From Pseudomonadales bacterium (GTDB lineage Bacteria; Pseudomonadota; Gammaproteobacteria; Pseudomonadales; Azotimanducaceae), in contig SLTB01000024.1 of the NCBI GenBank assembly GCA_007130155.1, forward strand, positions 1 through 43,693: a stretch of 43,693 bases of DNA, written 5' to 3'. The position numbers and the translations under genes were made by a program. Within the stretch, counting starts at the first letter, position 1. Each line of letters opens with the position of its first letter. The notes below the pieces were generated by a model, which searched no databases, had not been told where the DNA came from, and worked only from the letters and a program-made list of their open reading frames with translations. Below are positions 1-43,693 of this stretch, piece after piece.

Positions 1-1154
1 AGATCCTCCGCCCATGGCGGTAAATGACGGGGCAGCCGGCACAGGCCCGCCCGGGTCAGAATCGCCAAAGCCGGCACGTCTTCCAGATCGAGTTTGCCGG
101 CAAACAGCAGCCGCAGGCAGTCGGAACGGCCGCTGGCCACCACATGGCTCAGGAAAGTCTGCACCCGCAGCAGGCCATCGAGGTAGACGATGTCCTTGGT
201 GAAGGGCGCCCCGCCTTCAAGCACACCGCCCCGAAAAACCCGGCGCGTGCTCTCGAAGGCCTGTTCAGGCGACGCCCCCCGATCGACGCAATAGCGATGC
301 ACCTCGATGAAGTCCGCGCCGTCCACGGCCATCTGCACCGCCACCACGCGATCGGCGAGCCGGCGAACGCGGTCCAGATCGATGCTACCGCTGATCATCT
401 CCGCGAACACCGCCAGCCCCTCCTGGGTCCGGGTGGTGCCCGGATGACTGGCCGCGAGGATCGGCAACCGGTCCTGCGTGCGGCCATTGAGACCCGTTAT
501 GACATGGACCCAGGCTTCGTGATGCAGCAGCTGCATCATGTCGCGATCGGTGAAGCAAGCCGTACGCCTGAGCCTGATGCGCCGCGGACCAGCCAGGGCA
601 TTGGCGGACAGGTGATCGACCACCTCCACCACCGGAGCATCGGCACCAAGGCGCTCATGGAGCGCGACGCGCATCTGCTCGGCCACCCACGTCGCCAGAT
701 GACAGGCCGGCGCCGGCGCGCCGAGGTCAAGGCGGGCCAGCGACCCGATGGTGCGGTGAAAGAGCTGCGCCAGCTCAAGACAGTTGCTCTCCTCGTCCGG
801 CAACGGATCCCGAGGCGCACCGAAGAGGGCCCTGGAGTGGATCAGGAACTCCGGTGTACCGCGTGTGGCCAGCAGACGGGCACCGCTGGCCACGCGGTCA
901 GCCACCCGCGCCAGCCAGGCATCTACGGGATCATCGTCGGGCCGCAGCTCAGCACGTATGGCATCGAGCCGAGTCAGGGTCGGCGTCGGATCGAACGGCG
1001 GATAGCTGATCTCCGGCAAGCGCTCGCCACGCTGAAGCAGGAAGGCCTCGCGGACCTCTTCCGGCCACTCCAAGCCCCGCAGAATACGCACCGGCCCTTC
1101 GGCTGCCTTCAGCGCTGAAGTCAGGCGCGTGACCCGTTCGCCGTCCACATCCAT
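1..1154 (-). CDS. QEGLA-motif (DUF1704/TIGR02421, MATCAP-like) protein, 3' end cut by window
   Basis: I translated this by hand from the minus strand; it is absent from the ORF track because it runs off the left edge. The frame stays open from ATG at 1154 to base 1, giving about 384 residues. It carries the family's name-giving motif, TQEGLAVF at about residues 243-250, and just before it HEAWVH at 212-217. That is the HExxxH zinc motif of the DUF1704 family, whose eukaryotic members (MATCAP) are tyrosine carboxypeptidases acting on tubulin. Bacterial members are annotated only as flavohemoglobin-expression-modulating proteins and their substrate is unknown. A GGGAGA ribosome site lies about 9 bases upstream of the start. 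The gene is divergent from the acyl-CoA dehydrogenase to its right. The family call is firm; peptidase activity is inferred from the motif. Confidence 0.88.
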   Translation of the reverse strand, partial: MDVDGERVTRLTSALKAAEGPVRILRGLEWPEEVREAFLLQRGERLPEISYPPFDPTPTLTRLDAIRAELRPDDDPVDAWLARVADRVASGARLLATRGTPEFLIHSRALFGAPRDPLPDEESNCLELAQLFHRTIGSLARLDLGAPAPACHLATWVAEQMRVALHERLGADAPVVEVVDHLSANALAGPRRIRLRRTACFTDRDMMQLLHHEAWVHVITGLNGRTQDRLPILAASHPGTTRTQEGLAVFAEMISGSIDLDRVRRLADRVVAVQMAVDGADFIEVHRYCVDRGASPEQAFESTRRVFRGGVLEGGAPFTKDIVYLDGLLRVQTFLSHVVASGRSDCLRLLFAGKLDLEDVPALAILTRAGLCRLPRHLPPWAED

Positions 1155-1237
1155 CAGATCGTTCTCCCTGCCTGCCCGGTGCCACTCATAGCGAATGCGC
1201 CTGTGCATCTTCGAGCGAAATCGCAACGAAAGCGATA

Positions 1238-1277
1238 GGGAGGCTCTGAACCGGGTTCACCCCGCTCAGAGCCTCCC
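1238..1277. repeat. Perfect 12-bp inverted repeat (hairpin) abutting MITE-like copy A
   Basis: GGGAGGCTCTGA at 1238-1249 and its exact complement TCAGAGCCTCCC at 1266-1277 flank a 16-base loop. No T-run follows on either side, so a classical intrinsic terminator is not supported. It ends one base before repeat copy A. Confidence 0.6.
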
Positions 1278-1278
1278 C

Positions 1279-1519
1279 AGCCCGCAAATCTCACCGATTC
1301 ACAGCTGCGGACGCGGAGCTACCGGCAAATCCTGCCGGTCCGCCGCTGCGGTTGCGCTGTTGCGCACCATCCATGGTGCGCATGGTGCGCGCCCTGCGGG
1401 CGCATTGCGTGCGACGCGATTCGCGCCCGGCGAATCGCTCGGTCCGGGTGCTGTTGCGCGCCTTGTCTTTACCGGCATTTCCACGCCCTCGCTTCGCGCA
1501 TCGGTGAGACATGCGGGCT
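1279..1519 (-). repeat. MITE-like intergenic element, copy A (reverse orientation)
   Basis: This is one of four related 240-270 bp sequences in the window. The others are at 5533-5799, 7819-8075 and 29967-30236. Its ends are inverted repeats: AGCCCGCAAATCTCACCGAT at the left and the matching ATCGGTGAGAC-ATGCGGGCT at the right. Copy A lies in the opposite orientation to the others. Internally it shares the GATTCGC-cgggc-GCGAATC hairpin and the GTGCGC-rich block. There is no credible coding capacity. It fills most of the divergent gap between the DUF1704 gene and the acyl-CoA dehydrogenase; I see no other gene in that gap (1155-1620). Confidence 0.85.
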
Positions 1520-1620
1520 AGCAGTTGATCCTGCAGGGCTGCGCACCTGGACGGCGCTCGAGAGCAGAATGGTATGCTCCGCCACCTCGTCGCGGGCCAT
1601 TGCAAGAAGTGGAGGAGCAC

Positions 1621-2766
1621 ATGCACTACCAGTCACCCTGGATGAACGACGAACTGGCGATGCTCGCCGATGCCGCGAGCCGCTTCTTCGAGAAGGAATT
1701 CGCGCCTCACCTGCCCCGCTGGAACGACGATGGCGTCGTTGGCCGCGAAGCCTGGCTGAAGGCCGGTGAAGCCGGCCTGCTCTGCGCCGAGATACCCGCC
1801 GAATACGGCGGCGGCGGCGGCGACTACCGCCACGAGACCGTGATCATGGAAGCCCAGAATCGCCTCGGCCTCGGCGGCTTCGGCAATCAGGTGCACTCCA
1901 CCATCGTCGCCCCCTACATCCGCCATTACGGCAGCGAAGAACAGAAGCAGCGCTGGCTGCCGAAGATGGCCAGCGGTGAACTCGTCGGCGCCATCGCCAT
2001 GACTGAGCCCGATACCGGATCGGACCTGCAGGCCGTCAAGGCCACCGCCGTCCTCGACGGCAACGAGTACGTCATCAACGGCTCGAAGACCTACATCACC
2101 AACGGCCAGACCGCCAACCTGATCATCGTGGTGGCCAAGACCGACCCCAAACTCGGCGCCAAGGGCATTTCCCTGATCGTGGTGGAAACCGATGCGGCAG
2201 AGGGCTTCCAGCGCGGGCGCAACCTCGACAAGATCGGCCAGCCGTCTGCAGACACCTCCGAATTGTTCTTCAATGACGTCCGAGTTCCCGCCACCAATCT
2301 GCTCGGACCCGAACCAGGGCGCGGCTTCGGCATGCTCATGGAGCAACTGCCCCAGGAAAGGCTGAACATTGCCCAGGCTGCCGTGGTCGCCATGGAGCGC
2401 GCCGTGGATCTCACCATCGACTTCGTCAAGCAGCGCAAGGCCTTCGGCAAGACCGTGTTCGACTTCCAGAACACCCAGTTCAAGCTTGCCGAGTGCAAGA
2501 CCAAGGCAACCATTGCCCGGACCTTCGTCGACAACTGTCTGCTCTGGCACCTCGAGGGCAAGCTCGATGCCACCACGGCGTCCATGGCCAAGTACTGGTG
2601 TACCGACACCCAGGGCGAGATCATCGACGAGTGTGTCCAGCTCCACGGCGGCGCCGGCTACATGAGTGAGTATCCCATCGCACAGATGTACGCTGATGCC
2701 CGCGTGCAGCGCATCTACGGCGGTACCAACGAAATCATGAAGGTGCTTATCAGCCGTTCGCTGTAG
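1621..2766 (+). CDS. Acyl-CoA dehydrogenase, long-chain (LCAD/ACADL) type
   Basis: A flavoprotein of 381 residues catalysing alpha,beta-dehydrogenation of acyl-CoA, the first step of beta-oxidation; a cytosolic FAD homotetramer or dimer in the family. The order of blocks is typical: N-terminal helical domain, GAIAMTEPDTGSDL (FAD/substrate strand), and the C-terminal helical bundle ending RIYGGTNEIM. The usual medium-chain catalytic Glu (YEG) is Gly here. Instead LPQERL carries a Glu at about residue 246, the position used in long-chain and isovaleryl-CoA dehydrogenases. The C-terminal half strongly resembles mammalian ACADL (KQRKAFGKTV, CVQLHGG). I start at 1621, not at the track's 1525, because GGAGG sits 5 bases before this ATG and the family begins here. 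Exact chain-length preference is not readable. Confidence 0.93.
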   Translation: MHYQSPWMNDELAMLADAASRFFEKEFAPHLPRWNDDGVVGREAWLKAGEAGLLCAEIPAEYGGGGGDYRHETVIMEAQNRLGLGGFGNQVHSTIVAPYIRHYGSEEQKQRWLPKMASGELVGAIAMTEPDTGSDLQAVKATAVLDGNEYVINGSKTYITNGQTANLIIVVAKTDPKLGAKGISLIVVETDAAEGFQRGRNLDKIGQPSADTSELFFNDVRVPATNLLGPEPGRGFGMLMEQLPQERLNIAQAAVVAMERAVDLTIDFVKQRKAFGKTVFDFQNTQFKLAECKTKATIARTFVDNCLLWHLEGKLDATTASMAKYWCTDTQGEIIDECVQLHGGAGYMSEYPIAQMYADARVQRIYGGTNEIMKVLISRSL

Positions 2767-3107
2767 GCGCCCGGCAGCGGGCTCGGCGCTGTCCCGAGGC
2801 GCTGTCCCGAGGCGCTGTCCCGAAAGGAACGTTCGATTTCCGCGTGGCGATGGCACCGGATCGGCAGGCCCGATCGCGTGCGATTGATCCGCACACCGGC
2901 GGCGAGCCTGCGCCGCGTACACGCGTGATCCGCATGCGGCTCCCTCACAGGAGGGGGTTCTGTAGGCCCGACCGTGTAAGGTCGGCAAGGTTGCGGCGCG
3001 CACGCGCGCTCGCCCACAGGAGGGGGTTCCATTGAGCTGATCCCATCGCTACTGCCAGCCTGCTATGCTCAGCCGCCACGGGCACCGTATCCAAGGAAGC
3101 ACTACCA
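2767..3107. other. Gene-free gap with short repeats and a GTAG-headed hairpin
   Basis: No credible gene lies between the acyl-CoA dehydrogenase and the photolyase fusion. The gap holds the 13-bp triplication at 2785-2823, two copies of CACAGGAGGGGGTTC (2946-2960 and 3015-3029), and a 6-bp hairpin CCGACC-GTGTAA-GGTCGG (2968-2985) headed by TGTAGGC, which recalls GTAG-type REP elements. An extended -10-like TGCTATGCT at 3061-3069 could serve the photolyase, but I see no good -35. Confidence 0.6.
2785..2823 (+). repeat. Perfect 13-bp tandem repeat, 3 copies
   Basis: GGCGCTGTCCCGA is repeated three times head to tail without mismatch, starting about 18 bases after the acyl-CoA dehydrogenase stop codon. 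No function is evident. The unit count is likely to vary between strains by slippage. Confidence 0.9.
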
Positions 3108-5534
3108 GTGCCCAGGCCTCTCGATCTCCTGCCCGTCTGGCTGCGCGAACGCAGCCTCGCCCTGAACGATCATGGCACGAAGCCCGAGCGCCCCATGGTG
3201 CTCTACTGGATGCGCGTCGCCATGCGCAGCGAAGAGAATCCCGCCCTGGAAGCCGCGCTGACGCTGGCCCACGCTCTCCGCCGGCCGCTGCTGGTCTATC
3301 AGGGCCTTTCGGAACGCTATCCCTTCGCCTCGGACCGCCACCATCGATTCATTCTCGAAGGCGCTCGGGATGTCGCATCGGCGCTGGCAGAGCGCGGCGT
3401 GGCCTATGCCTTTCACCTCGAAAGACCGGGCCATCGAGCTGATCATCTCCTGACGCTGGCAGCCCGGAGCGCGGCCGTGGTCACGGAGATCTTCCCCTGG
3501 AAGCCGCTGGCGGACTGGACGTCGACCTTGGCACGAAGCGCTGACTGCACCGTGATGGCCGTGGACAGCAGTTGCCTCGTTCCCATGCCGCTGGTCGACG
3601 CCAGAAGCTGCGACCGAGCCTTCCGCTTCCGGGATGCCACCGCCAATCTGCGCCGCAAGGCACTCCAAGCGCCGAGCATCGCCCCTCTGCCAGCGGTACC
3701 CGGAGCACTGCCGAAGCTGCCCTTTGAACCGGTGAGCCTCGAGCAGGCGGATCTGGCTATGCTGATCGCCAGCTGCGAGATCGATCACACAGTAGCCCCT
3801 GTGCCTCATACGCCGGGCGGCAGCCGTGCCGCAGAGAAGCGATGGCAGTCGTTCAGGGATCAGCGCCTCGTCCGCTACCACCGCCAGCGCAACGATCCCC
3901 TCGCAGATGGCGTCAGCCGGCTCTCGGCTTATCTACACTATGGGCAGATCTCCCCTTTCACGGTGGCCAGAGACGCCGTCGCCACAGGCGATGCAGGCGC
4001 CGAAAAGTTCCTCGATGAACTCCTGGTCTGGCGCGAACTCGCCTGGGCGTTCTGCTTTCATCACCCGCAGCACGAAAAGCTGTCAGCCCTGCCCGAATGG
4101 GCACGGGCCACGCTCGAGACCCATCGCCAGGACCGCCGTTCGGCGCTCCACGACTGGGAAACCCTGGCCCGCGGGCGCAGCGGCGACGGGCTCTGGGACG
4201 CGGCCCAGCGCTCCCTGCTCATCCATGGCGAACTGCACAACAATGTGCGCATGACCTGGGGCAAGGCACTGCTCAAGTGGACGCCCGATGCCAGGACCGC
4301 CCTGACCCGTCTGATCGACCTCAACCACCGCTATGCCCTCGACGGCCGCGACCCCAACTCCTACGCCGGCATCCTCTGGTGCCTCGGGCTCTTCGACCGT
4401 CCTTTCCAACCGGAACAGGCGATCCTTGGCAGCGTGCGCGATCGTGACACCCAGGACCACGCCATGCGCCTGGACGTCACCGCCTATGGGGCACATACGC
4501 AACGCAGTGCCCTCGACGCACCTCCTTCCGTGGCCATGGTCGGCGCCGGCGTCGGTGGTCTCTTTGCGGCTCGGAGCCTCATGGATCATGGCTTGGCCAT
4601 CCAACTCATCGACAAGGGCCGCCAACCCGGCGGTCGCTGTGCCACCCGAACCTCCCGCCACGGGCATGGAGAGGGATTCGACCACGGTGTCCCGGCCTTC
4701 ACGCTGACGGACCGACGTCTGACACCCTATGCCGATGCCTGGGAGGATCGGGGCCTGATTCGCCGCTGGCTGCCACGGGAGGGGGATGCGCTTTGGGTCG
4801 CAGTACCTGACGCCAATGCCCTGGCACGGCACCTCGCTGCCGATGTCGCGCCTCGCCTGACTTGCAAGGCCACGCGAGTGACTCGCGTGGAAGGTCAGTG
4901 GCAGGTGTTTGCCGGCGCGGAGCGGGTGGCGGGTCCCTGCGAGGCGCTGCTGCTGAATATGCCGCCTGCTCAGGCCGCCCGCCTGCTGGCCACCACTGAG
5001 CAGCCTGATCTCATGGCCATCGCCGACGCCCTGGCCGCCATACCGATGGCGCCGGTCTGGACCGCCATGCTGAAGACGGAGGCCAGCTGCAACCCGGGCT
5101 TCGATCTGCTGCGACCAGTGACCGGCCCCATCGCCCTGGCCTGCCGCGAAGCGGCCAAGCCGGGCCGATCCCATCAGGGCTGCTTCACCTTTCATGCCAC
5201 AGCGGCATTCAGCGAAGAACATCTCGATGCCAGCCCCGAACGCGTGGCGAGCCTGCTGGCGCCTGCAGTGAGCCAGCTGCTTGGAATATCCATCCTCCCC
5301 CACGACCTGCGTTGCCATCGCTGGCGCTACGCTCACAGCACGGGGCCCGCCGACGATCACTTCAGCCAACCCGGAATCGGCCTGTATTTCTGCGGCGATT
5401 GGCTCTCTGCCGCAGGCGGCATCGAAGGCGCGCTGCTGTCAGGCGCCGCGGCAGCCGGGCGGCTGCTCGGCGCCCCGCCGCAGGGCCCAGCCCCAGCGAG
5501 GGGGCACCCACCTGAGCAGGCCTCACTGTTCTAG
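3108..5534 (+). CDS. Class II DNA photolyase fused to renalase-like FAD/NAD(P) oxidoreductase
   Basis: An 808-residue two-domain flavoprotein. Residues 1 to about 465 are a photolyase of the class II (CPD) type: N-terminal VLYWM and ENPAL, then YLHYGQISP, FLDELLVWRELAWAF and LDGRDPNSYAGILW, which line the FAD and DNA-lesion site in the family. From about residue 473 a second domain opens with the dinucleotide motif VAMVGAGVGGLFAA, followed by PGGRCATR and FDHG, as in the renalase/COG3380 amine-oxidase-like family. It closes with YFCGDWLSAAGGIEGALLSG, the FAD-binding C-terminal motif. The start is GTG, with AAGGAAG 8 bases upstream. Family knowledge predicts light-driven repair of pyrimidine dimers; the role of the second domain is unknown, and reduction of the photolyase flavin is only a guess. 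The stop codon overlaps the first bases of repeat copy B. Confidence 0.9.
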   Translation: MPRPLDLLPVWLRERSLALNDHGTKPERPMVLYWMRVAMRSEENPALEAALTLAHALRRPLLVYQGLSERYPFASDRHHRFILEGARDVASALAERGVAYAFHLERPGHRADHLLTLAARSAAVVTEIFPWKPLADWTSTLARSADCTVMAVDSSCLVPMPLVDARSCDRAFRFRDATANLRRKALQAPSIAPLPAVPGALPKLPFEPVSLEQADLAMLIASCEIDHTVAPVPHTPGGSRAAEKRWQSFRDQRLVRYHRQRNDPLADGVSRLSAYLHYGQISPFTVARDAVATGDAGAEKFLDELLVWRELAWAFCFHHPQHEKLSALPEWARATLETHRQDRRSALHDWETLARGRSGDGLWDAAQRSLLIHGELHNNVRMTWGKALLKWTPDARTALTRLIDLNHRYALDGRDPNSYAGILWCLGLFDRPFQPEQAILGSVRDRDTQDHAMRLDVTAYGAHTQRSALDAPPSVAMVGAGVGGLFAARSLMDHGLAIQLIDKGRQPGGRCATRTSRHGHGEGFDHGVPAFTLTDRRLTPYADAWEDRGLIRRWLPREGDALWVAVPDANALARHLAADVAPRLTCKATRVTRVEGQWQVFAGAERVAGPCEALLLNMPPAQAARLLATTEQPDLMAIADALAAIPMAPVWTAMLKTEASCNPGFDLLRPVTGPIALACREAAKPGRSHQGCFTFHATAAFSEEHLDASPERVASLLAPAVSQLLGISILPHDLRCHRWRYAHSTGPADDHFSQPGIGLYFCGDWLSAAGGIEGALLSGAAAAGRLLGAPPQGPAPARGHPPEQASLF

Positions 5535-5799
5535 CCCGCATATCTCACCGATGCGCGAAGCGAGGGCGTGGAGATGTCGGAAAAGACAAGGCGCGCGCCA
5601 GTTCGGGCGCGCAGGCGCACTTGACAGTACGTCGACTGATTCGCCGGGAGCGAATCGGGTCGCATGCAGTGCGCCCGCAGGGTGCGCGCCAGGGAAGGCG
5701 CGCAACAGCACCCGGACCGAGCGCAACCGCACCGGCGGACCGGCAGGATTTGCCGGCATATCCGCGTCCGCAGCCGTGAATCGGTGAGATTTGCGGGCC
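5533..5799 (+). repeat. MITE-like intergenic element, copy B
   Basis: It begins AGCCCGCATATCTCACCGAT and ends ATCGGTGAGATTTGCGGGC, so its ends are inverted repeats matching copies A, C and D. It lies so close to the photolyase that its first two bases complete that gene's TAG stop codon. At its right end it abuts and overlaps by a few bases the second element type (5796-5968). The left flank is CTAG and the right flank CCAG. Confidence 0.87.
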
Positions 5800-5968
5800 A
5801 GGAGTCTGCGCGGTAGGACTGAGCGCATGCGAGACGTTCCCCATTTGAGGCCGATTCGACGCCCGATTGAGGAGCGTAGTGCTGCCAAGTGACGAAACGG
5901 GGCGATCGTAGCGAGCCGAAGTGGGGGCGCCGCAGCGCGTTCACATTCTACCGCGCAGACTCCTGGCC
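5796..5968 (+). repeat. Second MITE-like element with perfect 20-bp terminal inverted repeats, copy 1
   Basis: GGCCAGGAGTCTGCGCGGTA at the left end is exactly complementary to TACCGCGCAGACTCCTGGCC at the right end, with about 130 bp between. The interior (GCATGCGAGACG, GAGGCC-ATTC-ACGCC, GGCGATC, GCCGC-GCG-TTCAC) is shared in the same order with a diverged copy at 14905-15120. It has no coding capacity. Confidence 0.85.
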
Positions 5969-6075
5969 ACAGCTACTTTGTGGGGGTTGCCAAGAAAGCT
6001 TCGTCCACGCTGACGCGGACAACATGCGATTCGATGGACGAGGCCAGGCCTTGTGGGCGCATTCTGCCTGGCCGC

Positions 6076-6120
6076 AGCGCCTGACGGCGCTGATCGCCCC
6101 CAATGGGGGCTCCCACAAGG
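6076..6120 (+). repeat. REP-like double hairpin
   Basis: Two adjacent perfect stems: CAGCGCC-TGAC-GGCGCTG and GCCCCC-AAT-GGGGGC, followed by TCCCACA. Almost the same 44 bases recur at 30291-30334, and the GTGGGAGC head recurs at 17488-17550 and 38974-39021. This matches the general form of gammaproteobacterial REP elements, which are moved by RAYT transposases. Confidence 0.75.
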
Positions 6121-6241
6121 ACAGTGCCGGCACCCGGCACATCGTCTGGTCAGAGGTCGTGGAAGCAAGCAGTGCGGGCTCACGAGGACAACGCCGGAAC
6201 CCGGCAACTAATCTGGTCAAAGGTCGTGGAAGCGCGCAGTG
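6118..6241 (+). repeat. Imperfect 57-bp direct repeat, two copies (period 67)
   Basis: The block from AGGACA through TCTGGTCA, AGGTCGTGGAAGC and GCAGTG occurs at 6118-6174 and again at 6185-6241 with about ten mismatches. It lies in the gap upstream of the CDF transporter, directly after the REP-like hairpin. The rest of this gap (5969-6392) shows no gene I can support. Confidence 0.8.
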
Positions 6242-6392
6242 TGCGCGATCGCCCCCAGTGCGCGCCACAAGCGCGTCACGCAAGCATGCTCCACGCTCTT
6301 CTCGAATCGTTGAGCTGGTCTTGTTCCACAAGAACGGACCCGGCGCAGGGGCAATGATACCGGCGTACTGCGATGACAGCTATGCTCTGACC

Positions 6393-7289
6393 ATGGCCCA
6401 CGGACACCACCATCACGACACCTCCGCCGACGGCCAGCGCGCCCTGGGCTGGACGCTGCTGCTGGTCTTCAGTTTCATGGCCGTCGAGGTCGTCGGCGCG
6501 CTGATCTCCGGCTCCCTCGCCCTGCTCGCAGATGCTGCCCACACCCTCACCGACAGCGCCGCATTGGCGTTGGCCTGGCTTGGCTTCCTGGTGGCCAGAC
6601 GGACGGCCGATGCCGCCCGAAGCTTTGGCTATGCGCGCTTCGAGGTCCTCGCCGGAGCCTTCAATGGTCTGGCCATGGTGGCCATTATAGGCTTCATAGT
6701 CATCGAGGCCTTCGCCCGTCTGAATGCGCCGCAGCCGGTTCTGCCGATGCCCATGATCGTCATCGGCTGCCTGGGCGCTGCGGTCAATCTGATCGCCTAT
6801 CGCCTGCTGCACGGCAGCTCGGACCACATCAACGTCCGCGCTGCGATGCTGCACGTGCTCGGCGACCTGCTGGGCTCCGTGGCGACGGTCATCGCCGGCG
6901 TCGTCATCCTACTCACCGGCTGGATGCCCATTGATCCGCTGCTGTCGCTGCTGGTGGCAGTACTGGTTCTGCGCAGCGCCATCGGACTGCTGCGCCAGGC
7001 CGGCCATATTCTGCTCGAAGGCACCCCCAGCGAAATCGACCCGAAACTTCTCGGTGACGCCCTCAGGGAAAGCATTCCCGGCGTCCGCGACGTTCATCAC
7101 GTCCACGTCTGGTCACTCAGCTCCGGCCACCATCTCGCCACCATGCACATTCGCGTCACCGAAGGTACCGACCACGGCGCCTTGCTGCCGGAGGTCAAAC
7201 GCCTGCTGCATGAGCGTTTCGAACTGGCGCACACCACGGTTCAGGTCTGCCCGGAAGATTGCCCGGATGCCACCGACCACAGCGCCTGA
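6393..7289 (+). CDS. Cation diffusion facilitator (CzcD/ZitB-like) metal exporter
   Basis: A 298-residue inner-membrane exporter of Zn2+ and similar ions, driven by proton antiport in this family. The N-terminus is a metal-binding His stretch (HGHHHHD). Six hydrophobic helices follow. The two intramembrane metal-site motifs are visible: LADAAHTLTDS (HxxxD) in helix 2 and HVLGDLLGS in helix 5. A cytoplasmic C-terminal ferredoxin-like domain includes VHHVHVWSL and the terminal CPEDCPD. The ORF track extends to 5889 through repeat DNA, which I reject. I chose the ATG before AHGHHHH; ATG at 6354 (weak AGGGG site) is an alternative adding 13 residues. The 3' end overlaps the convergent thpR by 49 bases. 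Confidence 0.9.
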   Translation: MAHGHHHHDTSADGQRALGWTLLLVFSFMAVEVVGALISGSLALLADAAHTLTDSAALALAWLGFLVARRTADAARSFGYARFEVLAGAFNGLAMVAIIGFIVIEAFARLNAPQPVLPMPMIVIGCLGAAVNLIAYRLLHGSSDHINVRAAMLHVLGDLLGSVATVIAGVVILLTGWMPIDPLLSLLVAVLVLRSAIGLLRQAGHILLEGTPSEIDPKLLGDALRESIPGVRDVHHVHVWSLSSGHHLATMHIRVTEGTDHGALLPEVKRLLHERFELAHTTVQVCPEDCPDATDHSA

Positions 7290-7789
7290 TAGCGCGGACC
7301 TGCGGGCGTGAGACGGCTTGCGAAAAGCCCCAACGCGGCCCAGCCCAGATCGAAGATGGGCGGGGACTCCAGCGTCCCGGGAACAATGTTGCCACGCATC
7401 CTGGCCAGACTGACATGAGGCAGCAATGCCCGCTCCGGCCGTCTTAAGCCCAACTGATCCAGCACGTGCCAGAGCTGTTCCGCCAGTGACTCCAGCGCGG
7501 CGTCCGCTGCCACGCCGAGAGCGAGAACACGCGGCCGCTCGACGCTAGGCAGCCAAAGCCATCCGGTGATGGGCTGTGTCATGGGCGCAAGGGTGATCGG
7601 GCTCGCGGCATCGATCAGCGCAGCAATGTCGTCCTCGCTGCGCTCACCGAGAAAGGCCAGCGTCAGGTGTATCGACCGCGGCGAAACCAGCCGCAATGCC
7701 GCCGATCGCGGCAGGGCGTCCTGCTGTATCCGCCGCAATCCGGCCAAAGAAGGCGGATCTGGCTGCAAGGCAAAGAAGACCCGGGCCAT
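7241..7789 (-). CDS. thpR: RNA 2',3'-cyclic phosphodiesterase (ThpR/LigT)
   Basis: A 182-residue member of the 2H phosphoesterase family, which opens 2',3'-cyclic phosphate ends of RNA. The two catalytic tetrapeptides are present as HLTL at residues 41-44 and HVSL at 125-128, at the normal spacing and in a protein of normal length. The N-terminal MARVFFALQPDP is also typical. It converges on the CDF gene, and the two coding regions overlap by 49 bases at their 3' ends. Repeat copy C lies 30 bases upstream of its start, so any promoter must be inside or very near that repeat. Confidence 0.93.
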   Translation of the reverse strand: MARVFFALQPDPPSLAGLRRIQQDALPRSAALRLVSPRSIHLTLAFLGERSEDDIAALIDAASPITLAPMTQPITGWLWLPSVERPRVLALGVAADAALESLAEQLWHVLDQLGLRRPERALLPHVSLARMRGNIVPGTLESPPIFDLGWAALGLFASRLTPAGPRYQALWSVASGQSSGQT

Positions 7790-7818
7790 GGGTTCAGCGC
7801 TCCGAGGACGAACGGCTT

Positions 7819-8075
7819 AGCCCGCATATCTCCCCGATGCGCGAAGCGAGGGCGTGGAGGAGATGTCGGACAAGACAAGGCGCGCGACAGTTCGGGCGCG
7901 CAGGCGTACTTGACAGTACGTCGACCGATTCGCCGGGAGCGAATCGCGTCGCATGCAGTGCGCCCGCAGGGTGCGCAGCATGGATGGCGCGCAACAGCGC
8001 AACCGCACCGGCGGACCGGCAGGATTCGCCGGCATATCCGCGTCCGCAGCCGTGAATCGGTGAGATTTGCGGGTT
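7819..8075 (+). repeat. MITE-like intergenic element, copy C
   Basis: It opens AGCCCGCATATCTCCCCGAT and ends ATCGGTGAGATTTGCGGGTT. The flanks are TTAG on the left and TTAG on the right, the best candidate for a 4-bp target duplication among the four copies. It fills most of the 347-base gap between the starts of thpR and the end of the SirB2 gene; nothing else recognisable is in that gap. Confidence 0.87.
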
Positions 8076-8136
8076 AGAACCGGCCACATTCGTCGGGCCC
8101 TATAAGGTACCAGCGACCACCCTCGAGGATGGCGCG

Positions 8137-8517
8137 TCAGCCTCCCAGCGGCCAGGGGTTGCGGCTGTAGGCCACAGCGAGCATATAGATGAAAGCCAGC
8201 AACGCTGCTGCGAAGGCGGCACTTCGAACGGCCTTGTTCGGCCCGAAGCGAAACGCCACCAGACCGAGGCCAATGTAGGCCAGCAGGGCGAACAGCTTGG
8301 CCGTCAGCCAGCCATGAGTGAAGGGATACTGGGAGGTGGACAGCACCAGCATGAGTGCCGACAGCAGCAACAGGGTGTCCACTACGTGGGGCAGGATCTT
8401 CGCCGGTTTCAGCAGCCGCAGCGGAGAATCGGTAAGCATCCACAGGCCCCGCAGGACGAAACCGGCCAGGGACAGATAGACACAGGCCACGTGCACCCAG
8501 AACCCGATCGCGTACAT
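8137..8517 (-). CDS. SirB2 family integral membrane protein
   Basis: A 126-residue, four-helix membrane protein of the SirB2 family. Helices are visible at about residues 3-25 (IGFWVHVACVYLSLAGFVLR), 45-60, 70-95 and 103-118. The family hallmark HVVDTLLLLSA follows the first loop. SirB was first linked to invasion-gene expression in Salmonella, but the molecular role is unknown. I prefer ATG at 8517 over the track's GTG at 8523, because GGGGGAGG lies 5 bases before the ATG. The protein has the usual family length. It is transcribed away from the alpha/beta hydrolase run to its right. Confidence 0.85.
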   Translation of the reverse strand: MYAIGFWVHVACVYLSLAGFVLRGLWMLTDSPLRLLKPAKILPHVVDTLLLLSALMLVLSTSQYPFTHGWLTAKLFALLAYIGLGLVAFRFGPNKAVRSAAFAAALLAFIYMLAVAYSRNPWPLGG

Positions 8518-8666
8518 CGTCACCTCCCCCTAGGTCAGCTGCAATCATGACACTGGCCAAGCGCGGCTGCAGCGTGGATCGCAGCCCAACCCTACGCGGG
8601 AGCAGCGCCAGCTTCTATACTGTCGAGCTGTGCACCCGCACCAAACCCAGGAATTTGGATGTCCGC

Positions 8667-9569
8667 ATGACAATCGCCGGTCCCGGCCCGACCTCACACA
8701 CCTACTTTTCCCAACGTCTGCGTTTGCACTACGTCGACTGGGGCAACGAAGGCGCTCCGCCCATGCTCATGGTCCACGGCGGCCGCGACCACTGCCGCAA
8801 CTGGGACTGGGTCGCCCAGGCCTTCCGCGACGATTATCACATCATCGCACCGGATCTCCGTGGCCATGGTGACTCTCAGTGGGCCGTGGGTGGCACCTAT
8901 GGCCTGCTCGACTTCGTCGTCGACATCGCCCAGCTGGTGCACCAGAAACAGCTGGCTCCGGTCACCATTCTGTCCCACTCCTTAGGCGGCAACATCAGTC
9001 TCCACTATGCCGGTCTGTATCCGGAGAACGTGGCACGGCTGGTGGCCATCGAGGGCCTCGGGCCGAGTCCCGCCATGCTGGCAAAGCGCCGCAAGGAGCC
9101 AGTGGAGGCACGCCTGCGGGACTGGGTTGGAACCCTGCGCAAACTGTCATCCCGCGCTCCCCGCAAGTACCCGACGCTGGCGGATGCTCTGCAGCGCATG
9201 CGTGAGGAGAACCCGCATCTTTCCGCGGATCAGGCCAGACACCTGACCATCCACGGCAGCAACCAGAACGAAGACGGCACCTACAGCTGGAAATTCGACA
9301 ACTACGTGCGCGCCTTCTCGCCGCTGCATCTGCCCCGCAAGGACACTCAGAGCCTGTTCAACCGCATCACCTGCCCGACGCTGCTCATCCGTGGCACCGA
9401 AAGCTGGGCCTCGGATCCCAACGAGGACGGTCGCATCGAGCACTTCAACCGGGCCCGCGCCGTGAACATCGACAATGCCGGCCACTGGGTCCACCACGAC
9501 CAGCTCGATCAGTTTGTCGATCTGGTCCAGTCGTTTCTCGGCGAGGACGACTCTGGGGCGGGCTCCTGA
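8667..9569 (+). CDS. Alpha/beta hydrolase (epoxide hydrolase/lipase-like fold)
   Basis: A 300-residue soluble alpha/beta hydrolase. The HGGRDHCRNWD oxyanion region comes early, then DLRGHGDS. The nucleophile elbow is SHSLGGN (Ser), and the catalytic His is in NAGHWVHHD near the C-terminus. The insert between strand 6 and the cap (AKRRKEPVEARLRDWV) is typical of the family and does not identify a substrate. I start at ATG 8667, where the homologous core begins. The track start at 8547 would add 40 residues of unrelated sequence. A -10-like TATACT sits at 8616-8621. It is the first gene of a tightly coupled run: the stop overlaps the next ATG by one base. Confidence 0.85.
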   Translation: MTIAGPGPTSHTYFSQRLRLHYVDWGNEGAPPMLMVHGGRDHCRNWDWVAQAFRDDYHIIAPDLRGHGDSQWAVGGTYGLLDFVVDIAQLVHQKQLAPVTILSHSLGGNISLHYAGLYPENVARLVAIEGLGPSPAMLAKRRKEPVEARLRDWVGTLRKLSSRAPRKYPTLADALQRMREENPHLSADQARHLTIHGSNQNEDGTYSWKFDNYVRAFSPLHLPRKDTQSLFNRITCPTLLIRGTESWASDPNEDGRIEHFNRARAVNIDNAGHWVHHDQLDQFVDLVQSFLGEDDSGAGS

Positions 9570-10444
9570 TGCTGGCAAGGCAGTGGCGGCGGCTCGCGCG
9601 CCCCCATCTGGCTGCACTGACTGCCAGCGTTCTGGCGGCCGGCTGCGCGCTAGGCCCAAGCCTGCCGGACGGTGCCCAGACGCTCAACGACATTGCGTTT
9701 CTCGAGCAGGACGGTATCCGTCTTACCGGCGACCTTTATCTGCCGGTGGCCGAGGGTCGCCGACCCGCAGTACTGCTGATCCACGGAGGTGGCTGGCGTA
9801 ACGGTGATCCAGGTCAGATGGCCCATCTCGGCCGCCGGCTGGCCGCCGCAGGCTTCGTGGCCTACAGCACCAGCTATCGTTTTGCACCGGAATACCGTCA
9901 CCCCACCCAACTTGCAGACGTCCGCGATGCCATGACCTGGTTGGCAGAGCACGACCGTGTAGATCCGGATCGAGTAGCCGTGTGGGGCTACTCCGCCGGC
10001 GCCCATCTGGCCCTGCTGCTGGGCTTTGGGGCCGAAGCGGATGCGGATGCCGAGACCGGGTCAGCGCCCAGGCGACCGGTCGCCGTGGTAGCAGGCGGCT
10101 CGCCCAGCGACTTCGAGCGCTTCGACCCAAACGGGCGCCTACTGGTGAACCTGATGGGCGCTGCGCGCGACGAAGACCCTGAGGGCTGGCGCCGCGCGTC
10201 TCCCATCCACTGGGCGGATGCCCAGAGTCCGCCAATCTATCTCTACCATGGACGACAGGACAGAGTGGTGGATGTGGGTCATTCCCGTGAACTTGAAGCC
10301 AGGCTCGACGGACTCGGCGCAAGTGTCCACTACGACGAAGTCGCCTGGGGTCACTTCTGGGTCTTCCTCGGCAACCGCAGCGTCGAGCAGCGCGCCACAA
10401 ACTTCCTCAAGCAGACGTTCAACGACAATGGGGCCAGGCGATGA
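9569..10444 (+). CDS. Alpha/beta hydrolase, esterase type (HGGGW), predicted lipoprotein
   Basis: A 291-residue esterase of the hormone-sensitive-lipase/BD-FAE-like group. A signal peptide ending in the lipobox LAAGC predicts a lipid-anchored, extracytoplasmic enzyme. The HGGGW oxyanion motif follows LLIH, the nucleophile is in WGYSAGAH, the acid is probably Asp in YHGRQDRVVD, and the His is in VAWGHFW. The start overlaps the previous stop (TGATG). Its own stop overlaps the following ATG by four bases (ATGA), so translation of the run is probably coupled. The substrate is not predictable. Confidence 0.85.
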   Translation: MLARQWRRLARPHLAALTASVLAAGCALGPSLPDGAQTLNDIAFLEQDGIRLTGDLYLPVAEGRRPAVLLIHGGGWRNGDPGQMAHLGRRLAAAGFVAYSTSYRFAPEYRHPTQLADVRDAMTWLAEHDRVDPDRVAVWGYSAGAHLALLLGFGAEADADAETGSAPRRPVAVVAGGSPSDFERFDPNGRLLVNLMGAARDEDPEGWRRASPIHWADAQSPPIYLYHGRQDRVVDVGHSRELEARLDGLGASVHYDEVAWGHFWVFLGNRSVEQRATNFLKQTFNDNGARR

Positions 10445-11604
10445 CCGTCCTGCCTGATGACTCGGACTCCGGTCTCGCGCACCGCATCCATGGCGCCAGA
10501 GGCCTCGGAGTCATCGTCCTCACCAGCGGTGGCAGTGGCGCCCTGGCCTTGCTGCTTCGCACGCCGGGAGCCTCAAGGACCGTGCTCGATGCGCACATTC
10601 CCTACGGCCAGAGTGCTCTCGAATCCTTCCTCGGTGGGCAACCGGATCAGGCCTGTGCACCCGATACGGCGCGTGCGATGGCCATGGCCGCTTTTCACCG
10701 CGCCCGCTCCCTTGAACCGGATGCTGCGCTCTTCGGCATCAGCTGCACAGCAAGCCTGGTCACGGATCGCCCCAAGCAGGGCGGTCACCGGGTCCACGTC
10801 GGCCTGCAGACCGCCAATCGCAGCGATCTATTCAGCGTCGAGCTCATCGCCGGTGCCCGCAGCCGCAGCGAGGAAGAGGCCATCTGCGACAGGCTGCTGT
10901 TGAACGCCCTGGCCGAGGCCAAGGGCATCAGCAGTGCAGCAGCCCCCGTCTGGCGGCCCGGAGAAAACCTTGCTGAACTGCGCTGCCAAGCCCCAAAGCA
11001 CTGGCAGGAACTCGTACTCGGCAGTCGCCGCGCCATCGATGCGCGTGCACCGCAGTCACCTGACCCGGAATCCAGAGCGCGATTGATTTTTCCTGGGGCT
11101 TTCAATCCCGTACACGACGGACATCTCGGCATGGCCCGCGTCGCCACCGAGCTCACAGGCCTGTCACCGGAGTTCGAGCTGTGCATCCGCAACGTGGACA
11201 AGCCACCCCTCAATTACGCCGCGATCTACGAGCGTCTTGCACACCTTCCCCCATCGAGCCGGGTCTGGCTCACCACCACACCCACCTTCGTCGAGAAAGC
11301 CGAACAGTTTCCAGGCGCCACTTTCATGGTGGGCATCGACACGCTCGAGCGCATCGCCGAACCACGCTACTACGGTCACGATCCAGAGGCCCGCGATCGG
11401 GCTCTGCTGCGGATCGGGGACGCAGGTTGTCGATTTCTGGTCTTCGGCCGCAGCAGCAGTGAGGGCTTCGTCGGCCTCGAAGACCGCAGCTGGCCGCCCT
11501 TGCTGAGAGCGCTTGCGAGCGGGATTCCGGAGCACAGTTTCCGCCATGACCTGTCATCTTCGGAACTTCGACTGAGAAGGACCCTGAATGCCTACACCGA
11601 ATGA
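10441..11604 (+). CDS. CinA C-terminal-like domain fused to NadD/NMNAT-type nucleotidylyltransferase
   Basis: A 387-residue fusion. Residues about 15-165 follow the CinA C-terminal (PncC, NMN deamidase) fold: a Gly-rich loop TSGGSGALA, TPGAS, IPYGQSAL, and TARAMAMAA. The usual ESCTGG motif is not conserved, and the Lys expected shortly after the Tyr of IPY is Leu. The amidase site therefore looks degenerate. Residues about 215-387 are a cytidylyltransferase-like domain: FPGAFNPVHDGHLGMA (the HxGH motif) and, at the end, DLSSSELRLRR, matching the ISSTxIR motif of NMN/NaMN adenylyltransferases. A role in NAD turnover is inferred from both domains. Plants are known to have a similar domain pair. 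It overlaps the previous gene by 4 bases and the next by 17. Confidence 0.82.
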   Translation: MTVLPDDSDSGLAHRIHGARGLGVIVLTSGGSGALALLLRTPGASRTVLDAHIPYGQSALESFLGGQPDQACAPDTARAMAMAAFHRARSLEPDAALFGISCTASLVTDRPKQGGHRVHVGLQTANRSDLFSVELIAGARSRSEEEAICDRLLLNALAEAKGISSAAAPVWRPGENLAELRCQAPKHWQELVLGSRRAIDARAPQSPDPESRARLIFPGAFNPVHDGHLGMARVATELTGLSPEFELCIRNVDKPPLNYAAIYERLAHLPPSSRVWLTTTPTFVEKAEQFPGATFMVGIDTLERIAEPRYYGHDPEARDRALLRIGDAGCRFLVFGRSSSEGFVGLEDRSWPPLLRALASGIPEHSFRHDLSSSELRLRRTLNAYTE

Positions 11605-12061
11605 CCTTTTGCAGCGAAGTGTGCAGCTGGCCTGCTTGAACGTGGAGGCAGGCGGCGGGCCCTTCGGCGCGGTGATCGCCGACGGCGAAGGGCGGATTGT
11701 TGCCGAGGGCCGCAACAGCGTGACACGCTGCAACGATCCCACCGCACACGCCGAGATCAATGCCATCCGCCAGGCCTGCCGGACCCGCGGCGACTTCCGC
11801 CTCGATGGCCTGCTGCTCTACAGTTCCTGTGAACCCTGCCCCATGTGCATGGCTGCTGCATGGTGGGCGCGCCTCGATGGCGTCGTTTTCGCGAGTACGC
11901 GCCAGCAGGCCGCCGCTGCCGGATTCGACGATGATCGCATCTGGCAGGCCATCGAGACGGGAACCACATCAAGCGCGATGCCTATTCGGCAGGTCGCCCT
12001 GCCCCTTGCCGGGGAGGAATTTGATCGCTGGCTTGCCACCACGGACCGCAAGTCGTACTGA
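11588..12061 (+). CDS. Guanine deaminase-like nucleoside/nucleobase deaminase
   Basis: A 157-residue cytidine-deaminase-fold enzyme. The zinc site is complete: HAE at residues 54-56 (His ligand and catalytic Glu) and PCPMC with Cys 84 and 87. GGGPFGAVI, NDPTAHAEINAI and SCEPCPMCMAAAWWARLD closely resemble Bacillus-type guanine deaminase (GuaD). Its acyl neighbours give no hint of tRNA editing, so purine-base deamination is the best reading; a tRNA adenosine deaminase is less likely. It starts inside the preceding fusion gene (17-base overlap), and is the last gene of the run. Confidence 0.85.
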   Translation: MPTPNDLLQRSVQLACLNVEAGGGPFGAVIADGEGRIVAEGRNSVTRCNDPTAHAEINAIRQACRTRGDFRLDGLLLYSSCEPCPMCMAAAWWARLDGVVFASTRQQAAAAGFDDDRIWQAIETGTTSSAMPIRQVALPLAGEEFDRWLATTDRKSY

Positions 12062-12104
12062 CGACGGCGTCCCGGGACCCCTACCTGCTGAGAGCGCAAA
12101 ACCC

Positions 12105-12133
12105 TTGACAGCCACCCGGCGTCGGTTTCCACT
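12105..12133 (+). promoter_or_regulatory. Possible sigma-70 promoter for the TonB-dependent receptor
   Basis: A perfect TTGACA (12105-12110) lies in the 194-base gap before the receptor. The hexamer 17 bases later (TCCACT) is a poor -10, so only the -35 is convincing. Confidence 0.25.
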
Positions 12134-12255
12134 CTTTGCGTCGGCAGGGCATACCTGTTAGCCATGGTGTCCTGTCGTGTTGCGACAAGCGGCCTTCGAG
12201 CCGTAACGGTTTAAAGAAGCTCATCAATGAGCCCGGAAACCAGGGGAGTATCAGG

Positions 12256-14862
12256 ATGAAGACCTATTGGCTCACGGCCGCCGTGGTGGCCTCCGCCGTC
12301 GTTTCCACGTATCAAGCTCAGGCTCAAACCACAGACCAGGCTCGGCGCATGATCGACGAGGTCGTGGTCACCGCCACCCGCCGTGAGGAATCCATTCAGG
12401 ATGTCCCCGTCGCCGTGACCGCACTGAGCGGCATGCAGTTGGAGCGGGCCGGCGTCCAGGACCTTAGGGATCTGCCCAACCTCAGCTCCAGCTTTCATCT
12501 CAGTGCATCGCAGACTGAATCCCAGGGGTCGACACTGCGCATTCGCGGGGTCGGCACCACCGGCAACAACATCGGACTCGAAAGCGCGGTGGGTGTGTTT
12601 CTCGACGGTATCCATTTGAGTCGCCCGGGCGTCGCTCTTGGTGACCTTGTAGATGTGGAGATGATCGAGGTCCTCAGGGGGCCACAGGGCACGCTCTTCG
12701 GGCGCAACACCAGTGCGGGCGCCCTGCAGATCCGGACCCAACGGCCAAACCTGCAGGAACAGGAGTTCTGGATCAACGCCGGCGCGGGCAACTTCGGCAG
12801 CTACAACGTCCAGGCCGGAGGCAGCCTGCCCGCGATCACGGACAGGCTCGGTTTCCGAGGGTCGGTAGCCGTGCGCCGCCAGGACGGCTTCGTCGACAGC
12901 ACCACCGGCGCAGAGAGCATGGACCGCGACCGCTATGCCCTGCGCGGGCAGATGTACTATCTCATCGATGACCGCACCGACCTGCGCATCATCGCCGACT
13001 ACTCCAAGGCCAAGGAACAGTGCTGCGATGCTCCCATCGTCGTCGAGTCCCCCTTCGTCGCACCCGGAGCTTACGTCGCAGCCGGCCTGCCGGCTGACGG
13101 CGGCGTTGCCCTGAGCGGCCCCCAAGCCCTCGACAAACGCCAATCCAACGCAGGGCAGTTCGAGAACCCCTTCGAGCAATGGGGCGTGTCCCTTGAGCTG
13201 AACCGGGAGTTCGACAACTTCGACATGGTCTACATCGGATCCTGGCGTGATTTCTCTGCTGATTCCGTCCAGCACTCCGACTTCGTCTCCCTCGACGTGT
13301 TCTCAGTGCGCCCCGAAGTGGCCGGCGGCCAGAAGACCTTCGACGACATCCGCACCACGACCCATGAACTGCGGTTCTCGGGTGAAGCCGGTCGCCTGCA
13401 GTGGCTCGTCGGCGGTTTCTTCATGGACGAGAAGATCATCGAGGGCCAGGGGCTTGGTCTGGGCTCCGATTTTTCCCGCTACGTGAGCGGCGGCGCCTGG
13501 TTCGGCAATCTGTTTCCCGCCTTCGGTGCTGCGTTTCCGGCCCTGGCCGGCGTGCCCCTGGCCACAGGCGGGACCTTCGGCGACGTTCTGGCGACCAACA
13601 ATCCCGCCCTGGCCTTTGCCGGCGGCGTCGATTCGGCGGGGTCCTTCGCCCAGAACCGCTTCAGACAGAAGACCCGAGGCTGGTCCGTGTTCACCCACAA
13701 CACCTTCGAAGTCACGGACAAACTCGACTTCGTGGTCGGACTGCGCTGGGTGGATGAGAAGAAGGATGGCTCCTTCGAGCAGTTCGCGGCGGTCAACTCC
13801 GGCGCCTGTCTCAACAGCCTCGCCAACCGCGATGCCCTGACCCTCGGTGCCCTCGGCATGGATCCCACCAATGCCACGGGTCTGGTGACCGTCGCCGGCA
13901 CCGTGGGCGCAGTGGCAGGGGGCAACATGTGCTTCCCCTTCATCGCCCCGGCCGATACAGGTATCAGCTATGCGACGTTCGCCAATCCGCTGCCCCAATC
14001 CTTCGACCAGACCTTTTCAGATACGGAACTGGTCTGGACCCTGAAGGCGGTCTACTCATTCAATGACCTGACCACCGGCTACGCCAGCTTCACCCACGGC
14101 TTCAAGGCCGGCGGCTTCAACCTCGACGCCACCGCTGCTGCGGCCGGCGCCGATCCGAGATTCGACTCCGAGCTCATCGATGCCTGGGAAGTGGGCTTGA
14201 AGACCGACCTCTTCGATCGCCGTGTAAGGGTGAATTCCGCGCTGTTCTGGCAGGACCTGGAGGATTTCCAGGTGCTGGAGTTCACCGGCGTCCAGTTCAT
14301 CACCTTCAACGTCGACAAGGCTCGCAGTCGCGGCGCCGAGGTCGAGATTGCCGCCGCACCGCTGAACGAACTCGACGTCAATCTGTCCGTCACCTACCAG
14401 AAGGCCGAGTACCCCGGCAACTGCGCCGCCGACGGCGCTCCGCCTCAGGTCACCGCCCTCTGCGGAGGCCGGCTGACCAACGCCTCGGACTGGACCGCAC
14501 TCTTCGGCGCTTCCTGGGAGCAGATGATCGAGGGCACCAACCTGTCCTGGTTCGCCGGCGGCAACGTACGTTGGGAATCCAGGCGGCGCACCGGCACCCA
14601 GTGGCGTGATCCCAGCTCGCGGCAGCTGGCAGCAGCAGACTTCCAGGGCAGCAACGCCAAGCTCAATCTTCGCCTGGGCATCGGCGAGGCCACGGGCCGC
14701 TGGACTGCTGAGGTCTGGGGGCAGAACCTCACCGACAAGCAGACCAAGAATGTGACGTTCAATATCCCGCTGCGTGGCATTGGCGGCTTCGGAACCGCCG
14801 CGCGCGGTGCTTTCATCGAGGCCCCAAGGACCTTCGGCGTCACGCTTCGGGCGCGAATGTAA
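12256..14862 (+). CDS. TonB-dependent outer-membrane receptor
   Basis: An 868-residue ligand-gated outer-membrane porin. Signal peptide MKTYWLTAAVVASAVVSTYQAQAQ is followed by a TonB box (DEVVVTA) and the plug domain (SIQDVPVAVTAL, LRIRGVGT, VEVLRGPQGTLFGRNTSAGAL). A 22-strand barrel should follow, and the C-terminus ends in the usual aromatic-type strand (FGVTLRARM). Family relatives of this shape are common in sphingomonads and hydrocarbon-degrading gammaproteobacteria and are often unassigned as to ligand. Nothing here indicates a siderophore in particular. I start at ATG 12256, with GGGGAG 7 bases upstream and the signal peptide directly after; the track's extra 40 residues are rejected. 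It is monocistronic. Confidence 0.93.
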   Translation: MKTYWLTAAVVASAVVSTYQAQAQTTDQARRMIDEVVVTATRREESIQDVPVAVTALSGMQLERAGVQDLRDLPNLSSSFHLSASQTESQGSTLRIRGVGTTGNNIGLESAVGVFLDGIHLSRPGVALGDLVDVEMIEVLRGPQGTLFGRNTSAGALQIRTQRPNLQEQEFWINAGAGNFGSYNVQAGGSLPAITDRLGFRGSVAVRRQDGFVDSTTGAESMDRDRYALRGQMYYLIDDRTDLRIIADYSKAKEQCCDAPIVVESPFVAPGAYVAAGLPADGGVALSGPQALDKRQSNAGQFENPFEQWGVSLELNREFDNFDMVYIGSWRDFSADSVQHSDFVSLDVFSVRPEVAGGQKTFDDIRTTTHELRFSGEAGRLQWLVGGFFMDEKIIEGQGLGLGSDFSRYVSGGAWFGNLFPAFGAAFPALAGVPLATGGTFGDVLATNNPALAFAGGVDSAGSFAQNRFRQKTRGWSVFTHNTFEVTDKLDFVVGLRWVDEKKDGSFEQFAAVNSGACLNSLANRDALTLGALGMDPTNATGLVTVAGTVGAVAGGNMCFPFIAPADTGISYATFANPLPQSFDQTFSDTELVWTLKAVYSFNDLTTGYASFTHGFKAGGFNLDATAAAAGADPRFDSELIDAWEVGLKTDLFDRRVRVNSALFWQDLEDFQVLEFTGVQFITFNVDKARSRGAEVEIAAAPLNELDVNLSVTYQKAEYPGNCAADGAPPQVTALCGGRLTNASDWTALFGASWEQMIEGTNLSWFAGGNVRWESRRRTGTQWRDPSSRQLAAADFQGSNAKLNLRLGIGEATGRWTAEVWGQNLTDKQTKNVTFNIPLRGIGGFGTAARGAFIEAPRTFGVTLRARM

Positions 14863-14904
14863 CGGCATCATCCAAAGCGTCCGCTGCCCTGCAGACCCAC
14901 AGCG

Positions 14905-15120
14905 TAACAGTCTGCGCACCAGGACTGGGAGCATGCGAGACGCTCCCAGTCCGAGGCCAATTCAACGCCTGATCAAGGGGCGTAGCGAGGCTACGTGACA
15001 AAATCGAACGGTGACAAAATCGAACGGTGACAAAATCGAACGGTGACAAAATCGGACGATCACAGCGGGCCGCTGGGGAGGCCGCGGCGCCTTCACCTCC
15101 TGCCGCACAGACTCCCAGCC
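14905..15120 (+). repeat. Second MITE-like element, diverged copy 2, with internal tandem repeat
   Basis: It opens CAGTCTGCGCACCAGGACTG and ends CCGCACAGACTCCCAG, imperfect inverted ends like those of 5796-5968. Inside, GCATGCGAGACG, GAGGCC-ATTCAACGCC, GGGGCGTAG and the GCCGCGGCGCCTTCACC block occur in the same order as copy 1. The extra length comes from the 16-bp tandem repeat at 14995-15058. It lies downstream of the TonB receptor. Confidence 0.8.
14995..15058 (+). repeat. 16-bp tandem repeat, 4 copies
   Basis: GTGACAAAATCGAACG is repeated four times head to tail; only the fourth unit has a mismatch (GGACG). The sister element at 5796-5968 has a single related unit (GTGACGAAACGGGGCG). This is therefore an expansion inside a mobile-type element, not a CRISPR or an iteron array. 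Confidence 0.92.
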
Positions 15121-15142
15121 CTCAGAAGAGCAACACCATGCT

Positions 15143-15226
15143 CAGGACAGGGCACCAGCATCCGGACTGGCGACTAAGCGAGGGAAGGGATTCCCCGCCA
15201 GTCCGAAGCTGGCGCGCACTGTCCTG
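15143..15226. repeat. Long imperfect inverted repeat (about 30-bp arms)
   Basis: CAGGACAG...CCAGC..CCGGACTGGCG on the left pairs with CGCCAGTCCG..GCTGG...CTGTCCTG on the right across a loop of about 22 bases. It lies between the second-element copy and the DUF4168 gene. It lacks a T-run. It may be a further small repeat family or a transcription-stopping structure; I saw no second copy in this window. Confidence 0.75.
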
Positions 15227-15260
15227 AACGACTCATAAGCGCTGTGTCAGCGCCGTGTCG

Positions 15261-15701
15261 TCACTGGTTGCCGGCCAAGCTCATGATCATCTGAGCGAAT
15301 TCCGGATCCTGGCCCATGTGAGTGGCGATGGCGTTGTAGTCACTCACTTCAACGCCAGCCTCGGTCACAGCTTCGACCATTTTCTCCTGCGCTTCCTGCT
15401 GCAGGGCTTGGGCCTGTTCCGCATCACCTGCGGCCTGGATCTCACCCATATAGTCGTCACGAATCTCCTGGACTTCATTCCAGGCCCCGGCGAAGCGCTC
15501 GAGCGTCTCGTCATCGAAGTCCGGCCGGGCCGGCTGTTGAGGCTGCGCCGGTTGCTGAGCCTCCGGCTGATAACCACCACCAGCAGGCGGCTGGCCCGGC
15601 TGCTCATAGCCACCCTGGGCCAAGGCCAAGTGAGAGGCCGTGATCAGGACGCCACCGGCCGCCAGGGCCGCGATTCTGGTCAGATTCATTCGGGTCTCCA
15701 T
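15261..15701 (-). CDS. DUF4168 domain protein, exported
   Basis: A 146-residue exported protein. METRMNLTRIAALAAGGVLITASHLALAQ is a signal peptide. It is followed by a Gly/Pro/Gln-rich linker (about residues 30-60) and a helical DUF4168 domain of about 80 residues (FAGAWNEVQEIRDDY; YNAIATHMGQDPEFAQMI). The fold is a small helical bundle of unknown function in the periplasm. The start at 15701 is set by GAGG 8 bases upstream and by the signal peptide; the track start at 15803 adds unrelated residues. The 302-base gap to the MATE gene (15702-16003) holds no gene and is locally AT-rich near 15830. Confidence 0.82.
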   Translation of the reverse strand: METRMNLTRIAALAAGGVLITASHLALAQGGYEQPGQPPAGGGYQPEAQQPAQPQQPARPDFDDETLERFAGAWNEVQEIRDDYMGEIQAAGDAEQAQALQQEAQEKMVEAVTEAGVEVSDYNAIATHMGQDPEFAQMIMSLAGNQ

Positions 15702-16003
15702 GCGATTATCCTCGCGTTGCTTCAAAAAGGTCACCCTGGTCGAGGGTTCAACCGTGATCGAGCAAGGGTCATGCCGGAAACCGTCAAAGGTGTGTCCATC
15801 CACACCATGGAACAGCTTATGAGTCCATTAATTATCATTTAGGACAGACAGTTGATAAAGAATCGAGCCTGGCGAACTCTTCGGGACCCACCCGCTCCGG
15901 ATGTTTCCATCGGTCGCCAGAGTCCTCGAGGCGGCCCAGCTGAGCGCAGCCCCCGAATCCCGAACGTCTTATTTTGAGACAGATTGCCGGAATTCGGACA
16001 GTG

Positions 16004-17395
16004 TCATGGCGTGACCGCCAACTGCTCATTGCTGTAAAGGCTGCGCCAACGTCCAGAGCGGAAGCGCTTCGTGAGCATCCAGGCTTTCAGCGCATAATCG
16101 CCGATCAGCGCCGCGAAAACCCACTCCACCGGCATGCCCAGCCAAGCGAAAAGTACCGCGAGCACACAGCGCACCCCCAAAAGCCCGGCCATGGTGGCCT
16201 TCAGCGGGTAGCGGGTGTCCCCCGCGCCACGCAGGGCGCCGCCAAAGGCGAACTCCACCGCCATCAGGGGCTGAACGGCGCCGAGGATATAGATAAAGGC
16301 TATGGTGTAAGCGATCACTTCAGGGTCATCAATCATGAACCGGGCCATGGGCTCGGCAAAAACAATGACCGTAAGGCCTATACCCAGCATGGACAGCATG
16401 GCGTAACGCAAAGCCCGCCAGCCATTGGCAGTGGCCGCCTCGGGATCATTGGCGCCCAGTGCCTGACCCACCAGCGTCGAGCCGGCAATGGAAAAGCCGA
16501 ACCCGACCACAAAGCACACCGAGAGGATGTTGACACCGATGCCGTAGGCGGCGAACGCCGCTGTTCCGTAATAGTGACCGATCACGCCAAGGAAGATGAA
16601 GAAGCCAATCCGGAACACACCCTGCTCCAGCGCAGCTGGATAGCCGATGGTCAGCAGGCGCTGCACCCGAGCCGCCTGGATGGCTTCCCGCCACTCTCGC
16701 AACCGGAATTCGATCACCAGCTGCCCGTTCATCCACAACAGCAGGAACACCAGCCCCGCCACGCCAAAGGCGAAGCCGTTGGCGATCGCCGCCCCTTTCA
16801 CGCCCAGCGCCGGGAATCCGAAGTGACCGAACACCAGCACGTAGAGACCGAACATGCTGATCAGGTTGGTGGCGGCGCCGATCCACATCGGCGTGCGGGC
16901 GTCACCGGCTGCCCGCAGCGCAGCACTCATGATGAAGTTGACGGCAAACGCGACGTTGAACAGTGAGAGCCAGAAGATGAACTCACCTGCCAGACGGGTC
17001 GCATCAGGCCCGAGGCCGAACAAACCCGCCAGGGGTTCCGCGAAAACCATTACCGGCAGGGTGAGCACCAGGGCCACCATCACGCCAAGGAGCAGGGAAC
17101 TCACGGTGGTCCGGGTGGCCTCATCGAAGTCCCGCGCGCCCCAGGCCCTGGCCACCAGTGCCGTGGTACCGACGCTGACCGCCATCATGATGGCCTGCAG
17201 GGTGAAGAAGACTTGATTGCCCACGGTCACGGCAGCCGCAGCTGCCGGCCCAAGGGTCGCCACCACCTTGATGGAGACGATGCCCACCATGGCGAACAGC
17301 AGGTTGGTCAGGATGGAAGGCCAGGCCAGTTCCCATATTCCGAGCGGGCGCGAGGCCTCGACCGCAGGATTCGCTGATCCAGAATTTTCGCTCAT
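16004..17395 (-). CDS. MATE family multidrug/cation exporter
   Basis: A 463-residue inner-membrane antiporter of the MATE family with twelve predicted helices in two homologous halves. Recognisable blocks are AWPSILTNLLFAMVGIVS at the N-terminus, AVTVGNQVFF, AARWGARD-like VARAWGARDF, ALRAAGDARTPMWI in the first half and GALRGAGDTRYPL at the equivalent place in the second. Substrates in the family are cationic drugs, exchanged for Na+ or H+; none can be assigned here. The length is normal. It is divergent from the enoyl-CoA hydratase operon. Confidence 0.92.
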   Translation of the reverse strand: MSENSGSANPAVEASRPLGIWELAWPSILTNLLFAMVGIVSIKVVATLGPAAAAAVTVGNQVFFTLQAIMMAVSVGTTALVARAWGARDFDEATRTTVSSLLLGVMVALVLTLPVMVFAEPLAGLFGLGPDATRLAGEFIFWLSLFNVAFAVNFIMSAALRAAGDARTPMWIGAATNLISMFGLYVLVFGHFGFPALGVKGAAIANGFAFGVAGLVFLLLWMNGQLVIEFRLREWREAIQAARVQRLLTIGYPAALEQGVFRIGFFIFLGVIGHYYGTAAFAAYGIGVNILSVCFVVGFGFSIAGSTLVGQALGANDPEAATANGWRALRYAMLSMLGIGLTVIVFAEPMARFMIDDPEVIAYTIAFIYILGAVQPLMAVEFAFGGALRGAGDTRYPLKATMAGLLGVRCVLAVLFAWLGMPVEWVFAALIGDYALKAWMLTKRFRSGRWRSLYSNEQLAVTP

Positions 17396-17487
17396 GCCTG
17401 ATCGGCCACGGTGGGATCAACGCCTCTCATGGAACAAGATTACGCTTATCCATTCAAAAGGAGTGTGCATCGTGCTCGCACGACGCG

Positions 17488-17550
17488 TTTGTGGGAGCTC
17501 CAGCGGGGGCGCTGCACGGATTCATCGCCCGCACTGGGGGCTCCCACAAA
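17488..17550. repeat. REPIN: two REP-like hairpins in inverted orientation
   Basis: TTTGTGGGAGCTCC at the left end is mirrored by GGGGGCTCCCACAAA at the right, with GC-rich arms between. The head GTGGGAGC is shared with 6076-6120, 30291-30334 and 38974-39021. Confidence 0.75.
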
Positions 17551-17633
17551 AACCTGCCACGTGCATCGAATGGCATGTTTCTTACGCGAAGACGTGAACG
17601 ACGGTTCGAGGCGGCCTCCCCAGTATCTCTAAG

Positions 17634-17669
17634 CTCTCGCTTCGGGCATCGGCGACCGATGCGGGTTAG
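17634..17669 (-). repeat. Solo terminal end of the first MITE-like family
   Basis: CTCTCGCTTCGGGCATCGG...ATGCGGGTTAG matches the right end of copy A (CCCTCGCTTCGCGCATCGG...ATGCGGGCTAG) at about 30 of 36 positions. The rest of the element is missing. It lies about 65 bases upstream of the hydratase start. Confidence 0.7.
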
Positions 17670-17733
17670 AATTCCCCGCCTCGAAAACACTGCGCAAGAC
17701 ACACTCTACATCAACCCTGGGAGGAACTCCGAG

Positions 17734-18555
17734 ATGAGCGCCACAGAAGATGTGCTCGCCCGCGACTTTGCTGACATCGCAGTCAGCCTCGACGGCAACG
17801 TCGCCACCGTGGAAATTCAGCGCCCGCCCAACAACTTCTTCGACCACGCCCTCATCCTCCAGCTTGCCGACGCCTTTGCAGGTCTCGATGCCATGGACGC
17901 CTGCCGCGCCATCGTCCTCGCCTCCCAGGGCAAGCACTTCTGCGCCGGCGCCAATTTCGGCACCGGTCGGGACGACAATGCGGACGCCGAATTCACCGAA
18001 GAGGGATTCCGAAACACCACCCACAAACTTTACAGCGAAGGCGTGAGGCTGTTCGGCTACCGCAAACCCGTGATCGGCGCCATCCAGGGCAGCGCGGTAG
18101 GCGGTGGACTCGGTGTGGCCCTGGTCCCGGACTTCCGGGTCGCCACCCCCAACACCCGCTTCGTGGCCAACTTCACAAAACTCGGCATCCACCCGGGCTT
18201 TGGCCTCACTGTGACGCTTCCCGCCATCATCGGTCAGCAAAAAGCGCAGCTGATGTTCTACACCGGACGGCGCATCAAGGGTGACGAAGCCCTCGAGTGG
18301 GGCCTCGCCGACCTGCTGGTGGAAGAGGACCAACTGCGCCCGGCCGCCCTGGAACTGGCCCGCGAGATCGCTGAAAGCGCTCCGCTGGCGTTGATGTCGG
18401 TGCGCGCCACCATGCGCCAGGGGCTGGCCGAGCGCATCGCCCGGGCCACCGACCACGAACTTGCGGAGCAGCAATGGCTGCGCGCCACCGAAGACGCCCA
18501 GGAGGGTATTCGCGCCGTATCCGAACGACGTCCCGGTGATTTCAAGAATCGTTAA
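17734..18555 (+). CDS. Enoyl-CoA hydratase/isomerase (crotonase) family protein
   Basis: A 273-residue crotonase-fold enzyme acting on acyl-CoA thioesters in the cytosol. Two oxyanion-hole segments are visible: GKHFCAGANF and GSAVGGGLGVAL. NFFDHALILQLADAF and the C-terminal helices are typical. At the places where hydratases carry catalytic Glu pairs I see HPGFGLTVTLP rather than a clear Glu, so the exact reaction (hydratase, isomerase, hydrolase) is open. The start at 17734 is set by GGAGG 9 bases upstream. It is first of a three-gene operon with the LLM oxidoreductase (48-base gap) and an SDR, which suggests side-chain degradation of a CoA-activated substrate. Confidence 0.88.
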   Translation: MSATEDVLARDFADIAVSLDGNVATVEIQRPPNNFFDHALILQLADAFAGLDAMDACRAIVLASQGKHFCAGANFGTGRDDNADAEFTEEGFRNTTHKLYSEGVRLFGYRKPVIGAIQGSAVGGGLGVALVPDFRVATPNTRFVANFTKLGIHPGFGLTVTLPAIIGQQKAQLMFYTGRRIKGDEALEWGLADLLVEEDQLRPAALELAREIAESAPLALMSVRATMRQGLAERIARATDHELAEQQWLRATEDAQEGIRAVSERRPGDFKNR

Positions 18556-18603
18556 GGGGCGTGTCTGTGATACGCACCTGACCCAATGGCAACGGAGAAG
18601 ATA

Positions 18604-19482
18604 ATGAAGATCGGCAAACTCGGCGTCTGGTACTTCACCGACACCCAAAGCGCAGCGCAGGCAGCCAAGACAGCGCAGCGCATCGAGAAGATCGGCTACG
18701 ACACCCTGTGGATTCCAGAGACCGTCGGCCGCAATCCCTTCGTCCACGCCGCCTGGCTTTTGGCCAACACCACGAAACTGAAACTGGCCACCGGCATCGC
18801 CAACATCTACCACCGGGAACCGGGCGTCACCCTGGCCGCGCAGAACACGCTTGCGGAGCAGTCCGGCGGCCGCTTCCTCCTCGGCCTCGGCGTCTCCCAC
18901 AAGCCGCTGGTCGAGGGCGTCCGCGGACTGACCTACGGCAAGCCCGTGGCCACCATGAAGGACTACCTGGAGAAGATGGACCGCTCGCCCTACAACAGCG
19001 TCAAGCCTGCCGAGCCCCCCCAACGCGTGATCGCGGCCCTCGGTCCGAAGATGCTGGAAGTGGCGCGGGATCAGTGCGCCGGCGCCCACCCCTACTTCAC
19101 CTCACCGGAGCACACCCGCATGGCGCGGGAGATTCTCGGTCCGGGCAAGCACCTCTGCGTGGAGCAGAAGGTGATCCTCGAGACCGATCCGGCCAAGGCC
19201 CGGCAACTGGCCCGGGATGTCGCGCAGATTTACATCAATCTGCCCAACTACCGGAACAACTGGCTGCGCATGGGGCTCACCGAGGCCGATCTAGCCGATG
19301 GCGGCAGCGATCGCTTCATCGACGCCACCTTTGCCTGGGGCAACGTCGACACCATCAAGCAGCGTCTGCATGAGCATTTCGATGCCGGCGCCAGCCATGT
19401 CTGCATCCAGCCGGTAAACCCCAACGGTGTCTTCGGGGACCTGCACTGGGCGGTACTCGAAGCCCTGGTCGACACCGTATGA
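18604..19482 (+). CDS. LLM-class (luciferase-like) oxidoreductase, TIGR03620-like, probably F420-dependent
   Basis: A 292-residue TIM-barrel oxidoreductase of the bacterial-luciferase superfamily. KIGKLGVWYFTD at the start, GYDTLWIPE, LATGIANIYHR, LAEQSGGRFLLGLGVSH and AALGPKMLEVARD follow the pattern of the TIGR03620 subgroup, usually labelled F420-dependent. Whether the cofactor is F420 or FMN cannot be read directly; no F420-biosynthesis gene is in the window. I start at ATG 18604, with GGAGA 6 bases upstream, rather than at 18586. The stop overlaps the SDR start by four bases (ATGA). Confidence 0.85.
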   Translation: MKIGKLGVWYFTDTQSAAQAAKTAQRIEKIGYDTLWIPETVGRNPFVHAAWLLANTTKLKLATGIANIYHREPGVTLAAQNTLAEQSGGRFLLGLGVSHKPLVEGVRGLTYGKPVATMKDYLEKMDRSPYNSVKPAEPPQRVIAALGPKMLEVARDQCAGAHPYFTSPEHTRMAREILGPGKHLCVEQKVILETDPAKARQLARDVAQIYINLPNYRNNWLRMGLTEADLADGGSDRFIDATFAWGNVDTIKQRLHEHFDAGASHVCIQPVNPNGVFGDLHWAVLEALVDTV

Positions 19483-20339
19483 ACCCCTTCGAGGGCCGCG
19501 TTGCCCTCGTCACCGGCGCCGCCTCAGGTATTGGCGCGGCGCTGGCGGTGGCCCTCCACGCCGCTGGCGCCAAGGTGGTCCTCGCCGACATCGATGGTGA
19601 AGGAGCCCGCCGACAGGCCATGGCCATCGGTGCCGATGCCGATACGGCCGTTACCCTCGATGTCACCGACCGGAGCCTTTTCGCGTCGGTGGTCACCGCC
19701 ACCGTCGAGCGCCATGGCCGCATCGATTACCTGTTCAACAACGCCGGCATTGCCATCGTCGGCAACACCCTGGCCATGGAGGGCAATGACTGGGACCGGT
19801 TACTGGATGTCAACATCCGCGGGGTCGTTCATGGGGTCGAGGCGGTCTACCCATTGATGGTGAAACAGCAGCTTTTGGGCGGCTGGCGAGGTCACATCGT
19901 CAACACCGCATCCATCTCCGGACTCATCCCGGCTCCAGGTTTCACCGCCTATGCGATGACCAAGCACGCGGTCGTTGGCCTGTCGCTGTCTCTTCGCGAA
20001 GAAGCGCGCCGCTATGGCGTCCGCGTCAGCGCCATCTGTCCGAGCGTGATTGGGACCCCCATGGCGGAGCATGCCCAGCTTCTTGGCGACAGCGTCCCCG
20101 TGAAGGACAAGGTGCAGGGTTTCGTTCGCTTGCCCGGTGCCGACTACTGTGCCCGCAAGGCATTGAAGGGCGTGCGCCGCAACCGAGCGCTGATTCCGGT
20201 CACGCCTGCGGCACACATCGGCTGGCGCCTCTACCGGCTTTGGCCAGGGCTACTGCGTCCGGTGACGCGACGCTTGGCAGACACTCTGGCGCCCATGGCG
20301 GCGAGTTTGGGGGCGCCGACCGGCCAGCGAGAACGATGA
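19479..20339 (+). CDS. Short-chain dehydrogenase/reductase (SDR)
   Basis: A 286-residue classical SDR using NAD(P). The nucleotide-binding motif TGAASGIG is at residues 12-19, NNAG follows at about 87, the catalytic Ser is in NTASISG and the Tyr and Lys are in YAMTKHA. Acidic LADID after strand 2 suggests NAD over NADP. The C-terminal 60 residues (RLYRLWPGLLRPVTRRLADTL) form a longer tail than the SDR minimum, amphipathic in part. It is the last gene of the hydratase-LLM-SDR operon and ends 34 bases before the convergent hsp20 cluster. Confidence 0.9.
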   Translation: MNPFEGRVALVTGAASGIGAALAVALHAAGAKVVLADIDGEGARRQAMAIGADADTAVTLDVTDRSLFASVVTATVERHGRIDYLFNNAGIAIVGNTLAMEGNDWDRLLDVNIRGVVHGVEAVYPLMVKQQLLGGWRGHIVNTASISGLIPAPGFTAYAMTKHAVVGLSLSLREEARRYGVRVSAICPSVIGTPMAEHAQLLGDSVPVKDKVQGFVRLPGADYCARKALKGVRRNRALIPVTPAAHIGWRLYRLWPGLLRPVTRRLADTLAPMAASLGAPTGQRER

Positions 20340-20373
20340 ACCGCGCTGAACGGTCAGGCACCTTCGCCTCACT

Positions 20374-20877
20374 TCAGGCCACCTTGATGTCGATCTTCCG
20401 GCTCGGCACCTGAGCCTGGGCCGACTTCGGCAGGGTGACAGTGAGTACGCCATTGCCGAATTTGGCCTCGGCCCGGTCACAATCGACCCCGGGTGGCAGA
20501 GGAATGGAGCGGAACACCGAACCATAGCTGCGCTCGGACAGATAGAAGCCCTTCTTCTCCTCCTGCCGCTGTACGCGCTTCTCGCCGCGGACCGTCAGCC
20601 CATCCGGAGCAACGGTGACATCGAGATCCTTTTCATCGAGACCGGGCAGTTCAATGCTGACCTCGACATGATCGTCCGTCTCCACCACATCCGCTGCCGC
20701 CCAGCCAGCCAGCGGTAGCGTCTGGGCCTCCTCACCATGGCCGCCGAAGCGGCCGAAAAAGCCGTCGAACAAACGGTTCACTTCTTGCTGCAGCGCGACC
20801 ACAGGGTGCTGTTCGTTGACCGCAGAGCGTTCTTCGTCACCGCGCTGGGCCCATGGGATGAGATCCTTGATACGCAT
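20374..20877 (-). CDS. Small heat-shock protein, Hsp20/IbpA family (third of three)
   Basis: A 167-residue alpha-crystallin-type chaperone holding unfolding proteins for refolding by Hsp70/Hsp100. The beta-sandwich domain spans about residues 58-155, with VSIELPGLDEKDLDVTV, the GNGVLTVTLPK signature of the family and a C-terminal IDI (IxI) motif needed for oligomerisation. A GGGAGGA site 7 bases upstream fixes the start. It lies 14 bases after the second hsp20, so it is the last gene of a three-gene heat-shock operon. The longer N-terminal arm distinguishes it from its neighbours. Confidence 0.92.
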   Translation of the reverse strand: MRIKDLIPWAQRGDEERSAVNEQHPVVALQQEVNRLFDGFFGRFGGHGEEAQTLPLAGWAAADVVETDDHVEVSIELPGLDEKDLDVTVAPDGLTVRGEKRVQRQEEKKGFYLSERSYGSVFRSIPLPPGVDCDRAEAKFGNGVLTVTLPKSAQAQVPSRKIDIKVA

Positions 20878-20891
20878 GTTGAGTCCTCCCT

Positions 20892-21299
20892 TCAGGCAGC
20901 CCTGACGTTGATCTGCCGCGGCTTCGCTTCCTGTGCCTTGGGCAGATCAAGCGTCAGAACCCCGTGCTTGCAAGTGGCTTCGATGTTCTCCGCGTCAATG
21001 TCTTCTGACAGACTGAAGGATCGTTCGTAGTCACCTTCGCCGTACTCGGCATAGATGCGCCGGTAGCTGTCCGGTCGCGCCACGCTGCTGCGGCCCCGGA
21101 TCGTCAGGACGCGCTTCTCAAGAGTTACCTCGACGCCCTCGGCACGAACCCCAGGCATTTCCAGCACCAAGGTGACCCCACGCCGCGTTTCGAAAATGTC
21201 CGCCACCGGGCGAAACACCGGGCGCGGGCGGGTTTGCTCGAGGTCGTGGCTTTCAGGTGCCACGGACTGCTCCGTGGCTTGAGCGATGTTCTGTTCCAT
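20892..21299 (-). CDS. Small heat-shock protein, Hsp20 family (second of three)
   Basis: A 135-residue Hsp20 chaperone. The domain begins near PVADIFETRRGVTLVLEMPG. The signature is HGVLTLDLPKAQEAK, and the C-terminus is INVRAA, where an IxV replaces the usual IxI. Tyr-rich SYRRIYAEYGEGDYERSFSL lies in the middle loop. GAGGAG 9 bases upstream marks the start. It lies 38 bases downstream of the first hsp20 and 14 bases before the third. Confidence 0.92.
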   Translation of the reverse strand: MEQNIAQATEQSVAPESHDLEQTRPRPVFRPVADIFETRRGVTLVLEMPGVRAEGVEVTLEKRVLTIRGRSSVARPDSYRRIYAEYGEGDYERSFSLSEDIDAENIEATCKHGVLTLDLPKAQEAKPRQINVRAA

Positions 21300-21337
21300 G
21301 GCCCATTTCTCCTCTAAATAAGTGGATCGAGACCGCT

Positions 21338-21766
21338 TCAGTGTTTGATCTCGATGCGCCGCGGCTTGTCGGCTTCCGGCCGCTGCAGGTCCACCTCCAG
21401 GACGCCGTCGGCAAACCGGGCCTCCACCCGCTCCGCATCGACGCGGAACGGCAGTTGCACCATTCGCTGGAACTGACCGTGGGAACGTTCCCGCCGATGC
21501 CAGGCCACGTCGCTTTCGTCGGTGGACGGTCGTCGGGAGCCCCGCACAGTGAGCACATCGTCCTTCACCGAAAGCTCCACGTCCGCCGGATCAACTCCGG
21601 GCAACTCCGCCGTGATGGCTACGCTGTCTGCACCGGCCCAGAGATTCACGGCTGGAAACCCGGTCGCTGCCGCCAGCGGTCGCTGCCCGAAGAGGCGATG
21701 CATCGGATTCTGCAGGCGCCGAAACTCGCCGAGGGGGTCGAAGCCGCCGCCCAAACGTGATGCCAT
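21338..21766 (-). CDS. Small heat-shock protein, Hsp20 family (first of three)
   Basis: A 142-residue Hsp20 chaperone, first gene of the cluster. AITAELPGVDPADVELSV opens the alpha-crystallin domain, the signature is ADGVLEVDLQRPEADK, and the C-terminus carries IEI (IxI). The track starts at 21772, but GGAGG then lies directly against that ATG. The second ATG, at 21766, has the same GGAGG at 6 bases, so I choose it. The leader contains three more GGAGG-like blocks. A sigma-32-type promoter is located at 21850-21879. Confidence 0.92.
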   Translation of the reverse strand: MASRLGGGFDPLGEFRRLQNPMHRLFGQRPLAAATGFPAVNLWAGADSVAITAELPGVDPADVELSVKDDVLTVRGSRRPSTDESDVAWHRRERSHGQFQRMVQLPFRVDAERVEARFADGVLEVDLQRPEADKPRRIEIKH

Positions 21767-21849
21767 AGTCATCCTCCTATCCTCCTCCTGTCCTCCTCAA
21801 TGTTGGCTCCCAAGGAGCGGGCATGCGCCCCGCGCCCTGATGCCCACAG

Positions 21850-21879
21850 ATATGGGTATTGTCCCCGGTCGAGTTCAAG
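21850..21879 (-). promoter_or_regulatory. Sigma-32 (RpoH) heat-shock promoter for the hsp20 operon
   Basis: Read on the minus strand, CTTGAAC (21879-21873) is followed after 15 bases by ACCCATAT (21857-21850). The E. coli sigma-32 consensus is CTTGAAA, 13-17 bases, CCCCATnT. The match is 6 of 7 and 7 of 8, at an allowed spacing and in the right place, about 85 bases before the first hsp20 start. Confidence 0.75.
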
Positions 21880-21977
21880 GTCTGCTTGACAAATTTTTCG
21901 GCATATGAGGACCCCAGGAAGGTGTCGCGATCCGTATAATCGCCCGCCGTTGTCAGCCTTGGACCTGGAAACCTCCC

Positions 21978-22844
21978 GTGAGCAGTTCACCGACCCCCTC
22001 TTCCCTGCGTGAACGCGTGGGCGCCTGGATCGAAAGCACGCCGATCCAGAACCTGATCATCGCCATCATCATGTTCAACGCAATCACCCTGGGCCTGGAG
22101 ACCTCGAACTTCGTGCAGGCCCGCGCCGGCGGACTGCTGCTGTGGGTGGAGCAAATCGTGCTGACGATCTTCGTGATCGAGATCGCCATCAAACTCTATG
22201 CCTTCAGGCTGCGTTTCTTCACCAGCGGCTGGAACGTCTTCGACTTCGTCATCGTCGGTATCGCGCTGGTGCCCGCTTCCGGCCCATTGGCCATCCTCCG
22301 AGCGTTCCGCATACTCCGGATTCTGCGTCTGGTGACCAAGATCGCCCGCCTGCGGCACTTGGTAGAGTCGCTGATCCGCGCCCTGCCGAGCATTGGCTGG
22401 ATCGTGGTCCTGATGCTGATGGTGTTCTACATCTTCGCGGTCATGGGCACGAAGCTGTTCGGCGAGCAGTTCCCGGCGTACTTCGGCCATCTTGGCGCCA
22501 GCCTCTATTCCCTGTTCCAGGTCATGACCCTGGAAAGCTGGTCCCAAGGCATTTCACGGCCGATCATGGCCGAGATACCCTATGCCTGGATCTACTTCCT
22601 GACCTTCATCCTGATCACCGTATTCACGGTCCTGAACCTGTTTATCGGGATCATCGTCAATACGATGCAGGAGAAGCATTTCGAGGAGGAGGAGATGCGT
22701 CGCAGCCAGATGGAGGAGCGTGCTCACAGTGAACGCGAGGAGATGCTGCTCCTGCTGCGTGAAATGAGCGTCAAGGTCGATCGCCTCGAGGCCCAACTCG
22801 ACGGCACTGACGGACACGGTCAGACGTTGCCGGAGCGCGGCTGA
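21978..22844 (+). CDS. NaChBac-like voltage-gated cation (Na+) channel
   Basis: A 288-residue six-helix ion channel subunit, expected to work as a homotetramer in the inner membrane. Helices S1-S6 are visible. S4 is the voltage sensor, with Arg/Lys at every third place (RAFRILRILRLVTKIARLRHL, shown here as the segment near residues 110-130). The selectivity filter is TLESWS with Glu at about residue 186, the motif that makes bacterial channels Na+-selective. S6 (VFTVLNLFIGIIV) leads into a Glu/Arg-rich coiled coil, as in NaChBac relatives. The start is GTG. A TATAAT lies at 21935-21940 but has no good -35. It is divergent from the hsp20 operon. Confidence 0.92.
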   Translation: MSSSPTPSSLRERVGAWIESTPIQNLIIAIIMFNAITLGLETSNFVQARAGGLLLWVEQIVLTIFVIEIAIKLYAFRLRFFTSGWNVFDFVIVGIALVPASGPLAILRAFRILRILRLVTKIARLRHLVESLIRALPSIGWIVVLMLMVFYIFAVMGTKLFGEQFPAYFGHLGASLYSLFQVMTLESWSQGISRPIMAEIPYAWIYFLTFILITVFTVLNLFIGIIVNTMQEKHFEEEEMRRSQMEERAHSEREEMLLLLREMSVKVDRLEAQLDGTDGHGQTLPERG

Positions 22845-22923
22845 TCCTGGCCGATAAAGTGGCCCGGACGCCCAAATTCAAGTGGCAATGCACCTGCTAT
22901 TTGATGGATGATGACTTGACCCT

Positions 22924-22941
22924 TTGCCGTGGGCACGGCAA
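22924..22941. promoter_or_regulatory. Perfect 8-bp dyad upstream of the lipoprotein gene
   Basis: TTGCCGTG-GG-CACGGCAA lies 80 bases downstream of the channel gene and about 50 bases before the lipoprotein ATG. It could be an operator or a weak hairpin. No T-run follows. Confidence 0.4.
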
Positions 22942-22992
22942 GGTCGTCATTAACAATCGTGCACCTGACATGACCAATTGAGGAAAACGTTC

Positions 22993-23271
22993 ATGAAAGC
23001 AATGTGGAAGGGGACGCTGGCCGCGGCCGCTGCTGGACTCGTTCTGTCCGGTTGCGCAAGCAATGGCACTGTGGCTGAACTCGAATCTCGCGTCTCGACC
23101 CTGGAGGGGTCGCTGAGCCGGATCGAAAGCACCGCCAACGCAGCCATGACAGCTTCCCGTAGCAGCGAGGACGCTGAAGCACGCCGCCTGGCACAGCGTG
23201 CACTGGCAGAAGCCCAAGAGGCCAATGAGCGCGCTCGTCGCATTTCCGAGACTTGCTGCGGACCCAAGTAA
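22993..23271 (+). CDS. Lpp/OprI-like alanine-zipper outer-membrane lipoprotein
   Basis: A 92-residue lipoprotein. A hydrophobic signal ends in the lipobox LVLSGC; about 65 residues of heptad coiled coil follow (VAELESRVSTLEGSLSRIES, then Ala-rich AEARRLAQRALAEAQEANERA). This is the build of Pseudomonas OprI, which trimerises in the periplasm and ties the outer membrane to the wall. The C-terminus, CCGPK, has two Cys but does end in Lys, the residue that carries the peptidoglycan link in Lpp. I start at ATG 22993, with GAGGA 8 bases upstream; the track's TTG is part of that ribosome site. The adjacent L,D-transpeptidase is of the family that makes such links. Confidence 0.88.
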   Translation: MKAMWKGTLAAAAAGLVLSGCASNGTVAELESRVSTLEGSLSRIESTANAAMTASRSSEDAEARRLAQRALAEAQEANERARRISETCCGPK

Positions 23272-23292
23272 AACCTCAATCAGCTCACTCCA

Positions 23293-23327
23293 TGACCGTC
23301 AGCAGGGTCGCACCCCGCTGACGGTCA
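23293..23327. terminator. Strong hairpin shared by the convergent lipoprotein and L,D-transpeptidase genes
   Basis: TGACCGTCAGC pairs perfectly with GCTGACGGTCA, extended by GGG/CCC around a 5-base loop. It sits 21 bases after the lipoprotein stop and includes the stop codon of the convergent transpeptidase. The trailing tract (GTTATTGG) is only moderately T-rich, so termination is likely but not certain. Confidence 0.65.
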
Positions 23328-24329
23328 GTTATTGGTCTTAGCCAACTCCCCACCCCGATGACCAATCACCACCGGTACGCCTTTCGCAGAGCGTGCAGTC
23401 TCCCGTGCCAGTTCCCAATCGATACGACCGCCGCCCAAGTTCTCGCCGAGCTGCTGCCGCAGCGCCGAGCCCACGTCATCGCCCTCAAACTCCGTCAGCG
23501 GCCGGTGAGCCTGCAGGATGAGTTCGTCACCACGCCAACCCACTTTGTAAGGGGCATGGATGATCCGCACCGGCGTGCCCACCGGCACCTCCCAGATCAG
23601 CCGCTCGATATCTTCCGGGTAAAGTCGCAGGCAGCCGTGGCTGACCCGCGCGCCGACGCCGAAGGACTGGTTGGTTCCATGGATCAGGTAACCCGGAGCC
23701 GCCAGCAGCATGGCGTAATCACCCAGGGGGTTGTCGGGGCCCGGCGGCACCACCCGCGCCAGTTCCACGCCTCGACTCGCATAGGATTCGCGCACCGAAC
23801 GCGGTGGCGTCCAGCTCGGCTGTTCAATGCGGTCGGTGACCCGCGTCTCGAGCACCGGCGTCCGAAACGCATCCCGGCCGATGCCCACAGGCGCGGTCAG
23901 CACCCGGTCTTCCCCAGGCGGAAAGTAGTAGAGCCGATACTCCGCGAGATTCACCACGATGCCTTCCCGGGGCCCTGGTGGCAGCAAGAAGGAAATGGGG
24001 AGACGAATGCGCGTGCCCTCCCCTGGCAACCAGGCATCCACATCCGGATTGGCACGCGACAGTTCGTGCGAGCCAAGACCGTGCTCGCGGGCCATTTGCA
24101 CCAGCGTATCCTCGTGCCGGGCAGTCACCCAGAACACCTCACCCACCAGATCGGAACCGGCGGCCGGTAGCGGGTACTCCCGCATGGCCTCTGCCGAAGA
24201 TGACAGCAGGACAAAGAACAAGGCCGAGAGCTTCAGCAGGGCAAACGAATTGACAGCGTTCAAGGCAGCGATATTCCAAATTGTAGGTGAGTGTCGCCCC
24301 GCTCCTACCGGAATGGTAAAGGCGGACAC
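23325..24329 (-). CDS. L,D-transpeptidase (YkuD/ErfK type) with LysM-like N-terminal region
   Basis: A 334-residue periplasmic enzyme forming 3-3 cross-links in peptidoglycan or attaching lipoprotein to it. A hydrophobic export segment (FALLKLSALFFVLLSSSAEA) is followed by a LysM-like stretch (DTLVQMAREHGLGSHELSRAN). The YkuD catalytic domain ends with HGTNQSFGVGARVSHGCLRL, containing the catalytic Cys in SHGC. About 90 residues follow, as in YcfS/ErfK. The annotated start is GTG and precedes the signal by about 28 residues with no clear ribosome site; TTG at 24263 would give a more normal signal peptide. It is convergent with the Lpp-like gene, its plausible substrate. Confidence 0.9.
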   Translation of the reverse strand: MSAFTIPVGAGRHSPTIWNIAALNAVNSFALLKLSALFFVLLSSSAEAMREYPLPAAGSDLVGEVFWVTARHEDTLVQMAREHGLGSHELSRANPDVDAWLPGEGTRIRLPISFLLPPGPREGIVVNLAEYRLYYFPPGEDRVLTAPVGIGRDAFRTPVLETRVTDRIEQPSWTPPRSVRESYASRGVELARVVPPGPDNPLGDYAMLLAAPGYLIHGTNQSFGVGARVSHGCLRLYPEDIERLIWEVPVGTPVRIIHAPYKVGWRGDELILQAHRPLTEFEGDDVGSALRQQLGENLGGGRIDWELARETARSAKGVPVVIGHRGGELAKTNN

Positions 24330-24481
24330 ACATTACGTGTACTCTAATCGATGACGACGTCCTCGTCGCGGAGCGCCACTGCAGGGCAGACGGGTGCGTG
24401 GGGGTGTCGTTGACTCGCCTTCAGACTCCTGCCTTCGCCAGACGTTCCACTGTTACCACTCATGGGATCTGTCTACCTGCC

Positions 24482-25588
24482 ATGTCCCCCTTGATCGCCC
24501 GCCTGCGCGAGGACCCGTTGCTGTGGGTGCTGCTGCTCGCCTTGCCCGTGCTGCTCGCATCGAGTTCCGCGCAGCTCGCCACCGTTCCCGGCCTGGTTCA
24601 CTGGTAGACGATGGCCACGCTGGCGGGGCTCATGGCACTCAGCCGCGCCCTCGAGAGCAGCGGCTACCTGATGCTGGCGGGCACCCATCTACTGCGCCGC
24701 ATCCACAGCGAACACATGCTGGGCGTGGCGTTGGTGCTGTTTGCTGCCGCTCTTTCGGCGGTGGTCACCAACGATGTGGCGCTGTTCATTGTCCTACCGC
24801 TCACGCTCGGCCTGCGCAGCATGGCGGACCTTCCGGCAGGCAGGCTGATCATCCTCGAAGCGCTGGCCGTCAACGCCGGCTCGACCTTGAGTCCGGTGGG
24901 CAATCCTCAGAACCTCTACGTCTGGCAAGCCGCGGAGGCGGGCTTCGTGGCGTTCACGCTGGCCATGCCGCCCCTTGGACTCGGACTGCTGATCATCGTG
25001 CTCGCGCTGGTGCCCATGGCGCTGCGCGCAGGCAGTGTTTCCCCCAGCGCCTTGAAGCAGCCCGTCCGGCTCGAGCGCGGAGCGCTGTGGCTCACCCTGC
25101 CCGCCTATCCCCTTTTTCTGCTGGCGGCGGAAGCTGGCTGGGCCCTGCCTGCGGCGGGCATCATCGCCGGAGTGTTCCTGCTCCTCCGACCGGCGCTGCT
25201 GCGCGATCTCGACTGGAGCCTGCTTCTGGTGTTCATGCTCATGTTCGTCAATCTCGGCCTGCTGGCCCAACTGCACGCCGTCGCGGCACAGACGGCCTAC
25301 GTCGATGCCCTCCCGGGGGGGCTGTTCACTGCCGCTGTCCTGCTGTCCCAGCTGATCTCGAACGTACCAGCCGCCATCTTCCTGGCCGAGTTCAGCAGCG
25401 ATTGGCGCCTTTTGGCCTGGGGGGTCAACGTCGGGGGCTTCGGCCTTGCCATCGGTTCCCTTGCCAACCTCATCGCCCTGCGGCTGGCAGGGGAGCCCGG
25501 GCTCTGGCTCCGCTTTCACGTCTGGTCGATCCCGGTGCTGCTGCTCAGCTGGCTGCTCGGCCTCGGGCTGCTGCAAGCATGGGGGTGA
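24482..25588 (+). pseudogene. SLC13/ArsB-type anion permease interrupted by an in-frame amber codon
   Basis: Two ORFs in the same frame make one permease. The first (from ATG 24482) ends PGLVHW at TAG 24605-24607; the second continues at once with TMATLAGLMALSRALESSGYL. In the family this stretch normally reads W-(R/Q)-T-L with no break, so a single CAG to TAG change explains it. Joined, it would be about 368 residues with ten or so membrane helices and the signature segments VVTNDVALFIVLPL and NAGSTLSPVGNPQNLYVW of COG1055 transporters. ATG 24611 could restart translation but has no ribosome site and would lack the first helix. The substrate is not assignable. The downstream mtfA begins 4 bases after its stop. 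Confidence 0.8.
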
Positions 25589-25592
25589 CTTC

Positions 25593-26369
25593 GTGCTGAG
25601 AAGGCTGCAGCGCTGGCGCGAAGACCGCCGGATCGTTCGTCAGGGTCTCGCAGAGCAGTGGGAGCCTGCCGTCTCAGTGTGGCCCGTGGCAGCACGCTAT
25701 CGTGGCCGCGATCGCACCCGCCTGCAGGACACCGCCCTGCGCTTCATGCTGCGCAAGCAGTTCGTCGCCGGCGCCGACTTCGAACTTCAGGACTCCATGC
25801 GGCTGCTGATAGCCACCATGGCCGCGGTGCCAGTCCTGGAACTGGGCCTGGACTGGTATCGCGGCTGGTCCTCTGTGGTGATCTACGAGACACCCTTCGT
25901 GCCCGCCACGGAATGGGAGGACGAGTTCGGTGTTGTTCACCAGAGCGACGAGCCCTTGAGCGGCGAAGCCTGGCCTCAGGGCCCGGTGATTCTGTCCTGG
26001 CGGGACGTGCTCGAAGCCAGCGCGGAAGACGGCTACAACGTTGTCATTCACGAGATGGCCCACAAGCTCGACATGCTGGGCGGTGATGCCAATGGCGCCC
26101 CACCCTTGCATCGCGGCATGGACCCAGCCGCATGGAAGCAGAGCTTCAGCAGGGCCTGGGATGCCCTTAAGGCCAGTCACGAGGGGCAGGCGGACGACTT
26201 ACCCATCGATCCCTACGCACTCGAGGACAGCGGCGAGTTCTTCGCCGTCACCAGCGAGTGCTTTTTCGAGGCGCCCGAGCGCCTGGCCGCCACCTGGCCG
26301 GACGTCTACGCCCAGCTCTGCGCCTTCTATCGGCAGGATCCGCGCAAGACTGCGAGGCCTGCCCCTTAG
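25593..26369 (+). CDS. mtfA: Zinc-dependent peptidase of the MtfA (M90) family
   Basis: A 258-residue cytosolic aminopeptidase-like protein. The zinc motif HEMAHKLDM (HExxH) is at about residues 151-159, preceded by GPVILSWRDV and followed by the third-ligand region EFFAVTSECFFEAP, as in E. coli MtfA, which binds the repressor Mlc and affects glucose uptake. The start is GTG, with GGGGGTGA just upstream. The gene lies 4 bases after the permease, so the two are probably translated together. Whether an Mlc partner exists in this organism is unknown. Confidence 0.9.
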   Translation: MLRRLQRWREDRRIVRQGLAEQWEPAVSVWPVAARYRGRDRTRLQDTALRFMLRKQFVAGADFELQDSMRLLIATMAAVPVLELGLDWYRGWSSVVIYETPFVPATEWEDEFGVVHQSDEPLSGEAWPQGPVILSWRDVLEASAEDGYNVVIHEMAHKLDMLGGDANGAPPLHRGMDPAAWKQSFSRAWDALKASHEGQADDLPIDPYALEDSGEFFAVTSECFFEAPERLAATWPDVYAQLCAFYRQDPRKTARPAP

Positions 26370-26416
26370 CGAAGCGCAGGGGAACGATGGCCTCGCAGTC
26401 GACCGGAAGCGACTCC

Positions 26417-26914
26417 TCAACCCATCGCAGCCCGCGTCGCCGCGGCCATTTTGCGGCCATCGAAACCGATGCGTTGAGTCGGCGTGACTTTCAGCACGCG
26501 ACGGGCAGGCGTGTCGTTCAGGCGAACGAAGGCTTCCTGCGCCGCTTCACTGCCTGGACGCAGACGTCGGGCCAAGGCTGGCAGGAACCAGTCAATGGTG
26601 GCGCGATCAGAAAGCACTTCGCAGGTACCCTTGTAGGTGAGGCTAAGTGCCGCCTTCAGACCGGCGCCCTTGCTCGTGAGACACACCGCCACCCGCGGAT
26701 CGCGCTGCACCGCCTGCACGCGAACCCGCAATGACGACACGCTGAGCCAGAAACAGCCACTGTCATACACATAGGACATGATCACCCCCACAGGCCAGCC
26801 CTCCCGGGTCGACCACATGAACGTGCACTCGTCCTGGGCGGCGATCAGCGCCAGCTCATCGGTATCATCGAGGGTGTAGCTGCTGACATCATCGTAGTTG
26901 AAGTCATCACTCAT
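26417..26914 (-). CDS. Pyridoxamine 5'-phosphate oxidase-fold (PPOX) flavin-binding protein
   Basis: A 165-residue split-barrel protein. DECTFMWSTREGWPVGVIMSYVYDSGCFWLSVSSLRVRVQAV is the usual opening barrel. VCLTSKGA and LTYKGTCEVL follow, then RVLKVTPTQRIGFDGRKM near the C-terminus. Members bind FMN or F420. I start at 26914 (MSDDFNYDD), because GAGGTG from the preceding stop region serves it; the track start at 26926 is GTG and overlaps the upstream gene. It lies 8 bases downstream of the flavin reductase and probably belongs to the same transcript. Confidence 0.82.
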   Translation of the reverse strand: MSDDFNYDDVSSYTLDDTDELALIAAQDECTFMWSTREGWPVGVIMSYVYDSGCFWLSVSSLRVRVQAVQRDPRVAVCLTSKGAGLKAALSLTYKGTCEVLSDRATIDWFLPALARRLRPGSEAAQEAFVRLNDTPARRVLKVTPTQRIGFDGRKMAAATRAAMG

Positions 26915-26922
26915 GCGGCACC

Positions 26923-27411
26923 TCACGGGCTGACTGAAAAGTCACCATAGCGGCCACGAAAGAACAGCAGCGGCCCGCGGTCGTCGTCGAGGATTGCCAG
27001 ATCACGCACACGCCCGATGGCGATAGTGTGATCGCCTGCGTCGTGCTCAGCCTCGAGTTCGCAGTCCACATAGGCAATGACGCCGGCAAGGATGGGTGAG
27101 CCGCTGTCTCCTGCTCGCCATTCCAGCTCAGCAAACTTGTCGCCACCACTGCGAGCGAAGGTGGCGCATACATCCTGCTGATCGGCGCCGAGGATGTTGA
27201 TGCAAAAGGCGCCGGAGTCGCGAATCCGCGGCCAGCTCGAGGACTGCTTGCCGGGACAGAGCGCCACCAGCGGCGGATCCATGGACAAAGATACGAAAGA
27301 TTGGGCGGCAAATCCCGCTGGTTCATTATCTTGGGCACCTGTGGCGACCACCACTCCGGTGCAGAACTGACTCATGGTCGCACGGAATACCGCAGCATCG
27401 AACGCACTCAT
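26923..27411 (-). CDS. Flavin reductase (HpaC-like small component)
   Basis: A 162-residue flavin:NAD(P)H reductase. FRATMSQFCTGVVVATG opens the domain, AAQSFVSLSMDPPLVALCPGKQSSSWPRI is the FMN-binding core, and ILGADQQDVCATFAR and GDHTIAIGRV complete it. Such proteins supply reduced flavin to a separate oxygenase. The gene directly upstream on the same strand encodes an acyl-CoA-dehydrogenase-like protein of the type that acts as such an oxygenase (75-base gap), so a two-component monooxygenase is likely. Confidence 0.88.
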   Translation of the reverse strand: MSAFDAAVFRATMSQFCTGVVVATGAQDNEPAGFAAQSFVSLSMDPPLVALCPGKQSSSWPRIRDSGAFCINILGADQQDVCATFARSGGDKFAELEWRAGDSGSPILAGVIAYVDCELEAEHDAGDHTIAIGRVRDLAILDDDRGPLLFFRGRYGDFSVSP

Positions 27412-27486
27412 CGACCATCCCCTTCCCGAATGACTGTGGCGCAGGACTATATCAACGGGCTCCTGCAGGGGCGACTCGCGTCTGCC

Positions 27487-28647
27487 CTACCCCTGCAACG
27501 AGACCCGGCCGGCCGCCATCCGATCCAGCGTGAACAGCTGATCCATGGCCAGTGCCCAGGGTGGCCGCAGGAAGCCCAGCGCCCGCACATCCTGCAGCCA
27601 CTGACCATAGGGCTGACTGCGAGAGAAACAGCCGCCGCCAAGCACCCGGCCGAGTTCCAGCAGCGTCGCCTCCACCAGCTCCGCCAATACCAGCTTGCCC
27701 CGAACACTTGCACGCAGGCCGTCCCCTGACTCCACTGCCGTCAGCATGCCCTCAAAGGCCTGCCTCGCCAGCCAATAACGATTTTCCGCCTCCACCCAAC
27801 CGACACGCTCAGCTGCCCGAAGCGTCTCCGCCCGCTTCACCAGGACCATGCGGGCCTCGGCCATGGCTTCCTCGAACACCGCCAGCACCACCGCAGAAAA
27901 AAGAACCGCCGAGAGCTGGGCCACCAGCGGTCGCGCCGCAGCGCAGGCCTGCGGGTCGGCGTGGCGCTCTGCAGGATAATCCTGAAAACGCCAGGCATGG
28001 CTCTGGGTCGCGCGCATACCATGACCATCCCAGGGGCGGGTCAACGTCATGCCGCTGCGGGTCTCACCACGCTTCACATGGCGGACGTCGACAATGAACA
28101 GCGGTGGTTCGCCATCACGGCCGTCTTGCGCGGTGGTGATCATGTAGTCGCAGATCCCGCTGCCGCTGGCGAAATGCTTCTCGCCGCTGAGGAGGAAGCG
28201 GTCGCCATCAAGCAAGGCCCGACTGCGGGTCTCTAGAATGTCCCCGCCACTGCCAGGCTCGGAGGTGACGGTACCCCAGAACTGACCCTGGCTGGCGCTG
28301 TGATAGACCCACTGCCGTTGCCGTATCCAGTCTGCCCCAGACGCCGAGCCTTCAGCCCCCAGCCAGTAGCCAAGCACCACCGGATGCATGCTCGCCACCA
28401 GCGCCAGCGACGGATCAGCGCCGGCCAGCGCAAACAGCATCCGCGCATAGGGCCGGATACATGCACCAAGGTCCGTGAACAGGCCGCCATCGTCCCGCGG
28501 CACTCCCGCAAGGGTGAATCCCGCCTCCGCCAGGGCTTTGAAATCCGAGGCATCCAGGCCCTCGCGCCTGCGCCGCTCCACGGTCTCATGACGCCAGCGC
28601 TCCGCCAACGTCCGTACCCGCTGCTCGACTTCCTTCAGTTCATGCAT
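27487..28647 (-). CDS. Acyl-CoA-dehydrogenase-fold protein, probable flavin-dependent monooxygenase component
   Basis: A 386-residue protein of the acyl-CoA dehydrogenase superfamily. WGTVTSEPGSGGDI is the FAD/substrate strand, GEKHFASGSGICDY follows, and the C-terminal helices lack the YEGT catalytic-base motif of true dehydrogenases. This fits the group of DszC/HsaA-like monooxygenases that use reduced flavin from a partner reductase. The reductase gene lies next downstream. GAGGTG 4 bases before ATG 28647 sets the start. The substrate is unknown. An ordinary acyl-CoA dehydrogenase is the alternative reading. It is divergent from a true acyl-CoA dehydrogenase at 28759. Confidence 0.78.
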   Translation of the reverse strand: MHELKEVEQRVRTLAERWRHETVERRRREGLDASDFKALAEAGFTLAGVPRDDGGLFTDLGACIRPYARMLFALAGADPSLALVASMHPVVLGYWLGAEGSASGADWIRQRQWVYHSASQGQFWGTVTSEPGSGGDILETRSRALLDGDRFLLSGEKHFASGSGICDYMITTAQDGRDGEPPLFIVDVRHVKRGETRSGMTLTRPWDGHGMRATQSHAWRFQDYPAERHADPQACAAARPLVAQLSAVLFSAVVLAVFEEAMAEARMVLVKRAETLRAAERVGWVEAENRYWLARQAFEGMLTAVESGDGLRASVRGKLVLAELVEATLLELGRVLGGGCFSRSQPYGQWLQDVRALGFLRPPWALAMDQLFTLDRMAAGRVSLQG

Positions 28648-28758
28648 GCGCCACCTCATATTTCCCCATCAGCGCCATGATACGGCTCATGGCCCGTTTC
28701 CACTGCCCCCGGCCCATCAGTACAATCCCCAGTCCTGCCAACCCCGATGGAGGATGCC

Positions 28759-29955
28759 GTGGCCCAGGATCTGGAAGCCTTCCGTACGGAAGTTCGCGAC
28801 TGGCTGGAGGCAAACTGCCCCGTATCCATGCGCACGCCCATGCCCGAGGAGGAGGTGGTCTGGGGCGGTCGCAGAGCCGAGTTCGTCAATCCGGACGCCA
28901 AGGTCTGGCTCGACCGCATGGCCGAACGCGGCTGGACCGCCCCCACCTGGCCCAAGGCCTATGGGGGAGGCGGCCTGAGCGCCGACGAGAGCAAGGTGCT
29001 GCAGCAGGAAATCGGCCGCATCAACGCCCGACCGCCGCTCAACAGCTTCGGCCTGTGGATGCTCGGGCCGGCGCTGCTCGAATTCGCCAACGAGCAGCAG
29101 AAGCAGCAGTTCCTGCCGCCCATCGTCCGCGGCGAGATCCGCTGGTGTCAGGGCTATTCCGAACCCGGAGCGGGTTCGGATCTGGCCGGCCTGCAGACCA
29201 AGGCCGAGGACAAGGGCGACCACTGGCTGGTGAACGGGTCGAAAATCTGGACCAGCTACGCCGATCAGGCCGACTTCATCTTTTGCCTGGTGCGCACGGA
29301 AGCGGATGCCCCCAAGCATGAAGGCATCAGCTTCCTGCTCTTCGACATGGCCAGTGAAGGCGTCTCCACTTCGCCGATCCGGCTGATCAGCGGTGCCTCA
29401 CCGTTCTGCCAGACCTTCTTCGACGACGTGAAGGTCCCGAAGGAGAACCTGGTGGGTCAGCGTGGCAAGGGCTGGACCATCGCCAAGCGCCTGCTGCAGC
29501 ACGAGCGGCAGATGATCTCCGGCATCGGCGGCAACTCCGCTCTCGGTGCCTCACCGCGGGCGCTGGAGAACCTGGCCAAAAGCTACGTGGGCGAGGCCGA
29601 CGGCCGCATTGCCGATCCCGTCCTTCGGGACCGTGTCGCCAGTCACCGCATGAACGACCACGCCTTCCGCCTCACCATGTCCCGGGCCTTCGAAGAGGCC
29701 AAGGCCGGCAAGTCCGACGGCAATCTCTCGGCCATGTTCAAGTACTACGGCAGCGAGCAGAACAAGCGCAAGTTCGAGGTCATGCTGGAGATCATGGGAA
29801 CTCAGGCCCTGGGTTGGGAAGGGGAAGGCTTCGAGGATCGGGAGCTGGACATCACCCGCCAGTGGCTGCGCTCCAAGGCCAACTCCATCGAGGGCGGCAC
29901 CTCGGAAGTCCAGCTGAACATCGTCGCCAAGCGGGTCCTCAATCTGCCGGATTGA
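28759..29955 (+). CDS. Acyl-CoA dehydrogenase (FadE/ACAD10-11-like)
   Basis: A 398-residue flavoprotein. WCQGYSEPGAGSDL carries the FAD-binding strand, and NGSKIWTSYADQADF follows. The C-terminal block KANSIEGGTSEVQLNIVAKRVL holds the usual catalytic Glu position (EGGT). The long insert with HERQMISGIGG and the YYGSEQNKRKFEV helix resemble acyl-CoA dehydrogenases acting on large or cyclic acyl-CoA. I prefer GTG 28759, 5 bases after GGAGG; the track's ATG 28747 contains that ribosome site in its own second codon. The gap to the divergent oxygenase gene is about 110 bases, and repeat copy D begins 12 bases after the stop. Confidence 0.9.
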   Translation: MAQDLEAFRTEVRDWLEANCPVSMRTPMPEEEVVWGGRRAEFVNPDAKVWLDRMAERGWTAPTWPKAYGGGGLSADESKVLQQEIGRINARPPLNSFGLWMLGPALLEFANEQQKQQFLPPIVRGEIRWCQGYSEPGAGSDLAGLQTKAEDKGDHWLVNGSKIWTSYADQADFIFCLVRTEADAPKHEGISFLLFDMASEGVSTSPIRLISGASPFCQTFFDDVKVPKENLVGQRGKGWTIAKRLLQHERQMISGIGGNSALGASPRALENLAKSYVGEADGRIADPVLRDRVASHRMNDHAFRLTMSRAFEEAKAGKSDGNLSAMFKYYGSEQNKRKFEVMLEIMGTQALGWEGEGFEDRELDITRQWLRSKANSIEGGTSEVQLNIVAKRVLNLPD

Positions 29956-29966
29956 ACGCAAGCACT

Positions 29967-30236
29967 AGCCCGCATATCTCACCGATACGCGAAGCGAGGG
30001 CGCGGAGATGCCGGCAAAGACAAGGCGCGCGACAGTTCGGGCGCGAAGGCGTGCTTGACCGTACGTCGACCGATTCGCCGGGAGCGAATCGCGTCGCACG
30101 CAGTGCGCCCGCAGGGTGCGCACCATGCAGGGTGCGCACCATGCATGGTGCGCAACAGCGCAACCGCAGCGGCGGACCGGCAGGATTTCCCGCTAGCTCC
30201 GCGTCAGCAGCCGTGAATCGGTGAGATTTGCGGGTC
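29967..30236 (+). repeat. MITE-like intergenic element, copy D
   Basis: It begins AGCCCGCATATCTCACCGAT 12 bases after the acyl-CoA dehydrogenase stop, and ends ATCGGTGAGATTTGCGGGTC. The left flank is CTAG and the right TCAG. Its GTGCGCACCATGC block is duplicated relative to copies B and C. Confidence 0.87.
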
Positions 30237-30571
30237 AGGGGTGCTGGCCATGGCCCGCAACAGCCCGCCTGGCGAGCGATCATTGGGCAGAGCGCCTGAC
30301 GGCGCTGATCGCCCCCGATGGGGGCTCCCACAGGCGCCATGCCACTATCATGGGATCATTCCGCCAGCAGCAGAAAGCGTCATTCGTACTGAGGGCTCCC
30401 ACAGAGCCCTGCGTGGGTTCGCGTGTTTTCTCAGGGCTTGCGGGTTGTGCTGTGCGCGCGATCGCCCGCAATGCGGGCTCCCAAGAGGTCTTGCCACAGC
30501 CGTCGGATGACCCCTCTTCCTTCCACGGCATCGTGAACGAACGCTCGTGGCAAACTCCGACGACGGCAAGC
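30237..30571. other. Gene-free gap rich in REP-like hairpins
   Basis: This 335-base region between copy D and the end of the 2-hydroxyacid dehydrogenase holds no gene. It contains the REP-like double hairpin at 30291-30334, a hairpin AGGGCTC-ccaca-GAGCCCT at 30392-30410, and GATCGCCCGC-AAT-GCGGGCTCCCA at 30460-30483. Confidence 0.7.
30291..30334 (+). repeat. REP-like double hairpin (second copy)
   Basis: AGCGCC-TGAC-GGCGCT followed by GCCCCC-GAT-GGGGGC and TCCCACA. It differs from the element at 6076-6120 by only a couple of bases over 44. Confidence 0.8.
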
Positions 30572-31528
30572 TCAGTATCCCCGCTGGGCATCCACCCGAT
30601 GGGCCAGAGGCTGGCCCGCCTCAAAGCGGGCCAGATTGTCCAGGAACAGTTCCGCCAGGGCGGAGGCAGGCGTGATCGCTGCCACATGGGGCGTCACATA
30701 GAGGTTAGGAGTGGTCCAGAACGGATGCCCGGGCGGCAGCGGCTCTTCCCGGAACACATCGAGCACCGCTGCTGACAGGGAACCCGCTTTGAGAGCGCGA
30801 ATCACGTCTGCGTCCATCACTGCCGTACCGCGGCCGACGTTGATGAGCACGGCTGCCGGCGCCAGCGCAGCCAGCACTTCAGCGTCGATCAGACCGCAGG
30901 TGTCAGGCGTATCCGGCAACACGCTCACCAGATAGTCGGCCCCCGCCACCGCATCGGGCAGCGCGCTGACGGCAAACACCCGTTCGATTCCGGCTACCGA
31001 CGCCCCGGTTCGGCTCACGCCCGTCACGGTGAGCCCGAACGCCGTGGCCACCTCAGCCAGATGCTGCCCGATGCTGCCGACTCCGAGAATCACCATGTGG
31101 CGGCCGCCACTTGGCCGCTCTGGAAGCTGACGCCAAAGGCCTTGGCGCTGCTGATCCCGGTAGTCGAACAGCCGCCGCTGCAATGCCGCGATCCAACCGA
31201 AGACGTACTCCGCCATCAGCGCTCCGAAGATGCCCTTCACCCCGGTGACCTGCAGTTCCGGCCGCTCATGGAGCAGCGACAGCAGCGGTGCCGTGCCGGC
31301 CCAGGTAGACTGCACCCAGCGCAATGATGTCAGCTTCGTTGACGCCGCTACCACATGCCCAGGTGAACCCAGACAGACCGTCGACTCACAGGTTTCAAGC
31401 TGCTCCGGACTGCTCACCGCTCGGTAATGCCCCGGTCGCCGCACTTCGAGCTCAGCAACGATGTCCGCGGCGTCGGCATCGAGAACCAGGATGGGTGGCG
31501 TGTCGGATGGCATGCTCGTTGACGACAT
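30572..31528 (-). CDS. D-2-hydroxyacid dehydrogenase, NAD(P)-dependent
   Basis: A 318-residue oxidoreductase interconverting 2-keto and D-2-hydroxy acids. The Rossmann motif ILGVGSIGQHLAEVA is at about residues 145-160. The catalytic triad can be placed: Arg in NVGRGTAV, Glu in FREEPLP and His in TPHVAA. Sequence KGIFGALMAEYVFG is typical of the hydroxypyruvate/glyoxylate reductase-like subgroup. The track start at 31633 lies inside the divergent iorA region; I use ATG 31528 (MSSTSMPSD). About 97 bases separate it from iorA, so both promoters share that space. Confidence 0.9.
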   Translation of the reverse strand: MSSTSMPSDTPPILVLDADAADIVAELEVRRPGHYRAVSSPEQLETCESTVCLGSPGHVVAASTKLTSLRWVQSTWAGTAPLLSLLHERPELQVTGVKGIFGALMAEYVFGWIAALQRRLFDYRDQQRQGLWRQLPERPSGGRHMVILGVGSIGQHLAEVATAFGLTVTGVSRTGASVAGIERVFAVSALPDAVAGADYLVSVLPDTPDTCGLIDAEVLAALAPAAVLINVGRGTAVMDADVIRALKAGSLSAAVLDVFREEPLPPGHPFWTTPNLYVTPHVAAITPASALAELFLDNLARFEAGQPLAHRVDAQRGY

Positions 31529-31625
31529 GAAACATCTCGTTGGACGCTGGGAAATGACAGGGAGGTTGCGGCAGCTTCGAACCCGTGCCGATAATGCCTG
31601 GTCATGGTAACCGACGGAGACCGGA

Positions 31626-32087
31626 ATGATCACGCTGACCGTGAATGGGACCCGCTACGAAATCGAAGTGGAGGCCGACACACCACTACTCTGGGTCCTG
31701 CGCGACCACCTAGCACTCACCGGCACCAAATTCGGCTGCGGCATGGCCCAATGCGGGGCCTGCACCATCCACCTTGACGGCGAACCCATACGCTCCTGCG
31801 TCATCCCGGCTGCCGCGGCCGCCGGTCGTCGGATCACCACCATCGAGGGTCTGTCGGACGATCGATCCCATCCGGTCCAGAAGGCCTGGATCGAGCATGA
31901 CGTGCCCCAATGCGGCTACTGCCAGTCCGGTCAGATCATGACCGCAGCCGCCTTGCTGGAGCAGAAATCCGACCCCAGCGATGCCGATATCGATGCCGTC
32001 ATGACCAACATTTGCCGCTGTGGAACCTACCAGCCCATGCGCGCAGCGATCCATCGCGCCGCCGAACTGGCCCGGGAGGTATCCTGA
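31626..32087 (+). CDS. iorA: Molybdenum hydroxylase small [2Fe-2S] subunit (isoquinoline 1-oxidoreductase alpha type)
   Basis: A 153-residue iron-sulfur subunit with two [2Fe-2S] clusters. The plant-ferredoxin-type cluster is in [17 protein letters not shown] plus RSC; the second is in QCGYCQSGQ and [10 protein letters not shown]. This two-subunit layout, with no FAD subunit, is that of isoquinoline 1-oxidoreductase and related nicotinate or aldehyde oxidases that pass electrons to cytochrome c. The stop overlaps the start of the large subunit (TGATG). It is the first gene of an operon reaching soxA at 37893. Confidence 0.92.
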
Positions 32088-34270
32088 TGAATACTCCGTC
32101 GAGCCTGTCGTCGGCCCTGCCGGGTTTCACCCGCCGCAGCTTCGTCAAGGCCACTCTTAGCGCCACCGGGGGATTAGCCCTGGGCTTTCACCTGCCGGCC
32201 ATCGCCGCCATGGACGGCCCCTGGGCCACAGACGTCGAAGGTGCAGAGATCAACGCCTGGCTGGTGATCGCACCGGACGACACCGTCACCATCCGCGTCG
32301 CCCAGTCGGACATGGGCCAGGGCGTATTCACGGCCATGCCCATGCTGGTAGCGGAAGAACTCGAGTGCGACTGGCAACATGTGCGTGCCGAGTACGCCAG
32401 CGCCAACCGCAGCCTGCGCGAGGACCGGATCTACCAGCGCATGGGCACAGGCGGCAGCAATGCGGTCCGTATTTCCCGTCCCTACCTGCAGCAGGCCGGC
32501 GCCAGCGCCCGCGAGCGGCTGATTGCCGCCGCTGCCAGCGAATGGGGTGTGCCCGCCAGCGAGTGCCGCGCTAGCAAGAGCCGGGTCATCCACGAGGCCA
32601 GTGGTCACAGCAAACGCTACGGCGAGCTTGCCGCCGCCGCTGCCGGCATCACCCTCGACGCCGAACCCGAAATTCGCAAGCCCGGCGAGTATCAGCTTCT
32701 CGGCACATCCCTGCCCCGCCTCGACGTTCCCGCCAAGGTGGACGGCAGCGCGGTCTATGGCATCGACGTGCGCGTGCCAGGCATGGTCTACGCCGCGGTC
32801 GCAGTCTGCCCGGTGTGGGAGGGCCGACTGCAGTCCGTCGACGCGGCCCCCGCCCGATCCATGCGCGGCGTCAAGGACGTAGTGACCATGGACGATGCCG
32901 TCGCCGTGGTGGCGGACAGCTACTGGCGCGCCAAGAAGGCACTGGAGGCCCTCTCGCCACAGTGGGATTTCGGTGAGCATGCCGGTGCCAGCAGCGAAGC
33001 GTTCAAGGCCCGTTTCCTAGCAGCCCTGGACGAGAAGGGCACCATTGCCGAAGAAGCGGGTGACGCCTATGGCCAACTCGAAAATGCAGCCACGGTCATC
33101 GAGGCCGACTACAGCGCACCGTATCTGGCCCACCTCGCCCTCGAGCCGGTGAACTGCACCGTCCACATCCAGCGCGACCGGGTAGACGTCTGGACCGGCA
33201 GCCAGAATCCTGAGAGCGTGCTCACCGTGGCGGCCGAGGAAAGCGGCCGGCCCACAGAACAGGTACACGTCCACAGCTGCCATCTCGGTGGCGGTTTCGG
33301 GCGCCGCAGCCGCCCGGATTTCGTCGCCCGCGCCGTGACCATTGCCCGCAGGGTCGAGGCACCTGTGCAGGTGATCTACAGCCGCGAGGAAGACACCCGT
33401 ACGGGCCATTTCCGGCCCATGGCCGAATTCCGTTTGCGTGCCGGCCTGGATGCCGAGGGCAAGCCGGCAGCTCTGGTCAATCGCTCCTCGACCCACTCCA
33501 TCCTCGCCGGGCTGCGGCCCGAGGCCGTGGCCAACGGCATCGATCAGTCATCCCTGTCCTGGCTGACAAACAGCCCCTATGCCTTCGCCCATCGCAGCAT
33601 CGAGCATCACCTGCAGCGCACCCACGTTCCGGTGTGGTTCTGGCGGGCCGTGGGGGCCACCCAGAACGCCTTCGCGCTGGAGAGTTTCCTCGACGAAATG
33701 GCCCATGCCGCCGGCCAATGCCCATGGCGCTTCCGTCGTGCACTGCTGGCCGAACGGCCGGACATCATTCGCGTTCTCGACGCCGCAGCCGAACAGGCCG
33801 GCTGGAATACCGCTCTGCCGCGAGGGCAGGGCCGAGGTATCGCTCTGGTAGAGAGTTTCGGCTCCATATGCGCCCAGGTGGCGGAGGTGGACGTCTCGCA
33901 AAGCGGCGAAGTGACCGTAAAACGCGTCGTCTCCACCCTGGACTGCGGCAATACAGTGAACCCGCAGACCATCGATGAGCAGGTCCAGAGTTCCGTGGTC
34001 TACGGCTTGTCCGCGGCGTTCTGGGGCAAGGTGGAGATCCAGGACGGCCGCGCCCGCCATGGTAACTTCGATCGCCACCGGGTTCTGAAGATGGCTGAGA
34101 CCCCAAAGATGGAGACCCATCTCGTGCTATCCGGCGGCGACAAATGGGGCGGTGTCGGTGAGCCTGCGGTGCCGCCGGTGGTCCCCGCCGTCTGCAACGC
34201 GATCTTTGCCGCCATCGGCAAGCGGGTACGCACCCTGCCGCTTTCCGATCAGGATCTGAGCTGGTCCTGA
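32087..34270 (+). CDS. iorB: Molybdopterin-binding large subunit (isoquinoline 1-oxidoreductase beta/xanthine dehydrogenase-like), Tat-exported
   Basis: A 727-residue molybdenum hydroxylase subunit. The N-terminus FTRRSFVKATLSATGGLALG is a twin-arginine signal, so the enzyme is expected in the periplasm with the cofactor already loaded. SDMGQGVFTAMPMLVAEEL, HLGGGFGRRSRPDF and the C-terminal GVGEPAVPPVVPAVCNAI (holding the active-site Glu) match the family. Relatives hydroxylate N-heterocycles or aldehydes. There is no maturation factor in the window. A 33-base gap leads to a cytochrome c gene, which could take its electrons. The substrate is not known. Confidence 0.92.
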   Translation: MNTPSSLSSALPGFTRRSFVKATLSATGGLALGFHLPAIAAMDGPWATDVEGAEINAWLVIAPDDTVTIRVAQSDMGQGVFTAMPMLVAEELECDWQHVRAEYASANRSLREDRIYQRMGTGGSNAVRISRPYLQQAGASARERLIAAAASEWGVPASECRASKSRVIHEASGHSKRYGELAAAAAGITLDAEPEIRKPGEYQLLGTSLPRLDVPAKVDGSAVYGIDVRVPGMVYAAVAVCPVWEGRLQSVDAAPARSMRGVKDVVTMDDAVAVVADSYWRAKKALEALSPQWDFGEHAGASSEAFKARFLAALDEKGTIAEEAGDAYGQLENAATVIEADYSAPYLAHLALEPVNCTVHIQRDRVDVWTGSQNPESVLTVAAEESGRPTEQVHVHSCHLGGGFGRRSRPDFVARAVTIARRVEAPVQVIYSREEDTRTGHFRPMAEFRLRAGLDAEGKPAALVNRSSTHSILAGLRPEAVANGIDQSSLSWLTNSPYAFAHRSIEHHLQRTHVPVWFWRAVGATQNAFALESFLDEMAHAAGQCPWRFRRALLAERPDIIRVLDAAAEQAGWNTALPRGQGRGIALVESFGSICAQVAEVDVSQSGEVTVKRVVSTLDCGNTVNPQTIDEQVQSSVVYGLSAAFWGKVEIQDGRARHGNFDRHRVLKMAETPKMETHLVLSGGDKWGGVGEPAVPPVVPAVCNAIFAAIGKRVRTLPLSDQDLSWS

Positions 34271-34302
34271 TCCGGCATGGTGAGGCTCGCGGAAAGACGC
34301 TC

Positions 34303-34605
34303 GTGAGAAGGCTGTCGACACTGCTGCTGCTAGCCTCAGTGTCGGCAGTGGCCGATGCCGAGGGACCATCCCGGGGCGAAATCCTCGCCAGTGCCTGCAA
34401 CACCTGCCACGGCCTCGATGGACGTGGCAGCCCACCGCTACCGCCCTTGCGGGGACGCAACGACATCCGACAGCAGCTGCAAGCCTGGAAGATAGCCGCC
34501 GAGGCGACGGGCGACACCCACCTGATGATCCGCTTCGCCCGGGCCCTTTCGGACATGGACATCGATGATCTGGCCTCATTCTATGCCCGGCAGGACTCGC
34601 CATGA
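34303..34605 (+). CDS. Small monoheme cytochrome c, probably the FccA/SoxE-type partner
   Basis: A 100-residue exported class I cytochrome. The signal peptide MRRLSTLLLLASVSAVADA is followed by one heme site, CNTCH, with the distal Met expected near HLMIRF. The C-terminal helix is DIDDLASFYARQ. It lies between the molybdenum hydroxylase and a sulfide-dehydrogenase flavoprotein whose start overlaps its stop (ATGA). That makes it the likely cytochrome subunit of the flavocytochrome, and possibly also an acceptor for IorAB. The start is GTG. Confidence 0.82.
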   Translation: MRRLSTLLLLASVSAVADAEGPSRGEILASACNTCHGLDGRGSPPLPPLRGRNDIRQQLQAWKIAAEATGDTHLMIRFARALSDMDIDDLASFYARQDSP

Positions 34606-35885
34606 CGGAACTCCTGAAGGGCTTGGGGCGACGCCAGTTCCTCGCCGGCGGCATGCTGCTGCCCCTGGCTCTCGGCAGTCTTCGCGCAAGCGCGAAGACT
34701 GCGCCCCATGTGGTCATCGTTGGCGGTGGCTTCGCCGGCGCCACCGCTGCCCGCTATCTGGCACGCTGGCTGCCGGACGTTCACGTTTCTCTGGTACTGG
34801 GCCGGGATCGCTACTGGACCTGTCCCTTCAGCAATCTTGCGGTGATAGGCCTGCGCTCACTGGACAGCCTGGAAGTCCGCCGCGACCAACTCGCCAGCGG
34901 CAACATCACCCTCGTACCCCTGGAGGCTCGGGATTTCGACCCCCACCGGCGCACACTGCGTCTTGAGGGCGGTCGCACACTGAGCTTCGATCGGCTGATC
35001 CTCGCTCCAGGCATCGAAGTCATGCCCGAGGCCATCGATGGCCACGGGCAGGATGCCGTCGACACTTTCCCCCATGCCTGGCAGGCGGGACCCGCCACCG
35101 ACCATCTGGCACGACGACTTTCGGCCGTACCCGACGGCGGCCTGGTCATCATCAGCGTTCCCGAGGGCCCCTACCGCTGCCCACCCGGCCCCTACGAACG
35201 TGCCAGTCTCATGGCTTGGTGGCTGGCACGCCATCGGCCGCGGGCGAAGCTCATCATGCTCGATGCCAACGCAAGCTTTACCAAAGAGGCCCTGTTCAAG
35301 TCCCATTGGCGCGAGGCCCACCCCCAACGTCTGAGCTGGTTCGGTCGCAACGATGATGGCCAGCTACGCCGCGTGGATGCCAGGCGCGGCAGGGTTCACA
35401 CGGACTTCGAGGACTATCGGCCGGATCTCGCCTGCGTGATCCCGCCCCAGCGGGCCGCCGCCATTGCCCGCATCGCGGACCTCGACGGTGGGCGCGGCTG
35501 GTGTAGCGTGGATGCCCGGACTTTCGCCTCCACCGTGCACCCGAATGTGCATGTGATCGGCGATGCCGCCATCGCCAATCCCATGCCCAAATCCGCGTTT
35601 GCTGCCGCCAGTCAGGCCCGGATCTGCGCCGCCGCCATCGCCGCCGAATTCAGCGGCAGAGGGCCGCCAGACGCCCTGCTGACGAACACCTGCTACAGTC
35701 TGCTGACGCCAGAGAAAGCCATCGCCGTCACCGGTTCCTATCGTGGAACGCGGCACGGGATCCAAACCCTGCCCGGCAGCGGCGGAACCAGCCCGCTTCA
35801 GGCACCGTCATCTCTGCGCGAGACGGAAGCCGGCCATGCCCGCGGCTGGTATGCCAGTGCCCGGGCGGAAGCTTTCGGTGATTGA
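34602..35885 (+). CDS. Flavocytochrome c sulfide dehydrogenase flavoprotein (FccB/SoxF)
   Basis: A 427-residue exported flavoprotein oxidising sulfide, with electrons passed to the cytochrome subunit. GRRQFLAGGMLLPLALG is a Tat signal. The FAD motif is VVIVGGGFAGATAARYL; YRCPPGPYERA (Cys about 193) and NTCYSL (Cys about 364) are the two cysteines that form the redox-active disulfide in the family. VIGDAAIANPMPKSAFAA is the second FAD site. It overlaps the cytochrome gene by 4 bases and is followed after 1 base by soxX, so this is probably the SoxF/SoxE arm of the sox operon. Confidence 0.9.
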   Translation: MTELLKGLGRRQFLAGGMLLPLALGSLRASAKTAPHVVIVGGGFAGATAARYLARWLPDVHVSLVLGRDRYWTCPFSNLAVIGLRSLDSLEVRRDQLASGNITLVPLEARDFDPHRRTLRLEGGRTLSFDRLILAPGIEVMPEAIDGHGQDAVDTFPHAWQAGPATDHLARRLSAVPDGGLVIISVPEGPYRCPPGPYERASLMAWWLARHRPRAKLIMLDANASFTKEALFKSHWREAHPQRLSWFGRNDDGQLRRVDARRGRVHTDFEDYRPDLACVIPPQRAAAIARIADLDGGRGWCSVDARTFASTVHPNVHVIGDAAIANPMPKSAFAAASQARICAAAIAAEFSGRGPPDALLTNTCYSLLTPEKAIAVTGSYRGTRHGIQTLPGSGGTSPLQAPSSLRETEAGHARGWYASARAEAFGD

Positions 35886-35886
35886 G

Positions 35887-36354
35887 ATGAAGCGCATCCG
35901 GCTGGGCCGCACCCGGCACGGTGGCCTGCTGCTGTTGGCGCTGCTAGCCAGCGGCGCCGGTGCCGACTGTGCGACCTTCGAGATTGTCGGCGATGGCATC
36001 ACGCTGCCGCTGGGCGGCCAGACCGGAAACCCCGAAGCCGGGCGCCGGGTCGCCGCAGAACGGCAGCGTGGCGATTGCAGCATCTGCCACCAGTTGCCGT
36101 TGCCGAACGATCACTTCCACGGCAATGTAGGGCCGGATCTCACCGCGATCAGCACCCGTCTGACGCCTGCCCAGATTCGCCTGCGGGTCGCCGCCAACCG
36201 ACAAATGAATCCGGAGTCAGTGATGCCGGACTACTGCAGCAGCCGTGGCCGCCACGAGGTCGCGGGCCCCTACGCCGGCGAACCCATTTTGACGGATCAG
36301 GAGATCGAGGATGTCGTGGCCTGGCTGAGCAGTCTGGACGGCAGTGCGCCATGA
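35887..36354 (+). CDS. soxX: Sulfur-oxidation cytochrome SoxX
   Basis: A 155-residue monoheme cytochrome, partner of SoxA in the periplasmic complex that loads thiosulfate onto SoxY. The signal peptide ends near ASGAGADC; GDCSICHQLP holds the heme. GNVGPDLTAI and the C-terminal ILTDQEIEDVVAWLSSL are SoxX hallmarks, and SVMPDY supplies the Met ligand. ATG 35887 is one base after the FccB stop; an upstream ATG at 35836 is possible but gives a poor signal. The stop overlaps the soxY start by four bases. Confidence 0.9.
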   Translation: MKRIRLGRTRHGGLLLLALLASGAGADCATFEIVGDGITLPLGGQTGNPEAGRRVAAERQRGDCSICHQLPLPNDHFHGNVGPDLTAISTRLTPAQIRLRVAANRQMNPESVMPDYCSSRGRHEVAGPYAGEPILTDQEIEDVVAWLSSLDGSAP

Positions 36355-36809
36355 AACGTTACGGGCATTCAGGCCTGCCGCGCCGTGCCGTTATCCAAGG
36401 CATGGCCGCAAGCTTCACGCTGTCGCTGATGCCGCGGGCGTCAGCCGGACTCGAAGCCGCTCTGCAGGCGCGGTTTGGTGACCGCCGCCCGGACACAGGC
36501 GGGGTTGAACTCGAAGTCAGCAGTCTGGTGGAGAACGGCAACTCCGTGGCCGTCACCGTGAGGGCCGACCCTTCGCAGCCTAGCCCCTCCGCCCTGCACC
36601 TGTTCATGCCCCGAAACCCCGAACCCTGGGGAACCAGCTTCCACATCCAGCCGCCAGCGCTGGCTGAGTTCAGCACCCGCATCCGACTGTCAGGGTCCCA
36701 GGACCTGATGGCGCTGGCCGAATGGTCTGACGGCCGACTCGGCGCCACCGCGGTGTCCGTCATGGTCACACTCGGCGCCTGCGCCGACGATCTTTACGGC
36801 GAATTCTGA
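36351..36809 (+). CDS. soxY: SoxY sulfur-carrier protein with non-canonical C-terminal arm
   Basis: A 152-residue Tat-exported (RRAVIQG) carrier of sulfur intermediates. The fold segments GGVELEVSSLVENGNSVAV, MPRNPEPWGTSFHI and TRIRLSGSQDLMALAEWSDG match SoxY. Canonical SoxY ends in GGCGG, with the Cys on a free swinging arm. Here the end reads TLGACADDLYGEF: the Cys (about residue 144) is kept, but the flanking Gly are changed and eight residues follow it. No frameshift is needed to explain this. The gene overlaps soxX and lies 2 bases before soxZ. Confidence 0.88.
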   Translation: MKRYGHSGLPRRAVIQGMAASFTLSLMPRASAGLEAALQARFGDRRPDTGGVELEVSSLVENGNSVAVTVRADPSQPSPSALHLFMPRNPEPWGTSFHIQPPALAEFSTRIRLSGSQDLMALAEWSDGRLGATAVSVMVTLGACADDLYGEF

Positions 36810-36811
36810 TC

Positions 36812-37141
36812 ATGAGTCTGTCCGCCCGCGTTCGCATTCCCACTGAGGCCCGCGCCGGCGAGGTGATCGAGATTCGCACCCTGGTGAGTCATCCCATGGA
36901 AACCGGTTTCCGCGTCGACAGCTTCGGCCGGCGCGTGCCGCGCAAAATCCTCACCCGCTTCAGCTGCCACTACGATGGCCGCGAAATCGTCAGCATGGAC
37001 CTCCGCCCCGGCATCGCTGCCAACCCCTATGTGGCCTTCCGCTTCGTCGCCGACGTATCCGGCGCGATCGAACTGCGCTGGGAGGGCGATGAGGGCGAGG
37101 TCCTCATCGAGCGCAGCCACCTCGAGGTCATCAGAGCATGA
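36812..37141 (+). CDS. soxZ: SoxZ, partner of SoxY
   Basis: A 109-residue beta-sandwich protein forming the SoxYZ heterodimer in the periplasm. RVRIPTEARAGEVIEIRTLVSHPMETGF at the N-terminus and AANPYVAFRFVADVSGAIELRWEGDEG towards the end are diagnostic. As usual there is no signal peptide; SoxZ is exported together with SoxY through SoxY's Tat signal. It overlaps soxA by four bases (ATGA). Confidence 0.93.
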   Translation: MSLSARVRIPTEARAGEVIEIRTLVSHPMETGFRVDSFGRRVPRKILTRFSCHYDGREIVSMDLRPGIAANPYVAFRFVADVSGAIELRWEGDEGEVLIERSHLEVIRA

Positions 37142-37893
37142 AGTGCTGGCTCCTGCTCCTGCTCCTGGCCACATGCTGCGCCGGGGCAGACCAGCCCGAT
37201 CGCCGCTCCGGCTACAGCCTGCTGGGGCCCGATCTGAGAGCGCTGCAGGACGACGATTTCGCCAATCCAGGCATGCTGTGGGTGGACCGCGGTGAGCGGC
37301 TGTGGAACGCAGCCAGTGGCCCGAACCAACAGAGCTGCCGGGACTGCCATGGAGACCCCGTCAACCTGCGTGACCTCGCCAACCGGCTGCCACGCTTCGA
37401 TGCCACGACCAACCGCCTCGACAACCTGGACATGCTGATTCGCCAGTGCCGAACGCAGCGACAGCAGGCCGAGGCACTGACTCATGAAAGCGAGGATCTG
37501 CTGGCGCTGACGACCCTCGTCGCCCATCAATCCCGCGGGCTACCGCTCGAGGTGGTCGTCGATGGGCCCGCAAGCACAGCCTTCGAACAGGGGCGAGCCA
37601 GTTTCGAGCGCCGCCGCGGCCAGCTCGATCTGTCCTGCGCCGATTGCCACGAAAAGCTGCGGGGCGCGCGGCTGCGCGGCGAGACCATCAGTGCCGGCAT
37701 GGTCAACGGCTTTCCACTGTACCGCCTGACATGGGAAGGTCTCGGTTCCAGGCAGCGCATGATCCGCTGGTGCAACGAGGCGGTCCGTGCCAAGCCCATG
37801 GACCCGGAAAGCCAACGGGCGCTGGCGCTGGAACTCTATCTCGCCTGGCGCTCCCGCGGGCTAGCCCTCGAGGCACCCGCAGTGCGCAGATGA
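37138..37893 (+). CDS. soxA: Sulfur-oxidation cytochrome SoxA, diheme
   Basis: A 251-residue exported cytochrome, catalytic subunit of SoxAX. The signal peptide is MKCWLLLLLLATCCAGA. Two heme sites, SCRDCH and SCADCH, are present, so it is the diheme form. RWCNEAVRA near the C-terminus supplies the Cys that ligates the catalytic heme as a persulfide in the family. Segments DRGERLWNAASG and GNPVNLRDLAN-like GDPVNLRDLANRLP are typical. It is the last gene of the operon: a 58-base gap precedes galM, and there is no soxB. Confidence 0.92.
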   Translation: MKCWLLLLLLATCCAGADQPDRRSGYSLLGPDLRALQDDDFANPGMLWVDRGERLWNAASGPNQQSCRDCHGDPVNLRDLANRLPRFDATTNRLDNLDMLIRQCRTQRQQAEALTHESEDLLALTTLVAHQSRGLPLEVVVDGPASTAFEQGRASFERRRGQLDLSCADCHEKLRGARLRGETISAGMVNGFPLYRLTWEGLGSRQRMIRWCNEAVRAKPMDPESQRALALELYLAWRSRGLALEAPAVRR

Positions 37894-37951
37894 ACCCCGG
37901 GGAGCGCCAATTCAAAGCGTTTCATGGCCCCAGACCCAGTCGAGGAGCACC

Positions 37952-38950
37952 ATGGTCAGCAAGGCAGCCAAGCACATCGAACTGGGAACGGGCCACGGAC
38001 TGCGGGCGCGCATCTCCAATTGGGGTGTCTACCTGACTGAGCTGTGGCCCGACAACCAGCGCGACGTGGTGCTTTCCCATGCCGATGACGGTGGCCGCCG
38101 CGGCGACAGCCTGCATTTGGGCTGCATCATCGGCCGCCACGCCAATCGTATCCGCGATGGATTCTTCGAACTCGACGGCTGGCAGCATCAACTGACGCGC
38201 AACGCCGACAACAATCATCTCCACGGGGGCCACGCCGGATTTCATCAGCAGCACTGGCAGGTGATGACCCAGGTGCCGGAGCAGGTCCACTTGAGGCTGC
38301 GTTCCCCCGACGGCCAGGAGGGCTACCCGGGCAATCTGGATGTCGATGCGATCATTTCACTGCCGAACACCCACTGCCTGCGTCTCGAACTGACGGCAGT
38401 GACCGACGCGCCGACACCGGTGAACCTGACCTGGCATCCGTACTTCAACCTCGCCGGCCATGCCAGCGGATCAGCCGGAGATCACCGGATACAGATCGAC
38501 GCGGATCAGTTCCTCCCCATGACCAGCGAGTTCTGTCCCAGCGGCGAGATCATGGCGGTGGACGGCACGCCCTTCGATCTGCGCGAACCCCAGACCATCG
38601 CTCCGCTGCTACAGGCGCGCCATCCACAGCTGCTGGTGGGGGAAGGCTTCGATCATTGCTTCCTGATTCGCGGTACGGGCCTTCGCCGTGCCGCACGGCT
38701 CGAAGCCCCCGACGCCAGCTTGGCCATGGAAGTCTGGAGCACCCAGGTTGGCCTGCAGTTCTATACCGGCAACACACTGATGCTGCCGCAGGGAGCCAAA
38801 GGCGGCGCCCACTATCGCCGCCTGTCAGGCATCTGCCTGGAGCCCCAAGGCCTGCCCGATGCCCCCAATCATGGCCACTTCACCAGCACCATCCTGCGGC
38901 CCGGGGAGCGCTACCACCAGATCATCGAGTACCGCTTCGAAGTCGGCTGA
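37952..38950 (+). CDS. galM: Galactose mutarotase (aldose 1-epimerase)
   Basis: A 332-residue cytosolic enzyme interconverting alpha and beta anomers of aldohexoses. The family motifs are present: GRHANRI, NHLHGG (catalytic acid His region), NLTWHPYFNLAG (second His) and ICLEPQGLPDAPN (catalytic Glu). The length is normal for the family. GAGGAG 6 bases upstream sets the start. Its position after soxA is probably fortuitous; no other sugar gene is near. A REPIN follows 23 bases after the stop. Confidence 0.93.
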   Translation: MVSKAAKHIELGTGHGLRARISNWGVYLTELWPDNQRDVVLSHADDGGRRGDSLHLGCIIGRHANRIRDGFFELDGWQHQLTRNADNNHLHGGHAGFHQQHWQVMTQVPEQVHLRLRSPDGQEGYPGNLDVDAIISLPNTHCLRLELTAVTDAPTPVNLTWHPYFNLAGHASGSAGDHRIQIDADQFLPMTSEFCPSGEIMAVDGTPFDLREPQTIAPLLQARHPQLLVGEGFDHCFLIRGTGLRRAARLEAPDASLAMEVWSTQVGLQFYTGNTLMLPQGAKGGAHYRRLSGICLEPQGLPDAPNHGHFTSTILRPGERYHQIIEYRFEVG

Positions 38951-38973
38951 CATCAGTCGGCCGCGACCAGCTC

Positions 38974-39021
38974 GTGGGAGCCCGCCCTGCGGGCGATCGC
39001 GCGCGCCCTGCGCGCTCCCAC
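38974..39021. repeat. REPIN between galM and the nitroreductase gene
   Basis: GTGGGAGCCCGCCCTGCGGGC and GCGCGCCCTGCGCGCTCCCAC form two hairpins in inverted orientation, 48 bases in all, around GATCGC. The head GTGGGAG matches the other REP-like elements. It lies between two convergent genes, where it may also stop transcription. Confidence 0.8.
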
Positions 39022-39058
39022 AGAAGGCAGCGCGCAGAGTGCTCCAACGGGAGAGTCG

Positions 39059-39682
39059 TCAGTCCGACCACTGCTCCCAGTGCAGGACCTCTTCCACCGG
39101 CTTGCGGCGCAGCGGCCCAAACTTCATCAGCGGCTTGCCCAGCGCCACGGTGGCTCCCAGGTAGACGTCATCGGGGATGGCCAGTTCGCGACGGAAATCC
39201 GCCTCGCAGGTCATGTGGAAGGTCGTGAATGCAGAACCTAAGCCCATGGCCCGGGCTGCCAGGATCAGGTTCTGGGCCGCCGGATACACCGCCGACCAGA
39301 CGAAACGCTCATTGGGCGCCTGGGGCGGATAGACATTGCGCGCAGCCACCACGATGAAGGCCGGCACCTCGGCGAAGTGCTTCACCAGATGGCCCGCGTT
39401 GGTCATCATGACCTTCTCAGGCCCCTCAGGCATGGCTTCAACCTGCGCGAACATGGGTCCCATGACAGCCTCAATGCTTGCACCGAGGCGCGCCTTGCGC
39501 TCAGGATCCGTCAGCACAACGAACCCCCAGCCCTGGCTGTTACCCGGGTTCGAGGCCCGGGTTGCGGCCCAGACGAGCTTCTCCAGCGTGGCCTTCGGAA
39601 TGGGATCAGGCGCCAGCCGGCGAATCGCCCGGCAGGTACCCATCATCTCGAGGAATGCCTCTCCTGCATCTGTGCCCGTCAT
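39059..39682 (-). CDS. Nitroreductase family FMN oxidoreductase
   Basis: A 207-residue FMN enzyme of the NfnB/BluB-like superfamily. TCRAIRRLAPDPIPKATLEKLVWAATRASNPGNSQGWGFVVL is the typical FMN-binding opening; FVWSAVYPAAQNLILAARAMGLGSAF and VALGKP are the other conserved blocks. Substrates range from nitroaromatics to quinones and enones, and none can be chosen. ATG 39682 lies 9 bases after AGGAG; the track start at 39796 adds unrelated sequence. The gap to lemA (39683-39893, 211 bases) carries a -10-like TATGCT at 39860. Confidence 0.88.
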   Translation of the reverse strand: MTGTDAGEAFLEMMGTCRAIRRLAPDPIPKATLEKLVWAATRASNPGNSQGWGFVVLTDPERKARLGASIEAVMGPMFAQVEAMPEGPEKVMMTNAGHLVKHFAEVPAFIVVAARNVYPPQAPNERFVWSAVYPAAQNLILAARAMGLGSAFTTFHMTCEADFRRELAIPDDVYLGATVALGKPLMKFGPLRRKPVEEVLHWEQWSD

Positions 39683-39893
39683 TGCTCTCATCTCCTGGAC
39701 GTCAATCGAGTCTCGAACTCCTGAAAACCAGCCAGTTCGTTCGCCACTAACGGCTCGCCGCCGAGCATAGAAAGGTCGTGACCGGCCGACAACCAAAGCG
39801 GCACTTTAACGGAAGTGCGATACAAGCGACCCAGCGACGACAGCGACAGCCTGTGCCGCTATGCTTGGCCCCTACCTGTCTTGGGGGTGTCCA

Positions 39894-40493
39894 ATGAGTG
39901 TCTCGACCATCGTCACGCTGGTGGTGCTCGCCCTGTTGCTGTTCGGGCTCATCGCCGTCTACAACCGCCTGGTGACCCTGCGCAACCGCTTCCAGAATGC
40001 CTTTGCCCAGATCGAGGTGCAGCTCAAGCGCCGCTACGACCTCATCCCAAATCTGGTGGAAGTAGCCAAGGGCTACCTCAAGCACGAGCGGGAGACCCTC
40101 GAAGCCGTCATCCAGGCACGCAATCAGGCCCTCGGCGCCCTGCAGGCTGCCGCCAAAGATCCCGGAAGCGCCAGTGCCATGCAGAATCTGCAGGGCGGGG
40201 AGAACATGCTGGCCGGAGCCCTGAGCCGACTCAACATGGTGGTCGAGCAATATCCCGACCTGAAAGCGAACCAGAACATGGCCCAGCTCAGCGAGGAGAT
40301 GACCAGCACCGAGAACCGCATCGCCTTCGCCCGGCAGGCTTTCAACGACTCGGTGATGGCCTTCAACAGCTATCGGCAGAGCTTCCCGCCGGTGGCCGTT
40401 GCCGGCATCTTCGGTTTCGGTCAGGACGCGACTCTGCTGCAGTTCGAGGATGCGGAGCAGATCAGGAAGGCACCGCAGGTGTCATTCCAGTAA
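39894..40493 (+). CDS. LemA family membrane-anchored protein
   Basis: A 199-residue protein with one N-terminal membrane helix (IVTLVVLALLLFGLIAVY) and a long helical-bundle domain. NRLVTLRNRFQNAFAQIEVQLKRRYDLIPNLVEVAKGY is the family's defining stretch; GGENMLAGALSRL and ENRIAFARQAFND follow. The function is not established. The gene is 28 bases upstream of an HtpX-like M48 protease, a widespread pairing in gammaproteobacteria suggesting joint membrane-protein quality control. GGGGGTG 5 bases upstream sets the start. Confidence 0.93.
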   Translation: MSVSTIVTLVVLALLLFGLIAVYNRLVTLRNRFQNAFAQIEVQLKRRYDLIPNLVEVAKGYLKHERETLEAVIQARNQALGALQAAAKDPGSASAMQNLQGGENMLAGALSRLNMVVEQYPDLKANQNMAQLSEEMTSTENRIAFARQAFNDSVMAFNSYRQSFPPVAVAGIFGFGQDATLLQFEDAEQIRKAPQVSFQ

Positions 40494-40521
40494 TCCTGCC
40501 AGTCCAGGGGTGATCTGAAAC

Positions 40522-42558
40522 ATGTCCGGGACCATGGACTTCTTCGAGGCCCAGGCTGCGGCGCATCGCACCACGTTGCGGCTGGTGGGCCTGTTCATCG
40601 GTGCCGTGTTCGCGCTCATTGCGCTCACGGTCTTTCTCGTGGCGGCCACCATCGCCTTCAACATGCCGCCCAGCGGTTATATCAGCCTCGAGAAAATCTT
40701 CTACGCCCTCTCGCCGGGCCTGATTCTCGGCATCGGCGGCAGCGTCATCGGCGTGGTGATCGTCGCCAGTGTGTTCCGGCACCTGAGCCTGTCCCAGGGC
40801 GGCCGTGCCATTGCCGAGAGTCTCGGCGGCCGTCAATTGCCCCCCAACAGCAAGAACCGGGACGAACGCCGGGTCCTCAACGTGGTGGAGGAAATGGCCA
40901 TCGCTTCGGGACTGCCCGTACCGCCTGTCTACGTCATCGACGAGGACGGCATCAACGCCTTCGCAGCAGGCTATAGCCCTGACGACGCCGTTATAGGCGT
41001 CACCCGCGGCACCCTGGAAATGCTCGACCGAGACGAACTCCAGGGCGTCATCGGCCACGAATTCAGCCATATCCTGAACGGCGACATGCGACTGAATATC
41101 CGCCTGATGTCGGTGCTGTTCGGCATTCTGGTGATCGGAATCATCGGGCGTTCACTGCTGATCAGTCGTCCCCGCCGGGGCTTCAGCCAGAGCAGCAGCT
41201 CGCGCCGCGGTGGCGGGGCCGCCCAGGTTGCGATACTGGGTATTGCACTGCTTATGGTGGGCTACATCGGCACCTTTTTCGGCAATCTGATCAAGGCCGC
41301 CGTCAGCCGCCAGCGTGAGTTCTTGGCTGATGCCTCCGCCGTCCAGTTCACCCGCAATCCCGCGGGTCTCGCCGGCGCCCTGCGCAAGATCGGTTCCCTG
41401 TCGGCAACGTCGAAGGTCCGTGATGGGCGTGCCGAGGAAATGAGCCATATGTTCTTCGGCCCGGTGGGCGGCGGCAGAAGCCAGCTGTTCTCCGGGCTTG
41501 CGACGCACCCGCCGCTTGCGGATCGCATTCGCGCAGTGGATCCGGCCTGGGACGGCAAATTTCCGGCTGTGACCCCGCGGGCACACCAGGAGGAGGTCGC
41601 CAGCGACACCGACCGCAAGTTCGCCGCAGCCAGCCAGACGCTCAATCCCCTCGACCCCCTCAATCCAGGGTCGGCAGTGCTGGACGGCCTGCCGCCTGCT
41701 GCCGGTGCAGTACTCGGGGGCGTGATGGCAGCTGGCGTTCTCGCCGACTCGGCTGCAGGGCGCATCGGTCAGGTCACACCCGATGACGTCGATGAAGCCC
41801 ATGTCATCATCGAAGGCATCCCCAAGCCCCTCTATGAAGCCAGCCATGATCCCTACGGGGCCCGCGCCATGATCTACAGCCTGCTGCTGGCATCGGATCA
41901 GGACCTGCTCAATACCCAGATGGCACTGCTCAAGGAACGCGCCGAACCCGGCGTCCCTGAGCTGATCGATGACCTGCGCACGGCACAGAAACAACTGCCT
42001 GCAGGACAGCGCCTGACGCTTTTGCAGCTGGCCATGCCGGCCTTGAAGAGCCTCAGCGAGGCTCAGTTCCGTCGCTTCATCGACACCCTGGCCGCCTTGA
42101 TCCGCTCCGACGGCAGCATCCACGCCTTCGAGTGGGTCCTGCATCAGGTCCTGCTGAAGGAACTCAGCCCCCATTTCGAAGGCGTCCGCCGACGCCGCGC
42201 AGGGCGTCAATCCCTGGGCAACCTGGCGCCGGCCATAGCCACCCTGCTGTCGACCGTCGCCCGGACCGGGCAGGATGACAGCGAAGCCGCCCGCGCCGCC
42301 TATGCGGCCGCCGCGGCTTCCATTGAGCTCGATGACGTCAGCTTCGAAGCCGAACCCGACCCCAACATGGCCCGACTGTCGTCGGCCATGCGTCAGTTGC
42401 GGGATCTTCACCCTCTGGCGCAGCCGCGCCTGCTGAAGGCCTGCATCCAATGTGTGCTGCACAACGGCCGAATTCTCGACGCTGAGCGCGATCTGCTGCA
42501 CGGTGTGGCCGCAGCCCTCGACTGTCCACTGCCGCCGCTGGTCACCGAACACGGATGA
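40522..42558 (+). CDS. M48 family zinc metalloprotease (HtpX-like) with long C-terminal extension
   Basis: A 678-residue membrane protease. Two helices at about residues 23-50 and 65-85 are followed by the zinc motif GHEFSH (HEFSH at 179-183). Two further helices come next, and SRQREFLADASAVQ, with the third zinc ligand Glu. This is the normal HtpX core, ending near residue 350. About 320 residues follow, with Ala/Leu-rich helices (LRSDGSIHAFEWVLHQVLLKEL; AERDLLHGVAAALDCPLPP at the end) recalling a TerB-like helical domain. The track start at 40522 is ATG and agrees with the family. Its partner is LemA, immediately upstream. Confidence 0.9.
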   Translation: MSGTMDFFEAQAAAHRTTLRLVGLFIGAVFALIALTVFLVAATIAFNMPPSGYISLEKIFYALSPGLILGIGGSVIGVVIVASVFRHLSLSQGGRAIAESLGGRQLPPNSKNRDERRVLNVVEEMAIASGLPVPPVYVIDEDGINAFAAGYSPDDAVIGVTRGTLEMLDRDELQGVIGHEFSHILNGDMRLNIRLMSVLFGILVIGIIGRSLLISRPRRGFSQSSSSRRGGGAAQVAILGIALLMVGYIGTFFGNLIKAAVSRQREFLADASAVQFTRNPAGLAGALRKIGSLSATSKVRDGRAEEMSHMFFGPVGGGRSQLFSGLATHPPLADRIRAVDPAWDGKFPAVTPRAHQEEVASDTDRKFAAASQTLNPLDPLNPGSAVLDGLPPAAGAVLGGVMAAGVLADSAAGRIGQVTPDDVDEAHVIIEGIPKPLYEASHDPYGARAMIYSLLLASDQDLLNTQMALLKERAEPGVPELIDDLRTAQKQLPAGQRLTLLQLAMPALKSLSEAQFRRFIDTLAALIRSDGSIHAFEWVLHQVLLKELSPHFEGVRRRRAGRQSLGNLAPAIATLLSTVARTGQDDSEAARAAYAAAAASIELDDVSFEAEPDPNMARLSSAMRQLRDLHPLAQPRLLKACIQCVLHNGRILDAERDLLHGVAAALDCPLPPLVTEHG

Positions 42559-42562
42559 CAGG

Positions 42563-42590
42563 TCGACAGCGAACGGTCAGGCCGTACAAT
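42563..42590 (+). promoter_or_regulatory. Candidate sigma-70 promoter for the Ppx/GppA gene
   Basis: TCGACA (42563-42568), a 16-base spacer and TACAAT (42585-42590) are five-of-six matches to both consensus hexamers. Transcription would start about 25 bases before the ATG at 42623. Confidence 0.45.
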
Positions 42591-42622
42591 GCACTCGCAC
42601 CCCCTATGGCAGCCGTTGCTTC

Positions 42623-43693
42623 ATGACCCCCACCGATCCAGATAGAGGACGCTTTCCGGACCCCGAAGCCGACCCTGGGGCAACGATCGCAGCGCTGGAC
42701 CTCGGCTCGAATTCCTTCCACATGATCGTTGCCCGCTTTGCTGGCAGCCGCCTGATGGTCCTCGATCGCCTCAAGGACATGGTAAGGCTGGCAGCAGGTC
42801 TCGATGCCAGCAATCGCCTGAGCCCCCAGGTCGTGGAGCGTGCACTCGCCAGCCTGGAACGCATGGGTCAGCGCGTGCGCGGACTGCCTGAAGGCAGCGT
42901 CCGCGTGGTAGGCACCAACACCCTGCGCAAGGCGCGCAACGGCTTGGCGTTCGTGGAGCGGGCCAGCGCCGCCCTCGGACACGAGGTGGAGATCATTTCC
43001 GGCCGCGAGGAAGCCCGCCTGATCTACCTGGGCGTCTCGCACTCCCTTGAAGACAATCAGGAACGCCGCTTAGTGGTGGACATCGGTGGCGGCTCCACCG
43101 AAGTCATCCTCGGGCGACAATTTCAGCCGCAGACCATGGACAGCCTGTACATGGGTTGTGTGAGCATGAGCGCCGAATTCTTTTCAGGCGGCCGGATCAC
43201 CGCGGCAGCCATGAAGGCAGCAGAGCTTGCAGCCCGCCAGGAACTCGCACCGATCGTCAGCCGCTACCGCAGTCACGGCTGGGACTCAGCTATCGGCGCC
43301 TCTGGGACCATTCTCGCCATCCAGGACGTGGCCGCCGCCCAAGGCTGGGGGAGAGAGGCTATCACCGCTGATGCCCTCAAGCGCCTGCAGGCCCGCCTCG
43401 TCGATGTCGGTCAGGTCGAACGCCTGGCGCTACCCGGTCTTCCAGGTCAGCGGGCGCCCGTGTTTCCTGGCGGTGTCGCCATCCTCGCTGCCATCTTCAA
43501 GTCGCTGGGCATCAAGCAAATGCAAACTTCCATTGGGGCGCTGCGAGAGGGCCTCTTGTGGGACCTTCTCGGGCGTCAGCACCAGTCCGATATTCGCGAG
43601 CAGACCGTCGCCGACCTCAGCGCCCGCTATCACGTCGATCTCGAGCAGGCCCTGGCGGTGCGCAGCACCGCGCTGCGCCTGCTCACGGAAGTG
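42623..43693 (+). CDS. Ppx/GppA exopolyphosphatase family protein, 3' end cut by window
   Basis: At least 357 residues, read by hand because the gene leaves the window at the right edge and is not in the ORF track. IAALDLGSNSFHMIVARF is the first phosphate-binding motif of the ASKHA fold. VRVVGTNTLRKARNG, SGREEARLIYLGV and VVDIGGGSTEVILG are the other family signatures, and SIGALREGLLWDLL follows near the end of the visible part. The enzymes degrade polyphosphate from its ends or hydrolyse pppGpp; Ppx and GppA cannot be told apart here. The start has only a weak ribosome site. Confidence 0.92.
   Translation, partial: MTPTDPDRGRFPDPEADPGATIAALDLGSNSFHMIVARFAGSRLMVLDRLKDMVRLAAGLDASNRLSPQVVERALASLERMGQRVRGLPEGSVRVVGTNTLRKARNGLAFVERASAALGHEVEIISGREEARLIYLGVSHSLEDNQERRLVVDIGGGSTEVILGRQFQPQTMDSLYMGCVSMSAEFFSGGRITAAAMKAAELAARQELAPIVSRYRSHGWDSAIGASGTILAIQDVAAAQGWGREAITADALKRLQARLVDVGQVERLALPGLPGQRAPVFPGGVAILAAIFKSLGIKQMQTSIGALREGLLWDLLGRQHQSDIREQTVADLSARYHVDLEQALAVRSTALRLLTEV

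Follow-up and report, generated by a model that had tools for sequence, protein, structure and literature searches.

Photolyases are usually viewed as stand-alone enzymes that are reduced by unspecified cellular donors. The reduced flavin of renalases reacts with O2. Motifs that bind the sliding clamp are found in UmuC (QLNLF), Pol II (QLGLF) and Pol III alpha (QADMF). In the class II photolyase of M. mazei, MmCPDII, Tyr345 is an electron donor in electron transfer and the Trp triad has the order W381-W360-W388 (PMC5885780); N403 binds FAD and D404 is its partner (PMC9649867). The NAD(P)H isomers oxidised by characterised renalases are the 1,2 and 1,6 forms; 1,4-NAD(P)H is not a substrate (PMC7660482). 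The bacterial clamp-binding consensus, QL[S/D]LF (PMC3716654, PMC9690074), has been revised to Q-aliphatic-x-[LM]-[FL] (PMC13254535), and the motif is usually C-terminal and unstructured.

Here we analyse a gene in which a class II photolyase is continued by a renalase-like domain, in a stretch of 43,693 nucleotides (the window) from a Pseudomonadales bacterium. No description of a photolyase-renalase fusion was found in the literature searched for renalase or COG3380 jointly with photolyase, in agreement with an earlier note on this DNA, which knew of no characterised enzyme of such an arrangement. The features of the gene are as follows.

3108..5534, + strand: fused gene for a class II photolyase-renalase-like protein, 808 aa, GTG start, TAG stop, single open frame
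3165..4487, + strand: class II CPD photolyase domain, residues 20-460 (TIGR00591, PDB 2xry/8oet, Foldseek)
4194..4280, + strand: Trp triad codons W363 (4194-4196), W384 (4257-4259) and W391 (4278-4280), equivalent to MmCPDII W360/W381/W388
4503..4529, + strand: short inter-domain junction, residues 466-474, with conserved spacing and high pLDDT
4530..5468, + strand: renalase-fold FAD domain, residues 475-787 (PDB 4zcc, profile, Foldseek 4zcd)
5517..5531, + strand: QASLF, candidate beta-sliding-clamp (DnaN) motif, residues 804-808, in a disordered tail (motif enrichment, pLDDT)

Reading frame and domains of the fused gene

The frame has no internal stops across its 808 codons. Orthologues of the window gene are of equal length and share its start; four congeners keep both the reading frame and the fusion at 67-85% identity, as does another genus at 49%, and a fifth congener has its copy split by a contig end, with the remaining half on a second contig. 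This conservation rules out a sequencing artefact. Within the DNA of the domain junction, no AGGA/GGAG-type ribosome-binding site was seen just 5' of the in-frame GTG4530 or ATG4536, so internal initiation is not suggested; a frameshift, an assembly error or two separate genes can likewise be rejected given the conserved frame, the fixed linker and the missing internal site. A scan for sigma-70-type promoters gave no match. Judged from its sequence, the window protein is one polypeptide with a complete class II CPD photolyase and a complete renalase-fold FAD domain, and the fusion recognised in the earlier note is thus genuine.

The photolyase half (residues 20-460) matches TIGR00591 at 5e-97 in an HMM search, and class I models at 5e-16 or weaker. 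Its score of 326 bits lies below the strict TIGR00591 cut-off of 550 bits, a value reached by no photolyase in our samples of 299 and 119 genomes. The same residues match MmCPDII (2xry/8oet) at 2e-59, Foldseek places the half on 2xry at a TM of 0.85, and the top 44 structural matches are all class II. The photolyase half therefore belongs to class II and not class I, by sequence as well as by fold. With MmCPDII numbering checked via identity at known residues, equivalents of E301, W305, W360, R378, W381, W388, N403, W421, D428, R429 and R441 are present, and among the mapped triad, FAD and lesion positions only Y345, Y380 and D404 are not retained. Across the aligned fusions the triad is nearly invariant (W363 73/73, W384 73/73, W391 71/73), which rules out the renalase domain as a replacement for a lost Trp triad.

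The fused photolyases share the fold, the FAD site, the triad and the N403/R378/E301/W421/D428/R441 equivalents with MmCPDII and the rice enzyme (3umv), and differ from these in the added renalase domain and at a set of positions. The Y345 position, Tyr in 69/69 unfused class II enzymes, is occupied in fusions by Leu, Tyr or His, and by His348 in the window protein, and D404 is replaced by His in 71/74. Further changes specific to the fusion clade relative to unfused class II are N361 to D, K384 to A and Y380 to T or S; W431 to F, M443 to R and Y376 to N occur in nearly all fusions. Several of the clade-specific changes fall along the electron path, which suggests a new donor without proving one, and they could also be mere divergence. 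The PhrSph98-type bifunctional CPD/(6-4) photolyases are likewise class II-like and bacterial but, unlike the fusions, retain the D404 equivalent as D413 (PMC9649867). Polymorphobacter is among the genera listed with PhrSph98 homologues, and in our tree, which does not include PhrSph98 itself, a Polymorphobacter sequence (L112) and L121 branch outside the fused clade, which thus does not group with these homologues.

The renalase half (residues 475-787) matches Pseudomonas renalase 4zcc at 1e-35 and, by Foldseek, 4zcd at a TM of 0.87. A profile of the fused-family renalase domains finds 4zcc at 2.7e-97; for human renalase 3qj4 the value is 1.5e-28, and both matches score far better than amine oxidases and LSD1 (other amine-oxidase folds, about 1e-15). 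The likeness to bacterial (Pseudomonas, PDB 4zcc/4zcd/5krq) and human renalase extends over the whole domain in sequence and fold and includes the FAD motifs, GxGxxG (GAGVGG), GGR and the C-terminal GD, which are invariant in 73/73 aligned fusions. FAD binding is therefore expected, and the earlier observation that both domains keep their nucleotide-binding motifs holds across the family. What sets the fused domain apart from these renalases is its position behind a photolyase and, in the window lineage, a changed substrate pocket. Here DHGAQYFTxRD reads DHGVPAFTLTD, GxPGMNAL has become VPDANAL and PLxWxARxxSKPGR has become PIALACREAAKPGR. About half of the fusions, or more, have the Pseudomonas pocket motifs (GAQYFTxRD, PLDWLARNRSKPGR), with exact DHGAQYFT in 34/73 and single changes in others, so that most fusions appear by their sequences to retain the renalase pocket consensus. 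The Pirellula form (L036) is one that has the renalase motif. In the window lineage, the altered motifs could reflect a shift or a loss of substrate specificity, with FAD binding kept.

R454 and G479 are spaced 24-25 residues apart in 72/73 fusions. AlphaFold models of two distant fusion members both reach a pTM of 0.93, with high confidence across the junction (pLDDT above 90 in the window protein) and disorder confined to the last 9-13 residues. The two domains are thus predicted to pack in a fixed manner; we take pTM as evidence of packing since a loose orientation of the 465- and 325-residue domains would score much lower.

Distribution, origin and gene neighbourhood

A search through 85,462 species genomes yielded 116 relatives, and the 80 best were retained. 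Every one of the 80 continues into the renalase domain; four are truncated within it at contig ends, and in no case does the frame stop after the photolyase. The fused loci come from Planctomycetota (including Rhodopirellula baltica and the complete genomes CP036526 and CP036272), Gemmatimonadota, Myxococcota and Alpha- and Gammaproteobacteria, which rules out a fusion peculiar to the genus of the window. Sampled frequencies were about 10/119 in the class of R. baltica, about 7/101 in Gemmatimonadota, about 9/96 in Myxococcota and 2/274 in Gammaproteobacteria, the window's own genome counted. No fusion was found in the plasmid records searched. In most of the fusion genomes examined there is an additional photolyase, either an unfused class II enzyme or, in Proteobacteria, one of class I. 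R. baltica, for instance, has both a fused and an unfused class II enzyme. Given the many genomes with unfused class II, CPD repair by the fusion may be dispensable there. The window's own genome has a separate class I-type photolyase (L002, contig C295:16703-17191, 479-aa frame).

The fused photolyase domains group together with support of 100 (99 under a mixture model), to the exclusion of 39 unfused class II enzymes; the renalase domains of the fusions likewise make up one clade, with support of 90. The presence of both domains in single matching clades indicates one ancestral fusion that has since been passed on as a unit, with vertical and probably also horizontal spread. The earlier note had named a majority of close homologues with the domains split into unlinked genes as a finding that would speak against it; the close homologues are fused, with a single exception. 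In G869 (L220) the photolyase falls inside the fused clade, a weak placement on a long branch, with a TAA just after the linker and a renalase-like gene on a different contig. The renalase domain can thus be lost, and this is the one secondary loss found. Overall the photolyase-renalase fusion is real, old and widespread.

In the window the fused gene is flanked by an acyl-CoA dehydrogenase gene and a cation-efflux gene, with no light-stress neighbours, so its context is uninformative. Fused genes elsewhere repeatedly adjoin genes for photolyase-related DPRP (10 loci), SDR (6) and class I photolyase (5). Stand-alone renalase and class I photolyase genes also occur together, in an apparent operon with a 4-bp overlap in L015 65-2475 (G046) and in a second apparent operon in L026 1444-4005 (G042) that lies beside an ECF sigma/ChrR-cupin pair, the arrangement of photo-oxidative-stress regulators. 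Such linkage was seen in 5/39 genomes, with a rough chance probability of 1.6e-6 under a distance criterion picked after the data were seen. These arrangements support a functional link between photolyase and renalase in light stress, fused or not.

The window contains other features. A MITE-like repeat of ~270 bp with imperfect terminal inverted repeats of ~50 bp is present in at least 40 copies in the window's genome, four of which lie at 5531-5801, 1270-1521 (reverse), 7818-8077 and 29965-30245; the first starts directly at the stop codon of the photolyase-renalase gene. Genes of sulfur oxidation, encoding a flavocytochrome c sulfide dehydrogenase, a cytochrome c, SoxY and a SoxA/TsdA-type cytochrome, occupy 34602-37893, and 21978-22844 encodes a voltage-gated-type ion channel of 288 aa (Ion_trans, 8e-46).

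The C-terminal tail

The window protein ends in PPEQASLF, its congeners in QASLF, QTSLF, QVILF or QVDLF and the protein of a distant genus in NQGSLF; the linker ahead of this motif is otherwise unalignable. Residues 800-808 have pLDDT below 50, and the tail is disordered in both models. The QASLF of the window, being C-terminal and of low pLDDT, agrees with the revised clamp-binding consensus. This motif is a new point, absent from the earlier note.

Q..LF lies within 20 aa of the C-terminus in 23/82 fusions and in 11/71 class II photolyases that are unfused, as against 0/33 class I photolyases, 0/13 renalases and 0/493 other ORF tails from the same loci, the last being taken with a simple longest-ORF caller so that some are perhaps not real genes. 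The enrichment gives Fisher values of 1.8e-21 for fusions and 6e-11 for unfused class II, on counts that are phylogenetically non-independent. LF within the last five residues is found in 28/82 fusions and 27/71 unfused class II, compared with 0/33 class I, 0/13 renalases and 7/493 other ORFs. Chance is ruled out as the source of the motif by the control tails (0/493), shuffles and class I tails. The looser tail motif must have changed at least 10-11 times on the trees, which means that it is not one inherited accident. A tail in every member is ruled out as well, given its absence from gammaproteobacterial unfused class II enzymes and from the gammaproteobacterial fusion G684; ~60-70% of fusions, G684 included, have no evident clamp motif.

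Like the clamp binders UmuC, Pol II and Pol III alpha, these fusions have a C-terminal pentapeptide of the QxSLF/QLDLF type in a disordered tail; unlike for established beta-clamp binders, DnaN binding of the fusion is a prediction from the motif. The tail is probably a clamp tether. No report of a photolyase as a sliding-clamp partner was found in the literature searched.

Clamp-type motifs are also frequent at the very C-termini of unfused class II photolyases from Planctomycetia, among them RQGSLFD, RQGALFD and EQGKLFDA (L144, L154, L158, L168, L170-L173, L184, L190 and L198). Many more end in LF or LFD without the Q.

Possible roles of the fusion protein

We tentatively favour, at somewhat less than an even chance, a clamp-tethered photolyase that carries a light-stress flavin oxidoreductase, that is, a two-flavin repair enzyme for sunlight stress. 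We infer its activities, its clamp binding and its role in light stress as follows. The photolyase half would split cyclobutane dimers with light via FADH-, which its own Trp triad would photoreduce. The renalase half would act as a second flavin oxidoreductase, with off-pathway dihydronicotinamides of the 1,2-/1,6-NAD(P)H class, or something closely analogous, as its substrate. Through its C-terminal motif the protein would be tethered to the sliding clamp, which would bring repair to newly replicated or stalled template DNA. Renalase-type activity in the window lineage is the least certain of these steps, because the substrate-pocket motif has drifted there.

The earlier note had suggested that an NAD(P)H-linked domain could reduce the photolyase flavin in the dark. 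This idea is weakened by the retention of the Trp triad and by the inactivity of renalases on 1,4-NAD(P)H (PMC7660482), such that a member of this family would not be expected to carry out dark reduction driven simply by NAD(P)H. An intramolecular electron path may still connect the two flavins. In such a relay a renalase flavin reduced by dihydronicotinamides would feed the photolyase FAD or the Trp radical chain, and yield FADH- without external reductants. The nearly invariant junction length, the fixed packing in two models (pTM 0.93) and the clade-specific changes along the electron path at Y345, D404, N361, K384 and Y380 are consistent with a relay, which we still regard as doubtful: the triad is intact, renalases make no use of 1,4-NAD(P)H, their reduced flavin reacts with O2 and the clade-specific residues may be simple divergence.

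It is unlikely that the renalase half acts on some other substrate with no relation to nicotinamides, such as an amine, a quinone or a photoproduct, with the fusion reflecting only co-induction by light. Pocket drift in the window lineage would fit this, and co-regulation alone would account for the operon link of renalase genes to class I photolyase and ECF/ChrR genes, but the fused profile prefers renalase 4zcc (2.7e-97) to other amine-oxidase folds (about 1e-15), and a fixed linker and packing exceed what co-expression needs. Least probable, and in our judgement very doubtful, is a purely structural FAD in a fold that orients the photolyase and holds the clamp-binding tail off the DNA-binding face: the FAD motifs are invariant with variable pocket motifs, the window lineage included, and the tail does come after the renalase domain, but most fusions appear to retain the renalase consensus (DHGAQYFT alone in 34/73) and unfused class II photolyases have the tail without any scaffold.

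A bolder version of the favoured clamp-tethered enzyme, which we consider a long shot, would be self-reducing: the renalase flavin would feed the photolyase from non-standard dihydronicotinamides through the remodelled path, with the tail docked on the clamp at the fork. If true, the enzyme would be without precedent among photolyases in two respects, its built-in redox module and its link to the replisome through a dedicated motif.

With a conserved, multi-phylum fusion to a flavin oxidoreductase, the source of the electrons for the repair flavin becomes directly testable. The clamp-type tails in fusions and in unfused Planctomycetia class II enzymes point to a possible coupling of light repair to replication. 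The fusion also gives bacterial renalases, whose role is poorly understood, a physiological setting in light stress, and it may connect the repair of sunlight damage with redox metabolism and the replication fork.
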